Source: Lacticaseibacillus kribbianus
GTDB taxonomy: Bacteria > Bacillota > Bacilli > Lactobacillales > Lactobacillaceae
Length of the DNA: 64,000 nucleotides
Direction: 5' to 3'
Assembly (NCBI RefSeq): GCF_020180945.1
Contig: NZ_JAIPUL010000003.1
Span: forward strand, 1 to 64,000
The position numbers were made by a program, and so were the translations under genes. Below the pieces are notes generated by a model that had not been told where the DNA came from, ran no database searches, and saw only the letters and a program-made list of their open reading frames with translations. Below are positions 1-64,000 of the stretch, piece after piece (the first letter of the stretch is position 1; every line of letters starts with the position of its first letter).

Positions 1-30
1 GCCCGAACTCAGTATAACGTTTTGCTAGTA

Positions 31-61
31 AAAAAAAGAAGCCAACACGCTTCTCTTTTTT
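31..61. terminator. Bidirectional terminator hairpin
   Basis: A 6-bp stem (AGAAGC / GCTTCT, 37-42 and 49-54) is flanked by an A-run on the left and a T-run on the right, so it can work in either direction. It probably ends a gene lying left of the window. Confidence 0.7.
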
Positions 62-102
62 CGTGGGGTGGCACGTTTGTGGCACATTCCATCAGCACAT
101 TA

Positions 103-336
103 TATAATATTGATTTAGCAAAGTGTCCTAAAGGGCAGTTTACACCGCGATTCTGAATTTCATTCGTTTGAGACGTTTATTTCCCGGGAAATAACCTGGA
201 CTAGCTCGGCGCTGCCGCACTGTCCGTTGCTGCGGCACTGCCACCGCACTGGTGCCGCACGGGCGGCGGTGCGGCCACACGCCACACGAAAAGCGCGTCC
301 CCACGGCATTGCCGCCTGGGGGCGCGCTTTTTTGGC
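103..336 (+). ncRNA. Possible structured leader or small RNA ending in a strong terminator
   Basis: A TATAAT box at 103-108 is followed by about 180 nt with no convincing ORF but several GC-rich inverted repeats (for example TGCCGC...GCGGCA near 211-240). It ends in a long terminator hairpin at 291-329 (AAGCGCG paired with CGCGCTT) and a T-run. The next gene has its own plausible promoter (TTGACA 357-362, 17 nt, CATGAT 380-385), so the terminated transcript could be an independent small RNA. The -35 region is poor. An 18-bp palindrome sits at 177-194. Confidence 0.35.
177..194. promoter_or_regulatory. Palindrome TTATTTCCCGGGAAATAA, copy 1
   Basis: This is a perfect 18-bp palindrome in non-coding DNA. 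Close copies occur at 15597-15614 (16/18, upstream of niaP) and 26083-26100 (17/18, between the Xre gene and purA). Its recurrence only in intergenic DNA suggests an operator for an unidentified dimeric repressor. Confidence 0.4.
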
Positions 337-415
337 TGCCGTTGACCCGAAAGCGATTGACAGCGGGCGGCCGGGCGCCCATGATGGGACCACCCAACAG
401 ATTGGAGTGAGTCAG

Positions 416-886
416 ATGCAAGCCAGATTGATTCCCTACATCGCCTACCTCAGCGCAAAGGATGCGCTGGCGTACTACCAGGAGGTGTTCGGCGCCACCG
501 ACGTCTACCGCCTGAGCCCGACCGAAGCGCAGGCCGAGCAGTTCGGCATTCCCGCCGGCCAGGACCTCGCCGCCCTGACCATGCACGGCGGCTTCCGCGT
601 GCTGGGGCAGCAGGTCGAGTGCGCCGACGCCTTCAACGGCGCCGCGGCGCCCGCCCAGCAGCAGATCGTCCTGCAGCTGGACGTCAACGCGGAGGACCCG
701 GCAAGCGCCGCCGCGGCCGACGCGCTGTGGGCCCGGCTCCAGGAACGCGCCGCGGTGACGGTCACGATGCCGTACGAAGCCCAGTTCTGGGGCGGCAAGA
801 TGGGCCAGTTCACCGACAAGTTCGGCGTGACTTGGATGCTGCACAGCCAGCCGTGGTCCAACCGCCCGGCGGAGGAGAGAAAATGA
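416..886 (+). CDS. VOC-family (glyoxalase/PhnB-like) protein
   Basis: This 156-residue protein looks like the PhnB/3-demethylubiquinone-methyltransferase-like branch of the vicinal oxygen chelate superfamily. It begins with MQARLIPYIAYLSAKDALAYY, where the aromatic pair after an Ala-rich helix is typical, and ends in a FGVTWMLH motif seen in this branch. The substrate is unknown; these proteins are usually small cytoplasmic metal-binding or antibiotic-binding proteins. The ATG at 416 is chosen because TTGGAGTGAG lies just upstream; the reading frame stays open further left but has no ribosome site there. Its stop overlaps the next start by 4 bases (ATGA), so the two genes are probably translated together. 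Confidence 0.75.
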   Translation: MQARLIPYIAYLSAKDALAYYQEVFGATDVYRLSPTEAQAEQFGIPAGQDLAALTMHGGFRVLGQQVECADAFNGAAAPAQQQIVLQLDVNAEDPASAAAADALWARLQERAAVTVTMPYEAQFWGGKMGQFTDKFGVTWMLHSQPWSNRPAEERK

Positions 887-1344
887 GTTACGAAGTCGAT
901 TATAAAAACGTTTCCACAACCGGCCTGGAGTCGTCGCCGGTCGCGCCGGCGCTGGCCGGGCTGCGGGCCAACGAGGCGCGCTACTTCTGGAACAAGTACA
1001 AGGCCGTTTTCACCACCGAGCCCGGCGCGGCGCACCCGGACTGGCTGGCCTACGTGGCGGCCATCCTGAGCGAGCGCGACATCGTGATCGCCGCCAAGCC
1101 GCTCGAGGTGGCGCGGCTGGAGTGCGCCGGGATCCGCTACACCTACGTCTTCTATGAGGACGGGCTGTGCCTCAACGTGCTGTGGACGCTTGAGGACGGC
1201 GGCAAGCGCGCCGTCGGCTTCAAGCTGAGCGACGGTATGCCGGTTCCGGCCGCCCTGGCCGACAAGTTCAAGTTCGCCCGCCAGAAGTCCAAGCTCGCCG
1301 GCACCATCCGCGGCAGCTTCTTCGTGATCAAGGGCAACTACTAG
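883..1344 (+). CDS. Hypothetical protein, translationally coupled to the VOC gene
   Basis: I do not recognise this 153-residue protein. It starts MSYEVDYKNVSTTGLE, has no signal peptide or membrane segment, and looks like a soluble alpha/beta protein with aromatic-rich strands (YTYVFYEDGLCLNVLW in the middle). The start overlaps the VOC stop in an ATGA junction and a GGAGGAGAG ribosome site lies inside the VOC gene, so the two are an operon. A strong terminator follows within about 20 bases. A role linked to the VOC protein is inferred from coupling only. Confidence 0.65.
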   Translation: MSYEVDYKNVSTTGLESSPVAPALAGLRANEARYFWNKYKAVFTTEPGAAHPDWLAYVAAILSERDIVIAAKPLEVARLECAGIRYTYVFYEDGLCLNVLWTLEDGGKRAVGFKLSDGMPVPAALADKFKFARQKSKLAGTIRGSFFVIKGNY

Positions 1345-1361
1345 GCAAGTGGACACGAAGC

Positions 1362-1412
1362 AAGGCGCCAGGCGCCGCTTCCCCCATTGGGGGTTGCGGC
1401 GCCTGGCGCCTT
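1362..1412 (+). terminator. Exceptionally long terminator-like hairpin
   Basis: A 17-bp perfect stem (1362-1378 with 1396-1412) is extended by an inner CCCCC/GGGGG pairing, giving about 22 paired bases. It lies between the convergent hypothetical gene and the Nudix gene. The T-run is short (TTGTTT), so it may work on both strands. Confidence 0.7.
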
Positions 1413-1478
1413 GTTTGCATCGTTCGGTTCTTGACCACAGCAGTCGCGTTCCGTCGCTCGGCCGCGTCGGCTGTCTAC

Positions 1479-1931
1479 TCAGCAGTGCGCTGCCGCGTAC
1501 GCCAGCATGTCGGCGTTTTGCTGGTTTAGCAGCGGCGGCAGGGCGTCGAAGGGCCAGAACTTGACCGCCACCGTTTCGTCGGTCGCCTGGGTCAACGGCG
1601 CGCCGCCGGTCTGCTCGACCAGGTACAGCATCGCGATGGTGTGGGCGACGTCGCCGTTGGGGTAGCGGGTCTCACCCTTGTCGAACAGGTGCAGCTCCCG
1701 CACGACGCGCACTTCGATGCCGGAATCCTCGCGGTACTCTCGCACCATCGCCTCGGCGTAGCCCTCGCCGTACTCGAGGTAGCCGCCGGGCAGGCTCCAG
1801 TTGCCGGTGTCCTGGCGCAGGTTCAGGAGCACCTCGTGGCGGTCGTTGAGCAGGATGCCGCCGCAGCAGTTCAGGATGATCGGCGTGTGGCCGACCAGGT
1901 TGCGAATGCGTTGAATGTAGCCGTAGGTCAT
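1479..1931 (-). CDS. Nudix hydrolase
   Basis: This 150-residue protein carries the Nudix box at residues 50-72 (G50, E56, then REYREDSGI). The family hydrolyses nucleoside diphosphates linked to another moiety, using Mg2+ held by the box glutamates. The second residue of the usual EE pair is Asp (D69), a conservative change that may affect metal binding. Upstream, ILNCCGGILLN and the GNWSLPGGYLEYGE strand fit ADP-ribose or (d)NTP-type Nudix proteins, but the substrate cannot be read from the sequence. The start follows a clear AGGAGG site. It is transcribed away from the ketopantoate reductase gene. Confidence 0.88.
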   Translation of the reverse strand: MTYGYIQRIRNLVGHTPIILNCCGGILLNDRHEVLLNLRQDTGNWSLPGGYLEYGEGYAEAMVREYREDSGIEVRVVRELHLFDKGETRYPNGDVAHTIAMLYLVEQTGGAPLTQATDETVAVKFWPFDALPPLLNQQNADMLAYAAAHC

Positions 1932-2021
1932 GGCGCGTCCTCCTTTGTGATGTTCATCTCCTATCATACCGTTTTTGAAAACCAGCGTGGTAGAATGGAG
2001 GCAGAAAGAGGGGATTCTCTG

Positions 2022-2960
2022 ATGAAAATCACAGTAGTGGGCGCCGGCGGCATGGGCAGCCGGTTCGCCCTGGCGCTTCACGGCGCCGGCTTTGATGTCA
2101 CACTGGTCGACGGCTGGCAGGCTAACATCGACGCGATCCGCAAAGACGGCTTGCAGGCCGAGCTGAACGGGGAGCACGTGGTGGCGCACCTGCCGATCTA
2201 CTCGCCGCAAGAGATCGACCAAAGCGGCGTGTCCGCCGACCTGATCGTCGCCTTCACCAAGTCCAACCAGCTGGGCGGGATGTTCGAGCAGATTCGCCCG
2301 ATCATTCACAAGGACACGTACGTGCTCTGCCTGCTCAACGGCATCGGGCACGAGGACGTGCTCGAGCGCTTCGTGCCCAAGGACCACCTGATCCTGGGCA
2401 TCACGATGTGGACCGCCGGCATGACCGGCCCGGGCCACGTAGTGCTCAACGGCTCCGGCGAAGTCGAGCTGCAAAACTTCGCGCCGGCCGGCGAGCCGTT
2501 CGCGCTGGACGTCGTGACCGCCTTTGAAAAGGCGGGCTTGAACCCGAAGTACTCGCAGAACGTGAAGTACTCGATCTGGCGCAAGGCGTGCGTCAACGGC
2601 ACGTTGAACAGCCTGTGCGCGCTGCTCGATTGCAACATCGGCGAGCTGGGCAAGACGGCGCAGGCCGAGACCTTTTTGCGCGAGATCATCGCGGAGTTCG
2701 CGGCGGTGGCGACGCACGAGGGGCTCGACCTCGACCAGGAGGAGATCTACCAGCACGTCGCGGCGACCTTCACGGCCAACATCGCCGGGCACTACCCGTC
2801 GATGCACCAGGACCTGGTCGTCAACCACCGCCTGACGGAGATCGACTTCATCAACGGCGCCGTGGTGCGCAAGGGCGAGAAGTACGGCGTCGCCACGCCG
2901 CACAACGCGCTGTTGACCCAGCTGATCCACGCCAAGGAGCAGCTGATCGGGGCCAAGTAG
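2022..2960 (+). CDS. panE: 2-dehydropantoate 2-reductase (ketopantoate reductase), paralogue 1
   Basis: This 312-residue enzyme reduces ketopantoate to pantoate with NADPH in pantothenate synthesis. An N-terminal Rossmann motif GAGGMG (residues 7-12) and a C-terminal helical domain with WRKACVNGTLN match the ApbA/PanE family; the family's catalytic lysine is expected near this block. AAAGAGGGG sits just before the ATG at 2022. It stands alone between a Nudix gene and a terminator. A second gene of exactly the same length, very similar throughout, lies at 58245-59183 on the other strand, so one copy may act on another 2-keto acid. Confidence 0.88.
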   Translation: MKITVVGAGGMGSRFALALHGAGFDVTLVDGWQANIDAIRKDGLQAELNGEHVVAHLPIYSPQEIDQSGVSADLIVAFTKSNQLGGMFEQIRPIIHKDTYVLCLLNGIGHEDVLERFVPKDHLILGITMWTAGMTGPGHVVLNGSGEVELQNFAPAGEPFALDVVTAFEKAGLNPKYSQNVKYSIWRKACVNGTLNSLCALLDCNIGELGKTAQAETFLREIIAEFAAVATHEGLDLDQEEIYQHVAATFTANIAGHYPSMHQDLVVNHRLTEIDFINGAVVRKGEKYGVATPHNALLTQLIHAKEQLIGAK

Positions 2961-2980
2961 GCCAAGTGAATCACAACACG

Positions 2981-3007
2981 AAAAGGACCGCTCCGGCGGT
3001 CCTTTTT
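2981..3007. terminator. Terminator of panE paralogue 1
   Basis: An 11-bp stem (AAAAGGACCGC / GCGGTCCTTTT) with a TCCG loop and T-run lies between convergent panE and the acyltransferase. The A-run on the left makes it usable from both sides. Confidence 0.85.
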
Positions 3008-3027
3008 GTGTGTCTGCGGTGACGGCA

Positions 3028-4200
3028 TCACGCGGGCGCACGCGACCGCTCGACGCGGGCCACCACCTGCTCCGGGTAATCGGCGGCCTGCCAGGCGGGG
3101 CGGCCGACCAGAACCCCGAGCGGCCGGATCCGCAGCGCGGCCCAGGCCAGCGCGAGGCTGCCCGCCACCACGAAGGCGTAGCCGACCGGCAGCGCCAGCG
3201 TCAGCGCCCAGTTCGGCCAGCTGACCAGGCTCAGCGCCCCGCGCAGCAGCGCCAGCACCAGCGTCTGGTCGAGGTAGATGCCAAAGCTCGCGAGGCTGGC
3301 TTGGTGGATCAGCGCGGTCAGGCGGCGCGGCAGTGCGTCACGGCTGGCGGCGTAGCGGGTCGCCCAGCCGAACACGGCGAGGATCACGACCGTGTCGTAC
3401 ACCAGCATGAAGGGCTGGTGCGGCGAGACCGCGTGGGTATAGTCGAGTCCGAGCAAGCTTTTGTTCAGGAAGTAGTAAGGCACCGTCACGACGCCCAGGG
3501 CCACGGCCCAGGCGGACAGCGCGGTCAGGTGGCGCTGCACCCAGGCGGTGAAGGCCGCGCGGTGCCAGCAGGCGCAGCAGCCCAGCAGCAGGTAGAACTG
3601 GTAGGAGAGGAAGTTGATGCCGTACGCGCGGCACCACCACAGCCACTGGCTGCGGTCGACGCCGGGCATGACGTACTTGATCCAGGTGACCACGGCCAGC
3701 TGGGCCAGAAAGCTTGCGGCCAGCAGCCACCCGTGCCGGGTCACGCGGGCCAAAAGCCGCAGCACAAGCGGCAGCACCAGGTAGAACTGGAAGGTGATCA
3801 TAAGGTAGTACATGTAAAACTGGTTGCCGTGCAGCAGCGCGTCGGGCGCGGTGCGGGCGAGGTAGGCCAGGCCGCCGGCGCCCAGCGCCGCCAGCGCCAG
3901 GTACAGCAGGTTCCAAGCCAGGTAGGGGATGCCGGTGGCGGTGAGGCGGCGCGCCAGGAAGCGGCCCCAGCGCCGCGTGCCCCGGTAGCGGTAGGTCAAG
4001 ACGAACCCGGTGAGGAACATGAAGCCCATGCGCGTGAAGTGGATGGTCAGGTGCGTGCCCAACAGCGCGGTGCGGGCGGCGCTTTGGCTTGTGAGCTGCT
4101 GAATGAAGGCGGTGGTGGTGTGGTTGAGCAGCACCCCGCAGATGAAGAACACGCGCATCGCGTCCAGCGCGTGCAGGTAGGGGCGGTTGGCATCGGGCAT
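3028..4200 (-). CDS. Acyltransferase family 3 membrane protein
   Basis: This 390-residue protein has about ten hydrophobic segments and the signature of acyltransferase family 3: an N-terminal LHALDAMRVFFICGVLLNH stretch with the conserved early histidine, followed by FTRMGFMFLTGFVLTYRYRGT. These integral membrane enzymes move acetyl or other acyl groups onto cell-wall sugars, teichoic acids or exopolysaccharide. The acceptor cannot be told here and no polysaccharide genes are adjacent. The ATG is preceded by AAGGAGGG. It is transcribed divergently from azlC. Confidence 0.85.
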   Translation of the reverse strand: MPDANRPYLHALDAMRVFFICGVLLNHTTTAFIQQLTSQSAARTALLGTHLTIHFTRMGFMFLTGFVLTYRYRGTRRWGRFLARRLTATGIPYLAWNLLYLALAALGAGGLAYLARTAPDALLHGNQFYMYYLMITFQFYLVLPLVLRLLARVTRHGWLLAASFLAQLAVVTWIKYVMPGVDRSQWLWWCRAYGINFLSYQFYLLLGCCACWHRAAFTAWVQRHLTALSAWAVALGVVTVPYYFLNKSLLGLDYTHAVSPHQPFMLVYDTVVILAVFGWATRYAASRDALPRRLTALIHQASLASFGIYLDQTLVLALLRGALSLVSWPNWALTLALPVGYAFVVAGSLALAWAALRIRPLGVLVGRPAWQAADYPEQVVARVERSRAPA

Positions 4201-4307
4201 GGTGGGCCCTCCTTGGCGTTTTACTCCAAGTTAGCCGGGGAATGCGCCCAAAATGTGGCCAAAACCCGGTCGAGTTTGTGAAGAACGCGACGGGGCGCGA
4301 TTCCCGG

Positions 4308-4335
4308 TTGAATTCCGCCGTCAGTTCGGTACACT
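4308..4335 (+). promoter_or_regulatory. Promoter of azlCD
   Basis: TTGAAT (4308-4313), a 16-base spacer and TACACT (4330-4335) lie 47 bases before the azlC start. Confidence 0.5.
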
Positions 4336-4381
4336 AAGGACTAATCGGTTCGTGAATTGGGTCACGGAAAGAAGGCAGCGG

Positions 4382-5089
4382 ATGACCGGAGAGTTGAGTT
4401 TCAAGGCGGGGCTGAAAGACGTCCTGCCCACCGTTTTTGGCTACATCGGCGTCGGGCTGGCGTTCGGCATCGTCGCGCGCACCAACCACATCGGCGTGTG
4501 GCTGGTGCTTCTGATGTCTCTGGTGGTCTACGGCGGCTCCGTGCAGTTCGTGCTGGCGACCATGCTGGCGACCGCCAGCCCGATTGGCGCGATGCTGGTG
4601 TCCGCCGTTTTGATCCACGCGCGGATGAGCCTGATGAGCATGACCGTGGCGCCGTACCTGCGCCGCGAGCCGACCTGGCAAAATGTGCTGATCGGGACGC
4701 TTTTGACCGACGAGACCTTCGCCCTGTCGATGAACAAGCTGAACCTCACCCACCGGACGCTGCGGCCGGCGTGGTTCCACGCCGCGAACCTGACCGCCTA
4801 CCTCGTGTGGGCGGCCGCGACGGTGGTCGGGGCGCTGCTCGGCGGCCTGGTGCCGGACGCGCAGGCGCTCGGGCTGGACTTCGCCGCCGTCGCGATGTTC
4901 ATCGGCCTGCTGTACCTGCAGATGATCACCGACCGCAGCAAGCCGCTGGTCCGCCACCTGGAGGTCGTCTTGTTCGTCGCCGTCGCGATGGTGGTCGCCG
5001 AGCGCGTCGTGCCCGGCACCACCGCGATCCTGATCGCGACGGTCGCCGGCTGCCTGTTTGGCATGTGGAGGGAAAATCATGGCAACTAG
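4382..5089 (+). CDS. azlC: AzlC-family branched-chain amino acid exporter, large subunit
   Basis: This 235-residue membrane protein matches AzlC: FKAGLKDVLPTVFGYIGVGLAFG near the start, then VYGGSVQFVL and the DETFAL motif in the middle. With AzlD it forms an exporter of branched-chain amino acids and their analogues. The start at 4382 follows AGAAGG; an upstream in-frame ATG at 4253 has no ribosome site. The gene overlaps azlD by 11 bases, as is typical of this pair. No Lrp-type regulator is adjacent. Confidence 0.9.
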   Translation: MTGELSFKAGLKDVLPTVFGYIGVGLAFGIVARTNHIGVWLVLLMSLVVYGGSVQFVLATMLATASPIGAMLVSAVLIHARMSLMSMTVAPYLRREPTWQNVLIGTLLTDETFALSMNKLNLTHRTLRPAWFHAANLTAYLVWAAATVVGALLGGLVPDAQALGLDFAAVAMFIGLLYLQMITDRSKPLVRHLEVVLFVAVAMVVAERVVPGTTAILIATVAGCLFGMWRENHGN

Positions 5090-5405
5090 CTACGTTGTTT
5101 CCACCATCTTAGTCTGCGGAGGCGCGATGTGGCTGCTGAAGGTCGTGCCGTTCCTGTTGGTCAAGGCCGTCGCGCTTCCCAAGTGGCTGCTGCAGTTTCT
5201 GAGCTTCGTGCCGGTGGCCATTCTGACGGCCATTTTCGTCGAAAGCCTGCTGGTCGCGCACCCGGGCCAGTGGCCGAGCGTCAACTGGGAGAACGCGGTC
5301 GCCTCGCTGCCGGCGGTGGTCACCGCCATTCTCACCAAGAGCCTGCTCGCGGTGGTCGTGGTCGGTGTGCTGGCGATGGCCGGGCTGCGGGCAATTGGGT
5401 TCTAG
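5079..5405 (+). CDS. azlD: AzlD-family branched-chain amino acid exporter, small subunit
   Basis: This 108-residue protein has about four membrane segments and the AzlD features LLKVVPFLL near the N-terminus and SFVPVAILTAIF in the middle. It is the obligate small partner of AzlC. The ATG at 5079 lies inside the end of azlC and is preceded by GGAGGG (5067-5072), so translation is coupled. The operon ends in an AT-rich palindrome. Confidence 0.88.
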   Translation: MATSYVVSTILVCGGAMWLLKVVPFLLVKAVALPKWLLQFLSFVPVAILTAIFVESLLVAHPGQWPSVNWENAVASLPAVVTAILTKSLLAVVVVGVLAMAGLRAIGF

Positions 5406-5423
5406 ACCCCACTTTATATATAA

Positions 5424-5467
5424 AAATAGCCGATAATTGGGATTAATAAACCAATTATCGGCTATTT
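5424..5467. terminator. AT-rich inverted repeat after azlD
   Basis: A perfect 17-bp stem (5424-5440 with 5451-5467) has a 10-base loop. It ends in A/T pairs rather than a long T-run, so it may terminate on both strands. It stands out as AT-rich in a GC-rich region. Confidence 0.65.
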
Positions 5468-5499
5468 ATGTTCTATATTTGGGTAACGGATAATCACGT

Positions 5500-5642
5500 C
5501 ATGCTCCGCCCTGGTCGTCGGGTTCCGCAAGGCAACGCGGGAGCGCATAGTTTGCACCGACACTTGGGCCTAAGTGCGGGCCCAAGTGTCAGCGCCACGC
5601 TATGCGTCCCGCTAAGCCCGCCTTGCTCCGCCCTGGATTGGC
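5500..5642. repeat. Repeat family A, copy 1 (large palindromic element)
   Basis: A conserved left border (GCTCCGCCCTGGTCGTCGGG, then CGCAAGGCAACGC), a variable nested palindrome, and a conserved right border (GCTAAGCCCGCCTTGCTCC) form one element. Inner stems are GACACTTGGGC with GCCCAAGTGTC, and GCATAG with CTATGC inside GCGGGA/TCCCGC. Related units occur at 6585-6860, 21700-21840 (opposite orientation) and 33121-33240. No ORF is supported. Confidence 0.75.
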
Positions 5643-6290
5643 TCACTTCGGCGACTCCAGCGTCAGGAGGATGTCCTCGGCGCGCAGGATGGTGTCGGCG
5701 TTGACCGGCACCTGGGGCTGGCCGTCGCGGATCAGCGCGATCACCTCGACCGAAGCGGCGCGGCGGATGTCTGCCTCCGCCAGGGTTTTGCCCACCCACG
5801 CGGCGTCGGGGTGGCGCTCGGCGATGCCGATGCCGGCCACCTGGTCGAGCACGTCGACGATGTTCGGGTTGACCAGGCTCTTGGCGACCTTGGCGCCCAT
5901 CTCGACTTCGGGCAGCACGACCTCGTCGGCGCCGATGCGGCGGAGGATTTTGGCCTGGCGCTGGTCGAGCGCCTTGACCACGACGCGCGGGCAGCCCATC
6001 TCCTTGGCGGTCATCGTCGCCAGGATGCTGGCCTCGAACTCCTCGCCCATGGCAAAAACGACGACGTCGAAGTGGGCGACGCCGATGCGCTCGAGAAACT
6101 CGGGGTCCGCCGCGTCGCCGGCGACGGCGGGGTCGACCAGGTTGGCGACGGCCTCGACGCGCGCGAGGTCGCGGTCGGCGGCGAGCACCTCGGCCCCGGC
6201 GGCCGCAAGGTGCTCGACGATGCTGGTGCCGAAGCGCCCGAGTCCAAAGACAGCAAAGGCGTTGGCGAGTTGTGGTTTCACGTGAAACAT
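5643..6290 (-). CDS. ktrA: K+ uptake regulatory subunit KtrA (TrkA family)
   Basis: This 215-residue cytoplasmic gating subunit of a Ktr K+ channel has an N-terminal RCK_N Rossmann domain with GLGRFG at residues 16-21 and an acidic residue ending the second strand (ADRD). A C-terminal RCK_C domain starts near residue 135 (about PNIVDVLDQVAG). RCK_N binds ATP/ADP, and RCK_C of Firmicutes commonly binds c-di-AMP, which links this gene to gdpP in the same window. The ATG follows AAGGAGG. The first six codons (MFHVKP) are a parS site. KtrB is encoded upstream but about 570 bases of structured repeats separate them. Confidence 0.9.
   Translation of the reverse strand: MFHVKPQLANAFAVFGLGRFGTSIVEHLAAAGAEVLAADRDLARVEAVANLVDPAVAGDAADPEFLERIGVAHFDVVVFAMGEEFEASILATMTAKEMGCPRVVVKALDQRQAKILRRIGADEVVLPEVEMGAKVAKSLVNPNIVDVLDQVAGIGIAERHPDAAWVGKTLAEADIRRAASVEVIALIRDGQPQVPVNADTILRAEDILLTLESPK
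6274..6289. other. parS: parS (ParB/Spo0J binding) site 1
   Basis: GGTTTCACGTGAAACA matches the bacterial parS consensus TGTTTCACGTGAAACA at 15 of 16 positions and is palindromic except at its ends. It overlaps the start codon and first codons of ktrA. parS sites cluster near the origin of replication. Confidence 0.85.
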
Positions 6291-6340
6291 TGTTGAACCT
6301 CCTTGGTTGGCAGGGGATGGGCGGATCCGGGTGGGCCGAT

Positions 6341-6494
6341 GCTTCCGGCTCCGGGCCGGGGCGGCGGAACGCGTGGGGCTCTCTTGAGCCCAAAGTACGG
6401 TCTCAAGACCCGCCCTTGCAGTAAGCCGGCTGAAGACCGCCAGCTAACTGCAATTTCACGCTGGCACGCCCCGGCCCGGAGTCTCCAGCAGCGG
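6341..6494 (+). repeat. Repeat family B, copy 1 (structured, about 155 nt)
   Basis: This copy lies between ktrA and ktrB. The outer stem is CCGGGCCGGGGCG with CGCCCCGGCCCGG. An inner stem is CTTGAG with CTCAAG; another is TTGCAGT...ACTGCAA enclosing GCCGGC with GCCAGC (one mismatch). Other copies are at 16893, 18561 and 21845, all read on the + strand. It continues into GCCCTACATAGTGGGGG near 6527. Confidence 0.85.
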
Positions 6495-6584
6495 CGCGCT
6501 CGAACCGGCGCCCTACATAGTGGGGGACTGTCTCGTTCAAATAGATTTGCGTTTCATGTACTAGTCAGCAGCGTATTTAGATGC

Positions 6585-6860
6585 CGACCCGCTAAGTGCG
6601 CCTTGCTCCGCCCTGGTCGTCGGGCTCCGCAAGGCAACGCCGGTTCGTCTAGCTAAGGCCGTCACACGAAGCAAAGTGCGCTTCATGCGCCAGCCTTACG
6701 CTAGCCGACCGGCTAAGCCCGCCTTGCTCCGCCCTGGTTGTCGGGCTCCGCGGCGCAACGCGGGATCGGCTAGCTACGCTCGGCAGCTCGAAGCCAAGGG
6801 CGCTTCAAGCTGCCGAGCTAGGCTACCCGTCCCGCTAGGTGCGCGCCGCTCCGCCCTGGG
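6585..6860. repeat. Repeat family A, two tandem units (copies 2 and 3)
   Basis: Three conserved border cores (GCCTTGCTCCGCCCTGG, the last degenerate as GCGCCGCTCCGCCCTGG) enclose two different nested palindromes. Unit one pairs CCGGTTCG with CGACCGG and GAAGC with GCTTC; unit two pairs GCGGGA with TCCCGC and CTCGGCAGCT with AGCTGCCGAG. The borders are conserved while stems vary but keep pairing. The array sits immediately downstream of ktrB. Confidence 0.75.
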
Positions 6861-8210
6861 TCATCCGATCCCGACATTCTCCTCCGGGTACGCGACGGTG
6901 TGCGGGTGGGCGTCCATGCGGGTGTTCAGGGCGACGGCCAGGGTCAGCGGCGACAGGCGGCCGATGAACATGCACAGGGCGATGATCAGCTTGCCAGCGA
7001 CGGACAGGCCCGGGGTCAGGCCGGTGGTCAGGCCGACGGTGCCGGTGGCCGAGGCGACCTCGAACAGCAGGTCCAGGACCGGCTTGTGGTCCTCGGTGAA
7101 GTGAAGCACAAGCACAGCGACGGCGGTGATCGCACCTAGGGCGCAGGCGACGGCCAGCGCCTTTTGCAGGGCGGCGAGCGGCAGACGGCGGTTAAAAATC
7201 ACCAGCTCCGCGTGGCCGCGCAGCGCGGACACCACGGCGGCGCCGAGCACGGCCAGGGTGATGGTCTTGATGCCGCCCGCGGTGCCCGAGGGCGAGCCGC
7301 CGACGAACATCAGGGCGGAGGCGACCAGCTTGCTGAGGCCGCCGAGGTCGGCCTGGCCGAACGTCTCAAAGCCCGCGGTGCGAAGCGTCACGGACTCGAA
7401 GGCTGCGGCCAGCCATTTTTGTGCGGAAGAGCCGAACGGGCGCAGGGCGCCCTGCCACTCCAGCAGGGCGAACAGGGCGGTGCCGCCCGCGGTCAGGCCG
7501 GCGCTGACGGCGAGCACCAGCTTGGTGTGGACGCTCAGGCGGCGGTGGCGCCGGTAGTGGCGCAGCTCGTGCAGCACGGGGAAGCCGAGGCCGCCGAGCG
7601 TGATCAGCGCCATCAGGGTCAGCTCGAGCAGCCAGTCGCCGTTGAACTCGGCGAGCGAGTTGGTGCCGACGATGTCGAACCCGGCGTTGCAAAACGCCGA
7701 GATCGCGTGAAACACGCCGTACCACGCGGCCTCCCAGAAGGTGTAGCCGCGGTCGGCGGCCAGAAATCCGCCGGTCAGCAGGATGGCGCCGGCGCCCTCG
7801 ATGACGGCGGTGTACTTGAGCACCCGCTTGACCAGCCGCCCCATGTCGCCGAGCGTCTGCTGGTTGAACATGGTCTGGATGGTCAGCCGCTGCCTAAGCC
7901 CGATGCGCCGGCGAAAAACGATCAGCGCCCCGGTGACGATGGTGATGAAGCCGATGCCGCCCAGCTGGATCAGGGCCAGAATCACCAGCTGGCCGAACAG
8001 CGTCCAGTGCTGCATGGTGTTGACCACGATCAGCCCGGTCACGCAGTTGGCGGAGGTGGCGGTGAACAGCGCGTCGAGCAGCCCGATGCTTTGGCCGTCC
8101 TGCGACGCGATTGGCAGCGCAAGCAGGGCGGTGCCGACGGCGATCATCGCCGCGAAGCTGATCAGGATCGCCTGTGCGGCCGAAAGGTGCCAGTGTTTGG
8201 TTGTCAACAA
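6861..8210 (-). CDS. ktrB: K+ transporter KtrB (TrkH/KtrB family)
   Basis: This 449-residue membrane protein is the channel-like K+ translocating subunit working with KtrA. The four pore-loop repeats are visible: TSANCVTGL, ISAFCNAGFD, TLRTAGFETF and TGTVGLTTG, each with the conserved selectivity-filter glycine. The start is a TTG (8208-8210) directly after GGAGGCGGGC; the adjacent TTG three bases later is equally possible. Transcription runs left, and the large gap to ktrA makes read-through or separate control of ktrA an open question. Confidence 0.92.
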   Translation of the reverse strand: MLTTKHWHLSAAQAILISFAAMIAVGTALLALPIASQDGQSIGLLDALFTATSANCVTGLIVVNTMQHWTLFGQLVILALIQLGGIGFITIVTGALIVFRRRIGLRQRLTIQTMFNQQTLGDMGRLVKRVLKYTAVIEGAGAILLTGGFLAADRGYTFWEAAWYGVFHAISAFCNAGFDIVGTNSLAEFNGDWLLELTLMALITLGGLGFPVLHELRHYRRHRRLSVHTKLVLAVSAGLTAGGTALFALLEWQGALRPFGSSAQKWLAAAFESVTLRTAGFETFGQADLGGLSKLVASALMFVGGSPSGTAGGIKTITLAVLGAAVVSALRGHAELVIFNRRLPLAALQKALAVACALGAITAVAVLVLHFTEDHKPVLDLLFEVASATGTVGLTTGLTPGLSVAGKLIIALCMFIGRLSPLTLAVALNTRMDAHPHTVAYPEENVGIG

Positions 8211-8254
8211 GCCCGCCTCCTTGTGAGTTTAATTACAATGTAGCAAACTTCGAG

Positions 8255-8426
8255 GCAAAACAAAACCCCGCACGCGGCGGGGTCAGTTGGGGTTGATTCG
8301 CTTAGGGGACGAATCAATTGGGAGTATGGATATGAAGAAGTGGTGCCGACCCGTATTAGGGGTGGGGCCGGCGACAAAGAAAAGTGGTTAGGGGTTGTAG
8401 AAGTAAGTGGCTGGCTCATTTCTATG
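8255..8426 (-). ncRNA. Candidate small regulatory RNA 1 with C-rich loops
   Basis: On the minus strand a TAGTAT box (8433-8438) precedes about 170 nt ending in a terminator (CCCCGC/GCGGGG, then TTTTGTTTT at 8255-8282). A hairpin GATTCG/CGAATC exposes the loop TCCCCTAAG, complementary to Shine-Dalgarno sequences. The half-sites TGTGAA-N5-TGTGGT (8448-8464 on +) lie in the -35 region, in the spacing bound by OmpR-family regulators. A short ORF beginning MSQPLTS starts 7 bases after the predicted start of transcription. A paralogue lies at 8515-8669. Confidence 0.6.
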
Positions 8427-8514
8427 TTCCCTATACTACCCGGAGTTTGTGAAGAAAATGTGGTCAAGTCGTCAAGATTTTGCAAAGGCTGGCCGGATCG
8501 CTGGCGTTTTTTGA

Positions 8515-8669
8515 GCAAACAAAAACCCGCGCTGTTCGGGCAGCGCGGGCGACTGATTCAGCTTAGGGGGACTGATCAGTATTCCGTTTGGGGGACGGAT
8601 AGGTCTGGGAGGACCTGATTATGAAGAAAAGTGGTTAGGGTTAGAAGTAAGTGGCTGGCTCATTTCTAT
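8515..8669 (-). ncRNA. Candidate small regulatory RNA 2 with C-rich loops
   Basis: This is the paralogue of the preceding RNA. A TAGTAT box lies at 8677-8682 and TGTGAA-N5-TGTGCA at 8692-8708. Three hairpins show loops CTCCCA, CCCCCAA and TCCCCCTAAG on the minus strand, and the RNA ends in a 9-bp GC terminator (8526-8549) with TTTTTGTTT. The first 50 or so bases are nearly identical to copy 1, including MSQPLTS, which here stops after 14 codons. Confidence 0.6.
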
Positions 8670-8708
8670 GTTTCCTATACTACAGGCGGTCTGTGAAGAA
8701 ACTGTGCA

Positions 8709-8878
8709 CGCCGGCGCAAGATTCTGCGGCGGGTTCATGACCAAATGCGGTGGCGGGGATGGCTACCGGGAGCGGGCCGGTTACCGTCGCCGGCGTGCCC
8801 GGGCTGCCGCGCCCGAGTTTACCGCAAGCGTGCGGTCACCTCACGCACCGTCCCCACCCGGCCGGGCCCGCGCCGCGG
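8709..8878. other. Intergenic stretch with nothing recognised
   Basis: This is GC-rich sequence between the sRNA 2 promoter and the stop of the copper ATPase. I see no supported gene, terminator or repeat. Confidence 0.4.
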
Positions 8879-11101
8879 CTACTTCAGCCGCAGCGTCATC
8901 GCGTTCAGCGCGACGGCGACCGTGGACAAAGACATCACCAGCGCGCCGACCGCCGGGCTCAGGATGATGCCGACGCCGGCGAGGACGCCGGCCGCCAGGG
9001 GGATGGCGACCAGGTTGTAGCCGGCCCCCCACCAGAGGTTTTCGGTCATCTTGCGGTTGGTCGCCTTCGCCAGGTTCAACAGGCTCAGGATGTCCTGCGG
9101 GTTGCTGCGGACCAGGATAACGTCGGCGGACTCGATCGCGACGTCGGTGCCGGCGCCGATGGCCACGCCGACGTCGGCCGCGGCCAGGCTCGGCGCGTCG
9201 TTGACGCCGTCGCCGACCATCATCACGCGGTGGCCTTGGCGCTGGTACTCGCGCACCAGCTCGGCCTTGTCCTCGGGCCGCAGCTCCGCGTGCACGGTCA
9301 GGCCACCGAGCTGCTTGGCCACCGCCTCTGCGGCCGGTGCGTTGTCGCCGGTCAGCATCACCGGCTCGAGCCCGTCTGCGTGCAGCGCGGCGATCAGCGC
9401 GGCCGCCTGCGGCTTGAGCGCGTCGCCCTGCGCCACCAGGCCGAGGACTTGGTCGCCCGAGATTAGGTAGCTGACCGAGTTGCCGGCCGCGGCCAGAGTC
9501 TGGAACTGCTTTTCGTCAAAACGTAGGTGTTTGTCCCGCAGGTAGCTTGCGGTCACGACCGCGTAGCCCTGGCCGGCGACGGTGCCGGTGAGGCCGACGC
9601 CCTGAATCGTCTGCACGTCGGTTGCGGCGGGCGCCGTCAGCCCGGCTTCCTTGGCGGCGGCCAGAATGCCGCCGGCCAGCGGGTGGCTGGAGCTGGCCTC
9701 CAGCTGGGCCAGAAGCGTCAGCACCTGGTCCTTGGTGAGGTCCGGGGTCAGGGCCGCCACGGCGTTGACCGAAAACGTGCCCTCGGTCAGCGTGCCGGTC
9801 TTGTCCATCAGCACCACGTCCAGCCGGCGCACCTGCTCCAGTGCGCGCCGGTCGCGGATCAACAGCCCGTGCGTCGCCGCCAGGCTGGTGCTTCGCGCGA
9901 CCACCAGCGGAATCGCCAGCCCCAGCGCGTGCGGGCAGGCGATGACCAGCACCGTCACCAGGCGGTTGAGCGCCACGTTCAGGTCGGCGACGGCCAGCCA
10001 AGCGAAAAATGCCACAAGGCCGACCGCTAGTGCAGCGTAGAACAACCACCGGGCGACGCGGTCCGCCCGGGTCTCGGCGCGCGATTTTTCCGCCTGGGCC
10101 TGGCTGACCAGTCGGCCGACCTGTGCGAGAAAGCCGGTCTCCCCGGTGCCGGTGACGGTCACCGTCAGCGTGCCGTCGCCGTTGACCGCCCCGCCGATGA
10201 CCTGGCTGCCGACGGTTTTGGCCACCGCCTTGGCCTCGCCGGTCACCAGCGCCTCGTTGACCGCGCTTTGACCCGCGGTGACGGTGCCGTCCGCCGGCAC
10301 CTTTTCCCCGGCGCGGATCACCACGGCCTGGCCCGCCTCAAGCTGGGCGAGCGGGAGGTCTTGCGTCGTGCCGTCGGGCTGCAGCACGTGGGCCTCACCC
10401 GGCAAGAGCTTGGCCATCGCCGACAGGGCGCTGCCGGCCTGCATCGTCGCGGCCATCTCGATCCAGTGGCCGAGCAGCATGATCACAATCAGGCTGGCGA
10501 GCTCCCAGAAGAAATCCATCACATGCGGCGCGCTTGTGAAGTGGTTGCTGATGAACGCGTAGAGGCTGTAGACGTACGCGACGCCGATGCCCATGGTGAT
10601 CAGCGTCATCATCGCCGGGCGCCGGTCAGCAAGCTCCGCCTTCGCGCCGGTGAAAAACGACTGCCCGCCCCAGAAGAACAGGAAGGAGGCCAGGACCAGC
10701 ACCACCCAGTCGGAACCGGGGAAGGTGACTTGGAAGGGCAGGTGCAGGCCCATGAACGGCGCGAGCACGAAGACCGGCAGCGCGGCGACCAGCGACACCC
10801 AAAAGCGCCGCTTGAAGTTGCCCATGTGCGCCATGTGGCCCATGTCGTGGCCCGCGTGACCGCCGTGGTCCATACCGGTCATGCCGGCCATGTCGTGATC
10901 CGCGTGGCTGCCGTGGTCTGTGCCGGTCATGCCGTGCATGTCGTGGTCCGCGTGGTTGCCTTGGCCCGTGTCGGTCATGCCGTGCATGTCGTGGTCCGCG
11001 TGGTCGCCGTGGTCCATGTCGGCCATGCCGTGCATGTCGTGGCCGGTTGCGTCGCCGTGCGGCTGTGCGTTTTGCTGTGTCTTATCGTGTTCCGCTGTCA
11101 T
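8879..11101 (-). CDS. copB: CopB-type copper/silver P1B ATPase
   Basis: This 740-residue efflux ATPase has the P1B-3 membrane motif CPH (C389-H391), the phosphorylated Asp in DKTGT (D433), the TGEA actuator motif and the GDGVND hinge. Instead of CxxC metal domains it has a His/Met-rich N-terminus (about residues 1-95) built from repeats of the type DHADHDMHGM, a pattern linked to CopB proteins that bind Cu+/Cu2+ or Ag+. It should export copper and protect the cell. The ATG follows GGAGGA; an upstream in-frame start would overlap the ribosome site. No copY regulator is adjacent, although a cop-box-like sequence lies upstream. Confidence 0.9.
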   Translation of the reverse strand: MTAEHDKTQQNAQPHGDATGHDMHGMADMDHGDHADHDMHGMTDTGQGNHADHDMHGMTGTDHGSHADHDMAGMTGMDHGGHAGHDMGHMAHMGNFKRRFWVSLVAALPVFVLAPFMGLHLPFQVTFPGSDWVVLVLASFLFFWGGQSFFTGAKAELADRRPAMMTLITMGIGVAYVYSLYAFISNHFTSAPHVMDFFWELASLIVIMLLGHWIEMAATMQAGSALSAMAKLLPGEAHVLQPDGTTQDLPLAQLEAGQAVVIRAGEKVPADGTVTAGQSAVNEALVTGEAKAVAKTVGSQVIGGAVNGDGTLTVTVTGTGETGFLAQVGRLVSQAQAEKSRAETRADRVARWLFYAALAVGLVAFFAWLAVADLNVALNRLVTVLVIACPHALGLAIPLVVARSTSLAATHGLLIRDRRALEQVRRLDVVLMDKTGTLTEGTFSVNAVAALTPDLTKDQVLTLLAQLEASSSHPLAGGILAAAKEAGLTAPAATDVQTIQGVGLTGTVAGQGYAVVTASYLRDKHLRFDEKQFQTLAAAGNSVSYLISGDQVLGLVAQGDALKPQAAALIAALHADGLEPVMLTGDNAPAAEAVAKQLGGLTVHAELRPEDKAELVREYQRQGHRVMMVGDGVNDAPSLAAADVGVAIGAGTDVAIESADVILVRSNPQDILSLLNLAKATNRKMTENLWWGAGYNLVAIPLAAGVLAGVGIILSPAVGALVMSLSTVAVALNAMTLRLK

Positions 11102-11140
11102 GGTCAGTTCCTCCTGCAATCTGCGAGGGTGCTATTATCG

Positions 11141-11192
11141 TCTACGTTCGTAAACCACAACCCCAGTTTAACGCTTCGTTTACATTTGTCAA
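11141..11192 (-). promoter_or_regulatory. Possible copB promoter with cop-box-like sequences
   Basis: TACATTTGTC (11181-11190) matches the CopY operator TACANNTGTA at all fixed positions except the last. A second dyad, TACGTTCGTA, lies near 11142-11151. TTGACA can be read on the minus strand at 11187-11192. The exact -10 box is uncertain. Confidence 0.35.
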
Positions 11193-11416
11193 CACCAAAG
11201 TTGACCACCGAACGCTCCACGGCATCAAGGCACGTTACCTTCCTTAAGTGTGGCGGGTGGCCGCGGCGCCGGTCAAGTTTTCCGCCGCCAATTATGACAC
11301 CTAAATATAAGGTGCCTGACCCTCTTGCACAAAAATTAGCCGTACCGTAAAATTAAGGAATGAGAACCGCGTGGCAATACGCGGACAGCTTAATAACAGA
11401 CAAAGGATGATGGTAT

Positions 11417-14110
11417 ATGGACGATCCCGCTGAACAGAGGCCGATGACCCACGTTGAGGTTGCCTCGCTGCAGGAGGAGTTACACGTTGAGGACTTGGAT
11501 GCTGGCTTGAGTAGCCAGGAGGCCAAGCGGCGCCTGGCCGAGAACGGGCCGAACGCACTGCAGTCGCACACAACCCCGAAGTGGGTCATCTTTCTCCGCC
11601 AGTTCAATAATGTGATTATTTACATCCTGATCGGTGCGGCGGTCCTGACGACCGCGATGCGCCACACGACGGACACGATTATTATTGCGCTGGTTATCAT
11701 TATCAATGCGGTGATTGGGTACTATCAGGAAGCCAACGCGTCCAACGCGCTGGAGAAAATCAAACAGATGCTGGCCCACACTGCGACGGTTTACCGCGAG
11801 GGGCAGCGCGTCGACGTCGACACGGCCGAGCTGGTCGTGGGCGACGTGGTCTTCCTGGAGGCCGGCGACAATGTGCCCGCCGACCTTCGGCTTTTTGACG
11901 TCGACAACCTGTCGATTCAGGAATCGGCCCTGACCGGGGAGAGCAACTCGGTCGACAAGCAGGTTGAGGCGCTGCCGGCGGACACCACGCTGGCCGAGCA
12001 GACCAACATGGCCTTCGCCTCGACCGCCGTCGCCTCCGGCTCCGGCATGGGGCTGGTCGTCGCGATCGGCAAGGACACGGAGATCGGTAAAATTTCCCAG
12101 GCCGTCGCCGACGTGCGCAAGGGCAAGACGCCGTTGATGAAGGAGCTCGATGGGCTGGGCTCCGGCCTGTCCTACGGGATCTTGATCACGGCGGTCCTGC
12201 TGTTCGGGCTGGGCTGGTGGTCCGGCCACTACACGCTGGGCACGCTGGCCCTGGCCGTCGTCACGATGATCGTCGGCTCGATGCCGGAAGGGCTGCCGGC
12301 GACCACCGCCGTCGTTTTGGCCCGCGGGATGCAGCAGCTGATGCGCAAGGAGCACACCATCGTCAAGACGATGCCGGCGGTTGAGACGCTGGGCTCCGTG
12401 GACATCATCGCCACCGACAAGACCGGGACGCTGACCAAAAACGAGATGACGATCACCCAGATTGTCACCCCGCAGCACACCTATGAGGTCACCGGCACCG
12501 GCTACACGCCAACCGGCGACTTCCGCCTGGCCGACGAGCCGGTCGAGCCCAAGGACCACGCCGACCTCGCCGCGCTTTTGACCGCCGGGTTCCAGGCCAA
12601 CGACACCACGCTGGCCGAGATCGACGGCGACTACCAGATCAACGGGGAGCCGACCGACGGCGCGTTTTTGGCCGCCTATTACAAGGGCAACACAGCCGAT
12701 CCGACTGGTGAAGAGCTGGACATGCTGCCGTTCGACTCGGACTACCGCTTCATGGCCAAGCTGGTTGAGCTGGAGGACGGCACGCGCCGCGTGTACCTGA
12801 AGGGCTCGCCCGACAAGGTGCTGCCGATGGCCCTGGCCGCCGACGCCGACTTCGACGTCGATCACTACCTCGACTTGACCCGCCAGTACAGCCAAAACGG
12901 CCAGCGCGTGATCGCGGTCGCCAGCCGCGACGTGCCGGCCACGGTCGACGAGATCGACACCGACTTTTGCGAAAGCGGCATGACGTTCCTCGGCCTGGCG
13001 GCGATCATCGACCCGCCGCGCGAGGAGGTCATCCAGTCGATTCGCACCATGCGCCGCGCCGGCGTCAAGGTCAAGATGATCACCGGCGACCACCCCGACA
13101 CCGCGTTGGCCATCGCCAAGAAGCTCGGCCTGGCCGACTCGCCGGTGGTGGTCACCGGGACCGCCCTGGCCGAGATGGATGAGGACAAGCGGCGCCAGGC
13201 GATGGTCGGCGCGGACGTCTTCGCCCGCACCACGCCCGGCGACAAGCTCGCGATCATCACCGCGCTGCAGGAGGCCGGCAACGTCACCGCGATGGTCGGC
13301 GACGGCGTCAACGACGCCCCGGCTCTGAAGAAGGCCGACATCGGCGTTGCGATGGGCAAGTCCGGCACCGACGTCGCCAAGGACGCCGCCGACATGATCC
13401 TGACCGACGACAAGTTCACGACGATGGAGCGCGCGATCGCGCAGGGCCGGCGCATCTACGACAACATCAAGAAGAGCATCCTGTTCCTTCTGCCGACCAG
13501 TTTCGCCGAGGGGCTCGTGATTGCCTTCACCATTTTGACTCAGGACGACATGCCGCTGAACGCCAGCCAGATGCTGTGGATCAACATGGTGTCGGCCATC
13601 ACGATTCAGCTGGCCTTCATCTTCGAGCCGGCCGAGGCGGGCATCATGACCCGGCCGCCGCGCCAAAACGGCGTCGCGATGATGAACAAGCACGACGTCT
13701 TCCAGCTGATCTACGTCTCGATCATGATCTCGGGGCTCGGGCTGCTCGCGCACGACTACCTGCTGAACAACCACCTGGTGGACGCGGCGACGGCCAGCAC
13801 GATGATGGTCAACATCATCATCCTGGGCAAGATCTTCTACCTGTTCAACATCCGCACCCACGCGCTGGCTTTCTCCAAGCAGCTGTTCTCGAACCCGATG
13901 GCGTTCGCGATCATCGGCGCGATGATGGTGCTGCAGTTCTCGCTGACGTACATTCCGTTCATGCAAAAAGTGTTCGTGACGGCGCCGATGACCCTGCGCG
14001 AGTGGGGCATCGCCGTGGCGATCGGCTTCATCACGCTGATTGTGACCGAAATTGACAAGATCATTCGCATGGGCCTGCACAAGCTGTCCGTCGACAAGTC
14101 GCTGGCGTAA
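11417..14110 (+). CDS. P-type cation-transporting ATPase (PacL/MgtA-like P2 type)
   Basis: This 897-residue ion pump has, in order, an N-terminal cation-ATPase domain (EVASLQEELHVEDLDAGLSS), two transmembrane segments, a TGES actuator motif, the PEGLPA ion-site motif in M4, the DKTGTLT phosphorylation site (D334), the TGDHPDTA and GDGVNDAP hinge motifs, and six C-terminal membrane helices. The layout is that of P2 ATPases moving Ca2+, Mg2+ or Na+; the ion is not clear. A spaced ribosome site AAAGGATGATGG precedes the ATG. It is divergent from copB and has no partner gene. Confidence 0.9.
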   Translation: MDDPAEQRPMTHVEVASLQEELHVEDLDAGLSSQEAKRRLAENGPNALQSHTTPKWVIFLRQFNNVIIYILIGAAVLTTAMRHTTDTIIIALVIIINAVIGYYQEANASNALEKIKQMLAHTATVYREGQRVDVDTAELVVGDVVFLEAGDNVPADLRLFDVDNLSIQESALTGESNSVDKQVEALPADTTLAEQTNMAFASTAVASGSGMGLVVAIGKDTEIGKISQAVADVRKGKTPLMKELDGLGSGLSYGILITAVLLFGLGWWSGHYTLGTLALAVVTMIVGSMPEGLPATTAVVLARGMQQLMRKEHTIVKTMPAVETLGSVDIIATDKTGTLTKNEMTITQIVTPQHTYEVTGTGYTPTGDFRLADEPVEPKDHADLAALLTAGFQANDTTLAEIDGDYQINGEPTDGAFLAAYYKGNTADPTGEELDMLPFDSDYRFMAKLVELEDGTRRVYLKGSPDKVLPMALAADADFDVDHYLDLTRQYSQNGQRVIAVASRDVPATVDEIDTDFCESGMTFLGLAAIIDPPREEVIQSIRTMRRAGVKVKMITGDHPDTALAIAKKLGLADSPVVVTGTALAEMDEDKRRQAMVGADVFARTTPGDKLAIITALQEAGNVTAMVGDGVNDAPALKKADIGVAMGKSGTDVAKDAADMILTDDKFTTMERAIAQGRRIYDNIKKSILFLLPTSFAEGLVIAFTILTQDDMPLNASQMLWINMVSAITIQLAFIFEPAEAGIMTRPPRQNGVAMMNKHDVFQLIYVSIMISGLGLLAHDYLLNNHLVDAATASTMMVNIIILGKIFYLFNIRTHALAFSKQLFSNPMAFAIIGAMMVLQFSLTYIPFMQKVFVTAPMTLREWGIAVAIGFITLIVTEIDKIIRMGLHKLSVDKSLA

Positions 14111-14224
14111 CCGGCGACCGCTTCCGGCGCCGCGGTCCGGTCGAGACCTTCGCATCGCGGACCGGCGACCGCGCCGGCGGCCGCAGCCCGGCCGCGCACC
14201 GGACCAGGCGCGACACTAGGCCAC

Positions 14225-14253
14225 AAGGCGACACCCAACCGGTGCCGCCTTTT
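14225..14253 (+). terminator. Terminator after the P-type ATPase
   Basis: The stem AAGGCG/CGCCTT is extended by CACC/GGTG and followed by TTTT. It lies 115 bases after the ATPase stop. A second GC hairpin (GGTCCG/CGGACC, about 14138-14163) lies in between. Confidence 0.6.
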
Positions 14254-14336
14254 GCGTCTGTTGCGCGGCCCATTTTTGCGGTAATATACCAGTGAACGGC
14301 GGATTCGACCGCCAAGCATAATCGGGAGGTAATCAG

Positions 14337-14855
14337 ATGCTAACAAGTGCTGAACGGCAGGCCCAGATTCGGTCCGCCTTGGCCGACAACAACGCGCCGA
14401 TCACCGCGACCCAGTTCGGGCAGCGCTTCGGCGTCAGCCGCCAGACCGTGGTCGGCGACATCGCGCTGATGCGCGCCCGCGGCGAGGGCATCATCGCCAC
14501 GCCGCAGGGCTACCAGTACGAGGAGAAAAGCCGCCACGAGGCCGTCATCGTGTGCCGTCACACGCCGGAGCAGGCGCGCGAAGAGATGAACACGGTGGTC
14601 GACCTCGGCGGCACGATGATCGACGTGCTGGTCGAGCACCCGGTCTACGGCCAGATGCGCGGCCAGCTGCAGGTCAAGACCCGCACCGACGTGAACCTGT
14701 TCATGGGCCACCTGCGCCAGCGCGAGGGGCACCTTTTGTCGGAGCTGACCGACGGCGTGCACCTGCACACCATCGGCTACGACACGCCGGAGCAGCTGAC
14801 CGCAATCAAGGACGCCCTGCGCGCCAAGGGGTTCCTGTTCGAAGAGGTCGGCTGA
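14337..14855 (+). CDS. niaR: Niacin-responsive transcriptional repressor NiaR
   Basis: This 172-residue protein has an N-terminal HTH_11 winged helix (residues 5-60, with FGVSRQTVVGDIALMRARG) and a C-terminal 3H domain carrying the conserved histidines (VCRHTPEQ, LVEHPVYG, FMGHLRQREGHL). In Firmicutes NiaR binds niacin and a metal ion and represses NAD-precursor uptake and synthesis genes. The niaP transporter lies two genes downstream with a candidate site in its leader, supporting the call. The ATG follows CGGGAGG, and a terminator follows at 14874. Confidence 0.92.
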   Translation: MLTSAERQAQIRSALADNNAPITATQFGQRFGVSRQTVVGDIALMRARGEGIIATPQGYQYEEKSRHEAVIVCRHTPEQAREEMNTVVDLGGTMIDVLVEHPVYGQMRGQLQVKTRTDVNLFMGHLRQREGHLLSELTDGVHLHTIGYDTPEQLTAIKDALRAKGFLFEEVG

Positions 14856-14873
14856 GCCACACAAGACTTGAAA

Positions 14874-14899
14874 CCGCGCCAGCGATGGCGCGGCTTTTA
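14874..14899 (+). terminator. Terminator of niaR
   Basis: A 7-bp stem (CCGCGCC/GGCGCGG) is followed by CTTTTATT. Confidence 0.75.
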
Positions 14900-14961
14900 T
14901 TGTGGTTGCGCTTTCTTGCCGGGGGGGTACACTGAGGAAAATGGTACAGGGAGGGGTACAG

Positions 14962-15441
14962 ATGGCATTTTGGCGGCAACCGCGCGAATTTTTCCGGCGT
15001 TGGGGCGACTTTAGCGGGCGCAGCACCCGCCTGGACTACTGGCTGACCACGCTGTGGCTGATGCTGATGTTCCTGGCGTTTGTAGGCTTCACCACCGGGC
15101 TGCCCGCGCTTTTGATGGTACTCGGCGGGCCGCCGCGGGGCGCAGCTAACACGCTCCTCGGGGTGGGGGTCGGCGTGGTCGTGGTCGCCTTCGGGCTGCT
15201 GGCCCTGGCCTGCATCGTGCCCGTGCTGGCGCTCCACGAGCGCCGCTACCGCGATGTTGGGCTGCCCGGGCGGCTGTTTTGGTGGTGGCTCGTCGCCGTC
15301 ATCGCCCTGAGCGTTGCGGATTGGGCAACGCCGGTGCAAGAGATTCTGATGGTGTTGGACCTCGTCGTCACGCTGCTGCCAAGCGGCTACGTGCAAGGCG
15401 CGCTCGGGAAGCGCCGGGGCGCGGCAGGACAACGATTGTAA
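14962..15441 (+). CDS. DUF805 family membrane protein
   Basis: This 159-residue protein has the DUF805 layout: an N-terminal FSGRSTRLDYWLTTLW block before the first membrane helix, about four membrane segments, and LHERRYRDVGLPGRLFWWWL in the second half, matching the family's R-D-x-G motif. Its function is unknown. The ATG at 14962 is chosen over that at 14941 because GGGAGGGG lies 7 bases upstream. It sits between niaR and niaP but has its own terminator, so a niacin role is not implied. Confidence 0.75.
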   Translation: MAFWRQPREFFRRWGDFSGRSTRLDYWLTTLWLMLMFLAFVGFTTGLPALLMVLGGPPRGAANTLLGVGVGVVVVAFGLLALACIVPVLALHERRYRDVGLPGRLFWWWLVAVIALSVADWATPVQEILMVLDLVVTLLPSGYVQGALGKRRGAAGQRL

Positions 15442-15447
15442 CCGTTG

Positions 15448-15486
15448 AAGGCCGTTCGGATGCGCGATCATCCGGAGGGCCTTTTT
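15448..15486 (+). terminator. Terminator of the DUF805 gene
   Basis: AAGGCC...GGCCTT with an inner GGATG/CATCC stem is followed by a T-run. Confidence 0.75.
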
Positions 15487-15518
15487 GGTGCCGCAGCGCG
15501 CGGTATCGGGGCCCACGG

Positions 15519-15580
15519 TTGACAAATCCGCCGGCAGCGAGCAGAATACTAGGCTACAAGGTGTCAAGACAAGTGTGTCG
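15519..15580 (+). promoter_or_regulatory. niaP promoter with candidate NiaR operator
   Basis: TTGACA (15519-15524), a 17-base spacer and CAGAAT (15542-15547) form a promoter. Just downstream, ACAAGGTGTCAAGACAAGTG (15556-15575) contains the TGTC-AA-GACA dyad expected in NiaR operators, placed so as to block transcription. The outer arms match less well. Confidence 0.55.
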
Positions 15581-15596
15581 CGATACCACGCCGGGA

Positions 15597-15614
15597 TTAT
15601 TTCCCGGGCAATAT
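15597..15614. promoter_or_regulatory. Palindrome TTATTTCCCGGGAAATAA, copy 2 (imperfect)
   Basis: TTATTTCCCGGGCAATAT in the niaP leader matches the 18-bp palindrome at 16 positions. See the copies at 177 and 26083. Confidence 0.35.
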
Positions 15615-15661
15615 CGTACTTATTCTCAGGCGCGCAGGCGCCGGTTGTGGAGGAAATCATT

Positions 15662-16870
15662 ATGGCATTAGCGAAAGCCAAGACGGCGAGTCCCGTCCGG
15701 CTGGTAACGGGAGTCGGGGTCGCCTGGCTCTTTGACGCGATGGACGTCGGCATGCTGTCGTTCGTCATCGCCGCGGTCAAGGGCGAGTGGGGCCTTAACG
15801 CGGTGCAGATGGGCTGGATCGGCTCGGTCAGCTCGATCGGCATGGCGATTGGCGCCGTTCTGTTCGGCATTTTGGCCGACCGGATCGGGCGCAAAACCGT
15901 CCTGAGCGTGACGCTGCTCCTGTTCTCGCTGGGCTCGGCGGCCAGCGCCCTGGCGACGGGGTACGCGATGTTCATGGTGCTGCGCCTGATCATCGGGGCG
16001 GGCCTGGGCGGCGAGCTGCCGGTCGCGTCGACGCTCGTATCCGAAAGCGTCGAGACGAAGCACCGCGGGCGCTCCGTGGTGCTGCTGGAGAGCTTTTGGG
16101 CGGCCGGCTGGCTTTTGGCCGCGGTCGTGTCCTACTTCGTGATTCCGCACTGGGGCTGGCGCGTGGCGATGGTCCTGACCGGCCTGTGCGCGCTGTACGC
16201 CCTGTACTTCCGCGAGGGGCTGAACGAATCGCCCGCCTTTTTGGCCCAGACGCACCAAAAACCCGGCTTCTTCCAGGCGCTGACCGCGCTTTGGCAGCGC
16301 AAGTACGCCAAGGCGACCCTGATGCTCTGGGTGGTGTGGTTCATGGTCGTGTTCTCCTACTACGGCATGTTCCTGTGGCTGCCCAGCGTGATGGTGCTCA
16401 AGGGCTACTCGATGATCAACTCCTTCGGCTACGTCCTGGTGATGACCCTGGCGCAGCTGCCCGGCTACTTCGTCGCGGCCTGGCTGATTGAAAAATGGGG
16501 CCGCAAAAAGGTCCTCGCGACCTTCCTGATCGGTACGGCGCTGGCGGCCCTGGGCTTTGGCCTGGCGACCGGTCTGCCGGCGTTGATGGCCAGCGGCATG
16601 CTTCTGTCGTTCTTCAACCTCGGCGCGTGGGGCGCGCTTTACGCCTACTCGCCCGAGCAGTACCCGAGCGTGATCCGCTCCAGCGGCTCCGGCATGGCGG
16701 CCGGCGTCGGCCGCATCGGCGGCATCGTCGGGCCGCTTCTGGTTGGCAGCCTGGTCGCGGCCAAGGTCGGCTTCGGCCTGATCTTCGGCATCTTCACGGT
16801 CGCCATTCTGATCGGTGTGATCGCGGTGCTGGCGCTTGGCACCGAGACGATGGGCGAGCACCTGGAGTAG
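15662..16870 (+). CDS. niaP: Niacin transporter NiaP (MFS)
   Basis: This 402-residue MFS protein with 12 membrane segments imports nicotinate/nicotinamide. It closely follows what I recall of Bacillus subtilis NiaP: GVAWLFDAMDVGMLSFVIAA at the start, GELPVASTLVSE, VVFSYYGMFLWLPSVM and LSFFNLGAWGALYAYSPEQYP later. The MFS signature DRIGRK follows helix 2. The ATG is preceded by GGAGGAAAT. Proximity to niaR and a candidate operator in the leader indicate repression when niacin is plentiful. Confidence 0.92.
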   Translation: MALAKAKTASPVRLVTGVGVAWLFDAMDVGMLSFVIAAVKGEWGLNAVQMGWIGSVSSIGMAIGAVLFGILADRIGRKTVLSVTLLLFSLGSAASALATGYAMFMVLRLIIGAGLGGELPVASTLVSESVETKHRGRSVVLLESFWAAGWLLAAVVSYFVIPHWGWRVAMVLTGLCALYALYFREGLNESPAFLAQTHQKPGFFQALTALWQRKYAKATLMLWVVWFMVVFSYYGMFLWLPSVMVLKGYSMINSFGYVLVMTLAQLPGYFVAAWLIEKWGRKKVLATFLIGTALAALGFGLATGLPALMASGMLLSFFNLGAWGALYAYSPEQYPSVIRSSGSGMAAGVGRIGGIVGPLLVGSLVAAKVGFGLIFGIFTVAILIGVIAVLALGTETMGEHLE

Positions 16871-16892
16871 GGGCCGGCGGGGCCTGACCACC

Positions 16893-17045
16893 GCTTCCGG
16901 CACCGGGCCGGGGCGGCGGAACGCGTGCGGCTCCCCTGAGCCCGAAGTGCGGTCTCAGGACCCGCCGTTGCAGTAAGTCGGCACAAACCGCCGACTAACT
17001 GCAATGTCACGCTGGCTCGCCCCGGCCCGGTGCCTCCAGCAGCGG
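16893..17045 (+). repeat. Repeat family B, copy 2
   Basis: This copy has the same framework as at 6341. The inner stem is CCTGAG with CTCAGG, and the TTGCAGT hairpin now encloses GTCGGC with GCCGAC, a fully paired variant of the copy-1 arms. It follows the niaP stop by about 20 bases. Confidence 0.85.
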
Positions 17046-17174
17046 TCAAGCCGCGCCTCCGCTCGGTTCGGCGGGTGGTGGCGCGGTGCACGAGTCGACT
17101 TATTTTATGAAGATTGTTGTTGAATGATCTGCTCCGGTTTCCGAAGCCTAGAGCCGGTCAATCGAAGCCAAGCG

Positions 17175-17206
17175 AAAGGCGACGCACCGCGGTGCGTCGC
17201 CTTTTT
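17175..17206. terminator. Perfect palindromic terminator upstream of the MFS gene
   Basis: A fully self-complementary segment (AAAGGCGACGCACC...) is followed by a T-run. It probably ends transcription from niaP and the repeat before the next promoter. Confidence 0.7.
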
Positions 17207-17297
17207 GGTGCGGTCGTGAGCGCCACGCCAAAAAGCGGTGGCGGCCTTTCGGAGCGCGTGCTATAGTTAAACCCTTGCCTACGGAGGACACGAACTG

Positions 17298-18518
17298 ATG
17301 AAAGATTTTATGGATCTTGACCGCAACATTCGGCTGCGGATTGGGACCGCCTTTTTGAGTGTGCTGCTCAGCAGCACCATCATGCCGAACATGGCGATCT
17401 ACTACTCGCGCTACTTCGGCGCCGCGACCACCGGCCTGCTGCTGATGGTCGCCGCCGGGGTGGGGCTTTTGGCCGGGCTGTTCGGCGGCCACCTGTCCGA
17501 CGCGCACGGGCGCAAGCCGATCATGCTGTGGGGCGACGGGCTGATGGTGATCGGGCTGGGCATCGCGGCGGCCGCCAACTCGCCGCTTGGCACCAACCCG
17601 TGGCTGACCTTCGCCGGTTTTTTGCTCGCGCGCATCGGCGGCAACCTCGAGGACCCCGCGGCGCAGGCGATGATGATCGACGTCTCGACCAGCGAGAACC
17701 GGCGCTTCATCTACGCGCTGTTGTACTGGATCATGAACATCTCGGTGATGCTCGGCGCGGCGATCGGCGGCTGGTTCTTCCGCGACTGGCTGTTCGAGCT
17801 GATGCTCGCGATGGCGCTTGTGGCGGTGTTCACGTGGCTTGTCGTTCGTTTTGCGATGAGCGAGACCTTCACGCCGACCGGGGCCACGACCAGCGCCCTG
17901 TGGGACATGGTGAAAAGCTACACGCAGGTGCTGGCCGACCGGCGCTTCATGGTGTTTTTCGCCGGATCGCTGGCGGTTGAGATCATCTTCAACCAGCCGA
18001 TGTCCTACCTGCCGGTGCACCTAGACCGCGACTTCCACACGGTCACCGGGTTCGGCGTGGCCATCTACGGGCAGCGGATGCTGTCGGTGCTGACGCTGGT
18101 CAACACCGTGCTGATCGTCGCCTGCATGGCGTTCGTGACTCGCGCGACCAAGCGCTGGTCGACCAGCCGCGGCTTTGCCATCGGCACCGCGCTTCTGGGC
18201 GGTGCGACCGCCGTGTCGTTCCTGCTCAACTCCCTGTGGCCGCTGGTGATCAACGCGGTGGTCCAGACCATCGGCGAGATGATCTCGGTGCCGCCGAGCC
18301 AGACGCTGCGCGCGGACCTGATGGACCCGGAAAAGGTCGGGGCGTACTCTGGCGTCTGGACCACGGTCGGGCCGCTCGCCTCGATGGGCGCGGGCCTCGG
18401 CGTCACGCTCTCCACCTGGATCGGCAACGGCGGCATGGCCGCCTTCATGGGCGTCCTGGTCCTGACCTCTGTCGTCCTCGTCCACAAGGCCGCCACCTGG
18501 CGCGCCGCCGCGGCCTAG
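17298..18518 (+). CDS. MFS efflux transporter (DHA1-like)
   Basis: This 406-residue protein has 12 predicted membrane segments and the MFS loop motif GGHLSDAHGRKP between helices 2 and 3, the arrangement of drug:H+ antiporter family 1. Other visible features are LARIGGNLEDPAAQAMM in helix 4 and a conserved end of helix 11 (YSGVWTTVGPLASMGAG). The substrate is unknown. CGGAGG precedes the ATG. It stands alone between family B repeats, with no adjacent regulator. Confidence 0.82.
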   Translation: MKDFMDLDRNIRLRIGTAFLSVLLSSTIMPNMAIYYSRYFGAATTGLLLMVAAGVGLLAGLFGGHLSDAHGRKPIMLWGDGLMVIGLGIAAAANSPLGTNPWLTFAGFLLARIGGNLEDPAAQAMMIDVSTSENRRFIYALLYWIMNISVMLGAAIGGWFFRDWLFELMLAMALVAVFTWLVVRFAMSETFTPTGATTSALWDMVKSYTQVLADRRFMVFFAGSLAVEIIFNQPMSYLPVHLDRDFHTVTGFGVAIYGQRMLSVLTLVNTVLIVACMAFVTRATKRWSTSRGFAIGTALLGGATAVSFLLNSLWPLVINAVVQTIGEMISVPPSQTLRADLMDPEKVGAYSGVWTTVGPLASMGAGLGVTLSTWIGNGGMAAFMGVLVLTSVVLVHKAATWRAAAA

Positions 18519-18560
18519 GACTGCCGGCCGGCCGCCGGGCTCCGGCGGGGACGGGCCGCT

Positions 18561-18714
18561 GCTTCCGGCTCCGGGCCGGGGCGGCGGAACGCGTGGGGCT
18601 CCCGCAAGCCCAAAGCCCGGTCTTGCGACCCGCCCTTGCAGTAAGCCGGCAAGGGCGGCCGGCTAACTGCAATGTCACGCTGGCTCGCCCCGGCCCGAAG
18701 CCTCCAGCAGCGGC
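18561..18714 (+). repeat. Repeat family B, copy 3
   Basis: Here the inner stem is CGCAAG with CTTGCG, and the second stem is GCCGGC with GCCGGC. Both arms differ from other copies yet still pair. It continues into GCCCTACACAGTGGGGG near 18747. The rest of the gap (18748-18850) shows nothing I can name. Confidence 0.85.
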
Positions 18715-18851
18715 GCGTCCGCGCTGGAGCCCTACACAGTGGGGGTATCGCACCAATCGTGAGCCGGGTGATGGCCAATCGGTGGCGATGCCAGTGCCGC
18801 CACGCCTTGGCACCTACGTCCGTGCACGCCTGCACATCCGAATGTGAAAAA

Positions 18852-18881
18852 CTGCGCCACCGGTGGTCACCGGTGGCGCAG
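18852..18881. terminator. Terminator of the lipoprotein gene
   Basis: CTGCGCCACCGGTG pairs with CACCGGTGGCGCAG. On the minus strand it is followed by TTTTT, ending the lipoprotein transcript. Confidence 0.8.
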
Positions 18882-18935
18882 CTGTGTCTTGGGTGCGCGC
18901 GGCGGTCGTGGGGTCGCGCCGCGCTTTGATGTTCG

Positions 18936-19514
18936 CTAGTCCTTCAACGCCTTGAGCTTGGCCAGGTCGGCCTTGTACATCGCCTTGGCCGACTGCTTGG
19001 GCATCGCCTTTTGCTTGGCGGTGGCCTTGACGGTCATCTTCTGCCACTCGCTGCCGTCCGCGGTTTCCTCGAGGCGCACGACTTTGTGGCCGGAGGTGAT
19101 CAGGCGGGTGCCGGCGAAGTCGTACGGGTACTTGCCGGAGTAGGAGTCCTTGATCAGCGCCTTGACCTGCTTTTGGGTCAGCTTGGCGCCTTCGATCGGC
19201 TGCTCGACGGTGCCGACCCAGGTGGCCTTGAGGGTGACCTTGTCGTCCTTGACCGTGTAGGTGCCGCTCATGTAGGCGCGGTTGCCGTTGGTGCCGGTCT
19301 TGGTGTTCGGGTCGACCTTGTTCATCACGCTGACGAAGTGCTTGTTCGCGCCCAGGTAGTAGGTCAGGCTGTTGTCGGCGCCCTTGACGGTGACGGGAAT
19401 CGTCACCTGGTAGTCGGTGTTGCCGATGGCGTCCTTGTCCTTGCAGGCGGTCAGGCCCAGGCCGACGGCGACGAACGCCAGCAGCGCCAGCGCGGTTCTC
19501 AGTGCTTTTTTCAT
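18936..19514 (-). CDS. Secreted lipoprotein of unknown function
   Basis: This 192-residue protein starts with a lipoprotein signal peptide: MKKALRTALALL, a hydrophobic core and the lipobox LTAC at residues 21-24 (cysteine 24). The mature part is about 170 residues, rich in Lys and Thr, predicted beta-rich (YQVTIPVTVKG, MSGTYTVKDDKVTLKATW) with a Lys/Ala-rich C-terminal helix. I do not recognise a named family. It should be anchored on the outer face of the membrane. The start follows AAAGGAGG, and the gene is divergent from gdpP with its own terminator. Confidence 0.75.
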   Translation of the reverse strand: MKKALRTALALLAFVAVGLGLTACKDKDAIGNTDYQVTIPVTVKGADNSLTYYLGANKHFVSVMNKVDPNTKTGTNGNRAYMSGTYTVKDDKVTLKATWVGTVEQPIEGAKLTQKQVKALIKDSYSGKYPYDFAGTRLITSGHKVVRLEETADGSEWQKMTVKATAKQKAMPKQSAKAMYKADLAKLKALKD

Positions 19515-19674
19515 GTCGAGGGATCCTCCTTTAGCTGTCTAGACCAGCGTACAACGGCCGGCCGGCGATGACAAGTGAAATCGATTGCAGCGGCGCGCGA
19601 TGCCCGGAATCCGTTTCTATGGTAAAATTAAGCTTAAGAATTACTTATGATGCGGGAATTATCCCGCGCCACCC

Positions 19675-21699
19675 GTGAAAGTGAGCGATATTGTGAAAAA
19701 TCTCAAGGCAAAGCTCAAGCTGCCGGCGTTCCTGGAGGACGGCCGGCTGCGCTGGATCATCGGCATCATGGCGGTCCTGGCCGTCATCGACGTGATCGTG
19801 GCGAGCTTCATTCAGCTGTGGCTGGCGCTGGCGCTCCTGCTTTTTCTGCTGGGGCTGATCGGGGCGACCCTGGCCGCCCTGGCGCGCATCACTGCCAACA
19901 CCAACCAGTACATCTCCAACCTGTCGTACCGCATCAAGCGCGGCGAGCAGGAGGCGCTGATCAAGATGCCGGTCGGAATCTTGATCTACAATGAGCAGCT
20001 GGAGATCGAGTGGGCCAACCCCTACCTGCAGCAGTACTTCGGCGACGAAGACTTCCTCGGCCAGCCGCTGTCGGCGATCGACGCCGAGCTTGCACAGCTG
20101 GTCACATCCAACCAGGACTCCAGCGCCAAGACCACCATCACCTGGGGCGGCCACCAGTTCGACATGACGATTCAAAAAAGCATCGGCGTGGTCTACCTGA
20201 TGGACATCACGCCCTACGCCAAGATCGAGCAGGAGGCCGCCGACCGGCGCGTCGCCATCGGGCAGGTGTTCCTCGACAACTACGACGAGATCACCCAGAC
20301 CATGGATGATCAGGCGATCACGAACCTGAACAGCTACGTCACCAACACGATGAGCGACTGGGCCGCCGACTTCGGCATGTTCGTCAAGCGCGTCGCGTCC
20401 GACCGCTTCATCATGATCGGCTACCTCAAGTCGCTGCGCGAGGTCGAGGAGGACAAGTTCAAGATTCTGGACCGGATTCGCGAGGAGACGTCCAAGCAGA
20501 ACTTCCCGCTGACCCTGTCGATCGGGATCGCGTACGGCGAAAACAACCTGTCGCACCTGGCCGCGGTCAGCCAGTCCAACCTGGATCTGGCGCTGGGCCG
20601 CGGCGGCGACCAGGTCGTCGTGCGGGAAAAGGGTGAGCAGGCCCGGTTTTACGGCGGGCGCACCAACCCGATGGAGAAGCGGACCCGCGTGCGGGCGCGC
20701 ATGATTTCACAAGCGCTTCAGGAGCTGTTCAAGCAGACGGACAAAATCTTCGTCGTCGGCCACAAGCGCCCGGACATGGACGCCATTGGGGCGGGGCTGG
20801 GCATCCGGCGCATCGCCCAGATGAACGGCAAGGACTGCTACGTCGTGGTCGACCCGGCCAACCTGCACTCCGACGTCGAGCGGCTGATGACCGCCGTCGG
20901 CAAGGACCCCGAGATCGCCAACGCCGTGGTGACGCCGGAGGCCGCGCTGTCGCAGGCCACCGACAAGAGCCTTTTGGTGCTGGTCGACCACAGCAAGGCC
21001 TCGATCACCGCGGCGCCGGATCTCTACGAGAAGCTCGCGGCGCGCACCGTGATCATCGACCACCACCGGCGCGGCGAGGAGTTCCCGGAAAACCCGATGC
21101 TCGTGTACATCGAGCCGTACGCCAGCTCGACCTGCGAGCTTTTGACCGAGATGTTCGAGTACCAGCCGACCGGCGTGCCGGGCCTGAACAAGCTGGAGGC
21201 CACCGCGATGCTCGCCGGCATCACGGTCGACACCAAGAATTTTGCCATGCGCACCGGCACCCGCACCTTCGACGCCGCGTCGTACCTGCGTTCCAACGGC
21301 GCGGACGGGCTGCTGACCCAGAACCTGCTGAAGGAAAATATCGACAGCTACATCCAGAAGAATCATCTCATTGATACAATTGAAATGATTGCGCCAAGTA
21401 TGGCATTATGTACAGGTGAACCGGACCGCGCCTACGACCCCGTGATCGCGGCGCAGGCGGCCGACACGTTGCTGACGCTCAACGGCATCACCGCCAGCTT
21501 CGTCATCACGCGCCGCGCCGACAACATGGTCGGCATCTCGGCGCGCAGCCTGGGCTCGGTCAACGTCCAGCGCCTGATGGAAAAGCTCGGCGGCGGCGGC
21601 CACCTGAGCAACGCCGCCACCCAGATCCGCGGCAAGTCGGTCGCCCAGGTCCGCACCATGCTGGCGCGGGCGATCGAGGACGAAGCGGTCAACAATTAG
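19675..21699 (+). CDS. gdpP: Cyclic-di-AMP phosphodiesterase GdpP
   Basis: This membrane protein of about 674 residues hydrolyses c-di-AMP to pApA. In order: two N-terminal membrane helices (residues 25-70), a PAS-like domain, a degenerate GGDEF domain (LSIGIAYGENNLSHLAAVSQ), and a C-terminal DHH/DHHA1 phosphodiesterase with VVGHKRPDMDAIGAG, LVDHSK, IIDHHRRG and GGGGHLSNAAT. It sets c-di-AMP level and hence K+ uptake and wall stress responses. The start is uncertain: GTG 19675 lacks a ribosome site, and GTG 19681 or 19693 are alternatives. Unlike in some relatives it is separated from rplI by two repeat elements. Confidence 0.93.
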   Translation: MKVSDIVKNLKAKLKLPAFLEDGRLRWIIGIMAVLAVIDVIVASFIQLWLALALLLFLLGLIGATLAALARITANTNQYISNLSYRIKRGEQEALIKMPVGILIYNEQLEIEWANPYLQQYFGDEDFLGQPLSAIDAELAQLVTSNQDSSAKTTITWGGHQFDMTIQKSIGVVYLMDITPYAKIEQEAADRRVAIGQVFLDNYDEITQTMDDQAITNLNSYVTNTMSDWAADFGMFVKRVASDRFIMIGYLKSLREVEEDKFKILDRIREETSKQNFPLTLSIGIAYGENNLSHLAAVSQSNLDLALGRGGDQVVVREKGEQARFYGGRTNPMEKRTRVRARMISQALQELFKQTDKIFVVGHKRPDMDAIGAGLGIRRIAQMNGKDCYVVVDPANLHSDVERLMTAVGKDPEIANAVVTPEAALSQATDKSLLVLVDHSKASITAAPDLYEKLAARTVIIDHHRRGEEFPENPMLVYIEPYASSTCELLTEMFEYQPTGVPGLNKLEATAMLAGITVDTKNFAMRTGTRTFDAASYLRSNGADGLLTQNLLKENIDSYIQKNHLIDTIEMIAPSMALCTGEPDRAYDPVIAAQAADTLLTLNGITASFVITRRADNMVGISARSLGSVNVQRLMEKLGGGGHLSNAATQIRGKSVAQVRTMLARAIEDEAVNN

Positions 21700-21702
21700 A
21701 GG

Positions 21703-21840
21703 GCGGAGCGGCGCGCACTTAGCGGGTCGGGTAGCCTAGCGCTAGCGTTGAGGCGGGCTTTGCCTCGGCGCTAGTGCGTAGCTAGCCGCACCCGCATTGC
21801 GCGGCGGAGCCCGTTTGGCCGGGCTCCGGCGCGGCGGGGC
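21703..21840. repeat. Repeat family A, copy 4 (opposite orientation)
   Basis: GGGCGGAGCGGCGCGCACTT is the reverse complement of the conserved border seen at 6820-6860. The nested stems include GAGGC/GCCTC and GTAGC/GCTAG-type arms. It directly abuts family B copy 4. Confidence 0.65.
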
Positions 21841-21844
21841 CACT

Positions 21845-21993
21845 GCTTCCGGCTCCGGGCCGGGGCGGCGGAACGCGTGGGGCTCTCCTGAGCCCAAAGT
21901 ACGGTCTCAGGACCCGCCCTTGCAGTAAGCAGGCAAAGACCGCCTGCTAACTGCAATGTCACGCTGGCTCGCCCCGGCCTTCAGCGCCAGCAG
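21845..21993 (+). repeat. Repeat family B, copy 4
   Basis: The inner stem is CCTGAG/CTCAGG, and the second stem is GCAGGC with GCCTGC, a third covarying version. The 3' end diverges after CGCCCCGGCC, losing part of the outer stem. The following 200 bases before rplI hold no recognised feature. Confidence 0.8.
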
Positions 21994-22197
21994 GCCCGCG
22001 CCTCCGCCCTACATCGTGGTGTGCGGCTGCGTTCGATCGCTGGCGGCGTAATTCGGGATTCGGACCGCAGATTTGGATTCAGCGGTACTGGTTGTATTGG
22101 TCGGCCGAACTGGTGTGGACTGAGCTCCTAAGTGACGGCGCAGTTTTCGCCGGATTGATCAACAGCAAGACGCCTCAGAAGAAAGAAGGACTTAACA

Positions 22198-22653
22198 ATG
22201 AAAGTGATTTTTACCGAAGATGTGCGCGGCAAGGGCAAGCGCGGCCAGGTCAAGGAAGTGCCGGACGGGTACGCCCAGAACTTCCTGATCAAGAACGGCA
22301 AGGCCAAGGCGGCCACGGCGCAGGCGATGTCCGCGCTGCGCGGCCAGCAGAAGCTTGAGGAGAAAAAGGACGCGGCGGCGCGCGCCGAGGCCGAGGCCGT
22401 GAAGGCGAAGCTCGAGGCCGACAAGACCGTCGTCCAGATCCAGAGCAAGGCCGGCGCGGACTCGCGTCTGTTCGGCTCGATTCCGAGCAAGCAGATTGCC
22501 CAGGCGCTCGAAAAGCAGTACCAGATCAAGGTCGACAAGCGCAAGATGGACCTGCCGGAGCCGATCAAGGCCCTCGGCTACCGCAACGTGAAGGTCGCGC
22601 TGTACCCGGGCGTGGAGGCTAACATCCGCGTCCACATCACCGAGGCCAAGTAG
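22198..22653 (+). CDS. rplI: 50S ribosomal protein L9
   Basis: This 151-residue protein has the L9 N-terminal RNA-binding domain (MKVIFTEDVRGKGKRGQVKEV, then GYAQNFLIKNGKA), a long Lys/Glu/Ala central helix (residues 45-75) and the C-terminal domain. L9 binds 23S rRNA at the base of the L1 stalk. GAAGGA precedes the ATG. The order gdpP-rplI-dnaB is widely conserved in Firmicutes near the origin. Confidence 0.98.
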   Translation: MKVIFTEDVRGKGKRGQVKEVPDGYAQNFLIKNGKAKAATAQAMSALRGQQKLEEKKDAAARAEAEAVKAKLEADKTVVQIQSKAGADSRLFGSIPSKQIAQALEKQYQIKVDKRKMDLPEPIKALGYRNVKVALYPGVEANIRVHITEAK

Positions 22654-22786
22654 GGTCATTGACCACCGCGGCCCAGCCACCGCGGCCGGGTCCGCAGAGT
22701 CGGTGCGCGGCCGGGCCACGTCGAGCAGACGGGCAAGCCGCAGTCGCAACGCCAAAATTAATCTTCCCGTTAGAATCGTGTGCCGG

Positions 22787-22822
22787 CGCCGCCAGCACGC
22801 GATTTTTGCGCTGGCGGCGGGG
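22787..22822. other. Hairpin between rplI and dnaB
   Basis: GCCGCCAGC pairs with GCTGGCGGC around a 13-base loop that contains the only T-run. It could slow transcription between rplI and dnaB. Confidence 0.4.
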
Positions 22823-22900
22823 GCCGGGTTCGTTGCGCCAAGGCGCCATGTCCGCTAAACTAGGTGAGACGATTTGATGCACAAAGATGGAGGAGAAGCC

Positions 22901-24295
22901 ATGGATAATCAAGTTCGGCGGATGCCGCCGGCCAACCTGGACGCGGAAAAGGCGGTGCTCGGGAGCATCCTGATGTCGCCCGACGCCCTGATCTCCGCCA
23001 TGGAGTTCGTGAACGAGGCCGATTTTTACAAGCGCGCCAACCAGCTGATTTTCCACGCGCTGACCGAGCTGTCCGACCGCGGCGACGCGATCGACGTGCT
23101 GACGGTCGAGGACTACCTCGACTCGGTCAACCAGCTGGCCGACGTGGGCGGCAACGCGTACATGCTCGACATCGCCGATGCCGTGCCGACCGCCGCCAAC
23201 GTGGTCTACTACGCTAAGATCGTGGCGGACAAGGCCCAGCTGCGCCGCCTGATCGACGCCTCCGAGCACATCATCCAGACCGCCTACGACGAGCAAGACG
23301 ATGTGCCGACGGTGGTCGAAAACGCCGAAAGCGCGATGATGGCCGTCTCGGACGGCGGCTCGCGCTCGGGCTTCAAGCCGATTCGTGACGTGCTGAACAG
23401 CACAATGGCCGAGATCGACAAGCTGTACCAAAACGATCAGGAGATCACGGGCCTGCCGACCGGCTTCAAGGAGCTCGACCGCATGACCACCGGGCTGCAC
23501 GACGACGAGCTGATCATCCTGGCCGCGCGCCCCGCGGTCGGGAAAACGGCGTTCGTGCTCAACATCGCGCAGAACGTCGGCACCAAGACGGACAAGACCG
23601 TCGCGATGTTTTCCCTTGAAATGGGCGCCGAGTCGCTGGTCAACCGCATGCTGTGCGCCGAGGGCAGCCTCGACGCGCAGCACCTGCGCACCGGCCAGCT
23701 CAACGAGGAGGAGTGGCAGGCGCTGATCATGGCGATGGGCAGCCTGAGCAACGCCAGCATCTACATCGACGACACGCCCGGCGTCCGCATGGCGCAGATC
23801 CGCTCGCAGTGCCTGAAGCTGCAAAAGGAGCAGGCGCACGGCGACAAGCCGCTGGGCCTGGTCGTCATCGACTACCTGCAGCTGATCGAAGGCTCCGGCC
23901 AGGAAAGCCGCCAGCAGGAGGTCAGCGCGATCTCCCGGCAGCTCAAAAAGCTCGCCAAGGAGCTCCACGTGCCGGTCATCGCCCTGTCGCAGCTGTCGCG
24001 TGGCGTCGAGCAGCGCCAGGACAAGCGCCCGGTACTCTCGGACATCCGTGAATCCGGCTCGATCGAGCAGGACGCCGACATCGTCGCCTTCCTGTACCGC
24101 GACGACTACTACCGCGATGCGGACGGCGACGGCGAGGCGGAAAACGACCACGGCGCCGACGACCAAAACGTCGGTGAGGTCGAGGTCATCATCGAAAAGA
24201 ACCGCTCCGGCGCCCGCGGGACGGTCAAGCTGCTGTTCGTGAAGTCCTACAACAAGTTCAGCTCGATCGCCTACAACCCCGGGCAGCAGCACTAA
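22901..24295 (+). CDS. dnaB: Replicative DNA helicase DnaB
   Basis: This 464-residue hexameric helicase (DnaC in Bacillus nomenclature) unwinds DNA at the replication fork. The N-terminal domain (RRMPPANLDAEKAVLGSIL) recruits primase. The RecA-like domain has Walker A ARPAVGKT (K215), LEMGAESLVNRMLCAE, Walker B LVVIDYLQLI and IALSQLSRGVEQR. ATG 22901 is chosen because GGAGGAG lies just before it; an in-frame ATG at 22874 lacks one. A short Asp/Glu-rich insertion (DADGDGEAENDHGADDQN) lies near the C-terminus. Confidence 0.97.
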   Translation: MDNQVRRMPPANLDAEKAVLGSILMSPDALISAMEFVNEADFYKRANQLIFHALTELSDRGDAIDVLTVEDYLDSVNQLADVGGNAYMLDIADAVPTAANVVYYAKIVADKAQLRRLIDASEHIIQTAYDEQDDVPTVVENAESAMMAVSDGGSRSGFKPIRDVLNSTMAEIDKLYQNDQEITGLPTGFKELDRMTTGLHDDELIILAARPAVGKTAFVLNIAQNVGTKTDKTVAMFSLEMGAESLVNRMLCAEGSLDAQHLRTGQLNEEEWQALIMAMGSLSNASIYIDDTPGVRMAQIRSQCLKLQKEQAHGDKPLGLVVIDYLQLIEGSGQESRQQEVSAISRQLKKLAKELHVPVIALSQLSRGVEQRQDKRPVLSDIRESGSIEQDADIVAFLYRDDYYRDADGDGEAENDHGADDQNVGEVEVIIEKNRSGARGTVKLLFVKSYNKFSSIAYNPGQQH

Positions 24296-24322
24296 CACTT
24301 CAGTATAAAAGGAGGATGCATC

Positions 24323-25471
24323 GTGGATGCCATCCTGATGAGCCTGATGGCCGCTTTGAACGAGCGGCTCTTGATCAACATTTACCAACGCGACACCGAG
24401 GATTTTTACACCGGCTACATCCAGGCGCTGGGCAAAAACAGCGTGCTGCTTGCGACCTACAACGACGCCGGGCTGGCCGACGGGGCCGTCCTGATCAACT
24501 TCGCGGCGATCTCGACCGTCGAGTTCGCCGGCGCCGACCTCGAGGACATGACCTTTCGCATGCGCGTCGCGGCGCAGGACCACTTCCTGACGCTGCCGGA
24601 GACGCAGATGAGCATGCACTTCGACGCCACGCGCGACCTGATGCTGCAGCTGGCGACCCAGGCGCAGGCCAGCGGCCAGATGATCCTGGTGATGCTGGCC
24701 GACGACGACGCGTACCTCGAGGGCCGCGTCACCGCCGTCGACCGCGACCGCCTGACGCTGTCGGTGTTCAACAAGTTCAACTACACCGACGTCCGCGCGC
24801 TGCAGGTCGATTTTTCCGACGTCCTGGTGATCGAGTTCCAGGGCCTCGAGCTGCACCTCGAAACCGCGCTGCTCGACCGGCGCGACGAGCTGGTTCACCA
24901 GCCGACCCAGATCGTCCAAAACGACGGCCAGCTCAAAGACGTTTTGGCCGCGGCCCAGGCCGAGTCCCGGCTGGTGGCGGCGCGGCCCAAGGGCGGCTTC
25001 GACCAGTTCTACGTCGGCCGGGTGCTCGCGCTCAACGCGGAGCTGGTCGTCTTGCGCCTCAAGGACATGGCCGGCCAGTTCGGCGGCTACGTCGTGCTGC
25101 GCCTCGCCGGCCTCCAGAACGTCACCACGCAAAGCGACTACCTGCAGACCATCGCCTTTTACAGCGACTGGGTCGCGGCCCGCGGCATGGAAAAACAGCC
25201 GGTCCTGAACGCCGACCGCGAGTTCGACGCCAGCGGCGACCTGATCGCCGGCCTGATCCAGTCCGCGGCAGCCTTCGACCGGGTGGTGCGCGTGCGCGGC
25301 AAGGAGTCCGGCGACCAGCTGATGGGTGTGCCGGAGAACGTGACGGCGACGGGCTTCACGATGCACGCCGACGACACCGATGAGGACGTGCCGTTCACCT
25401 TCAAGACGGTGCAGGAGCTGGCGTTCGGCCACATCTACGCCTACCTGCAGGAGGCCCGGATGCGGCAGTGA
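24323..25471 (+). CDS. Unrecognised protein with four beta-rich repeats
   Basis: This 382-residue cytoplasmic protein follows dnaB by 27 bases and is probably cotranscribed. I do not recognise the family. By eye it has four related blocks of about 55-60 residues: INIYQRDTEDFYTGYIQAL, MILVMLADDDAYLEGRVTAV, GGFDQFYVGRVLALNAELVV and a shorter one near VVRVRGKESGDQLMG. Each ends in a strand of the ISTVEF/VLVIEF type, suggesting tandem small beta-barrels (Sm/SH3-like), which often bind RNA or protein; this is inference. The start is GTG 24323, placed 7 bases after AAAGGAGG. A terminator follows immediately. Confidence 0.7.
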   Translation: MDAILMSLMAALNERLLINIYQRDTEDFYTGYIQALGKNSVLLATYNDAGLADGAVLINFAAISTVEFAGADLEDMTFRMRVAAQDHFLTLPETQMSMHFDATRDLMLQLATQAQASGQMILVMLADDDAYLEGRVTAVDRDRLTLSVFNKFNYTDVRALQVDFSDVLVIEFQGLELHLETALLDRRDELVHQPTQIVQNDGQLKDVLAAAQAESRLVAARPKGGFDQFYVGRVLALNAELVVLRLKDMAGQFGGYVVLRLAGLQNVTTQSDYLQTIAFYSDWVAARGMEKQPVLNADREFDASGDLIAGLIQSAAAFDRVVRVRGKESGDQLMGVPENVTATGFTMHADDTDEDVPFTFKTVQELAFGHIYAYLQEARMRQ

Positions 25472-25481
25472 GCAGCCGCCC

Positions 25482-25515
25482 AAAAACGGCGACCCCGCGG
25501 GGTCGCCGTTTTTGT
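25482..25515. terminator. Bidirectional terminator
   Basis: A perfect 32-base palindrome (AAAAACGGCGACCCCG and its complement) lies between the convergent repeat-protein and Xre genes, with A-run and T-run flanks. Confidence 0.9.
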
Positions 25516-25526
25516 GTTGTGCTGCA

Positions 25527-25979
25527 TTAGCCAAAGAGCGCGTACACCCAGATCAGGATGATCATGGGAATCATCATGAAGAGGTAGGAGTTCTCCTCCA
25601 GCCAGTCGTAGGCGGTGCGGCCCGACTGCGGCGGCACGGGGGCGTTGGGCGCAGGGTGCTGGCCGGCGTCGCCGTCCGCGGCGTGACCGGTGTCCCCAGC
25701 GTTCTCGGCCTCCGCGGGGTGGTCGGCAGCGCCGGGTGCATCGACGGCCGCGGGGTGGGCGGGCTCGGCTGCCGCGGCGCCGCCTTCCCCGCGCACCAGC
25801 CGGTCCAGCGAGACGTCGAACAGGTCGGCGAGCGCGACCAGCGTCTCGAGGTCCGGCGTCGCGTCGCCCTGCTCCCACTTGGAAATGGTCTGCCGCGTCA
25901 GAAACAGCCGCTGCGCCAGCGCCTCCTGCGACCAGCCGCGCTCCTGTCGGTAATGCCGTACCTGCGTTGCGAAACCCAT
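25527..25979 (-). CDS. Xre-family regulator with C-terminal membrane anchor
   Basis: This 150-residue protein has an N-terminal HTH_3 domain (residues 1-60: QVRHYRQERGWSQEALAQRL, TRQTISKWEQGDATPD), an Ala/Pro/Asp-rich linker (about 70-125) and a C-terminal membrane helix (SYLFMMIPMIILIWVYALFG). Membrane-tethered Xre regulators of this kind are frequent in lactobacilli, but the signal is unknown. ATG 25979 is chosen with AAAGGCGG upstream; an earlier ATG at 26009 is possible. The TTATTTCCCGGGAAAT palindrome lies 100 bases upstream. Confidence 0.8.
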   Translation of the reverse strand: MGFATQVRHYRQERGWSQEALAQRLFLTRQTISKWEQGDATPDLETLVALADLFDVSLDRLVRGEGGAAAAEPAHPAAVDAPGAADHPAEAENAGDTGHAADGDAGQHPAPNAPVPPQSGRTAYDWLEENSYLFMMIPMIILIWVYALFG

Positions 25980-26082
25980 GCCCGCCACCGCCTTTCTCCC
26001 CCTTATCATACGAGTCGGCGCGGGCGTTGGGTAGCCCCGAATCGCGGCACCGCCGCAACTGGTGGTTGCGGGCGAAAAAAAG

Positions 26083-26100
26083 TTATTTCCCGGGAAATGA
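26083..26100. promoter_or_regulatory. Palindrome TTATTTCCCGGGAAATAA, copy 3 (imperfect)
   Basis: The match is 17 of 18 positions. It lies between the divergent Xre gene and purA, closer to the former, and could be an operator for either. Confidence 0.4.
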
Positions 26101-26186
26101 GCGGGACACGCGCCGGCACGTTCGGGCCGCGCGCGGCGGCCGCGGGACGCCCGGACGCGGGCGTGGTTACGGCGGCGCGGTGCGGC

Positions 26187-26281
26187 GTTATTCGGGTATT
26201 TTTAATCCCGGCGTCGCCGATCGACGATTCGTTCGGATTTTTGATTCGATTGTTCGAATTTTAATTTCATCATTCGGCTTT
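26187..26281 (-). promoter_or_regulatory. Phased array of PurBox-like sites upstream of purA
   Basis: Reading the minus strand against AWWWCCGAACWWT: 26249-26261 matches 12 of 13, 26228-26240 matches 11, 26269-26281 matches 10, and 26187-26199 about 10. Starts are spaced 41, 21 and 20 bases, so all lie on one face of the helix. They lie just upstream of the -35 box, as in PurR-activated promoters of lactococci. Confidence 0.7.
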
Positions 26282-26285
26282 TAAC

Positions 26286-26314
26286 TTGCCGCGGCGCGCA
26301 AATGTTGCTAGAAT
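26286..26314 (+). promoter_or_regulatory. Promoter of purA
   Basis: TTGCCG (26286-26291), a 17-base spacer and TAGAAT (26309-26314) lie 55 bases before the purA start. Confidence 0.6.
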
Positions 26315-26368
26315 AGCTAGTGGCAATCGCGGGAGCGTGCGCACATCGCAATTAAGGAGCACATCAAC

Positions 26369-27658
26369 ATGGGGACAGTAGTTATCGTAGGCACACAGTG
26401 GGGCGACGAGGGGAAGGGCAAAATCACCGACTTCCTGAGCCAGGGCGCCAACGTGATCAGCCGCTACCAGGGCGGGGATAACGCCGGCCACACCATCCAC
26501 AACGACGGGGTGGTGTACAAGCTGCGCCTGATCCCGTCCGGCATTCTCTACCCGAACCAGCTGTCGGTGATCGGCAACGGCGTCGTGGTCAACCCGAAGT
26601 CGCTGGTTGAGGAGCTTGCGACGTTGCGCGCAAAAGGGGTCGCAGGTGAGAACCTGCGCATTTCCGACCGCGCGCACGTGATCCTGCCGTACCACATCGC
26701 GCTGGACAAGGCGCAGGAGGCGGCCAAGGGAGACGGCAAGATCGGCACCACCAACCGCGGCATCGGCCCGGCCTACATGGACAAGGCCGCCCGCGTCGGT
26801 ATCCGCTTTGCCGACCTGCTGGAAAAAGACACCTTCGAGACCAAGCTGCGCGCCAACCTCGCCGAGAAGAACGCGCTGTTCACGAAGATCTACGGCGTTG
26901 AACCGATCGCCTTCGAGGACATTTTCGAGGAGTACTACGGCTACGGCCAGCAGCTCGCCCAGTACGTCTGCGACACCACGGTGCTGTTGAACGAGGCGCT
27001 GGACAAGGGTGAAAACGTGCTGTTCGAGGGCGCTCAAGGCACCATGCTCGACGTCGATCAGGGCACCTACCCGTTCGTCACCAGCTCCAACCCGGCCGGC
27101 GGCGTCGCCACCGGCACCGGCGTCGGCGCCAGCCGCATCGACCGCGTGGCCGGCGTGGCCAAGGCCTACACCTCCCGCGTCGGCGACGGCCCGTTCCCGA
27201 CGGAGCTGTTCGATGACGACGGCCACTTCATCCGCGAGGCCGGCCACGAGTACGGCACCGTCACCGGCCGCCCGCGCCGCATCGGCTGGTTCGACGCCGT
27301 GGTCGTGCGCCACGCCTGCCGCGTCGCCGGCGTCACCGACCTGTGCCTGAACTCGGTGGACGTCCTGACCGGGCTGGCTAACGTGAAGATCTGCACGGGC
27401 TACAAGCTCAATGGCGAGCTGATCACCCGCTACCCGGCGTCTCTCAAGGAGCTGGCCGCCTGTGAGCCGGTTTACGAGACGCTGCCGGGCTGGACGGAAG
27501 ACATCACCGCCGCCAAGACCCTGGAAGACCTGCCGGCCAACGCGCGCGCGTACGTCGATCGCATCGCCGAACTGATCGGCGTGGACCTTTTGACGTTCTC
27601 CGTCGGCCCGGACCGCGAGCAGACCAACATCCTGGCCAACATCTGGGACAAGTTGTAA
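26369..27658 (+). CDS. purA: Adenylosuccinate synthetase
   Basis: This 429-residue enzyme joins IMP and aspartate using GTP, the first committed step to AMP. The N-terminal loop [11 protein letters not shown] (catalytic Asp13) and [10 protein letters not shown] (catalytic His) are intact, as are [17 protein letters not shown] and the C-terminal [20 protein letters not shown] blocks. Length and ends are normal. AAGGAG precedes the ATG. It stands alone, without purB, and the PurBox array suggests purine control through PurR. Confidence 0.98.
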
Positions 27659-27670
27659 TTAGACACAAGC

Positions 27671-27721
27671 AGACCCTGCTGCGCGCCACCTCACATGGTG
27701 GCGCGCGGCAGGGTCTTTTTT
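27671..27721 (+). terminator. Terminator of purA
   Basis: GACCCTGC...GCAGGGTC with inner GCGCGCCACC/GGTGGCGCGC is followed by six T. Confidence 0.92.
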
Positions 27722-27759
27722 GGCCCAAAAATCCCGCGCAGCTTGCGGACTGCGCGGGA
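27722..27759 (-). terminator. Terminator of the phosphoesterase operon
   Basis: TCCCGCGCAG pairs with CTGCGCGGGA. On the minus strand it is followed by TTTTT. Confidence 0.8.
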
Positions 27760-27839
27760 CGTGGCGAGTTGCCCTCATTTGACCTAGCTTGATCCTGACG
27801 CCGCGCAAGTCTGTGGCAATCCCGCCGGCCAAAGCGGCG

Positions 27840-28523
27840 TCAGTCCTCGTAGGCATCGATCAAAAGCCCCGACGCGCTGTCCAAAACGGCGATGTTCCCC
27901 AGCCGCACGCCGGCCAGCCCGCTGCCGACGCCGCCGTCGATGAAGTACCGCGGGTACTCCGCCGGGTACCGGATGCCGAAGATCGGATTCCGCGCGGTCG
28001 GCCGCTTGACCGGGCCTTCGTCGTGCCGGTAGCGGCCGCTGATGCGGGCGGTCGGCGTGTGGCCGGAGACGATGGTGTAGGGCAGCGGGTTGTGCCCGAA
28101 AACGCCCCAAGCGCCCGGCGCGTACCAGTACCTGGCGTCCAGCCACAGCCGGTCGTGGCGGGTGGTGGCCGCCACCGGGTCCGCCAGCGCCAGGTCCAGG
28201 CCGGCGTGCACGACCAGCAGGTGATCGCGCGCAAAGGTCGTCGGCAGCCCGGCGAGCCAGGCCAAAAGCGGCCCCTCGTGCGCAATCAGCACGGCGCGCG
28301 CGCTGAGCGGGCCGCGGTCCGGCGACCAGGCGCGGGTCGCTTCGCGCAGCGTCTCAAGGCCGCCGTAGTCCAGCCAGTCGCGCCGGCTTGAGTCGGCCAC
28401 GAAGTCCAGCAGGCCCTGCTCGTGGTTGCCTTTCAGCACCACCACGCGGTCCGGCTGCGCGGCGAGCCGCTCTAGGGTCGCAAGCTCGCCGTGCAGGTCG
28501 CTCAGCGCGATGATGGTGGTCAT
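27840..28523 (-). CDS. Calcineurin-like phosphoesterase lacking the GDxxDR motif
   Basis: This 227-residue protein resembles PrpE/ApaH-type serine/threonine or Ap4A phosphatases: SDLHG at residues 8-12, then GNHEQ, a later VVHAGLDL and VSGHTPT. Between SDLHG and GNHE only about 20 residues remain, where the family normally has 45-65 including the metal-bridging GDxxDR motif. That motif is absent, with no frameshift visible, so the fold core is shortened and catalysis doubtful. It is the last gene of a minus-strand operon, 11 bases after the AAA gene. AAGGGGG precedes the ATG. Confidence 0.75.
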   Translation of the reverse strand: MTTIIALSDLHGELATLERLAAQPDRVVVLKGNHEQGLLDFVADSSRRDWLDYGGLETLREATRAWSPDRGPLSARAVLIAHEGPLLAWLAGLPTTFARDHLLVVHAGLDLALADPVAATTRHDRLWLDARYWYAPGAWGVFGHNPLPYTIVSGHTPTARISGRYRHDEGPVKRPTARNPIFGIRYPAEYPRYFIDGGVGSGLAGVRLGNIAVLDSASGLLIDAYED

Positions 28524-28534
28524 GGCGCGCCCCC

Positions 28535-30166
28535 TTACTGAGCCTGCAGCATCGCGCTGAAGCCGATCCGGCGGGCCGGCTCAAAGGGCTGCTGCGCGCG
28601 GCGGGCAGCGGGGTCGCCGAAGTCCGCGCCGGTCAGCTCGGTCAGCGCCGCGTTGGTCGGGACGCCCCCGGCCGCGTCCAGGCGCAGTCCCTGATTGAGG
28701 ACGGCCTTTTCCAGGACGTTGCGCACGGTGCGGCCGTTGCCGAAGTTTTTGGGGTCTTGGGTCTTGATCGCCGTCAGCGCGGCGGCCAGCCGCTTCGGCG
28801 CGTCGTCGCTCAGGCGCAGCCCAAGAGATTCAAGCTGCAGGCGCGCGATCGCCACGAGCTCCTCAATCGCGTAATCGGGGAAGGGGATCTGGTACGCCAC
28901 GCGGCTGCGCAGCCCCGGGTTGGCATCGAGGAAGGTCGCCATCTCGGCCGGGTAGCCGGCGAAAATGACGACCACGTCGTCGCGGTGGTTTTCCATCTCC
29001 TGGACGATCGTGTCGATGGCCTCCTGACCGTAGCCGTGCTCGGTGACCGTCGCGTAGGCCTCGTCGATGAAAAGCACGGAGCCCGCGGCGCGCTGGAAGA
29101 GGTCCTTGACCTGCGGGGCGGTGGCGCTGACGAACTGGCTCACGACGTCGGCGCTGCCGACCTCGATCAGATCCCCGACCCGCAGCACGCCCTGGTCGCG
29201 CAGGATTTGGGCCAGGAGGCGGGCCACCGTGGTCTTGGCCGTCCCCGGGTTGCCGGTGAAGACCATGTGCATGCTGGCCTGGCGGACGGGCAGCTTGCGC
29301 GCCTTGCGCAGCTGCGCCATCTTGAAGTTGCTGACGACCTTGTTGACCAGGGCCTTCACCTCCGACAGCCCGATCAGGCCGGCGAGCTTGGCGGCGGCGT
29401 CGCTTTCGGTCGGCGCCGCGGCGCGGGCGGCCTGGGTGTCGCCGACGACGGAATAGGCGGGAAAATCGCGCTGGCGCAGCGTGTCGCCGCGCCATTTGGC
29501 GTAAACCGCCGCCAGCGCCTGGTGCCCGGTCGGAAACGCGAGGGCGGCGACGGCCGCCGTCAGCCGCTCGTCGACGGTCAGCCGGTCGAGTTCGGCCTGC
29601 TTGGTGATGTAGGCCGTCGCGCCGTCGCGCGTGAGCGCCGGAAAGCCGATCGCGACGTACAAAAGCGCGGGCATGGCGCGGCGAATCGCCGCCTGGGTGG
29701 CCCGGCTTGCCATCGGCACCTTGAAGATCACCAGCACCCGGTCGCGGTACTCGGCGATGAGCTGGGCCAGCTGCGTCAGGGCTTCAGAGGGCCCGGTGAG
29801 GGGGTTCACCAGCTCGATCACCAGGGTGCCGCCGCTGGCCGTCGCGAAGAGGTGGCGCCACGCCGTCACCGAAAAGGACAGGCCCAGGTGCGCGTTTTCG
29901 ACCACGAGGTAGCGGCGGGAGGCCAGCCAGCCCATGGCGTACTTGGCCGCCAGCATCGGGGTCAGGATCTGATCCAGCGCCGTCAGGTCTGCGGCCTCCA
30001 CCAGGTAGTCCACCGGGTGGCCGGCGCCTTGCAGGTGGCGCGTTGAGTAGATGCGGCCGACCTCCGCCTCGAGTGACGCGAGGTTCAGGCCGGCGACCTT
30101 CTGGGCCACCTCCTGGCGGGTCAACGCCGGGATCAGGTGCTCGGACAGCGGCTCGTAGGCAGACAT
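28535..30166 (-). CDS. CbxX/SpoVK-like AAA+ ATPase with degenerate first AAA domain
   Basis: This protein of 543 residues has a C-terminal CbxX/CfxQ-type AAA+ domain (about 255-540): Walker A GNPGTAKT, where Ala replaces the usual second Gly, Walker B SVLFIDEAYA, a GYPAEM segment and the pore/arginine region NPGLRSRV. The N-terminal half aligns with it by eye (YRDRVLVIFKVPMASRATQA against HRDDVVVIFAGYPAEMATFL) but lacks Walker A and the DE of Walker B, so it looks like a pseudo-ATPase copy. Related proteins remodel Rubisco-type complexes or assist type VII secretion. ATG 30166 lies 8 bases after the upstream stop. The client is unknown; the neighbouring small proteins are candidates. Confidence 0.8.
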   Translation of the reverse strand: MSAYEPLSEHLIPALTRQEVAQKVAGLNLASLEAEVGRIYSTRHLQGAGHPVDYLVEAADLTALDQILTPMLAAKYAMGWLASRRYLVVENAHLGLSFSVTAWRHLFATASGGTLVIELVNPLTGPSEALTQLAQLIAEYRDRVLVIFKVPMASRATQAAIRRAMPALLYVAIGFPALTRDGATAYITKQAELDRLTVDERLTAAVAALAFPTGHQALAAVYAKWRGDTLRQRDFPAYSVVGDTQAARAAAPTESDAAAKLAGLIGLSEVKALVNKVVSNFKMAQLRKARKLPVRQASMHMVFTGNPGTAKTTVARLLAQILRDQGVLRVGDLIEVGSADVVSQFVSATAPQVKDLFQRAAGSVLFIDEAYATVTEHGYGQEAIDTIVQEMENHRDDVVVIFAGYPAEMATFLDANPGLRSRVAYQIPFPDYAIEELVAIARLQLESLGLRLSDDAPKRLAAALTAIKTQDPKNFGNGRTVRNVLEKAVLNQGLRLDAAGGVPTNAALTELTGADFGDPAARRAQQPFEPARRIGFSAMLQAQ

Positions 30167-30174
30167 TTTGTCGA

Positions 30175-30585
30175 TCAGCCTTGCCGCGACGCCCTGAAGC
30201 CGAAGCGCACCCACCGATCGCTGTCCTGCAGGCGGTAGCTGCCCATTCGGTCGGACTCATCCAGGGCGCGCTCGAGCTCAACCTGGGTGACCTCGCTGGC
30301 CTGAACGCTGATCACCGGCACCTCCAGCGCCGCGTAGAAGCTGCGGACGAGTTGCGCCCAGTCGGTGCCGACCTCGCACACCATGACCACGGTGCTGGTG
30401 GTGGTGCTTTGATTCACAATGGCCAGCGCCCACCGCGCGCCGTTTTCCCTGGCCAGCCGGCCTTCGACGCCGGCCGCGCGCTTGTTGAACTTGCGGTAGG
30501 CGGAGTCGAGGTCATACGCGCTTGCCCCGTCGTTTTCCGGCACGCTGCCGGGCGTGACGCCAACTTTGATCTGGTAGTATAACAT
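30175..30585 (-). CDS. Unknown protein in the AAA operon (136 residues)
   Basis: I do not recognise this protein. It starts MLYYQIKVGVTPGSVPE, has a basic middle (FNKRAAGVEGRLARENG) and an alternating strand/helix pattern with a TVVMVCEVG strand, and ends in a basic tail. It has no signal peptide or membrane helix. GGGAGG precedes the ATG. It is 18 bases from the gene before and 8 from the AAA gene, so the set is cotranscribed; a client or adaptor role is inference from position. Confidence 0.65.
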   Translation of the reverse strand: MLYYQIKVGVTPGSVPENDGASAYDLDSAYRKFNKRAAGVEGRLARENGARWALAIVNQSTTTSTVVMVCEVGTDWAQLVRSFYAALEVPVISVQASEVTQVELERALDESDRMGSYRLQDSDRWVRFGFRASRQG

Positions 30586-30603
30586 GATTGCCTCCCTTGT
30601 TGA

Positions 30604-31083
30604 CTAGCGCAGGTGGGCCTGGGCCCACGCCGCGGCATTCGCATCGAGACTGATGAGATGGGAATACTCGCCATCGGTGAAGTCGCCGAGAACTTGGCCG
30701 GCCAAAAGCGCCTGGAGGGCGAGGACATCCAGCACCAGGTGATGGACGTCGTACCCGCGGGCCTTAAAGTCCTTGATGGCCTCTTGCGTCGGCAGGCGGT
30801 ACGCGGTGTGATCCGCGTACGAAAGCCCGTGGCGCGCGGCCTCCTGCACTTCGGCGGCGATGGACGCTTCGGTGAACGGGTAGCCGTGGTCGAGGTACAG
30901 GGCGCGGATGCACGCCGCCGCCACGTCCGCCGGCGCGCTGTCCGGCGCGGCTTCGCGGATGACCTGATCAACGGTTGCCTGGTTCACCTCCTGGCCATTG
31001 TGCGGCGGCAGCGGTGGCGCCAGCAGCAGGGCCGGCTTGATGGTGCGACTGAGAAGACTGCGAACTTCATACTCTTTTGCCAT
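30604..31083 (-). CDS. Unknown protein heading the AAA operon (159 residues)
   Basis: I do not recognise this protein. It starts MAKEYEVRSLLSRTIKPALL, is mostly helical by composition, and has a proline patch (APPLPPHNGQE) and a C-terminal LDVLALQALLAGQVLGD helix. It is predicted to be cytoplasmic. ACGGAGGG precedes the ATG. It is the first gene of the four-gene minus-strand unit that runs to 27840. Confidence 0.65.
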   Translation of the reverse strand: MAKEYEVRSLLSRTIKPALLLAPPLPPHNGQEVNQATVDQVIREAAPDSAPADVAAACIRALYLDHGYPFTEASIAAEVQEAARHGLSYADHTAYRLPTQEAIKDFKARGYDVHHLVLDVLALQALLAGQVLGDFTDGEYSHLISLDANAAAWAQAHLR

Positions 31084-31734
31084 GTTGTCCCTCCGTTTTC
31101 TCCTTGAGCAGCGTTGTCAACCATAACACAGGTCTAAAATTAGATAAACCTTGGACAACCAGGGGGACCAATTGACGACAGGCCTTACAAACGCCGGTGT
31201 GACGGCGCTTGTAAATAGTTAAGTTTATTTTAAGATTTCGAGATGGTTTGGGCGCGTAAGGCGGAGGACGGGTTGAAAAAACATGTCACTTTTTGGAGGG
31301 CGGGCCAAAAGCGGTCGAGATGGCCCGCCGCGCGACACCGATAAGGGCCCTTCTGAGTGACCGTCGGTGCCGCAGTGGCGGCCTGATCCACGAATGAGGG
31401 CAAAAAAAATACCACGAGCAAGCTCGTGGCAGTGGTCGGGTGCGGGAACCTTCAGAACGCCGAAGCGCCGATTCCGTACCCCGACCGTGGTTTGGCACCG
31501 TCGTTCAGTATCGCATGTTCCGGCCGTCGCGTCAACGGGAATCGCGCGGCGGGCGCCTCATTCAGGTCACACCAAGCTTTCACCGGCAACACAGGGCAGG
31601 AGGCGCGGCCGTCTGGTACACTGCACCAAGCAGACAAAGTGAGAGGTGCGGTGATCCCCGGTCGAAAGAGGGTGATGCCGATGGTGGAATAAACCACGGT
31701 GATCAAAATCTGGAGAAAGGAGACCTGCAAGCTT
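31084..31734. other. Long intergenic region, little recognised
   Basis: The left end (31084-31170) is A/T-rich and must hold the promoter of the AAA operon, but no clean -35/-10 pair is visible. The rest has scattered open frames without ribosome sites and is lower in GC than flanking genes. It may be decayed DNA. Confidence 0.4.
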
Positions 31735-31884
31735 GTGATTATGGCCGCGGCCGTAAACATTGTGTTCTTTTTCAGCTGGCTGACCCAGGCAATCAACGCG
31801 GCAACGCGTTGTGTCGCCGCGGCCACCCGATTGCTCAAGGCAATCGCCAGACTGAAAAGAGCGTTCCGGAAATTACGGAAGTGA
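31735..31884 (+). CDS. Possible small cationic membrane-active peptide
   Basis: A frame of about 49 residues has a hydrophobic start (IMAAAVNIVFFFSWL) and a strongly basic end (RLKRAFRKLRK). The start could be GTG 31735 or ATG 31741; AAAGGAG (31716-31722) lies 12-18 bases upstream, a little far. Composition resembles small type I toxins or bacteriocin-like peptides but I recognise no family. A large hairpin follows at once, and the gene stands alone in low-density DNA. Confidence 0.35.
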   Translation: MIMAAAVNIVFFFSWLTQAINAATRCVAAATRLLKAIARLKRAFRKLRK

Positions 31885-31888
31885 GTAC

Positions 31889-31937
31889 GCAAAACGCCGC
31901 CCGTTTTTAACTTGACCCGTTAACTCGGCGGCGTTGT
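31889..31937. terminator. Hairpin after the small peptide ORF
   Basis: AACGCCGCC pairs with GGCGGCGTT around a 25-base loop. A second stem, GGGCGACAC/GTGTCGCCC, follows at 31987-32014. Either could end transcription. Confidence 0.5.
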
Positions 31938-32038
31938 GTGACTCAGTTCATCTGAGGACCACCGCTGTCAAGCGGTCGTCTGCTCGGGGGCGACACGGTT
32001 AGCAGCGTGTCGCCCTTTGCGTTGTTAGTATATCACGG

Positions 32039-32407
32039 TCATTTCGACGCCGTAAAGCGTGCGACCGTCGCCGCATCGCGCACCGCCTGGGGCAGGTCCG
32101 CCGCCTCCGCGAAGCCGGCCAGCCAGTTGCGCGCGATGTTGAGCGCGTGGTTGTGGGAGCGATTCTTGAGGGATGGCGGCAATGGCTTGGCGGCGGCGAC
32201 GGACTTGGCCGCCGCCGTCAGCCGCGGAATCACGATGGCGTTGAGCGCCGCCCGCTGATCCGGCGTGCCGTTTTGCCAGGCGAGACGGTAGCCGTTGAGG
32301 CCGATGAAGTTCTCTTCGGTGCGCGCTGGCAGCGCGTCGATCAGGGCCTGCACCGCGTCCGTACCGGTCTGCGCCTCGGTTAATTGAGAATCTTTGAAAA
32401 TAAGCAT
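32039..32407 (-). CDS. Hypothetical protein (122 residues)
   Basis: This protein is not recognised. It starts MLIFKDSQLTEAQTGTDAVQ and is helix-rich and soluble, with a conserved-looking NGYRLAWQNGTPDQRAALNAI segment and a C-terminal ARNWLAGFAEAADLPQAVRD. ATG 32407 is chosen because GTGGAGG lies just before it; a longer frame to 32446 has no ribosome site. It is isolated, with non-coding DNA on both sides. Confidence 0.6.
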   Translation of the reverse strand: MLIFKDSQLTEAQTGTDAVQALIDALPARTEENFIGLNGYRLAWQNGTPDQRAALNAIVIPRLTAAAKSVAAAKPLPPSLKNRSHNHALNIARNWLAGFAEAADLPQAVRDAATVARFTASK

Positions 32408-32686
32408 GGGAAAACCTCCACTTTTTGTATTAAAAGAAGGCCGCACACGTATGCACGACCTCCCAAGTGGTTGATCTGCATCCGTCTATGGTGGGGCACG
32501 TTGCCTTTCGGTACGTTGCCGGTTGGTCACAGTGCATAGCCACTACCAACACTCTTGATACATACAGTCTTCTTTGCGAGTAATATAGCGCAAAAGCGGG
32601 GAAAAGTCAAGGCGCGCGTCATGTCCCTGACAGATGAAGCATCTTCATGATACACTGGCGAAGCTGGGAGCTCTGCGCGCCCCAGG

Positions 32687-32899
32687 GTGAGATTGCATCT
32701 CCTGGCGGTGAGTTCTCCGTTGTCCGTTCTCTTCACACTGGTGCTCGCCCCCGCGGCGGCGACACTGCTGGCACAACTGATCACTGGTCTTTGGGCTGAG
32801 TGGCGCCATGCAAGCCAGCACCCTGGTCGACATACTAAACGATCGGGTGGTAAACACTGCGCCGTCACCAAACGGCGCAGCCAAAAGCCTCGACGTTAA
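32687..32899 (+). CDS. Doubtful small hydrophobic ORF, Fst-toxin-like
   Basis: A 70-codon frame contains VLFTLVLAPAAATLLAQLITGLWAEWRH, which resembles the membrane helix plus WxxR ending of Fst/Par type I toxins. A promoter-like CTGACA-N18-TACACT lies at 32627-32656. Against it: no clear ribosome site, non-ATG starts only, and a hairpin (32859-32882) inside its 3' part. It may be shorter, or a decayed toxin-antitoxin locus. Confidence 0.25.
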   Translation: MRLHLLAVSSPLSVLFTLVLAPAAATLLAQLITGLWAEWRHASQHPGRHTKRSGGKHCAVTKRRSQKPRR

Positions 32900-32969
32900 G
32901 CCATGCGCCGACCAGAAGGCACCGCTCACGGGTCGCACTACCTGTGGGCGGTGTTTTGATTGATCTGTC

Positions 32970-33095
32970 GACAAAAAAACGAGCGTCCCATCTCTGGACG
33001 CTCGTCGCCGGCATACATCGGGGCACTACTCCCAATGCGGCTCGTTGCCGTGCCGTTCTCTTCAAGGCAATATTAGCATGTTTCGCAATTTTTGG
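32970..33095 (-). ncRNA. Possible short minus-strand RNA with strong terminator
   Basis: CGAGCGTCC pairs with GGACGCTCG (32980-33004); on the minus strand seven T follow. A TAATAT box can be read on the minus strand near 33068-33073. No ORF with a ribosome site lies between, so an RNA of 80-100 nt, possibly the antisense partner of the Fst-like ORF, is plausible. Confidence 0.35.
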
Positions 33096-33120
33096 CTACA
33101 CATGCGGTTTCACCCTCTAA

Positions 33121-33240
33121 ACGGGTTCCAAAGCGCAACGCGAATTCGTCTAGCTAAGGCCGGCACTCGGGCCAAAGGGCGGCCCAAGCGCCAACCTTAC
33201 GCTAGTCGATTCGCTAAGCCCGCGCTTTTCCACCCTCTGC
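33121..33240. repeat. Repeat family A, copy 5
   Basis: Borders GGTTCCAAAGCGCAACGC and GCTAAGCCCGCGCTTTTCC are related to other copies. Nested stems are GCGAATTCG with CGATTCGC and GGGCC with GGCCC. It abuts the ddl stop codon. Confidence 0.7.
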
Positions 33241-34298
33241 TAGTTGGTCATCCCGTCCGCGTACAGCTTCAGCTTGCCGTTGACGATGCTTTCGACCAGC
33301 TCGCCGTACGGCACGTTTTCGGCCTCGGCCTCCTGCGGCAGCAGGGACAGCGGGGTCATGCCCGGCAGGTTGTTGGCCTCAATCACCCAGACGCCGTCGT
33401 CGTTGGTCAAAAAGTCGACGCGCCCGTAGTTTTGCAGGCCGAGGACCTTCATCGTCTCCACGGCGACGCGCTTCATCTCGTCGTGCACCGCGTCGTCGAG
33501 GTTGTCCGGCGGGGTCACGAAGTCGGTGTGGCCGGCCTGGAACTTGTGCTCGAAGTCGTACCAGCCGTCGTGGACCAGGATCTCGATGGCGGGGAAGGCG
33601 TGGCCGTTCACGACGCCGAGGGAAAACTCGCGGCCGGTGATGAACTCCTCGATGATCGCGGAGTTATCAAAGCGGAACACGTCTGTGAGACTATCCTCAA
33701 GCTCTTGTGCATCGTGCACAATGTGGGTGCCGACCGAGGAGCCGCCGGACGTCGGCTTGACCACGACGGGGTAGCCGAACGGCAGTGTGTGGCCGGTTGC
33801 GCCCTCGTCGCGGGTGATCTCGACGTAGGCCGCGGTTTTGATGCCGCGCTGCAGCATGATTTCCTTGCTGTAGACCTTGTTCATGGTGATGCCGGAAGCG
33901 GTCGAGCCGCTGCCGGTGTACTTGATGTTGTTCAGGTCCAGGTAGGCCTGGACCTTGCCGTTCTCGCCGTCGCCGCCGTGCAGCGCGAGGAAGACGATGT
34001 CGGCCTCCTGGCAGATCGCCAGGACGTTGGGGCCGAAAAGCTGGGTGGAGCCGTCCGTGCGCAGCGCGTTGATGTCCGCGTCGGTCAGGATGGCGTCCGA
34101 AATCTTGAGATCGGCGCTGGTGTTGGCGTCGTCGTAGGCCTGCGCCGGGGTTTTGCCCTGCAGGTCGTAGCCGAGGAACAGATCGATGAAGGTGGCCTGG
34201 TGCCCCTGCGCGCGCAGGGCGTTGGTGATGCGGTAGCCGCTGGAGATCGAAACATTGCGTTCAGTGCTTCGTCCACCGGCCAGTACGGCAATTTTCAT
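33240..34298 (-). CDS. ddl: D-alanine--D-alanine/D-lactate ligase
   Basis: This 352-residue ATP-grasp enzyme makes the D-Ala-D-X dipeptide of peptidoglycan. Motifs: [15 protein letters not shown] (glycine loop), [22 protein letters not shown], and [11 protein letters not shown] near the end. In the omega loop YDFEHKF, Phe253 follows Lys252 where D-Ala-D-Ala ligases have Tyr (Tyr216 of E. coli DdlB). Phe at this site is characteristic of D-lactate-accepting ligases of naturally vancomycin-resistant lactobacilli and leuconostocs. The ATG is preceded by an imperfect GGGAGG. It diverges from a D-2-hydroxyacid dehydrogenase gene. Confidence 0.93.
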
Positions 34299-34499
34299 GG
34301 TGTATGCCTCCCGATTGTTTTAGAACCTTAAGCATACCACACCAAACCCCGTCGTGGCACGAAAGAGACCGCTTTCATTGAACTTTTAGGGTTTCGGTCG
34401 CGTTAAAAACGGGTGAGGGTGGTAGCCAGTCCCGCTCGTGATTGCGTATACTAAAGAAAAAACAGCGGTGCACAAGGCACCGGGCAGGAGGAGCGTTTT

Positions 34500-35501
34500 T
34501 TGAAAATCATCACGTACGGCGCCCACGACGACGAGCTTCCCTACATGACGCAGTGGCAGGCCCGCACCGGCCACGACCTTGAGATCCACACGCAGCCCGC
34601 GACGGTCGCAAACCTCGCGTGGGCCGCGGGCTGCGACGGCATCAACCTGCTGCAGACCACGCCGATCACGCGCGAGATGTTTGAAACCATCGCCAAGCTT
34701 GGCATTCGCTTCGTCACCATCCGAAACGTCGGCACCGACAACATCGACCTCGCGGCGGCCCGCGCTCTTGGCATCCGCCTGGCCAACGTGCCGGCGTACT
34801 CACCCAACGCGATCGCCGAGTTTGCGGTGACCGCGACGTTGACCCTGCTGCGGCGGCTGGGGGAGAGCCAGGCGGCGCTTGATGCGGGCGACTACCGCAA
34901 GGCGACCACCTTCATCGGCCGGGAGCTGGCGCAGCAGACGGTCGGCGTGGTCGGCGCCGGGCGCATCGGGCGCGAGGCAATCCGGCTGTTTGCGGCGTTC
35001 GGCGCGCGCGTTTTGGCCTACGACCCGCACCCGGTCCAAGACAGCAGCCTGGCCTGCGCCTACGTGGACCTGCCGGAGCTGTTGGCCCAAAGCACGGTGG
35101 TCGACCTGCACGTGCCGGGCATCGCGGCCAACGACCACATGATCGACGCCGCCGCCCTTGCGCTGATGCAGCCGGGCGCGCTGTTGATCAACACGGCGCG
35201 CGGCAACCTGGTGGACACCGCGGCGCTGATTGAAGCACTCAAGTCCGGCCACCTCGGCGGCGCGGGCATCGACACCTACGAGAACGAGTCGGCCAACCTG
35301 CTGGCGCTGCACGAACACGGCAAGTTCGAAGATCCACAATGGGACACGCTTCGTGCGATGCCGAACGTGCTTTTGACGCCACACATCGCCTACCACACCG
35401 AGACGGCGGTGCAGAACATGGTCGACTTCTCCCTGAACTACCTGGTCGAGTTCCTGACCACCGGCGCCACGGCGACCGAGGTGCACCCGCGCGAGCTGTG
35501 A
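34500..35501 (+). CDS. D-2-hydroxyacid (D-lactate) dehydrogenase
   Basis: This 333-residue NAD-dependent enzyme is of the D-LDH/D-HicDH/VanH family. The N-terminal catalytic part (IITYGAHDDELPYM) is followed by the NAD-binding GAGRIG, NTARGNLVDT (catalytic Arg), IDTYENE (Glu) and TPHIAYHTE (His). It reduces pyruvate or branched 2-keto acids to D-hydroxy acids. The start is TTG 34500 after AGGAGGAG; a TATACT box lies near 34447. Divergence from ddl suggests D-lactate supply for D-Ala-D-Lac synthesis, but D-HicDH activity is equally possible. Confidence 0.88.
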   Translation: MKIITYGAHDDELPYMTQWQARTGHDLEIHTQPATVANLAWAAGCDGINLLQTTPITREMFETIAKLGIRFVTIRNVGTDNIDLAAARALGIRLANVPAYSPNAIAEFAVTATLTLLRRLGESQAALDAGDYRKATTFIGRELAQQTVGVVGAGRIGREAIRLFAAFGARVLAYDPHPVQDSSLACAYVDLPELLAQSTVVDLHVPGIAANDHMIDAAALALMQPGALLINTARGNLVDTAALIEALKSGHLGGAGIDTYENESANLLALHEHGKFEDPQWDTLRAMPNVLLTPHIAYHTETAVQNMVDFSLNYLVEFLTTGATATEVHPREL

Positions 35502-35531
35502 AGACGCGCACCATCACAAGCACGAACCCGC

Positions 35532-35569
35532 AACCGGGCGACTTTCCCGCGAAAGTCGCCCGGTTTTTG
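35532..35569 (+). terminator. Terminator of the dehydrogenase gene
   Basis: A 15-bp stem (AACCGGGCGACTTTC/GAAAGTCGCCCGGTT) is followed by a T-run. Confidence 0.92.
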
Positions 35570-35573
35570 CGTT

Positions 35574-35593
35574 AAAGCCGAACGTTCGGGAGT
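35574..35593. promoter_or_regulatory. PurBox-like inverted pair upstream of the purine permease
   Basis: AAAGCCGAACGTT (35574-35586) matches AWWWCCGAACWWT at 11 of 13. The reverse strand of the same palindrome (CCGAACGTTCGG) gives a second partial match. It lies about 95 bases before the permease start. Confidence 0.55.
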
Positions 35594-35682
35594 AAAAAGT
35601 TAAAATAAACCGGATTTGCGCTTGAAATTCGCTGAACAATCCCTTACACTGATGCTATCAAAGGCGAACGAAAGGGTGCATC

Positions 35683-37140
35683 ATGGAAAAATTCTTTCAG
35701 CTTAAAGCGAATAATACCAAGTTCTCAACCGAAATTATGGCGGGTTTGACGACGTTCTTCGCGATGTCGTACATTCTCTTCGTCAACCCGCAGGTCCTGT
35801 CGCAGACCGGGATGCCGTCTCAGGCGGTCTTCCTGGCCACCATCATTGCCAGCGCCGTCGGGACGCTGGTCATGGGGCTTTTCGCCAACGTCCCTTACGC
35901 CCTGGCACCGGGGATGGGCCTCAACGCGTTTTTCACCTACACCGTGGTGTTCGCGCTCGGCTACAACTGGAAACAGGCGCTGGCACTGGTCTTCATCTGC
36001 GGGATGATCAACATCCTGATCACCGTCACCAAGGTCCGCAAGATGATCATCATGGCGATTCCCGAGGTCATGCAGCATGCCATCGGCGGCGGGATCGGCG
36101 TCTTCATCGCCTACATCGGCCTGAAGAACGCGGGCTTCCTGCAGTTCACGTCCGATAGCAGCAACATCTTGAGCATCAACAACGCCGCCTACAACGCGGC
36201 GACCAGCAACTACAAGGACGGCGTCACCGGCGTCGTCACCGGCGGCGGCATCGTGCCGGCGCTGGTCAACTTCACCGACCCCGGCGTCCAGCTGGCGCTG
36301 ATCGGCCTGGTCCTAATGACCATCCTGGTGGTCAAAAAGGTGCCGGGCGCCGTCCTGATCGGCATCGTCGCCGTCACCCTGATCGGCATCCCGATGGGTG
36401 TCACCAACCTGACCTTCAACTCCGCCAACAGCCTGGGCAGCTCCTTCTCCCAGCTGGGCACCACCTTTGGCGCCGCGTTCTCGCACGCCGGGATGGGGAG
36501 TTTGTTCACAAGTCCGTCGCAGATCTTCGTCTCGCTGATGACAATCTTCGCCTTTAGCTTCTCCGACACGTTCGACACCCTGGGCACCTTCATCGGCACC
36601 GGCCGCCGCACCGGCATCTTCTCCGCGGCGGACGAAAAGGCGATGGAGGACGGCCACGGCTTCTCCTCCAAGATGGACAAGGCCCTGTTCGCCGACTCCA
36701 TCGCCACCAGCATCGGCGCCGTGTTCGGCACCAGTAACACCACGACCTACGTGGAATCCGCCGCCGGCATCGGCGCCGGTGGCCGCACCGGCCTGACCGC
36801 GGTCACCACCGCGGTGGCCTTCCTGGTCTCCGCCGTCTTCGCGCCGTTGATCTCCGTCGTGCCGACGCAGGCCGTCGCCCCGGCCCTGATCCTGGTCGGT
36901 GTGATGATGCTCGGCAGTTTCAAGGAAATCGACTGGACCAACCTCGCCGAGGCTGTCCCGGCCTTCATGGCGTCGATCGTCATGGGCCTGGTCTACAACA
37001 TCTCCTACGGCATCGCGGCCGGCTTCATCTTCTACTGCATCGTCAAGCTGATCACCGGCAAGGCCAAGGAGATTCACCCGATTCTGGCCATCGTCTCCAT
37101 CGGCTTCATCCTGAACTTCATCGTGCTGGCGGTGCTGTAA
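35683..37140 (+). CDS. NCS2-family purine permease (AzgA/PbuG/PbuO-like)
   Basis: This 485-residue transporter has about 12-14 membrane segments. It starts MEKFFQLKANNTKFSTEIMAG and has the AzgA-branch blocks LTTFFAMSYILFVNP, APGMGLNAFFTYTVV, FSFSDTFDTLGTFIG and GTSNTTTYVESAAGIGAGGRTGL. These proteins import adenine, guanine or hypoxanthine with protons. The upstream PurBox-like palindrome ties it to purA control. AAAGGGTG precedes the ATG. A terminator follows at 37161. Confidence 0.92.
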   Translation: MEKFFQLKANNTKFSTEIMAGLTTFFAMSYILFVNPQVLSQTGMPSQAVFLATIIASAVGTLVMGLFANVPYALAPGMGLNAFFTYTVVFALGYNWKQALALVFICGMINILITVTKVRKMIIMAIPEVMQHAIGGGIGVFIAYIGLKNAGFLQFTSDSSNILSINNAAYNAATSNYKDGVTGVVTGGGIVPALVNFTDPGVQLALIGLVLMTILVVKKVPGAVLIGIVAVTLIGIPMGVTNLTFNSANSLGSSFSQLGTTFGAAFSHAGMGSLFTSPSQIFVSLMTIFAFSFSDTFDTLGTFIGTGRRTGIFSAADEKAMEDGHGFSSKMDKALFADSIATSIGAVFGTSNTTTYVESAAGIGAGGRTGLTAVTTAVAFLVSAVFAPLISVVPTQAVAPALILVGVMMLGSFKEIDWTNLAEAVPAFMASIVMGLVYNISYGIAAGFIFYCIVKLITGKAKEIHPILAIVSIGFILNFIVLAVL

Positions 37141-37160
37141 CCCGCCGCGCCTAGATTGTG

Positions 37161-37207
37161 AAAAAAATGTCGCAGGCTCCCGAATCGTGGGGCTTGCGAC
37201 ATTTTTT
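37161..37207. terminator. Terminator of the purine permease
   Basis: AAAAAATGTCGCA pairs with TGCGACATTTTTT around an imperfect loop. It is usable on both strands. Confidence 0.9.
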
Positions 37208-37351
37208 GCTTGTGGCGGCCCGGGCCCCAGATCCGCTCGCGCGAGGGCCTGGGCCCGGTTTTGCGGTGCGACGTCGGGAATCAGGGTCTGACCGCCGTGT
37301 GCGCCGGTGAGCGCCGCTGTGCGGCCAGTCACTTGTGATTCTGTGCGGCGA

Positions 37352-40342
37352 TCAGCCCTGCACCAGCCCCGCGGCCTGCTTGGCCAGGTCGTTGGCGCGG
37401 CGCTTGGTGTCGTCCGCGGTGCCGGGACTGTAAACGAAGTGGAGAGCGATCTGCTGCGCCAGGTCCTGCATCGTCGCCTGGTACTCGCGGGTGAGCGGCT
37501 GGCTGGCGTGCCAGGCGCCGGTGACCCATTTTTCGATGCCGGCGTAGTCGTAGGCGATGGTCAGGCTGTCGGCGCCCAGGGCGATGGCGCGGCGGATGCC
37601 GGCGACGACGCCCAGCATCTGGCCGCCGAAGTCGCGCAGGGGCAGGCGGGCCTGGTCCTGGCCGGCTTCGTGCAGCGTCTCAACGGTCGCGCCGACCGTG
37701 AGAATTGCGCCGTAGCCGTAGGTGCCGGTGTGCGGGTTGAAGGCACCGTCGACCACCAGCCGTGGGCCGGCCGGGGCCTTGGGGGCGACGGCCGTGATGG
37801 CCAGGGCCCCATCGCCGGCGACGTCGGCGGTGAACTCCCGCGCCGCGTCGTTGTCAAGCAGCCGGTCGGCGAGCGGGCCGATCAGGGCCTCGGCGATGGC
37901 CCGCTCCAGCGGCCGCGCGCCCATGTCCGGGTCGTAACCCAGGTCGACCAGATGGGCCCGCGCGGCGTCGCTGAGCGTCAGCGTGATGCCGCGCTTGGCG
38001 AGGCGCTGCAGGTACGGCTTGAGCTTGAGCGCCAGAATCGGCTGCAGGGCCGCTTTGCTCAGCGGTTGGAAAGCGACGATGCTGGAGAAGCGGTTCACAA
38101 GCTCCTTGGGGAAGGTCTCCTCGAACTTCTCCTTGGAGAACACGTAGCGCCCGGCGTTGCCTTGGCCGAAGCCGACCGGGCCGCCGTCGGAGGACATGCC
38201 GGCGTTGCTGGTGAAAATCAGGATGTTGGCCGTCAGGTCGTACGTCTTGCGCAGGCCGGAGGTCAGGCGGCCCTCGTCGAGCACCTGAAGCATCAGGTTG
38301 TGCACGGCCTCGCTGGCCTTTTCGAACTCGTCGAAGAGGATGATCGCGTTGGGGTGGGCCTCAAGCGCGTTGGTCAGCCGGCCACCCTTGTCGCTGTTTT
38401 TCCAGATCGAGTCGCCGCCGATCAGCTTGTAGACGCCGTCGTCCTTGCCGGCGAACTCGGACATGTCCAGGCGGACGTACTCGGTGGTGCTGCCGTACAG
38501 GTCCAGGGCCAGCTGCTTGGCCAGCTCCGTCTTGCCGACGCCGGTGGGGCCGGCGAACAGGAAGGTGGCCAGCGGCTTGGTCGGGTCGTTGAGCCCGGTG
38601 GCCGCGCGGGCCATCGCCCGGGCGACGGCCGCGGTTGCCTCAGGCTGTCCGATCACCTGCTGGTTGAGCTTGGCCTCAAGCCCGCGCACGACGCCGCGGT
38701 CGAGCACCGCCGGCGGGAAGCTGTTGAAGCGCACGGCCATGGTCTCTTGCACCATCGCCGCGGTGATGGTCTGCTTTCGCACCGGCCCCAGCGCGTGGGC
38801 GGCGGCCACCTGGTCCAGCAGCACGAAGCATTTTTCCGGGTCGGGGAACTTGGCCAAAAGCGTCCGGGAGCCGGTGACGATGGCCTGCAGCGCGGCCGGC
38901 TCGAAGCGCACGTTGTGGGCGCGCGCGTACTTGTCGGCGTCGTGCTCGAGCAAAGTCAAGATCAGCTCGGGCTCAAGCGGGCTGAGGTGGACCACCGCCC
39001 GCGTCGCCAACAGCGTCGATTCGTCGGGGTTGACCAGGTTCAGCCGCTCGATGGTGGTGAGGCCGCCGTCTTCGGCTTCGTCGTCCTGCTGAAATCTGAC
39101 CACACGCAGGTCCGGGGCGGCAAGCGGCAGCCCGTCGCCTTTCCGGTTGAACAGCCAGACGTCGGCGAGCGCCGGCAGCCCGTCGGTGGCCATGTCCTGC
39201 GCCACCTGGCTCATCAGCAGGCGGTAGGCCAAGGGCGACTTGCCCACCACCGTGATGCCGTGGACGGTCGGGCTGGCGAGCAGCTCCTGCAGCCGCGCCG
39301 AGTCCTCGGCGAAAAAGTGGCGGTTGACCGTGCCGGGCAGCACCAGCTCGACGTCCGGGTGCGTCTCGAAAAAGGCCACGGCCGCGGCCTCGTCCGGGGT
39401 CGGCGATTCCGGCAGCATGGCCGCGTCGATCCGCACGAAGTTGATCAGCCGGTCGGGGCCGGCGGTGTAGTTGCGGTAGATCCGCGCCGCCGTCTCCATG
39501 ATCGGACCGACCGCGGCGGTGGCGTGGGCGTCTCGGGCCGCGCGCGCCGCGGCGTACGCCTTGAGCCGCGCCTGGTCCACAGGGCTGAGGGGTTCGGGCA
39601 CTTCCGCGTCGACGGCGTCCGCCAAGGCGGCGTCCGCATCGTCCGGGTCTTCCGGATCGTACAGGTCCGCCACTTCCTCTGCGGTCGGGCCGTCTGGGAC
39701 GTCGCTGGGGTCGCTGAACAGTGCGGCGGCCACGGTCTTGGCGTCGCTGTGGGCGATCAGCTCGCGCAGCTGGTGGTTGGTCTGAATCTCCCGCAGCAGC
39801 GGCTCGCTCAGGTGCTTGGCCTCAAGCAGCGGGCGCGGCAGCGTCAGCGGCTCGTGCGCGCCTTCGTCCAGCACCCAGTCCGCGGCGGTGGTCTCGCCTT
39901 GGTCGCTCAGCCCCGCGTCCGCCGGGTACTCGCGCATGAAGGCGTGCATGAAGCGGGTGGCAGCCGCGCCGGTGTAGCCCAGCGGGTTGTCAGTGGTTGT
40001 CCCCTCCACCAGCGCCTGGGTCAGGTCGGCCAGCCGCGGGTCTTCGCCCAGATGGTCGAAAATGACCCGCAGCTCCCGGGCGGCGTCGCGTCGCTGGAAC
40101 GCGTCGCGCCGGCGGTCGCTGATGACGGCGGTCAGGCGCACCATGTCGCCGCTCGTCTTGGCGTACGCGAGCTTGTGGCGCAAGACGCGTTCCTCGGCCG
40201 GCGGCGCCACCTCCAGTGCGATCAGGTGCCCGCAGTGCGGGCAGGTCATGGTGTGCAGCGCCAGGTCGGCGAACACCAGCACCTGGTCGTTGCGGTCGGC
40301 GGGCTGCCCGCAGTCCCCGCAGATAATGGCTTGAGTTGTGAT
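37352..40342 (-). CDS. Zinc-ribbon Clp/HSP100 ATPase fused to an RNase H-like domain
   Basis: This protein is about 996 residues from a proposed ATC start. Order: zinc ribbon C8-x2-C11...C34-x2-C37; a long acidic middle; a degenerate first AAA region (TVVGKSPLAYRLL); a complete ClpA/B D2 AAA+ domain (GPTGVGKT, K604; FDEFEK, D671) with a ClpB_D2-small domain; then an RNase HI-like domain from about 860 (LVVDGAFNP D865; YDYAGIE D932; NDLAK D985). The glutamate of the RNase H DEDD set is Gln908. In-frame after the last stop there is no ATG/GTG/TTG before the first CxxC; ATC codons at 40345 and 40342 follow AGGAGGGG. GTG 40282 would delete half the zinc ribbon. The role is unknown; a stress chaperone acting on nucleic-acid complexes is conceivable. 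Confidence 0.8.
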   Translation of the reverse strand: MTTQAIICGDCGQPADRNDQVLVFADLALHTMTCPHCGHLIALEVAPPAEERVLRHKLAYAKTSGDMVRLTAVISDRRRDAFQRRDAARELRVIFDHLGEDPRLADLTQALVEGTTTDNPLGYTGAAATRFMHAFMREYPADAGLSDQGETTAADWVLDEGAHEPLTLPRPLLEAKHLSEPLLREIQTNHQLRELIAHSDAKTVAAALFSDPSDVPDGPTAEEVADLYDPEDPDDADAALADAVDAEVPEPLSPVDQARLKAYAAARAARDAHATAAVGPIMETAARIYRNYTAGPDRLINFVRIDAAMLPESPTPDEAAAVAFFETHPDVELVLPGTVNRHFFAEDSARLQELLASPTVHGITVVGKSPLAYRLLMSQVAQDMATDGLPALADVWLFNRKGDGLPLAAPDLRVVRFQQDDEAEDGGLTTIERLNLVNPDESTLLATRAVVHLSPLEPELILTLLEHDADKYARAHNVRFEPAALQAIVTGSRTLLAKFPDPEKCFVLLDQVAAAHALGPVRKQTITAAMVQETMAVRFNSFPPAVLDRGVVRGLEAKLNQQVIGQPEATAAVARAMARAATGLNDPTKPLATFLFAGPTGVGKTELAKQLALDLYGSTTEYVRLDMSEFAGKDDGVYKLIGGDSIWKNSDKGGRLTNALEAHPNAIILFDEFEKASEAVHNLMLQVLDEGRLTSGLRKTYDLTANILIFTSNAGMSSDGGPVGFGQGNAGRYVFSKEKFEETFPKELVNRFSSIVAFQPLSKAALQPILALKLKPYLQRLAKRGITLTLSDAARAHLVDLGYDPDMGARPLERAIAEALIGPLADRLLDNDAAREFTADVAGDGALAITAVAPKAPAGPRLVVDGAFNPHTGTYGYGAILTVGATVETLHEAGQDQARLPLRDFGGQMLGVVAGIRRAIALGADSLTIAYDYAGIEKWVTGAWHASQPLTREYQATMQDLAQQIALHFVYSPGTADDTKRRANDLAKQAAGLVQG

Positions 40343-40451
40343 GATAAACCCCTCCTCTCATTTCAGTACGGCCCTAGCTTAGCAGAAACCGGCGGCGCTT
40401 ACCATGACGGGGCCGCACCCGGTGGCCAAGTCGGGCGCGGCAGCGCAAACA

Positions 40452-40476
40452 GGCCCCGGCGCACCGCACCGGGGCC
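40452..40476 (-). terminator. Terminator of a vanished minus-strand gene
   Basis: GGCCCCGG/CCGGGGCC is followed on the minus strand by TGTTT. It sits just after the stop of the coding remnant at 40489. Confidence 0.65.
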
Positions 40477-40488
40477 GTTTCGAATGCG

Positions 40489-40556
40489 TCAGAACTGCAG
40501 GAAGCCGTCGTGCTCGGGGTGCAGCAGGGTGACGTCCTCGCCGGTCGCGACCGCGG
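40489..40556 (-). pseudogene. 3' remnant of a deleted gene (minus strand)
   Basis: The minus strand reads VATGEDVTLLHPEHDGFLQF then a stop at 40489, a plausible protein C-terminus with its own terminator. Upstream an in-frame stop interrupts within a few codons and there is no start. It is probably the tail of a gene whose 5' part was lost. Confidence 0.5.
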
Positions 40557-40620
40557 ACTACCGGGCGCAGCTGGCGCCGATGGCGGGCTTCGAGAAGAAG
40601 CTGGAGAGAACCGGGCACGC
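40553..40620 (+). pseudogene. 3' remnant of a second deleted gene (plus strand)
   Basis: The plus strand reads DYRAQLAPMAGFEKKLE just before a strong terminator, again like a protein C-terminus, with no start of its own. It abuts the minus-strand remnant tail to tail-end, as if the 5' halves of two divergent genes were removed by one deletion. Confidence 0.45.
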
Positions 40621-40664
40621 CCCGGGTCGCCCCTGCCACGGGAGGCGACCCGGGGTCTTTTTTG
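40620..40664 (+). terminator. Terminator of the plus-strand remnant
   Basis: CCCCGGGTCGCC pairs with GGCGACCCGGGG, followed by TCTTTTTT. Confidence 0.9.
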
Positions 40665-40782
40665 TGGTGGATTATGAGAATGACGGCAATGATGAATAAT
40701 TAAATTAGGAAATTATTAGAACGACCGTCACCCAGATTGGAATGAGAATAAATGCGGGACGGCCCGCCAACCGCGCTGCATA

Positions 40783-40872
40783 TACGCATAAATATGCGTA
40801 AATGTAGCCATAATTCAGAATTATGATTTTTTTGTGAATGCTGTTGCAAAATCTTAAAACTAAAAATATAAT
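40783..40872 (+). promoter_or_regulatory. Promoter of the cell-envelope proteinase with two palindromes
   Basis: TTGCAA (40844-40849), a 17-base spacer and TATAAT (40867-40872) form a strong promoter in unusually AT-rich DNA. Upstream are two inverted repeats: TACGCATAAATATGCGTA (40783-40800) and CATAATTCAGAATTATG (near 40809-40826), likely operators. Confidence 0.7.
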
Positions 40873-40963
40873 TCCTTCTAAGCAAAACCTAGCCGATTTC
40901 TAATAAAAGCCGAACGGCGGGACGACGGGCGCTGCCAAACTAATTTTGTTCGGGGGAATTTCC

Positions 40964-43900
40964 ATGAAGAAAACACACATTGCGACGCACCTTGCGATGA
41001 CGGTGATGCTCCTGTCCTCGGTCGGGGCCAACACGCTGCCGCTCGCACAGGTAATCGCCGCGACCAGTGGCAAGTCAAGCAAGATCGACTCGGCCTCCAA
41101 GGCGGCGCTGCAAAAGGCCCTGAGTCAGGCGTCCACCACCAAGACCAGCAAGAACAACGACAAGTTCAAGGCGGCGATCAAGCAGCAGCTGGCCGCCACC
41201 GGCACGGACACCAGTGACCTCACCGCCAGCCAGATCGCCAACAAGGACGTCAAGATCATCGTCACGCTGAAAAAGGACGCGGCGATTGAAGACACGGGCC
41301 GCGCGGACGGCGACGCCGCGACCTCGGCGCAGATCAAGTCCGCCACGGACAAGGTGCTGGACGCCCAACAGACCACGCAGGACAAGGTCGAGGCGATCAC
41401 CGGCAACAAGGTCAGCCAAGAGTACGGCTACCTGATCAACGGCTTTGCGATCAAGGCCTCGTTCAAGGACATCCAAAAGATCAAGGCCCTGCCGAAGGTC
41501 CAAAGCGTCTCGGTTCAAAGCCTGTACGAGAAGCAAGACGCCGCCGCCAATGAAACCGGCAACGTCGGCACCGCCTGGAACGCCGACTCCGAGCTGCCCA
41601 ACGAAGGCGAGGGCACCGCGATTGCGATCATCGACACCGGGATCGATGCCAGCCACAAGGACCTCAAGCTCAGTGAGGAGGGCACGGCCAACGAGAAGTA
41701 CACCAAGGCCGAGATGGCCGACCTGATCACGTCGAGCGGGACCAAGGGTACCTGGCTGTCCGACAAGGTGCCGTACTCCTTTGACTACGGCGACAACACC
41801 AACAAGATCTCCAAGGACAACGGCACCGGCGCGATGCACGGGATGCACGTCGCCGGGATCGCGGCGGCGGACGGCACCGCGGCCGACGACTCGGAGGAAG
41901 AAGACATCGACTACGTGCGCGGCGTGGCGCCGCAAGCGCAGCTCTTTAACATGAAGGTTTTCTCCAACTCCAACGGCGGCGGTGACTGGGACGAGGTCAT
42001 CATCAAGGCGATTGAGGACTCCGTCGCGCTCGGCGCCGACGTCATCAACATGTCCCTCGGCGGCAAGGACGGCAACACCGACACCTCCGCGCCCGAGGAG
42101 GCGGCGGTCACCGCCGCCACCCAGGCCGGCGTCGTGGTCGCCGTGGCGTCCGGCAACTCCGGCTCCTCCGACTCGAGCAACGCCTCGTCGGACTCGGCCC
42201 TGAACAACACCAACGATAACGGCCAGCAGAGCAACCCCGGCCTGACCCCGTCGGCCATCACCGTCGCGTCCTCCGACAACACGATCACGGTCAACCGCCA
42301 AGTCGCCGTGGCCGACGCCTCCGGCAAGAACATTTTCTCCGCTGACTGGGCGCAGTTCTCCCTGAACAAGTCGCCGATCACCGAGTTCGCCGGCAAGTCC
42401 CTGTACTTCGCCAAAAACGGCGAGAACGGCCTGCCGGGCTACGGCGCGACGACCGACTTCGACAGCGGCGTGAAGGGTAAGATCGCCGTGGTCGCCCGCG
42501 GCAACAACCTGGACTTCACCGTCAAGCAGAAAAACGCCCTGATGGCCGGCGCGGCCGGCGTCATCATCATCGACAACCAGCCGGCCGACGACGGCACGGC
42601 CAGCGCCTTTTCCATCAGCGAGGGCATTCCGACCATCGCGCTGCACAACTCCGACGGCCTGGCCTTCCTGAAGGCCACCGGCTTCGACGGCGGCACGGAC
42701 GGCGACTCGACCTACACCTTCTCGACCTCCCTGGCCAAAAAGGCGCAGGCGACCGGCGGCGAGATGTCCTACTTCAGCTCCATCGGCGCCTCCTCGACGC
42801 TGGACTTCAAGCCCGACATCACCGCGCCGGGCGGCGGCATCTGGTCGTTGGCCAACAACAACTCCTACCAGTCCATGAGCGGGACCTCGATGGCGACGCC
42901 TTACATCGCCGGCGCCTCCGCCCTGGTGGTCGAGGCCCTGAAGCACGAGGGGCTGTTCGGGGATGACGCCGCGGCCGCCGCGACGACGGACACCGAAGGC
43001 AAAACCATCAACGATCTGATCAACGACGCGATGAATAGCGGTCAAACGGCCGAGACGACCGACGACCAGATCCCGGCCTACGTCAAGACGCTTTTGATGA
43101 ACACCGCGACGCCAAAGCTTGATTCTGATCACCCGAACGCCGACGGCAGTGCGGCCATCATCTCGCCGCGCCTCGCCGGGGCCGGCGAGGTCAACGTGGC
43201 GGGTGCGACCAAGTCCCTGGTCGTCGCCACCAGCGCCAACGCCGCGTCCATGCAGGGCTTCCTCGCGCTGCACGAGATTAACTCTAGCGTTAAGACGCTG
43301 GGCGTCACCCTGACCAACAACGGCAAGGCGGACGCGACCTACACCTTTGACGATTACGGTGGTGTCTACACCAACGGCAACAACGACACCGATTCCGCGC
43401 AGATGTACGACAAGCAGCTGTTCGGCGCGACCCTGGCCATCACCTCCGTCAACGGCGGCGATCTGAACACCAAGGGCACCACGCAGACCATCACCGTGCC
43501 GGCCGGTTCCGCCGCCACCGTCAACATTAAGATGACGCTGCCGCTGACGCCGACGCAGTCCTTCGTCGAAGGGTACCTGGGCTTTGACGCGGTCGGCGAT
43601 ACCGACGGCGTGACGAACCTGTCCGTGCCTTACATGGGCTACTACGGCTCGTGGAACAACGACTCCAACATGTTCGCCGACACCGCGACGGACAACACCA
43701 ACCTCTTCCAGCAGAGCTACATCGGCTACTACGCCAACGGCGACACGACCGACGAGGACCAGTTCACCGCGTTTGGCCTGGACAGCGACGGCAACATTGT
43801 GGCGGACAACGTCGCGCTGTCGCCGGACTCCTCGATCAAAACGGCGACGGTGCACGCGACGCTGTACCGCAACGCCAAAGACATCCGCGGCCAGGTCTAC

Positions 43901-46900
43901 ACCAGCGACCCGACCAAGGACGCGAACGCCAAGCTTTTGCGGACCGTTTTCTACCAGGAGACGGCCTTCAAGTCCTTCGCGATGGAAAGCACCGGCGGCC
44001 AGTTCGCCCAGCTCGGCGCCGCGGCCACGTACGACCAGTCCAGCCTGAACGGCAACGCCTGGGACGGCTCGGCGACGATTAACGGCGAAACCGAAACCGT
44101 CAAGGATGGCCAGTACTACTACGTCATCTCCGCCTCCAACTGGGGCTCCGGCAACACCAACCCCGACGCCGAGCTGACGGCCGACGCCGGCGACACAACG
44201 GACACGGCGGTCACCACCAGCGACGTGTCGACGGCCGACAACGCCTTGAAGGGCAAGCACGTCACCGTGCTGCCGATCAAGGTCGACACGACCAAGCCGA
44301 CCGCGACGATCGAACAGGACGGCCTGATTCAAAATGAGGACGGCTCCTACACCGTCAAGGCCAGCCTGAAGGACAACCTGTCCGGCCTGGCGACGACCGG
44401 CAAGCTGGCCGTCGCGGTCAACGGCGTGATCAACACCGTCGACTACACGCTGGACGACCCGACCAACGACCTCGAGCAGGACGTCACCATCGACCTGACC
44501 GCGGCCCAGGCGGCGGCGATCAACACCGACACCAAAAACGACATCCAGCTGGGCGTCTACGACAACGCCGACAACTACGGCGAGCAGGACAACTACCTGA
44601 CCGTCACCAAGGCGGGCGCTGCCGCAGACGCCGACACCGCCAAGGACACCGGACTGTCGCTGTACGACCTGTACAACGGCGAGGTGATCAGCGGCAACGA
44701 CAAGGATTACAGCGCCAACAACCTGGCCTTGCGCGGCGAGTACACCGGCAAGTCCCTGTACCTGAACGGCAAGGCGATCAAGCTCGGTGACGACGGCAGC
44801 TTCGCGCAGACCGTCGCGGTGCCGACGGACGGCAAGTGGGTCTTCACGACCGACGCCGCCGGCACGGACATCATCCGCACCGTCGAAACCACGAACAAGA
44901 CCACGCCTGAGTCCGTTTTGACCCTCGACAACGACGAGATCGAAACCAGCGACAACAAGGTCGAGGTCACCGGTAAGATCTCCAACCCGGAGAACGTGGC
45001 CAAAATCACCTACACGGTCGGCTTGGGCACGGACCTGTCCTTCGACTCCGTCCTGAGCGGCCTGAGCTCGGCTTTGACCGGTGCGGCGACGAAGACCGAC
45101 ATCACCACCGACATGGCGGCTGATGGCACCTTCGACGCCAGCCTGCCGACTAGCTACGGCACCTTCAGCCTGAACATCACGGTCACCGACAAGGACGGCA
45201 ATTCCAGCATGGTCACCGCCCAGGTTGCCTCGTACGGCGACACCGATTTTGCCACCGACCCGCAGAAGCTGATCACCTCGACCGACGGCGCCAAGTTCGA
45301 CACGCCGAACGTCGTCACCTCCGCCAACTTCGGCGGCCTGGCCGTGATCCTGATGCTCGCGTCGGGCGCCAACTACGCCTCGCAGGCAGATGACGGCACC
45401 GGCACCATCAAGATCGCCGGCCGCCTGAACGCGCCGGTCGACCACTTCTACCTCAACGACGTGGACATCATCGCCGACGCCAAGGCCAAGGGCGACACCA
45501 CCGAGTACAACCCGGAGACCCGGGCGTTCTCAGTCACCCTCGACAAAATCGACCTGACCCAAAACCAGGAGATCAAGGTGCCGGCCATCGCCACCAACGA
45601 CGTGACCGACGGCTCCGGCGACTACGCCGGCGACACCACCCAAAAGATCATCACCAGCGGCTCCTACGACTTCCTGATCGACGCCACCGCGCCGAACGTG
45701 AAGTTGGACAAGGCCAAGGGTGACATCTACACCAACCAGGCGACCTACAAGCTGACCGGGACCTACGACATGGCCGCAAGCTACGTGCTGAAGATCAACA
45801 ACGACGTGATCGACGCCCAGCAGATGGGCTCCGCGCTTTTGAACACCGGCGCGACCGACACCACGACGCAAAAGACCTTCACCTACGAGTACCCGCTGAC
45901 GGTCGGCGCCAACTCGATGAACGTCACCCTGTACGACCAGCTGAACAACAGCAACACCACGACGTTCAAGGTTTACTACTACGACGCCAAGCTGAACCAG
46001 CCGACCATCAGCCAGGACACCACGGCCCTGACCGATGGCAGCGTCAAAATCACCGCCACGGCCGGTGCGGCCCTGGACGGCGCGCCGACCAACGAGAAGC
46101 GCACCGTTCAGTACAGCACGGACGGCGGCAAGACCTGGACCACGCTCAACGGCAGCCTGACCACCACGCAAAACGCCAAGCTGCAGTTCCGCACCGCCGA
46201 CCAGTACGGCAACACCTCCGACCCAGTTGAAGGGGATGTGACCAACATCGCCAAGGACGTCGCCGCGGAGGCCACCGCGAACGTGACCTACAGTGACGAC
46301 GGCACCAAGGCGACCCTGACGGCCGGCTACGATCAGGACCTGACCGAGGCCCAAAAGGCGGCCACGCACCTGCAGTACAGCACGGACGGCGGCCAGACCT
46401 GGCAGGATTACACCGCCCCGGTCACCATCGACCGGTCCGGTGACGTCCTGGTTCGCACCGAAGACGACCTCGGCCACACCGGCACGCCGGTCAAGGCCAC
46501 GATCCAGCTGAAGGCCGCAAACACCGGGACCGAAACCGGCAGCGGCAGCGAAACCGGCACCGAAACCGGCGACGGTAGCGAAAGCGGCAGCGGCACCGAA
46601 ACCGGCGACGGTAACGAAACCGGCAGCGGCACCGAAACCGGCGACGGTAACGAAACCGGCAGCGGCAGCGAAACCGGCAGCGGCAGCGAAACCGGGACCG
46701 AGACCGGCGACGGTAACGAAACCGGCAGCGGCACCGAAACCGGCAGCGGTAGCGAAACTGGCAGCAAGACCGGCAGCGAAACCGGCACCACGACCGGGAC
46801 CGCAACGGGCACCCCGAACGGCGACGCGATCGGCACCACGACCGGGACCGACGACGGCACGACAACCGGCAGCACCACCGGCACCACAACCGGGACCACC

Positions 46901-47146
46901 GCCGGCACGACCGGCAGCGCCGCAACCACCATCGCCGACGGCACCGGCGTCGCGCAGACCGGCACCGCGGCCGGCGCAACCACCGGCACGACGACGCAGA
47001 CCGCGGCCGGCTCGACCGGCAGCAAGAGTTCTGCACTGCCGCAGACCGGCGAGAAGGTCGCCGTCAACGTTGCGGTGATGGGGATCGTGATGGCGGCCGG
47101 CGCCGCCATCGCAGGCCTGTTCGGCTTCAAGCGCAAGCGGGACTAG
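40964..47146 (+). CDS. Cell-envelope subtilisin-like proteinase (lactocepin/PrtP-like), LPXTG-anchored
   Basis: This 2060-residue surface protease starts cleavage of casein-like proteins for peptide supply. In order: signal peptide (1-35), propeptide (to about 190), S8 catalytic domain with D224 (IIDTGID), H292 (HGMHVAG), N398 and S642 (GTSMATP), a PA insert (about 480-590), Fn3-like A domain, long beta-rich B region and Ig-like repeats with paired YSTDGGKTW/YSTDGGQTW motifs. A tandem Gly-Ser-Glu-Thr tract (46533-46990) forms a wall spacer, and LPQTGE (from L2025) with membrane helix and KRKRD tail is the sortase anchor. ATG 40964 follows GGGGGAA. Maturation protein PrtM is not adjacent. Confidence 0.93.
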   Translation: MKKTHIATHLAMTVMLLSSVGANTLPLAQVIAATSGKSSKIDSASKAALQKALSQASTTKTSKNNDKFKAAIKQQLAATGTDTSDLTASQIANKDVKIIVTLKKDAAIEDTGRADGDAATSAQIKSATDKVLDAQQTTQDKVEAITGNKVSQEYGYLINGFAIKASFKDIQKIKALPKVQSVSVQSLYEKQDAAANETGNVGTAWNADSELPNEGEGTAIAIIDTGIDASHKDLKLSEEGTANEKYTKAEMADLITSSGTKGTWLSDKVPYSFDYGDNTNKISKDNGTGAMHGMHVAGIAAADGTAADDSEEEDIDYVRGVAPQAQLFNMKVFSNSNGGGDWDEVIIKAIEDSVALGADVINMSLGGKDGNTDTSAPEEAAVTAATQAGVVVAVASGNSGSSDSSNASSDSALNNTNDNGQQSNPGLTPSAITVASSDNTITVNRQVAVADASGKNIFSADWAQFSLNKSPITEFAGKSLYFAKNGENGLPGYGATTDFDSGVKGKIAVVARGNNLDFTVKQKNALMAGAAGVIIIDNQPADDGTASAFSISEGIPTIALHNSDGLAFLKATGFDGGTDGDSTYTFSTSLAKKAQATGGEMSYFSSIGASSTLDFKPDITAPGGGIWSLANNNSYQSMSGTSMATPYIAGASALVVEALKHEGLFGDDAAAAATTDTEGKTINDLINDAMNSGQTAETTDDQIPAYVKTLLMNTATPKLDSDHPNADGSAAIISPRLAGAGEVNVAGATKSLVVATSANAASMQGFLALHEINSSVKTLGVTLTNNGKADATYTFDDYGGVYTNGNNDTDSAQMYDKQLFGATLAITSVNGGDLNTKGTTQTITVPAGSAATVNIKMTLPLTPTQSFVEGYLGFDAVGDTDGVTNLSVPYMGYYGSWNNDSNMFADTATDNTNLFQQSYIGYYANGDTTDEDQFTAFGLDSDGNIVADNVALSPDSSIKTATVHATLYRNAKDIRGQVYTSDPTKDANAKLLRTVFYQETAFKSFAMESTGGQFAQLGAAATYDQSSLNGNAWDGSATINGETETVKDGQYYYVISASNWGSGNTNPDAELTADAGDTTDTAVTTSDVSTADNALKGKHVTVLPIKVDTTKPTATIEQDGLIQNEDGSYTVKASLKDNLSGLATTGKLAVAVNGVINTVDYTLDDPTNDLEQDVTIDLTAAQAAAINTDTKNDIQLGVYDNADNYGEQDNYLTVTKAGAAADADTAKDTGLSLYDLYNGEVISGNDKDYSANNLALRGEYTGKSLYLNGKAIKLGDDGSFAQTVAVPTDGKWVFTTDAAGTDIIRTVETTNKTTPESVLTLDNDEIETSDNKVEVTGKISNPENVAKITYTVGLGTDLSFDSVLSGLSSALTGAATKTDITTDMAADGTFDASLPTSYGTFSLNITVTDKDGNSSMVTAQVASYGDTDFATDPQKLITSTDGAKFDTPNVVTSANFGGLAVILMLASGANYASQADDGTGTIKIAGRLNAPVDHFYLNDVDIIADAKAKGDTTEYNPETRAFSVTLDKIDLTQNQEIKVPAIATNDVTDGSGDYAGDTTQKIITSGSYDFLIDATAPNVKLDKAKGDIYTNQATYKLTGTYDMAASYVLKINNDVIDAQQMGSALLNTGATDTTTQKTFTYEYPLTVGANSMNVTLYDQLNNSNTTTFKVYYYDAKLNQPTISQDTTALTDGSVKITATAGAALDGAPTNEKRTVQYSTDGGKTWTTLNGSLTTTQNAKLQFRTADQYGNTSDPVEGDVTNIAKDVAAEATANVTYSDDGTKATLTAGYDQDLTEAQKAATHLQYSTDGGQTWQDYTAPVTIDRSGDVLVRTEDDLGHTGTPVKATIQLKAANTGTETGSGSETGTETGDGSESGSGTETGDGNETGSGTETGDGNETGSGSETGSGSETGTETGDGNETGSGTETGSGSETGSKTGSETGTTTGTATGTPNGDAIGTTTGTDDGTTTGSTTGTTTGTTAGTTGSAATTIADGTGVAQTGTAAGATTGTTTQTAAGSTGSKSSALPQTGEKVAVNVAVMGIVMAAGAAIAGLFGFKRKRD

Positions 47147-47210
47147 CGGCACTCGTACCACCAGTACGACCAGTCCCCGCAGCAGCTGATTCACCCGTAC
47201 CACCCAGAGA

Positions 47211-47252
47211 AGACCTGGTTTCACCGCATGACGGTGAGGCCAGGTCTTTTTG
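47211..47252 (+). terminator. Terminator of the proteinase gene
   Basis: AGACCTGG...CCAGGTCT with an inner CACCG/CGGTG stem is followed by TTTT. Confidence 0.85.
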
Positions 47253-47350
47253 GCGTGCCCGGCGGCGTGCGGCGCTTTTGTTCTCATTATTCTAATCGTT
47301 GTGTAATTGGTTGTGCGAAACCTAAAACCCGTACCAGTCAACCGGTTTAA

Positions 47351-49099
<1,749 letters not shown>

Positions 49100-49122
49100 G
49101 ATTCACAAGAGGAGGAGACACC

Positions 49123-50964
49123 ATGGCATTTTCACAAGCAACACGCAAGCAGACCATTGAGCAGCTCAAGCAGACCCCGCTGGACCTTCTGATCATCGGC
49201 GGCGGCATCACCGGCGCCGGGGTGGCGATTCAGGCGGCGGCCAGCGGGATCAAGACCGGCCTGATCGAGATGCAGGACTTCGCGGAGGGCACGTCCTCGC
49301 GGTCCACGAAGCTGGTGCACGGCGGCATCCGCTACCTCAAGACGTTCGACGTCGGCGTGGTCAGCGACACCGTCAAGGAGCGCGCCGTGGTGCAGGGCAT
49401 CGCGCCGCACATCCCGCGGCCGTTCCCGATGCTGATGCCGATTTACGCGGAGCCCGAGGCGACCTACGACATGTTCTCGGTCAAAATCGCGATGGACCTG
49501 TACGATCGGCTGGCCGGCGTCGACGGCACCCAGTACGCCAACTACACGATTGACAAAAAGGAGGTGCTCCAGCGCGAGCCCGGCCTGCGCGCCGAGAACC
49601 TGCTGGGCGGCGGCGTGTACCTCGACTTCGTGAACAACGACGCGCGCCTGGTGATTGAAAACGTCAAGGAGGCCGCCGAGCTCGGCGCCCTGGCCGCCAG
49701 CCGCGTCAAGGCAATCGGCGTGCTGCACGACGAGACCGGCCGCGCCGTGGGCATCAAGGCCCAGGACGTGCTGTCCGGCGAGACCTTCGAGATTCGCGCC
49801 AAAATCGTGATCAACACCACCGGGCCGTGGGTGGACAAGCTGCGCGCGGTTGACGCCAAGCTCGACCACCGGCCGCAGCTGCGGCCGACCAAGGGCGTGC
49901 ACCTGGTGATCGACGAAGCCAAGCTCAGCGTGCCGCAGCCGACGTACTTCGACTCCGGGGCCAACGACGGGCGGATGATTTTCGTCGTGCCGCGCGAGGG
50001 CAAGACGTACTTTGGCACCACCGACACCGACTTCACCGGCGACTACCAGCACCCGACGGTCACCCAAGACGACACCGACTACCTGCTGGCGGCGATCAAC
50101 CACCGCTACCCGGATGCCGGCGTTACGCTTAGCGACATCGAGGCCAGCTGGGTCGGGCTGCGGCCGCTGATTGCGGCCAACGGCAGCTCCGATTACAACG
50201 GCGGCGGCGCCAACGCCGGCAAGGTCTCGGACGCAAGCTTCCAGAACCTGATCGACACCGTCGACCGCTACGAGGACCAGCAGGCGGACCGTGCGGCGGT
50301 CGAGCAGGCGATCAGCAAGCTCAAGACGGCGCACGCGGAGGACACCCTCAAGCCGTCGCAGGTCTCCCGCGGCTCGTCGCTTGAGACCGAGCAAGACGGC
50401 CTGATCACGCTGGCCGGCGGCAAAATCACGGACTACCGCAAGATGGCGGCCGGGGCGCTGGCGCTGATTCGCCGCATTCTGGCGGACGACTTCCAGCAGG
50501 CCACCAAGGGCGTCGACTCCAAAAAGCTGCAGGTCTCCGGGGGGCATTTTGACCCGACGAACGTCGAAGAGACGCTGAAGTTCTACGGCCGCGTCGCGCA
50601 GGACGCCGGCATTCCGGCGGCCGAGGCCGAAGACCTCGCCAACCGCTTCGGCAGCAACACCGGGCGCGTGGTGACCTACGTCGCAGGCGGCGCGGCCGCG
50701 GGCCTGACGCTGAAGGAAAGCGCCGAGCTGCGCTACGCCGTCAGCGAGGAGATGGCGCTGACGCCGGTCGACTTCCTGCTGCGGCGCACCAACGCCATCC
50801 TGTTCCACGCGGACACGCTGGCCCGGCTGAAGCAGCCCGTGATCGACGAGATGGCGCGGCTTTTGGACTGGGATGCCGCGACCAAGGTAGCACGGACCGC
50901 CGAGCTGGAGCAGACGATTGCCGAAAGCCAGCTTTCGGCCCTGAAGGGGGAGGTGGGCGCATGA
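49123..50964 (+). CDS. glpO: Glycerol-3-phosphate oxidase (GlpO type)
   Basis: This 613-residue flavoprotein has the FAD motif IIGGGITGAG (residues 23-32), SSRSTKLVHGGIRYL, GVYLDFVNNDARLV and GLRPLIA. An insert around residues 360-410 (NGGGANAGKVSDASFQNLID, then VDRYEDQQ) is characteristic of the alpha-glycerophosphate oxidases of lactic acid bacteria, which pass electrons to O2 and produce H2O2 and DHAP, rather than respiratory GlpD. AGGAGGAG precedes the ATG, 23 bases after glpK. It overlaps glpF by 4 bases. Confidence 0.92.
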   Translation: MAFSQATRKQTIEQLKQTPLDLLIIGGGITGAGVAIQAAASGIKTGLIEMQDFAEGTSSRSTKLVHGGIRYLKTFDVGVVSDTVKERAVVQGIAPHIPRPFPMLMPIYAEPEATYDMFSVKIAMDLYDRLAGVDGTQYANYTIDKKEVLQREPGLRAENLLGGGVYLDFVNNDARLVIENVKEAAELGALAASRVKAIGVLHDETGRAVGIKAQDVLSGETFEIRAKIVINTTGPWVDKLRAVDAKLDHRPQLRPTKGVHLVIDEAKLSVPQPTYFDSGANDGRMIFVVPREGKTYFGTTDTDFTGDYQHPTVTQDDTDYLLAAINHRYPDAGVTLSDIEASWVGLRPLIAANGSSDYNGGGANAGKVSDASFQNLIDTVDRYEDQQADRAAVEQAISKLKTAHAEDTLKPSQVSRGSSLETEQDGLITLAGGKITDYRKMAAGALALIRRILADDFQQATKGVDSKKLQVSGGHFDPTNVEETLKFYGRVAQDAGIPAAEAEDLANRFGSNTGRVVTYVAGGAAAGLTLKESAELRYAVSEEMALTPVDFLLRRTNAILFHADTLARLKQPVIDEMARLLDWDAATKVARTAELEQTIAESQLSALKGEVGA

Positions 50965-51677
50965 CAACGACTGTGATGACCCAAGCACTCGGTGAATTCA
51001 TCGGCACGCTGATCCTGGTCCTCCTGGGCGACGGCGTGGTGGCCGGGGTGTCGCTAAACAAGTCCAAGGCCCAGGGCGCGGGCTGGCTCGCGATTGCGCT
51101 GGGCTGGGGTCTGGCGGTGACGCTCGGCGTCTACTCCGCCGCGTTCCTCGGCCCGGCCCACCTGAACCCGGCCGTCACCCTGGCGTTCGCGTTTGCCGGC
51201 CGCTTCCCGTGGGCCAGCGTGGCGCCGTTCATCGCCGCGCAGATGCTCGGCGCGTTCCTCGGCGCCGCCCTGGTGTGGCTGCAGTACCTGCCGCACTGGC
51301 GCGAGACCGAGGACCAGGCCGCGATTCTCGGCACCTTCGCAACCGCGCCGGCGATCCGCAGCCCGCTGGCCAACTTTTTCTCCGAGGCCCTCGGCACGGC
51401 GGTGTTGACCTTCATGCTGCTGGCCTTCACCAAGGGCAAGTGGACGGCCGGCCTGGCCCCGATCGGCGTCGGCGCGCTGATCACGGCGATCGGCTTCTCG
51501 CTGGGCGGCACCACCGGCTACGCGATCAACCCGGCGCGTGATCTCGGCCCGCGCATCGCCCACGCGGTGCTGCCGATCGCCGGCAAGGGCGACTCCGACT
51601 GGGGCTACGCCTGGATCCCGGTGGTCGGGCCGGTGGTCGGCGGCACAATCGGGGCGCTGCTGTTCAACCTGATCTGA
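50961..51677 (+). CDS. glpF: Glycerol uptake facilitator (aquaglyceroporin)
   Basis: This 238-residue MIP channel has six membrane segments and both half-helix motifs: HLNPAVT (first NPA) and YAINPARDLGPR (second NPA followed by Asp, typical of glycerol channels). It lets glycerol and perhaps dihydroxyacetone or lactate diffuse in. The start overlaps the glpO stop (ATGA), and GGGGGAGG lies inside glpO. A terminator closes the operon. Confidence 0.95.
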   Translation: MTTTVMTQALGEFIGTLILVLLGDGVVAGVSLNKSKAQGAGWLAIALGWGLAVTLGVYSAAFLGPAHLNPAVTLAFAFAGRFPWASVAPFIAAQMLGAFLGAALVWLQYLPHWRETEDQAAILGTFATAPAIRSPLANFFSEALGTAVLTFMLLAFTKGKWTAGLAPIGVGALITAIGFSLGGTTGYAINPARDLGPRIAHAVLPIAGKGDSDWGYAWIPVVGPVVGGTIGALLFNLI

Positions 51678-51696
51678 TCATGAAAAAATAAATGGT

Positions 51697-51733
51697 GCCG
51701 CCCCTGCAGATTGCTGCAGGGGCGGCCTTTTTG
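51697..51733 (+). terminator. Terminator of the glp operon
   Basis: A 12-bp stem (GCCGCCCCTGCA/TGCAGGGGCGGC) is followed by CTTTTTG. Confidence 0.93.
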
Positions 51734-51914
51734 ATGGCGTTTAAGAGGGGACACACCGGATTTTCGCGCGACGCCTATTAAAAATTAATTCAATGAGAAC
51801 CCGACCGTGTTATGCTGGGCTACATTAACTCGCATAAGTTTGTTTGTAACACGGCGACGGTTGACTCGGAAACGCATTCAATTGATTCACCGATTCAATC
51901 AGAAGGGGGAACTC

Positions 51915-52997
51915 ATGGTTCGTTTCAACACGTTAGCACTCGCTGTTCTGGTGTCCGGCAGCTTCGGCGCCGCGGGAGCCAGCACCGCGCACGCCGCCAC
52001 GACGACCGCGCCGGTGGCGGGCACGTCAGCAATCGCTTCGGCGGCCGCGACCGCAACCGGCACCACGGCGGCCGCGACAGACGGCACCGAGGCGACCGGC
52101 GCGGCCGCACAGGTGGCGCCGGCCCTGGACATCAACAACATCGAGCTGTGGCTGGAGGGCGAACGGCTGGTGCAGTCGGGCGTCAACACCGTCGTGGCCG
52201 ATCACCTGTACCACGGGGAGGCGCTTTTGAGCTACTCCGGCGCCGGCGCCACGCTGCCGCTTTCGGCCCTGCAGCTGACGTCCAACAACCCCAATGTTGT
52301 CATCGAAACCGGTGAGGGAACGCTGGTCACCGGGGCCGACGGCGTCACCCGGATCAGCCTGCCGTACACCTTGGTCGTTCACGGGGAGGTCGGGCCCAAC
52401 CCAATCGTGGTCAGCATCGGCATTCAGCGCACGGACGGCGGTGTGGTGCACGGCACCAGCCAGGGGCAAAGCTTCATCATCGGCTCGACCGAGCCCGGCG
52501 ACGGGGACGGCGGCGACACCGGGAACCCGGGTGACGGGGACGAGGGCAACCCGGAGGACCCGGGTGACGGGGACGGCGGCAACACCGAGAACCCGGGTGA
52601 CGGAGACGCCGGCAACCCGGAGGACCCGGGCGACGGTGACGCCGGCAACCCGGAGGACCCGGGCGATGGTGACGCCGGTAACCCGGAGGACCCGGGCGAC
52701 GGTGACGCCGGCACCCCGGAGAAACCCGGCGACGGCAACGAAGGCAACCCGGAGAAGCCGAGTGACGGCGACGAGTCGGCGACCGAGACGCCCGCTGATT
52801 CGAGCACCCCGAGCAAGCCGACGACGCCAGGTGTTGCGCACCCGGTTGCCGAGCGGCCGACCGCTACGCACGACACCGCGCGGCAGCTGCCACAGACCGG
52901 CGAGCGGAAGGCGCCAGTGCTGGTGCTGGCCGGGCTGGTGCTGGTGGCGCTGAGCGTCGCAGTGGGCGCCTCACAGCGCTGGCGCAAGGACGCGTAG
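51915..52997 (+). CDS. LPXTG-anchored surface protein with Asp-Gly-Pro repeat stalk
   Basis: This 360-residue exported protein has a signal peptide (MVRFNTLALAVLVSGSFGAA, cleaved after AHA near residue 31), an Ala/Thr-rich segment, a single predicted beta domain of about 120 residues (LDINNIELWLEGERLVQSGV onward) that I do not recognise, a stalk of tandem DGDxGNPEDPG units (about 200-280), and the sortase anchor LPQTGE at L325 with membrane helix and RWRKDA tail. AAGGGGGA precedes the ATG. An adhesin or wall-display role is inferred from architecture only. Confidence 0.85.
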   Translation: MVRFNTLALAVLVSGSFGAAGASTAHAATTTAPVAGTSAIASAAATATGTTAAATDGTEATGAAAQVAPALDINNIELWLEGERLVQSGVNTVVADHLYHGEALLSYSGAGATLPLSALQLTSNNPNVVIETGEGTLVTGADGVTRISLPYTLVVHGEVGPNPIVVSIGIQRTDGGVVHGTSQGQSFIIGSTEPGDGDGGDTGNPGDGDEGNPEDPGDGDGGNTENPGDGDAGNPEDPGDGDAGNPEDPGDGDAGNPEDPGDGDAGTPEKPGDGNEGNPEKPSDGDESATETPADSSTPSKPTTPGVAHPVAERPTATHDTARQLPQTGERKAPVLVLAGLVLVALSVAVGASQRWRKDA

Positions 52998-53087
52998 GCC
53001 GCCGCGCTCTGCGGTGGGGCGCACCGGTGAGGGCCGGCGCAATCCGGTGAACTGACGCGCGGCCGACAATTTTGGCACGACGAAAAT

Positions 53088-53131
53088 AAGCCACCCCACG
53101 AACCCGAGTGTCTGGGTTTGCGGGGTGGCTT
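53088..53131 (-). terminator. Terminator of the PNPOx-like gene
   Basis: AAGCCACCCC pairs with GGGGTGGCTT, with an inner GAACCC/GGGTTT-type stem. It lies between convergent genes. Confidence 0.8.
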
Positions 53132-53147
53132 GTGTTTTAAGAATCGG

Positions 53148-53555
53148 CTAGAAGGTGAGCGTGTCGTCGTTCACCAGCGCCGTGGTGAAGGTGGCCGCGT
53201 ACACGTGCATCGCCGCGCGGGCCTCCGGTGTGAAGCGGGCGAAGCTCGGGTACTTGGCGTCCATGGCGGTGAAAAAGGCGTCGCGGTCGGTGGCGGCGGT
53301 CACCTTCGCCCCGGTCACGCGCACGGTCTGGAAGTTGACCGGGCTGGTTTCGAACGACACGACCGGGTTGGCCGCAATTTCGGCCACCTTGTCGGCGGTC
53401 GGTGCCGTGCCGAAGAACAGCACGTTCGGCTGGGCGGCGTCGTGCGCGAAGAAGACGAACCGCACGCTCGGCGTGTGCCCCGCGGTGGTTTCCGTGGCCA
53501 GCGCGATCATTTCCGCGTCGGTCATCAGCTGGTTGAACGTCTCTTGAGTTGACAT
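53148..53555 (-). CDS. Pyridoxamine 5'-phosphate oxidase-like FMN-binding protein
   Basis: This 135-residue split-barrel protein has MIALATETTAGHTPSVRFV (first strands), NVLFFGTAPTADKVAEIAANP and VSFETSPVNFQTVRVTGAKV, the usual pattern of small PNPOx-like general stress proteins. These bind FMN or F420-like cofactors and are rarely true PNPOx enzymes; no PLP-specific C-terminal motif is present. AAGGAAG precedes the ATG. It is divergent from glf with parS in between. Confidence 0.85.
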   Translation of the reverse strand: MSTQETFNQLMTDAEMIALATETTAGHTPSVRFVFFAHDAAQPNVLFFGTAPTADKVAEIAANPVVSFETSPVNFQTVRVTGAKVTAATDRDAFFTAMDAKYPSFARFTPEARAAMHVYAATFTTALVNDDTLTF

Positions 53556-53635
53556 GGTGAGGACTTCCTTTTCTTTGAGTTGCCCCCAGTATAACGCGTT
53601 GGCCGGCCCGGCGACAGGCCCCGGGGGATATGGCG

Positions 53636-53651
53636 TGTTTCACGTGAAACC
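53636..53651. other. parS: parS (ParB/Spo0J binding) site 2
   Basis: TGTTTCACGTGAAACC matches TGTTTCACGTGAAACA at 15 of 16 positions. It ends two bases before the TATAAT box (53654-53659) of glf, so ParB binding would cover that promoter. Confidence 0.88.
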
Positions 53652-53708
53652 CTTATAATGGTGAGGATGCGGCGCGGCGGCGCCACCACGGAAGCGAGGA
53701 GTCTGGAT

Positions 53709-54818
53709 ATGAAAATTTTGATTGTGGGCGCCGGTCTTTACGGCGCCGTCAGCGCCCGCGAGCTCGCGGCGGCCGGCCACCAGGTGACGGTGATCGACAA
53801 GCGCGCACACATCGCCGGCAACGTCTACACGGAGGACGTCGCCGGCATCCAGGTGCACCGCTTCGGCGCGCACATTTTTCACACGGCGGACGCCGCGGTC
53901 TGGCAGTATGTGCAGCAGTTCGCAGACTTCAACCGCTTTACTAACGAGGTGATCGCCAACTACAAGGGCGAGCTGTACAACCTGCCGTTCAACATGAACA
54001 CCTTCAACCGCATGTGGGGCGTGACCACGCCGGCGGAGGCCGAAGCCAAAATCGCGGCGCAGCGGGCCGTGCTCGGCGGCAAAACGCCGGCCAACCTCGA
54101 GGAGCAGGCGATCTCCCTGGTCGGCACCGACATCTACGAGAAACTCGTGAAGGACTACACGGCCAAGCAGTGGGGCCAGGCCCCGCGCGACCTGCCGGCG
54201 TTCATCATCCGCCGGCTGCCGGTGCGCTTCACCTTCGACAACAATTACTTCAACGACCCGTACCAAGGCATTCCAATCGGCGGCTACACCGCGATGGTGG
54301 CCAAAATGTTGGCGGCACCGAACATTACCGTGACGCTGAACACCGACTTTTTCGCGCGCCGCGACGCCTACCTGGCCGAGTTCGACCGCGTGGTGTTCAC
54401 CGGGGCCATCGACCAGTTCTGCGACTACCGCTTCGGCGCCCTGGCCTACCGCTCGCTGCGCTTTGAGACCGAGGTCCTGGACCGCGACAACTTCCAGGGC
54501 AACGCCGTGATCAACTACACGGACGCCGAGACGCCGTTCACGCGCATCATCGAGCACAAGTTCTTCGACCCCGCAAACAGCTTGCCGGGCCACACGGTGA
54601 TCACGCACGAGTACCCGCAGGACTGGGTCCCGGGCGCCGAGCCCTACTACCCGGTCAACACGCCGGCGACCGCCGCGCTGCTCGCGCGCTACCAGGCGTT
54701 CGCCGCCGCGACCTACCCGCAGGTCCGCTTCGGCGGCCGGCTGGGGGCGTACCGCTACTACAACATGGATCAGGTGATCGCCGCGGCGCTGGCCGCGCTG
54801 CCGGCGGTCACGGCATAG
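53709..54818 (+). CDS. glf: UDP-galactopyranose mutase
   Basis: This 369-residue flavoenzyme converts UDP-galactopyranose to UDP-galactofuranose for wall or exopolysaccharide galactofuranose. Motifs: ILIVGAGLYGAVSAREL (FAD Rossmann), IAGNVYTED, FGAHIFHT, KDYTAKQWG, and the C-terminal GGRLGAYRYYNMDQVI. Length is normal. ATG 53709 follows AGCGAGGAG. The gene is not in a polysaccharide cluster here. Confidence 0.95.
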   Translation: MKILIVGAGLYGAVSARELAAAGHQVTVIDKRAHIAGNVYTEDVAGIQVHRFGAHIFHTADAAVWQYVQQFADFNRFTNEVIANYKGELYNLPFNMNTFNRMWGVTTPAEAEAKIAAQRAVLGGKTPANLEEQAISLVGTDIYEKLVKDYTAKQWGQAPRDLPAFIIRRLPVRFTFDNNYFNDPYQGIPIGGYTAMVAKMLAAPNITVTLNTDFFARRDAYLAEFDRVVFTGAIDQFCDYRFGALAYRSLRFETEVLDRDNFQGNAVINYTDAETPFTRIIEHKFFDPANSLPGHTVITHEYPQDWVPGAEPYYPVNTPATAALLARYQAFAAATYPQVRFGGRLGAYRYYNMDQVIAAALAALPAVTA

Positions 54819-54832
54819 ACACATTGGACTGG

Positions 54833-54862
54833 GCAGCCGGCAATTACGGCTGCTTTTTATAT
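54833..54862 (+). terminator. Terminator of glf
   Basis: A 7-bp stem GCAGCCG/CGGCTGC is followed by TTTTTAT. Confidence 0.85.
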
Positions 54863-54891
54863 TGGATTATTCATTCAGGCCGGCCAGAACC

Positions 54892-56451
54892 TTATGACCC
54901 GGTATTAAAATCCTGCTGCACCGCGGCGGCCGCGTTGGCCCGCCAGCGGGTGAACAGGGCGTGGCGGTAGGCGGCGTCCGGCAGCCGGGTTGCGTCGACG
55001 GCCAGAAGCGGCATCATCACGCCGTCCTCCGGTGCGGTGTTGGACGTGATGTCGGCCAGCACCCACGTCGGTGCCGTCAGCGTGGTCAGGCGCGCGGTGA
55101 AGGCCGTCCACGCGGCCTGCTGCCGGTCGGCCAGCTGTGGATCCGGGGTTGAAGTCAGCGCCGCCAGCTGCCTGCAGTAGGCGGCAAAGCTAAGGCGGCC
55201 GGCGATCAGCCGCGCGGTCAGCTGGCGGTAGGCTGCAAGCCGCGGTGCGCCGGTGGCGGCGAGGTGGCGGTCGATGGCCTGCTGCAGGCGGTGGGCGAGG
55301 CGGTCCTGCGCGCGGCGCAGCGCCGCCTGCCGGTTCGGTGCCACGACCCGCACCAGCCGCAGCGTGCCGGTGTAGGTCGCGCGCTGCCCCAGCGACGGCT
55401 GCAGCCGAATCAGCGCGGCGTCGAACGCCAGCGCGGTCGGCCAGGCGCCGTTGAATTCCAGCACCGACTCTTGGCCCGCGGCCTTTTTCCGGGTGTGCCT
55501 AGTCGCCGGTGCCGCGGGCGGCTCGTCCGGCGGCTCGACCTGTTCCACCGCCGCGGCCAGGGCGTCCAGCGGGTGCACCGCGCCCGCGGCGTCGACGGTC
55601 AACAGCGTGGTGGCGGCGGTGAGGGTGGCGAGGAGCTGCGCGCGGACGGGGGGCGGGGCGGGCGTGCGCACAACGACCGGCTTGGGCGCAACCTGAGTGG
55701 CGGCTTCGCGCGGGACTGGAGGGGGCACATCCATCGGTAGCGGGTGCGCCGCCGTGGTTTGCCGCGCGATGGCTGTCAGCAGTTCTGCGCGGTAATCAGG
55801 ACTGGCCAGACGGTTGCGATTGATGCGGACGCCGCGGGTTGGTCCGGGTTTTAGCTGGAGCGTTCGTTGCTGCAGTGGACCGTCAATCAGGGGGTGCTCG
55901 GGGGCGAGGCGCTTCGTAGCTGCATAAAGGTCCTGCATGGTGGCTGATTGCTGGCGCTGAAGCTGGATCAGCTGCTCGCGTTGGGAAGCGCTCAGTTGCG
56001 GTGCCCGCTGAACGGCAGCTGTTTGCAGTTGGCTCAGGGTTAGCGTGCCGGCCTCGTAGGCGTTAAGGAGGCGCATGAAAAAGCGGCGCGACGCGCTTTG
56101 CGGCAGAATGTTCAGCCAGCGCCGCATGTCCAGCGCAATCGCGGCCTGCGCACGGTGCACGAGCTGTGTAATCGCGGCGTACTGCTGGCGGCCGCGGTAC
56201 TCGTAGCGGAACTTGAGTTGACCACTCACCTGCAGCCGATCGCCTACCTGCCAAAGGTAGCCGAGCGGCGCATCGCCGGGCGAAAACGCGAAGTAGCCGT
56301 AGACCGGGGTGAAGTGAAACGGGCTGCCGTCGGGAAGGGTCAGGGTGTCGATTGAGACGGCCAGGAGCGCGGAGCGCGTCATTTTGAATGAGCTGTCCAG
56401 CAAGGCACCCGTAAAAGTGCCGATGATGGTGACGGAGAGACGTGGCGCCAT
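54892..56451 (-). CDS. Unrecognised 519-residue protein with possible N-terminal OB-like fold
   Basis: I do not recognise the family. Residues 1-100 are beta-rich, with VGDRLQVSGQLKFRYEYRG followed by QYAAITQLVH, a pattern like an OB-fold (as in single-strand binding proteins). A helical Gln/Arg-rich region (about 110-180), a Pro-rich linker (about 235-330, with PPPVPREAATQVAPKP and RKKAAG) and a second helical domain rich in Arg/Ala/Leu follow. There is no signal peptide or membrane helix. Nucleic-acid binding is inference. AGGTGGG precedes the ATG. It is a single gene, converging on glf. Confidence 0.65.
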   Translation of the reverse strand: MAPRLSVTIIGTFTGALLDSSFKMTRSALLAVSIDTLTLPDGSPFHFTPVYGYFAFSPGDAPLGYLWQVGDRLQVSGQLKFRYEYRGRQQYAAITQLVHRAQAAIALDMRRWLNILPQSASRRFFMRLLNAYEAGTLTLSQLQTAAVQRAPQLSASQREQLIQLQRQQSATMQDLYAATKRLAPEHPLIDGPLQQRTLQLKPGPTRGVRINRNRLASPDYRAELLTAIARQTTAAHPLPMDVPPPVPREAATQVAPKPVVVRTPAPPPVRAQLLATLTAATTLLTVDAAGAVHPLDALAAAVEQVEPPDEPPAAPATRHTRKKAAGQESVLEFNGAWPTALAFDAALIRLQPSLGQRATYTGTLRLVRVVAPNRQAALRRAQDRLAHRLQQAIDRHLAATGAPRLAAYRQLTARLIAGRLSFAAYCRQLAALTSTPDPQLADRQQAAWTAFTARLTTLTAPTWVLADITSNTAPEDGVMMPLLAVDATRLPDAAYRHALFTRWRANAAAAVQQDFNTGS

Positions 56452-56653
56452 GAGCCCACCTGCTTTCCTTTTTCCGCTAGTATAGCGGCAAACGCGAAGA
56501 ATGTAACGTAATCTGTCCGGGATCCGACGTTATTTAATGCGAATATTTCTAAAAATGGTATATGGTTTAAATTACGCAAAAGACTGCCTGTAATGCCAAA
56601 AAATCGGTGGAATTTTGACCATAGCCCAAAACTGGTATCGCCGAGTTAAAACG

Positions 56654-56682
56654 CTTGACGGGAAATTTAACCGGTGGTATGA
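56654..56682 (+). promoter_or_regulatory. Promoter of the candidate structured RNA
   Basis: TTGACG (56654-56659), exactly 17 bases, then TATGAT (56677-56682). No ORF with a ribosome site follows on the plus strand. Confidence 0.65.
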
Positions 56683-56689
56683 TGCCCTC

Positions 56690-57070
56690 AGATGATTATC
56701 TTAGGGCGGGACGGCAGCTCAAAGCCAAGGCTGTTGCAGTAGTCACCACCCGGGGAACGGTCAGCGGTTCGCACCGCTAGTACCCCACCCTTACCAAGTC
56801 GCAGTGTATCGCCACACGACTTTCAAGTGAGATCGCTTTAGTGTAACTCCCGGTATTAGTTGAGGGAGACACCAGGGACAAAGACTTCCATCCCACAGCC
56901 GCACCCAGTCGGCGCCAACTCGCATTGCGAGGCAGCCGCGGAGCCGACGAGACCGTGGGCTTGTTCCACCGTGTCATCGCAAGACCCAGTGCGATGGCTC
57001 ACCTCAGGATTCGCAATCACAGCAGGAAAGCGCCAGAGCCACCGCGTCGAACAAGCGCGGTGGCTTCAGC
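56690..57070 (+). ncRNA. Candidate multi-hairpin non-coding RNA
   Basis: Downstream of a strong promoter lie about 380 bases without a credible gene but with successive hairpins: CAGCGGT/ACCGCT inside GGGG/CCCC, AAGTCG...CGACTT enclosing GTGT/ACAC, GTGT-CTCCC/GGGAG-ACAC, GTCGGC/GCCGAC enclosing CTCGC/GCGAG, CATCGCA/TGCGATG, and AGCCACCGCG/GCGCGGTGGCT. GCTTGTTC and GAACAAGC can form a competing long-range helix. It is not recognisable as RNase P, tmRNA, 6S or a T-box. The 3' end is uncertain: 57070 or the terminator near 57140. Confidence 0.5.
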
Positions 57071-57104
57071 GCGGCCATCAAACATCAGTCACTGCAGGCA
57101 CACG

Positions 57105-57142
57105 AAAAGCCCGCGCCCCAGTTTTGTGGGGTGCGGGCTTAT
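57105..57142. terminator. Bidirectional terminator
   Basis: AAGCCCGCGCCCC pairs with GGGGTGCGGGCTT. On the minus strand TTTT follows, ending the EIIC-like operon. Confidence 0.85.
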
Positions 57143-57157
57143 TTGCGTCTGCCTAGG

Positions 57158-58231
57158 CTAGCCGAGGTAGGCGAAGACCTCTTTTTCGTCGTAGATGTGA
57201 AGCATCTTCTCGTACACGAGGCGCGAGGCCAGACCGGCCGCAATCGGGATGACGAACCAGACCAGCAGTGCAATCAGCACGTTCAGGCCGGCGTTCATCG
57301 AAGCCAGCGGACCGACCAGACCGACCAGGCCGAATCCGGCGCTGGCCGGGGTGCCCAGCACGTTGAGCAGGGCAACCGGCACCGCCGAGATGACCGCGGT
57401 GGTCAGAATCGGCAGCAGGATGATCGGGTGGCGGAACAGGTTGGGAATCATCAGCTTCATCGCGCCCAGGCCGACGGCGATGGTGACGCCGGACTTATTC
57501 GTGCGCCAGGAGTGGATGACCAGGACCACGGTGGTCACCGCCACGCCCATGGCCGCCGCACCGGCAGACAGGCCGTTGAGCTGAATCGCCATGCCGATCG
57601 CCACGGTGGAGATCGGGGTGATGATCAGCATCGCGAACATGCAGGTGATCAGGATGCACATCAGGACGGGCTGCAGGGTGGTGAAGGAGTTGATCAGGTT
57701 ACCGATCCAGGTGGTGATCTTGGCGACGTAAGGCAGGATCAGGAAGCCGATCCAGCCGGCGCCGGCGCCGACCACGATCGGGGACAGCACGATTTTGACC
57801 GAGCCGAACTTGTCGCCGATCCACAGGGTCAGCCCGACGGCCAAGGCCGCGGTGATCATGGTGTTGATCAGGTCCCCGGTGCCTGAGGAGACGTAGATGC
57901 CGGCCGCCTTGGTGGCCGGGTTGATGGCCGCGCCGTTGAACTGCGTGACCCCGGCGCCGACGTACGCGGCACCGGCGACAATCGCCATGTCCAGCGGGCC
58001 AAGGCCGAACTGCAGGGCAATCAGCGCGCCGATCAGAAGCGGGGTCGCGCACTGGAACACGACGACCACGTGGGTCAACGACAGCGCGATGGCATTTTGG
58101 CCGAACAGCTTGAGAATCGCGGCCAAAACGGCGTTGGGGATCAGCCCGACGATGATGCCGGTCGCAGTCCCGGCCAGCACCTTGTTGAAGAACTCCTTAG
58201 GGGAAATTGTTGCTTTTTTCACATCAGCCAT
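57158..58231 (-). CDS. EIIC_2-type membrane transporter next to ketopantoate reductase
   Basis: This 357-residue integral membrane protein has about 9-10 hydrophobic segments and resembles the PTS_EIIC_2 family (FFNKVLAGTATGIIVGLIPNAV, GVTQFNGAAINPATKAAGIY, ILSPIVVGAGAGWIGF). Such proteins carry no IIA/IIB domains. Pairing with panE (13-base gap) makes transport of pantoate, ketopantoate or a related acid a reasonable guess; the substrate is not visible in the sequence. TAGGAGG precedes the ATG. Confidence 0.75.
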   Translation of the reverse strand: MADVKKATISPKEFFNKVLAGTATGIIVGLIPNAVLAAILKLFGQNAIALSLTHVVVVFQCATPLLIGALIALQFGLGPLDMAIVAGAAYVGAGVTQFNGAAINPATKAAGIYVSSGTGDLINTMITAALAVGLTLWIGDKFGSVKIVLSPIVVGAGAGWIGFLILPYVAKITTWIGNLINSFTTLQPVLMCILITCMFAMLIITPISTVAIGMAIQLNGLSAGAAAMGVAVTTVVLVIHSWRTNKSGVTIAVGLGAMKLMIPNLFRHPIILLPILTTAVISAVPVALLNVLGTPASAGFGLVGLVGPLASMNAGLNVLIALLVWFVIPIAAGLASRLVYEKMLHIYDEKEVFAYLG

Positions 58232-58244
58232 AGTGGTTTGCCTC

Positions 58245-59183
58245 CTATTTGGCCCCGACGAGCTGTTCCTTGGCGTGAATCAGCTGGGTCAAAAGGGCGC
58301 AGTACGGCGTCGCGATGCCGTAGCGCTGGCCCTTCTGCCAGACCGCGCCGTTGATGAAGTCGATCTCGGTGGCGCGGTGGTTCACGATCAGGTCCTGGTA
58401 CATGGACGGGTAGTGCGCGGCGATGGCGGCCGTGAAGGTCTGCGCAATGTGCGTGTAGACCTCGGCCTCATCCAGCGTGACGCCTTCGTGGGCCGCAACC
58501 TGCGCGAACTCGGCGATGATCGCCTTGAGCAGGGCCTCGGCCTCGGCGGTTGCGCCGAGCTCGCCGATGTTGCAGTCCAAAATGCTGCACAGGCTGTTCA
58601 GCGTGCCGTTGACGCAGGCCTTGCGCCAGATGGCGTACTTCACGTTTTCGCTGTACTTGGGGTTGAGCCCCGCGGCGGCGAAGGCGGAAACGACTTCCTT
58701 GGTGAAGGCCAGCCCGGCCGGCGCGAAGTTCTGCAGCTCGACCTCGCCCTCACCGAGCAGGGTGACGTGGCCCGGGCCGGTCATGCCGGCGGTCCACATG
58801 GTGATGCCGAGGATCAGGTGATCGGCGGCGACGAATTCCTGCAGGATGTCCTCGTGGCCGATGCCGTTGAGCAGGCACAGCACGTAGGTGTCGGGCCCGA
58901 TGATCGGGCGCACCTGCTCGAACATCGCCTTGAGCTGGTTGGACTTGGTGAAGGCGATGATCAGCTCCGCCTTTTCCCCCAGCTGGTCGATCTCGGCCGG
59001 GGCGTAGATTGGCAGGTGAACCGTGACGGGCTCGCCGTTGAACTCCGCCTGCAGCCCGTCCTTGCGAATCGCGTCGATGTTTTGCTGCCAGCCGTCGACG
59101 AGCGTGACGTCGTTTTCGGCCTTGTGGAGCATGAGCGCAAAGCGGCTTCCCATGCCGCCGGCGCCTAAAATGGTAATCTTCAT
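58245..59183 (-). CDS. panE: 2-dehydropantoate 2-reductase, paralogue 2
   Basis: This 312-residue enzyme is the same length as the copy at 2022-2960 and very similar throughout, including GAGGMGSRFAL, VTLVDGWQ, MWTAGMTGPGHV and IWRKACVNGTLNSLC. All family motifs are intact. It has its own promoter (TTGTGA/17/TATACT on the minus strand, 59226-59254) and AAGGAGG, and heads an operon with the EIIC-like transporter, unlike paralogue 1. Division of labour is unknown. Confidence 0.88.
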   Translation of the reverse strand: MKITILGAGGMGSRFALMLHKAENDVTLVDGWQQNIDAIRKDGLQAEFNGEPVTVHLPIYAPAEIDQLGEKAELIIAFTKSNQLKAMFEQVRPIIGPDTYVLCLLNGIGHEDILQEFVAADHLILGITMWTAGMTGPGHVTLLGEGEVELQNFAPAGLAFTKEVVSAFAAAGLNPKYSENVKYAIWRKACVNGTLNSLCSILDCNIGELGATAEAEALLKAIIAEFAQVAAHEGVTLDEAEVYTHIAQTFTAAIAAHYPSMYQDLIVNHRATEIDFINGAVWQKGQRYGIATPYCALLTQLIHAKEQLVGAK

Positions 59184-59225
59184 GATGGTGCCTCCTTGCT
59201 GTGAATAATTGCACATTACGCCCCA

Positions 59226-59254
59226 AGTATATCGATTCGTTCGTTATTTCACAA
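59226..59254 (-). promoter_or_regulatory. Promoter of the panE2-transporter operon
   Basis: On the minus strand: TTGTGA, 17 bases, TATACT. It lies 43 bases before the start codon. Confidence 0.6.
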
Positions 59255-59375
59255 GAAGATGCCGGTGAGAAAATCGTGGCAAACAGTCTTATTTAGTTAA
59301 GATAAATCACAACTGGGAAAACAATATTGATGTTATTGAATTTGTGCGCGGATGACCGCTCGCGAAGACAAAGGC

Positions 59376-60179
59376 TCACCCCCGCGGCTGCCGGTAGCGT
59401 GATGGTGCGCTGCCGGTCACCTGCGCGAAGCGACGCGCCAGGTAGTTGCCGCTGGGGTAGCCGACCTGGCGCGCGATCGCGTCGACGGTCTGATCGGTGC
59501 TGGCCAAAAGCGCCTTGGCGTGCGTCAGCCGGATGCGAGTCAGCGCTGCGTCCGGCGTCTCGTGCAGCACCGCCAGCATGCAGCGGGTGATGTAGCCCGG
59601 CGCATAGTTCAGCGCCTGCGCAAGCGTGCGATACGTGATGGGCTGCGCAAAGTTGGCCTCCAGGTAGCGGCTGGCCGCCGCGGCGACGCGCTGCGCCGCC
59701 GTCTGCGTGGGGGTCGCGGCGCGCGCCAGGGCGAGCAGCAGCGTGTGGAAGGTGACCTGCGACTCGAGCTGCGCCGCGGCATCCGTGCGAATCGCCAGCG
59801 CAATCAGGCGGTCCAACAGCGGCGCGGTGACGCTCAGGTCGACCGGCTGCGCCTGCGGCAGGCGCAAAAGCGCCGGCCCAGTGCCGGCTTCGGTGTGCCA
59901 CCCGGCGGCCGGCAGGAAGTGCAGCCAGTAAAAGGCGGTGGTGGTCGTCACCGGCCGCCCCGCATGCGCCCCCACCGGCGGCAGCAGCAGGGCGGTGCCG
60001 GCCGCCGCCGTGATGGCCACGCCGCCGACGGACATCGGCAGCGCGCCCTGCGTCACCACCAGCAGGTCGAACACCCCGAGGTCGCGCCGGCTGGGGTGCG
60101 CACGGCCCGGGGCGTAGGTGTCGCGGCTGGCGAAGTGGAAAACAGGCAGGGCGGGCCCTGCAAAGTGAAAGCTGATCAT
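59376..60179 (-). CDS. AraC-family transcriptional regulator
   Basis: This 267-residue protein has an N-terminal cupin sensor (AHPSRRDLGVFDLLVVTQG... GTALLLPPVGAHAGRP) and a C-terminal pair of helix-turn-helix motifs (ITYRTLAQALNYAPGYITRC and TVDAIARQVGYPSGNYLARRF) ending SAPSRYRQ, the AraC signature. It is divergent from the GH127 gene and probably controls it in response to a plant sugar such as an arabinoside. ATG 60179 is chosen; the TTG at 60191 would place the GGAGG inside the gene. Confidence 0.88.
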   Translation of the reverse strand: MISFHFAGPALPVFHFASRDTYAPGRAHPSRRDLGVFDLLVVTQGALPMSVGGVAITAAAGTALLLPPVGAHAGRPVTTTTAFYWLHFLPAAGWHTEAGTGPALLRLPQAQPVDLSVTAPLLDRLIALAIRTDAAAQLESQVTFHTLLLALARAATPTQTAAQRVAAAASRYLEANFAQPITYRTLAQALNYAPGYITRCMLAVLHETPDAALTRIRLTHAKALLASTDQTVDAIARQVGYPSGNYLARRFAQVTGSAPSRYRQPRG

Positions 60180-60234
60180 GGCGACCTCCAAGGGTGAGAT
60201 TAGGCAGCATCAGGGTGATATCGGCTAGCGCTTG

Positions 60235-60248
60235 TGAAACCGCTAACG
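60235..60248 (+). promoter_or_regulatory. cre-like site upstream of the GH127 gene
   Basis: TGAAACCGCTAACG matches the cre consensus TGWAARCGYTWNCA at 12 of 14 positions, 57 bases before the start and in the AraC-GH127 divergent region. Confidence 0.5.
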
Positions 60249-60304
60249 ACTATGCTGGAACCAGCTTAACACAGCACATCACGCGTTCAAAGGAGCAGAG
60301 GACA

Positions 60305-62119
60305 ATGACAGAGACAGGGTTACATCCGGCAATGCAGAAGCTGCCGCTCGGGGCGATTCACCCGCGCGGCTGGCTGAAGGAACAGCTGAAAATTCAGGCG
60401 GCCGGGCTGACCGGACAGCTTTTTGACCACTGGCCGGACGTCGGCCCGGACAGCGGCTGGCTCGGCGGTTCCGGCGAAAGCTGGGAGCGCGGGCCGTACT
60501 ACCTGGACGGCCTGCTGCCCTTGGCCTACCTGCTGGACGATGAGGCGCTGAAGGCGCGCGCCACCGCGTTCGTCGACTGGGCGCTGGCCAGCCAGCAGCC
60601 GGACGGCAGCTTCGGCCCGGCCGACAACGACGACTGGTGGCCACGCATGGTGATGCTCAAGGTGCTGATCCAGCACGCCGAGGCGACCGAAGACCCGCGC
60701 GTGGTGCCGTTTTTGCAGCGCTACTTCGCCTACCAGCTGACGGCGCTGCCGGCGCGGCCGCTCGAGGGCTGGGGCCAGGCGCGCGGCGGCGAGAACGTGC
60801 TGTGCGTGCTGTGGCTGTACCAGCGGACCCAGGACCCCGCGCTGCTAGACCTGATTCACCTGCTGCAGGCGCAGACGCTGGATTGGGCCGAGACCTTCAC
60901 CCACTTCCCGTTCACGCGCTACGTGCACGAGTGGGACCACCGCAGCCACGTGGTCAACGTCGCGATGGCGCTGAAGTACCTCGGGCAGGACGCGGTGATC
61001 ACCGATCCCGTCAAGTTCCGTGACGCACTTCACCAGGCGCTCACCGTGCTGGACCAGTTCCACGGCCAGCTCAACGGGATGTTCACCGGCGACGAGTGGC
61101 TGGCCGGCACCAGCCCCAGCCAGGGCACCGAGCTGTGCGCCGTGGTCGAGCTGATGTTTTCGCTTGAAAACCTGCTGATGACCCTGGGCGACGCCGCGTT
61201 CGGCGACCGGCTGGAGCTGGTGGCCTACAACGCACTGCCGGCGGCGATCGCGCCGGACTGGGGCTCACACCAGTACGATCAGCAGGTCAACCAGGTGATG
61301 TGCACCCAGGCCGCCCGCAACTGGACGCAAAACGGCCCGGACGCGAACCTGTTTGGGCTGGAGCCGCATTTTGGCTGCTGCACCGCCAACATGCACCAGG
61401 GCTGGCCGAAGTTCGTGCAGCACCTGTGGCTGACCTCAGACCGGCTGGGGCTGACCGCGATCTCCTACGCGCCTTGTGAGGTTGTGAGCCCGCACCTGTG
61501 CGTGACCGTGCAAGGCGACTACCCGTTCAAAAACCGCGTGACGCTGCAGCTTCAGGGCGACGGCACGCGCCAGCGCCTGAGCCTGCGCATTCCGGCCTGG
61601 GCGGACGCGGTCACGGCGACCCTGGACGGCGCGCCGCTTGACCTGACCGTCGCCGATGGGTACGCGACGCTCGAGCGGGAATGGGGCGAGGCGACGCTGA
61701 CGCTGGCCTTCGCCGCGACCGTCACCTTCGTTCACCGGCCGCAAAACGCGACCGGGGTGCGCTACGGCGCGCTGCTGTTCGCGCTGCCGATCGCGACGAC
61801 CTGGGTGCCGCACGGCGAGCACGACACGCTCAAGGACTGGGAGCTTTGGCCGCACAGCCGCTGGCAGTACGGCATCGTCCCGCGGTCGCTGGGCGTGACC
61901 GAGCACGCGGTCGCCGCCCAGCCGTTTGATCCGGCCAACCCGCCGGTCACCGTGGCCGTCACCGGGCGGGGGCTTTTGACCTGGGGGTTGGTCGGCAACT
62001 CGGCGGCCGAGCCGCCGCTGTCGCCGGTGCCCACCACGGAGCCTTTGGAGCCGCTGACGCTGATTCCGTACGGCGCGGCCAAGCTGCGCATCGCGGAGCT
62101 GCCGACGGTCGCGGACTAG
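60305..62119 (+). CDS. GH127-family glycosidase (beta-L-arabinofuranosidase type)
   Basis: This 604-residue protein is of the DUF1680/GH127 family, (alpha/alpha)6 barrel plus beta domains. The zinc-thiolate active site seen in HypBA1 is present: E276 and C278 (GTELCAVVEL) and C358-C359 (HFGCCTANMHQGWPKF). Other blocks are YYLDGLLPLAYLLDD and NDDWWPRMVMLKVL. The enzyme should release arabinofuranose from plant glycans or glycoproteins. It has no signal peptide, so it acts on imported oligosaccharides. AAAGGAG precedes the ATG. AraC regulator and cre-like site suggest induction by substrate and glucose repression. Confidence 0.88.
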   Translation: MTETGLHPAMQKLPLGAIHPRGWLKEQLKIQAAGLTGQLFDHWPDVGPDSGWLGGSGESWERGPYYLDGLLPLAYLLDDEALKARATAFVDWALASQQPDGSFGPADNDDWWPRMVMLKVLIQHAEATEDPRVVPFLQRYFAYQLTALPARPLEGWGQARGGENVLCVLWLYQRTQDPALLDLIHLLQAQTLDWAETFTHFPFTRYVHEWDHRSHVVNVAMALKYLGQDAVITDPVKFRDALHQALTVLDQFHGQLNGMFTGDEWLAGTSPSQGTELCAVVELMFSLENLLMTLGDAAFGDRLELVAYNALPAAIAPDWGSHQYDQQVNQVMCTQAARNWTQNGPDANLFGLEPHFGCCTANMHQGWPKFVQHLWLTSDRLGLTAISYAPCEVVSPHLCVTVQGDYPFKNRVTLQLQGDGTRQRLSLRIPAWADAVTATLDGAPLDLTVADGYATLEREWGEATLTLAFAATVTFVHRPQNATGVRYGALLFALPIATTWVPHGEHDTLKDWELWPHSRWQYGIVPRSLGVTEHAVAAQPFDPANPPVTVAVTGRGLLTWGLVGNSAAEPPLSPVPTTEPLEPLTLIPYGAAKLRIAELPTVAD

Positions 62120-62190
62120 GCGCCGGTCGGCCGGTTCCGCGCCGGCACGAGAACTGGAGGCTGGGCCATAAGTCGCACTTAGCCCAGAGT

Positions 62191-62245
62191 ACAAGGCGGC
62201 CACCGCGTGTTTCCCGAACTTAGGAAACGCGTGGTGGCCGCCTTG
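62191..62245. other. 24-bp hairpin between the two glycosidase genes
   Basis: 62191-62214 pairs with 62222-62245 (ACAAGGCGGCCACC... with GGTGGCCGCCTTGT), two G-U pairs, 7-8 base loop and no T-run. It could be an mRNA stability element or part of an attenuator with the terminator at 62303. Confidence 0.5.
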
Positions 62246-62302
62246 TGCGCGTGGGCGAAGACTCTCGGCCCGCGACTGCGATGTAACTTTCGTGCGCAAT
62301 CC

Positions 62303-62335
62303 GGGCTGGCCGATTTATGGCCAGCCCTCTTTTTG
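62303..62335 (+). terminator. Terminator or attenuator before the GH38-type gene
   Basis: A 9-bp stem GGGCTGGCC/GGCCAGCCC is followed by TCTTTTT. Its 3' arm can also pair with GGAGGCTGGGCCATAA at about 62156-62171, so a competing fold is possible. Confidence 0.7.
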
Positions 62336-62432
62336 GCGCGGTGAGCCAATCCGCCGCCGACCGCGTCGCACCGGCGCTGCATAAGAGCCTGCAGCGGGCG
62401 GCGCAACCGGCTATACTGAAGAGGACGGCTAA

Positions 62433-62446
62433 TGAAACCGATTACG
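62433..62446 (+). promoter_or_regulatory. Weak cre-like site before the GH38-type gene
   Basis: TGAAACCGATTACG matches the cre consensus at 11 of 14 positions and overlaps the ribosome site region, 11 bases before the start codon. Confidence 0.3.
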
Positions 62447-62456
62447 GAGGTGCCTC

Positions 62457-64000
62457 ATGAAAACCTTGTACTTAATCAATCATTCACACACAGACATTGG
62501 CTACACCGCGCGGCAGGAGGACATCGCCGGCTACCACGCCGACTACATTCGCCAGGTGCTGGCCATCGTCGCCGACCTGACCGCAAAGGGGCGCGAGAAC
62601 GAGTTCGTCTGGACCTGTGAGAACTTCTGGCAGGTGCAAAACTTCTGGCAGGACGCAACCATGGCGGAGCGGGCAGCGTTTTTGGCGGCGGTCGAGGCGG
62701 GGCACATCGACGTGTCGCTGAACTACCTCAACATGACCGAGCTGGTCGACACGGACGCGCTCAACCACAGCCTGGCGCGCGGGCGGCGCTTCGCCAACCA
62801 GCTGAAGCGGCGGCTCGACTCGGCGATGACCGCGGATGTGAACGGTTTTGCATGGACCTACGCTGAGCAACTGCTGAACAATGGCGTCGAGAACCTGTTC
62901 ACCTGCATCCACGGCCACCACGGGCTGTACCCGCTGTACAAGAATCAGACGGCCTTTTGGTGGGAGACGCAGGACAACCGGCGGCTTCTGGTGTGGAGCG
63001 GCGAGCACTACCAGATCGGCAACGAGTTCGGTCTGATGCCGGATGCGCCGGGCAGCTACTCGATTCAAGACCAGTTCTCGCAGGCGCCGGACAGCGACTG
63101 GCAGCAGGTCGCGCACACGCGGCTGACCAAGTACTTCGCGGCGCTTGAGGCGAGCGGCTACCCGTACGATTTCGCGCCGGCGATGGTGTCGGGGATGTCA
63201 ACGGACAACGCCGGTCCCAACGCGGCCGTGGTCGACCGCATCGCGGCCTGGAACGCGCAGCACGGGGAGGAAATTCGCGTGCAGATGGTCGGCGTCACCG
63301 GCTTTTTCGAGGTGCTGCGCAAAACGGGCGTGGCGGAGCTTGCGACCTACCGCGGCGACTGGAACGACTGGTGGGCGGACGGCGTGGGCTCGACGCCCGG
63401 CGCCACCAAGCTCTACCGCGCGGCGCAGCGCCAGTACCAGCTCGCGCTTAGGCTGACCGCGGCCGAGGAAGCGGACGCGGCGGCCTCGGGTGAGGTCGGC
63501 GACGACCGCGCCGGCGCGCCGGATGGGGCCGCGGGCAGCGCGCAGGACCCGGCCGCAACCGCCGGCACCACGCCGGGGCTGACCGCACCCGCGCCGCTTG
63601 GCCCCGGCGCGCCCGCCTTTTGCGACCCGCACGCGCCCGCCGCGCTGAGCGCCGCCGAAAGCCAGCTGATGCTTTTTGCCGAGCACACCTGGGGCTACCA
63701 CAGCTCCGTGTCCGAGCCGTGGGCGACGATGGTCAACGAGCTGGAGTACCGCAAGGCCAACTACGCGGTGTCGGCGGGGATGACCGTCAACACGTTCCTC
63801 AACAAGCTGACCGCGGCGCGCTTCGGCCGCGTCTGGCCGCGGGCCGCGCGCCACAAGACCTACAAGGTGGTCAACCCGCACGACCGCGCCGTCGCCCTGC
63901 CGGTGCGCCTGGCGCTTGCGTACTGGGAGACGCTGGGCGGCAAGCGCCTGAGTTCGGCCGACCTGCCGTTCATCGAGGCCTACGATCTGGACACGGGCGC
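62457..64000 (+). CDS. GH38-type alpha-mannosidase-like protein (3' end outside window)
   Basis: At least 514 residues are open to the window edge. The N-terminal catalytic domain of glycosyl hydrolase family 38 is visible: INHSHTDIGYT (zinc ligands H11 and D13), and the nucleophile D127 in MTADVNGFAW; HGHHGLYPLYK and FAEHTWGYHSS follow. A low-complexity Ala/Gly/Pro-rich insert occupies about residues 335-398, unusual for the family. GGAGG precedes ATG 62457. Neighbouring GH127 suggests plant-glycan use; the linkage specificity is not certain. Confidence 0.8.
   Translation, partial: MKTLYLINHSHTDIGYTARQEDIAGYHADYIRQVLAIVADLTAKGRENEFVWTCENFWQVQNFWQDATMAERAAFLAAVEAGHIDVSLNYLNMTELVDTDALNHSLARGRRFANQLKRRLDSAMTADVNGFAWTYAEQLLNNGVENLFTCIHGHHGLYPLYKNQTAFWWETQDNRRLLVWSGEHYQIGNEFGLMPDAPGSYSIQDQFSQAPDSDWQQVAHTRLTKYFAALEASGYPYDFAPAMVSGMSTDNAGPNAAVVDRIAAWNAQHGEEIRVQMVGVTGFFEVLRKTGVAELATYRGDWNDWWADGVGSTPGATKLYRAAQRQYQLALRLTAAEEADAAASGEVGDDRAGAPDGAAGSAQDPAATAGTTPGLTAPAPLGPGAPAFCDPHAPAALSAAESQLMLFAEHTWGYHSSVSEPWATMVNELEYRKANYAVSAGMTVNTFLNKLTAARFGRVWPRAARHKTYKVVNPHDRAVALPVRLALAYWETLGGKRLSSADLPFIEAYDLDTG

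Follow-up and report, generated by a model that had tools for sequence, protein, structure and literature searches.

A rare HSP100/Clp-type ATPase with a degenerate RNase H1-like tail in four Lacticaseibacillus species

Clp unfoldases usually find their substrates through N-domains and adaptors. The described HSP100 proteins closest to the one reported here are of the ClpE/ClpC type, which are partners of ClpP. Its other half resembles the bacterial RNases H1 of the caulimovirus type (viroplasmin, Cauli_VI) and DSY1790 (PDB 2kq2/2kw4), a subfamily with the signature YDYxG...W...W; most of its members stand alone, have a length of some 200-260 aa and possess the complete catalytic set. In PMC3710099, caulimovirus-type RNase H modules are described as fused to RNase LS toxins and are proposed to aim these toxins at RNA:DNA hybrids. 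RelZ (MS_RHII-RSD) from Mycobacterium smegmatis carries RNase HII and alarmone synthesis on one chain and deals with R-loops, according to PMC7591505.

The gene analyzed here lies in a window of 64,000 nucleotides from Lacticaseibacillus kribbianus, the whole stretch of DNA that was studied. Its product shares with ClpE and ClpC the Walker A and B motifs, NRF and GARPL of the second AAA+ module (D2), a VGF loop at the same place and about 41% identity over D2; its N-terminal CxxC pairs may correspond to the zinc ribbon of ClpE. Unlike them, it has a first module (D1) without Walker motifs, a replaced GYVG motif, an RNase H-like tail and a D2 that is placed outside their groups in a tree. The tail agrees with the caulimovirus-type RNases H1 in subfamily and signature but lacks Cauli_VI and the loop His in its place, and has Asn instead of the fourth catalytic Asp (Asp4) and, in two of the four fusions that we found, Gln instead of Glu. 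As in the RnlA/RNase LS toxins described in PMC3710099, an RNase H of this subfamily is joined to an effector; in those toxins the effector is a HEPN RNase and the RNase H is N-terminal, whereas here the effector is an AAA+ unfoldase. The likeness to RelZ (PMC7591505) concerns a neighbouring gene in two of the species, which seems to join an RNase H-type part to alarmone synthesis; RelZ, however, has an active N-terminal RNase HII and the neighbour a degenerate C-terminal RNase HI-like part, and a Clp ATPase is absent from RelZ. The fusion thus appears to be neither a member of ClpE nor an active RNase H1, and probably represents a rare, separate HSP100 lineage. Both kinds, HSP100 and RNase H1, are known; for their combination, no system of this design was found in the open-licence full texts, in agreement with what a previous sequence-only reading of this DNA had supposed.

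Domain layout and ATPase part

The fusion of a Clp ATPase to a domain of RNase H1 fold is real. Domain searches, alignment and AlphaFold2 bore out the architecture and the fold that the sequence-only reading had proposed. The following features were located:

37352..40345, minus strand: whole ORF, HSP100/Clp-type ATPase with a C-terminal RNase H1-like domain, 997 codons plus TGA stop
40349..40356, minus strand: Shine-Dalgarno-like AGGAGGGG, with ATC ATC (40345-40340) after it, at the position of the ATG in the L. hulanensis orthologue
40232..40321, minus strand: N-terminal zinc-ribbon-like CxxC...CxxC (C9, C12, C35, C38), from sequence, Pfam Zn_ribbon_3 being below cut-off
38693..39502, minus strand: degenerate D1 without Walker A/B, the lid (38756-38956, AAA_lid_9) being its only Clp-like part
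37820..38683, minus strand: intact D2 AAA+ module, with Walker A GPTGVGKT (38528-38551), Walker B LFDE, NRF and GARPLER
38168..38176, minus strand: VGF tripeptide, candidate ClpP-docking loop, in register with VGF in the ClpE-like and ClpC-like proteins of the same genome
37355..37765, minus strand: RNase H1-like domain with degenerate active site, D866 (37748-37750), Q909 (37619-37621), D933 (37547-37549) and N985 (37391-37393)

Neither ATG, GTG nor TTG is present at the opening of the ORF in the window gene, and the ATC codon is presumably used as a non-standard start. Residues are numbered here from the first ATC, which gives numbers higher by one than those of the sequence-only reading. 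The zinc ribbon announced by that reading was borne out as regards its two CxxC pairs, and the Pfam family did not reach its cut-off; by sequence, the window protein and that of L. hulanensis have the pairs, and those of L. yichunensis and L. mingshuiensis do not. The AlphaFold2 model of the full-length protein was poor (pLDDT 53).

D2 of the fusion was aligned with four HSP100s from the same genome, whose labels as ClpE, ClpC, ClpL and ClpB rest on their lengths and sequence features. The motifs Walker A, Walker B, NRF and GARPL were intact and in register with all four, and the hallmarks of HSP100/Clp proteins (Walker A/B, Arg finger, sensor 2 and D2-small domain) were all found in D2. In D1, Walker A and B were absent at the aligned places in the four fusions, with the lid alone recognizable. 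The claim of a single intact AAA+ module therefore held. In place of the canonical GYVG pore loop the fusions have IWK, VWT or VYK in the alignment, so that translocation is not assured. At the place of the docking loop the four fusions have VGF, AGF (L. hulanensis), MGF and VGF; because the ClpL-like protein of the genome has GFG there too, the loop is suggestive of ClpP docking rather than diagnostic. A ClpP gene was found in the window genome.

In a D2 tree of 34 sequences, for which the program cautioned against false joining of long branches, the four fusions stood on one side of a long branch with 100/100 support, outside the ClpE, ClpC, ClpL and ClpB rows. A recent offshoot of ClpE was considered and rejected, since the fusions have this long branch of their own, apart from the ClpE-like rows.

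Active site of the tail and selection

The tail was assigned to the RNase H1 fold by both sequence and structure comparison. Its AlphaFold2 model had a pLDDT of 81 and its top PDB matches were RNases H, which is what the earlier reading had expected of a structure prediction. The active site was examined in an alignment of the tail among 79 retrieved domains, best matches first, 75 of which are without Clp fusion. Two of the acidic positions are preserved, with Asp at positions 866 and 933 in all four fusions and, at each of them, in 74 of the 75 best-match unfused relatives. At position 909 the window protein and its L. hulanensis orthologue have Gln, whereas Glu stands there in the L. yichunensis and L. 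mingshuiensis orthologues and in 74/75 of the best-match unfused relatives. At position 985, that of the fourth Asp, all four fusions have Asn, whereas 74 of the 75 best-match unfused relatives have Asp. Where 74/75 of the same relatives have the loop His, the fusions show Glu, Glu, Ala and Thr in the alignment. The loop is gapped in the alignment and three fusions have a His at position 972, four residues earlier, which makes a relocated His possible in these three; the window protein has Tyr972. The catalytic set therefore reads D-Q-D-N without an aligned His in the window protein, D-Q-D-N in one other fusion and D-E-D-N in the remaining two, and the complete set of an active RNase H1 (Asp-Glu-Asp-Asp plus loop His) was found in none of the four.

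These results modify the earlier account of the active site. Three of the four acidic residues had been said to be present; the residue taken there as the fourth, D985, is D986 in our numbering, the residue next to the true position. D986 was rejected as the fourth catalytic Asp because this position varies among the fusions (N, N, Q, D), whereas N985 is invariant. Judged from the alignment, the window tail keeps two of the four acidic residues, and the Glu-to-Gln change, which had been placed at residue 908, is the less general of its losses: Gln is indeed present in the window protein, but it is not a trait of the family, occurring in two of the four fusions. Homologues with Glu restored by realignment had been named as grounds for giving up the change; Glu does occur in two orthologues, and in the window protein realignment was rejected as a way to restore it, there being no Glu near Q909. 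The case for lost cleavage is stronger than it was first put, since the degeneration had been understated and the missing loop His had not been noted.

Other features of the fold were preserved. Residues D866, D933, Y934, G936, W940, W945, Y955 and F970 are kept in the four fusions. Position 905 is Asp in all four fusions as against Asn or Gln in 74 of the 75 best-match unfused relatives, and position 868 is Ala in all four (S868 to Ala). The presence of D905 throughout suggests that the substrate face is altered and that a protein ligand is equally possible. No match to Cauli_VI (PF01693) was obtained in the window protein at E values up to 1. With net charges of -2, +5, +4 and +2 for the four fused tails and a median of -1 for their unfused relatives, the tail is not unusually basic, and the idea of a strongly basic tail was discarded.

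Selection was estimated in one species pair, L. mingshuiensis and L. yichunensis, both of which retain the Glu. The dN/dS ratio of the gene as a whole was 0.063; D2 taken separately gave 0.055 and the tail 0.064, the latter with 6.0 nonsynonymous changes over 312.8 sites and 23.0 synonymous changes over 92.2 sites. This ratio points to purifying selection and thus to a tail that is being kept, not decaying. As key cutting residues are lost and the domain is nevertheless conserved, the fold probably recognizes rather than cuts. The suggestion that the tail binds instead of cleaving is consequently strengthened by Asn985 and the loss of the aligned loop His in the four fusions, together with purifying selection in this pair.

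Distribution and gene neighbourhoods

The complete fusion was detected in 4 of 30 genomes of the genus and, among the genomes searched, only in four Lacticaseibacillus species: that of the window, L. hulanensis, L. yichunensis and L. mingshuiensis. Each has one uninterrupted frame, and identities range from 45 to 53%. With the tail as query, matches were obtained in 18/397 genomes of the family, 62/295 of the order and 58/398 of the phylum, these samples being overlapping. Long Clp frames (792-1001 aa) among the tail matches were those of the four fusions only, all others having at most 541 aa. A scan of named GTDB contigs with a tail profile confirmed three loci, in L. hulanensis ZW163, L. 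yichunensis 33-1 and L. mingshuiensis 117-1, each of which carries this fusion; as the scan depends on short exact patterns, distant members may have escaped it. The unfused relatives of the tail mostly have 200-260 aa and start, as judged by eye, with a Cauli_VI-like N-terminus. The one relative that was scanned (L048), an RNase H-RnlA toxin fusion (Cauli_VI, RNase_H, RnlA-toxin_DBD) of the kind described in PMC3710099, matched Cauli_VI at 4.4e-17.

A query with the D1 region gave one strong further match (E 4.6e-51) in a genome of another genus that is 65% complete. This gene encodes N-terminal cysteine pairs, the D1 region and D2 and is interrupted by a single in-frame stop; it terminates after D2 and lacks an RNase H. 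The HSP100 lineage and the tail are therefore separable. In the 295 genomes of the order, the D1 region gave only two known fusions above the general Clp background. An origin from phages or plasmids was also considered and rejected: tblastn with the tail matched 62 of 50,697 phage records and 15 of 72,556 plasmids, the matches being RNases H with less than 60% identity; the best of them (MT839238) is an RNase H that stands alone. With the full protein in the phage records and with the tail-less part in the plasmids, tblastn gave no match reaching 80% coverage of the query, and no locus was confirmed in viral contigs scanned with the tail and the D1 region.

The window gene is located between a gene for a xanthine/uracil-type permease and one for an S8 protease, in an ordinary chromosomal setting that includes glpK. 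Its GC3 is 0.922, compared to 0.89-0.92 in the four neighbours measured there and glpK/glpO. In L. hulanensis the gene lies on the same strand as, and beyond, BREX pglZ and brxL (PglZ, E 4.1e-47; BrxL_ATPase, E 7.6e-142) and a gene of 356 aa that matched no family over cut-off. In L. yichunensis and L. mingshuiensis it is divergent from a RelA_SpoT gene (5.9e-12). The C-terminal third of this RelA/SpoT protein matched the RNase H profile weakly, with an hhalign probability of 85.5% and an E value of 5.7e-6 in a single comparison; among 1,223 ORFs it had an E value of 0.0067 and was the sole non-fusion under E 1 with that profile. Scores against a second profile, which itself contains the RelA tails, were left out as circular. 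Between the two species this tail shows 0 nonsynonymous changes over 300.3 sites. Full-length matches to the neighbour were present in 2/30 genomes of the genus, and it is absent from the window and L. hulanensis. No gene neighbour is common to the three unrelated settings; the protein therefore probably works alone or with partners encoded elsewhere. PADLOC returned matches to the AAA region only (DolB, PDC-M37B and mad8).

Possible roles of the tail

The most likely reading is that of an ATP-driven unfoldase whose pseudo-RNase H tail would serve as a targeting domain, either for RNA:DNA hybrids or for a protein partner. Here D2 would form the single active ring of a hexamer, hydrolyzing ATP and pulling on protein substrates, with D1 being structural only, and the tail, as a sensor or targeting device, would guide the unfoldase to its substrates without cleaving its own ligand. 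Extraction of the substrate would follow, possibly with delivery to ClpP, on which the enzyme may dock. RNA:DNA hybrids (in R-loops, stalled transcription or replication complexes, or incoming elements) would be the simplest ligand, a protein partner the other. Because the fold, two Asp and the aromatics are retained, and given the precedents of RNase LS and RelZ, targeting to hybrids or to complexes bound to them is plausible, at somewhat less than an even chance. The D905 and A868 common to the four fusions imply that nucleic-acid contacts may be changed. Observations that speak against this reading are the absence from the window protein of the hybrid-binding Cauli_VI N-domain seen in the RnlA toxin fusion, the tail charge, which is not unusually basic, the replaced pore loop, the AGF of L. 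hulanensis and the GFG of the ClpL-like protein at the docking loop, the poor model of the full-length protein and the lack of a neighbour common to the three settings.

The same two substitutions on the substrate face favour a tail that is a protein-protein adaptor with no nucleic acid role, whose partner could be a substrate, a regulator of the antitoxin type or, as on the RelA/SpoT neighbour, a matching RNase H-like domain. That the divergent neighbour in L. yichunensis and L. mingshuiensis has its own, weakly supported, RNase H-like tail would fit such an adaptor, but the neighbour is missing in the window and L. hulanensis (2/30 genomes of the genus), and the pairing may be plain inheritance because the two species are close sisters; the aromatics typical of unfused RNases H are, moreover, retained. 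We regard an adaptor as possible but somewhat doubtful. A tail that is a weak or altered nuclease, coupling unfolding to cleavage of hybrids, is less probable still and in our view unlikely. The two Asp of all four fusions, the Glu of two and the His four residues before the missing loop His in three would agree with it, and E. coli RNase HI D134N keeps much activity; against this, the window protein is without Glu, loop His, relocated His (Tyr972) and Asp4 together, and the positions of Glu, loop His and Asp4 are conserved in 74/75 of the best-match unfused relatives.

A role as an anti-phage or toxin-antitoxin component, with the tail sensing phage replication intermediates, overlaps with the other readings and is improbable to the same degree as the nuclease. 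It draws on the position of the L. hulanensis gene beyond BREX genes of the same strand, on the patchy distribution and on the RnlA toxin fusion among the relatives, and is opposed by PADLOC matches confined to the AAA region, by the ordinary chromosomal setting and neighbour-like GC3 of the window gene, and by searches of phages, plasmids and viral contigs that found no copy of the fusion. A decaying gene or a functionless chance fusion would accommodate the ATC start of the window gene and the in-frame stop of the tail-less relative, but it is disfavoured and very unlikely in view of the dN/dS values (0.063 overall, 0.064 in the tail) and of uninterrupted frames with intact D2 motifs in four species at 45-53% identity.

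Going beyond the targeting reading, we consider it a rather speculative idea, slightly less probable than the nuclease, that the pseudo-RNase H is a recognition tag shared within a small surveillance system of Lacticaseibacillus, in which it would direct the Clp unfoldase to R-loops or to complexes bound to hybrids, with the divergently transcribed RelA/SpoT synthetase of two species tagged too, so that hybrid stress would lead to both protein extraction and an alarmone signal. If the tail has a targeting role, the RNase H fold built into the unfoldase would directly link RNA:DNA hybrids, or an RNase H-type protein interface, to protein unfolding. The catalytic sets D-E-D-N, D-Q-D-N with a nearby His and D-Q-D-N without it would then form a natural series of an RNase H turning into a binding domain.

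Start of the window Clp gene
Window 40340-40356: strong Shine-Dalgarno sequence and, directly after it, ATC ATC; a TGA in the same frame lies shortly upstream

Translation of the window Clp gene may begin, unusually, at ATC, or the ATC ATC may reflect an error in the sequence. No standard start codon occurs in the ORF before the GTG at 40282, and initiation there would result in the loss of the first Cys pair.

Related loci in other genomes
L. mingshuiensis, L034:11423-12577, + strand: RelA_SpoT-domain protein gene, divergent from the Clp fusion
L. yichunensis, L035:6749-7903, - strand: RelA_SpoT-domain protein gene, divergent from the Clp fusion
L172:6335-8932, - strand: HSP100 of the Clp-fusion lineage without the RNase H tail, from another genus of the same family
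L048:670-2100, - strand: RNase H protein of 477 aa, same family of bacteria
L049:577-2052, - strand: RNase H protein of 492 aa, same family of bacteria

In both species the RelA_SpoT-domain protein has a degenerate C-terminal region with a weak profile match to RNase H. The tail-less HSP100 gene is broken by one in-frame stop and adjoins a permease gene of the same kind as that flanking the window Clp gene. The 477-aa protein is a Cauli_VI-RNase H-RnlA-type toxin fusion. In an alignment of RNase H domains, the 492-aa protein carries substitutions at several of the catalytic sites, which read N, E, S, K.

Other genes of the window
28535-31083, - strand: compact cluster of an AAA+ protein and two small ORFs
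40946-47146, + strand: S8 subtilase of 2066 aa

The AAA+ protein (559 aa) is SpoVK/CbbX/EccA-like, with scores under the family cut-offs; no match was found for its N-terminal half, nor any Pfam family above cut-off for the two small ORFs. The subtilase carries Fn3-like and PA domains, a long repeat rich in Gly/Ser/Thr/Glu and an LPQTG-type C-terminus.
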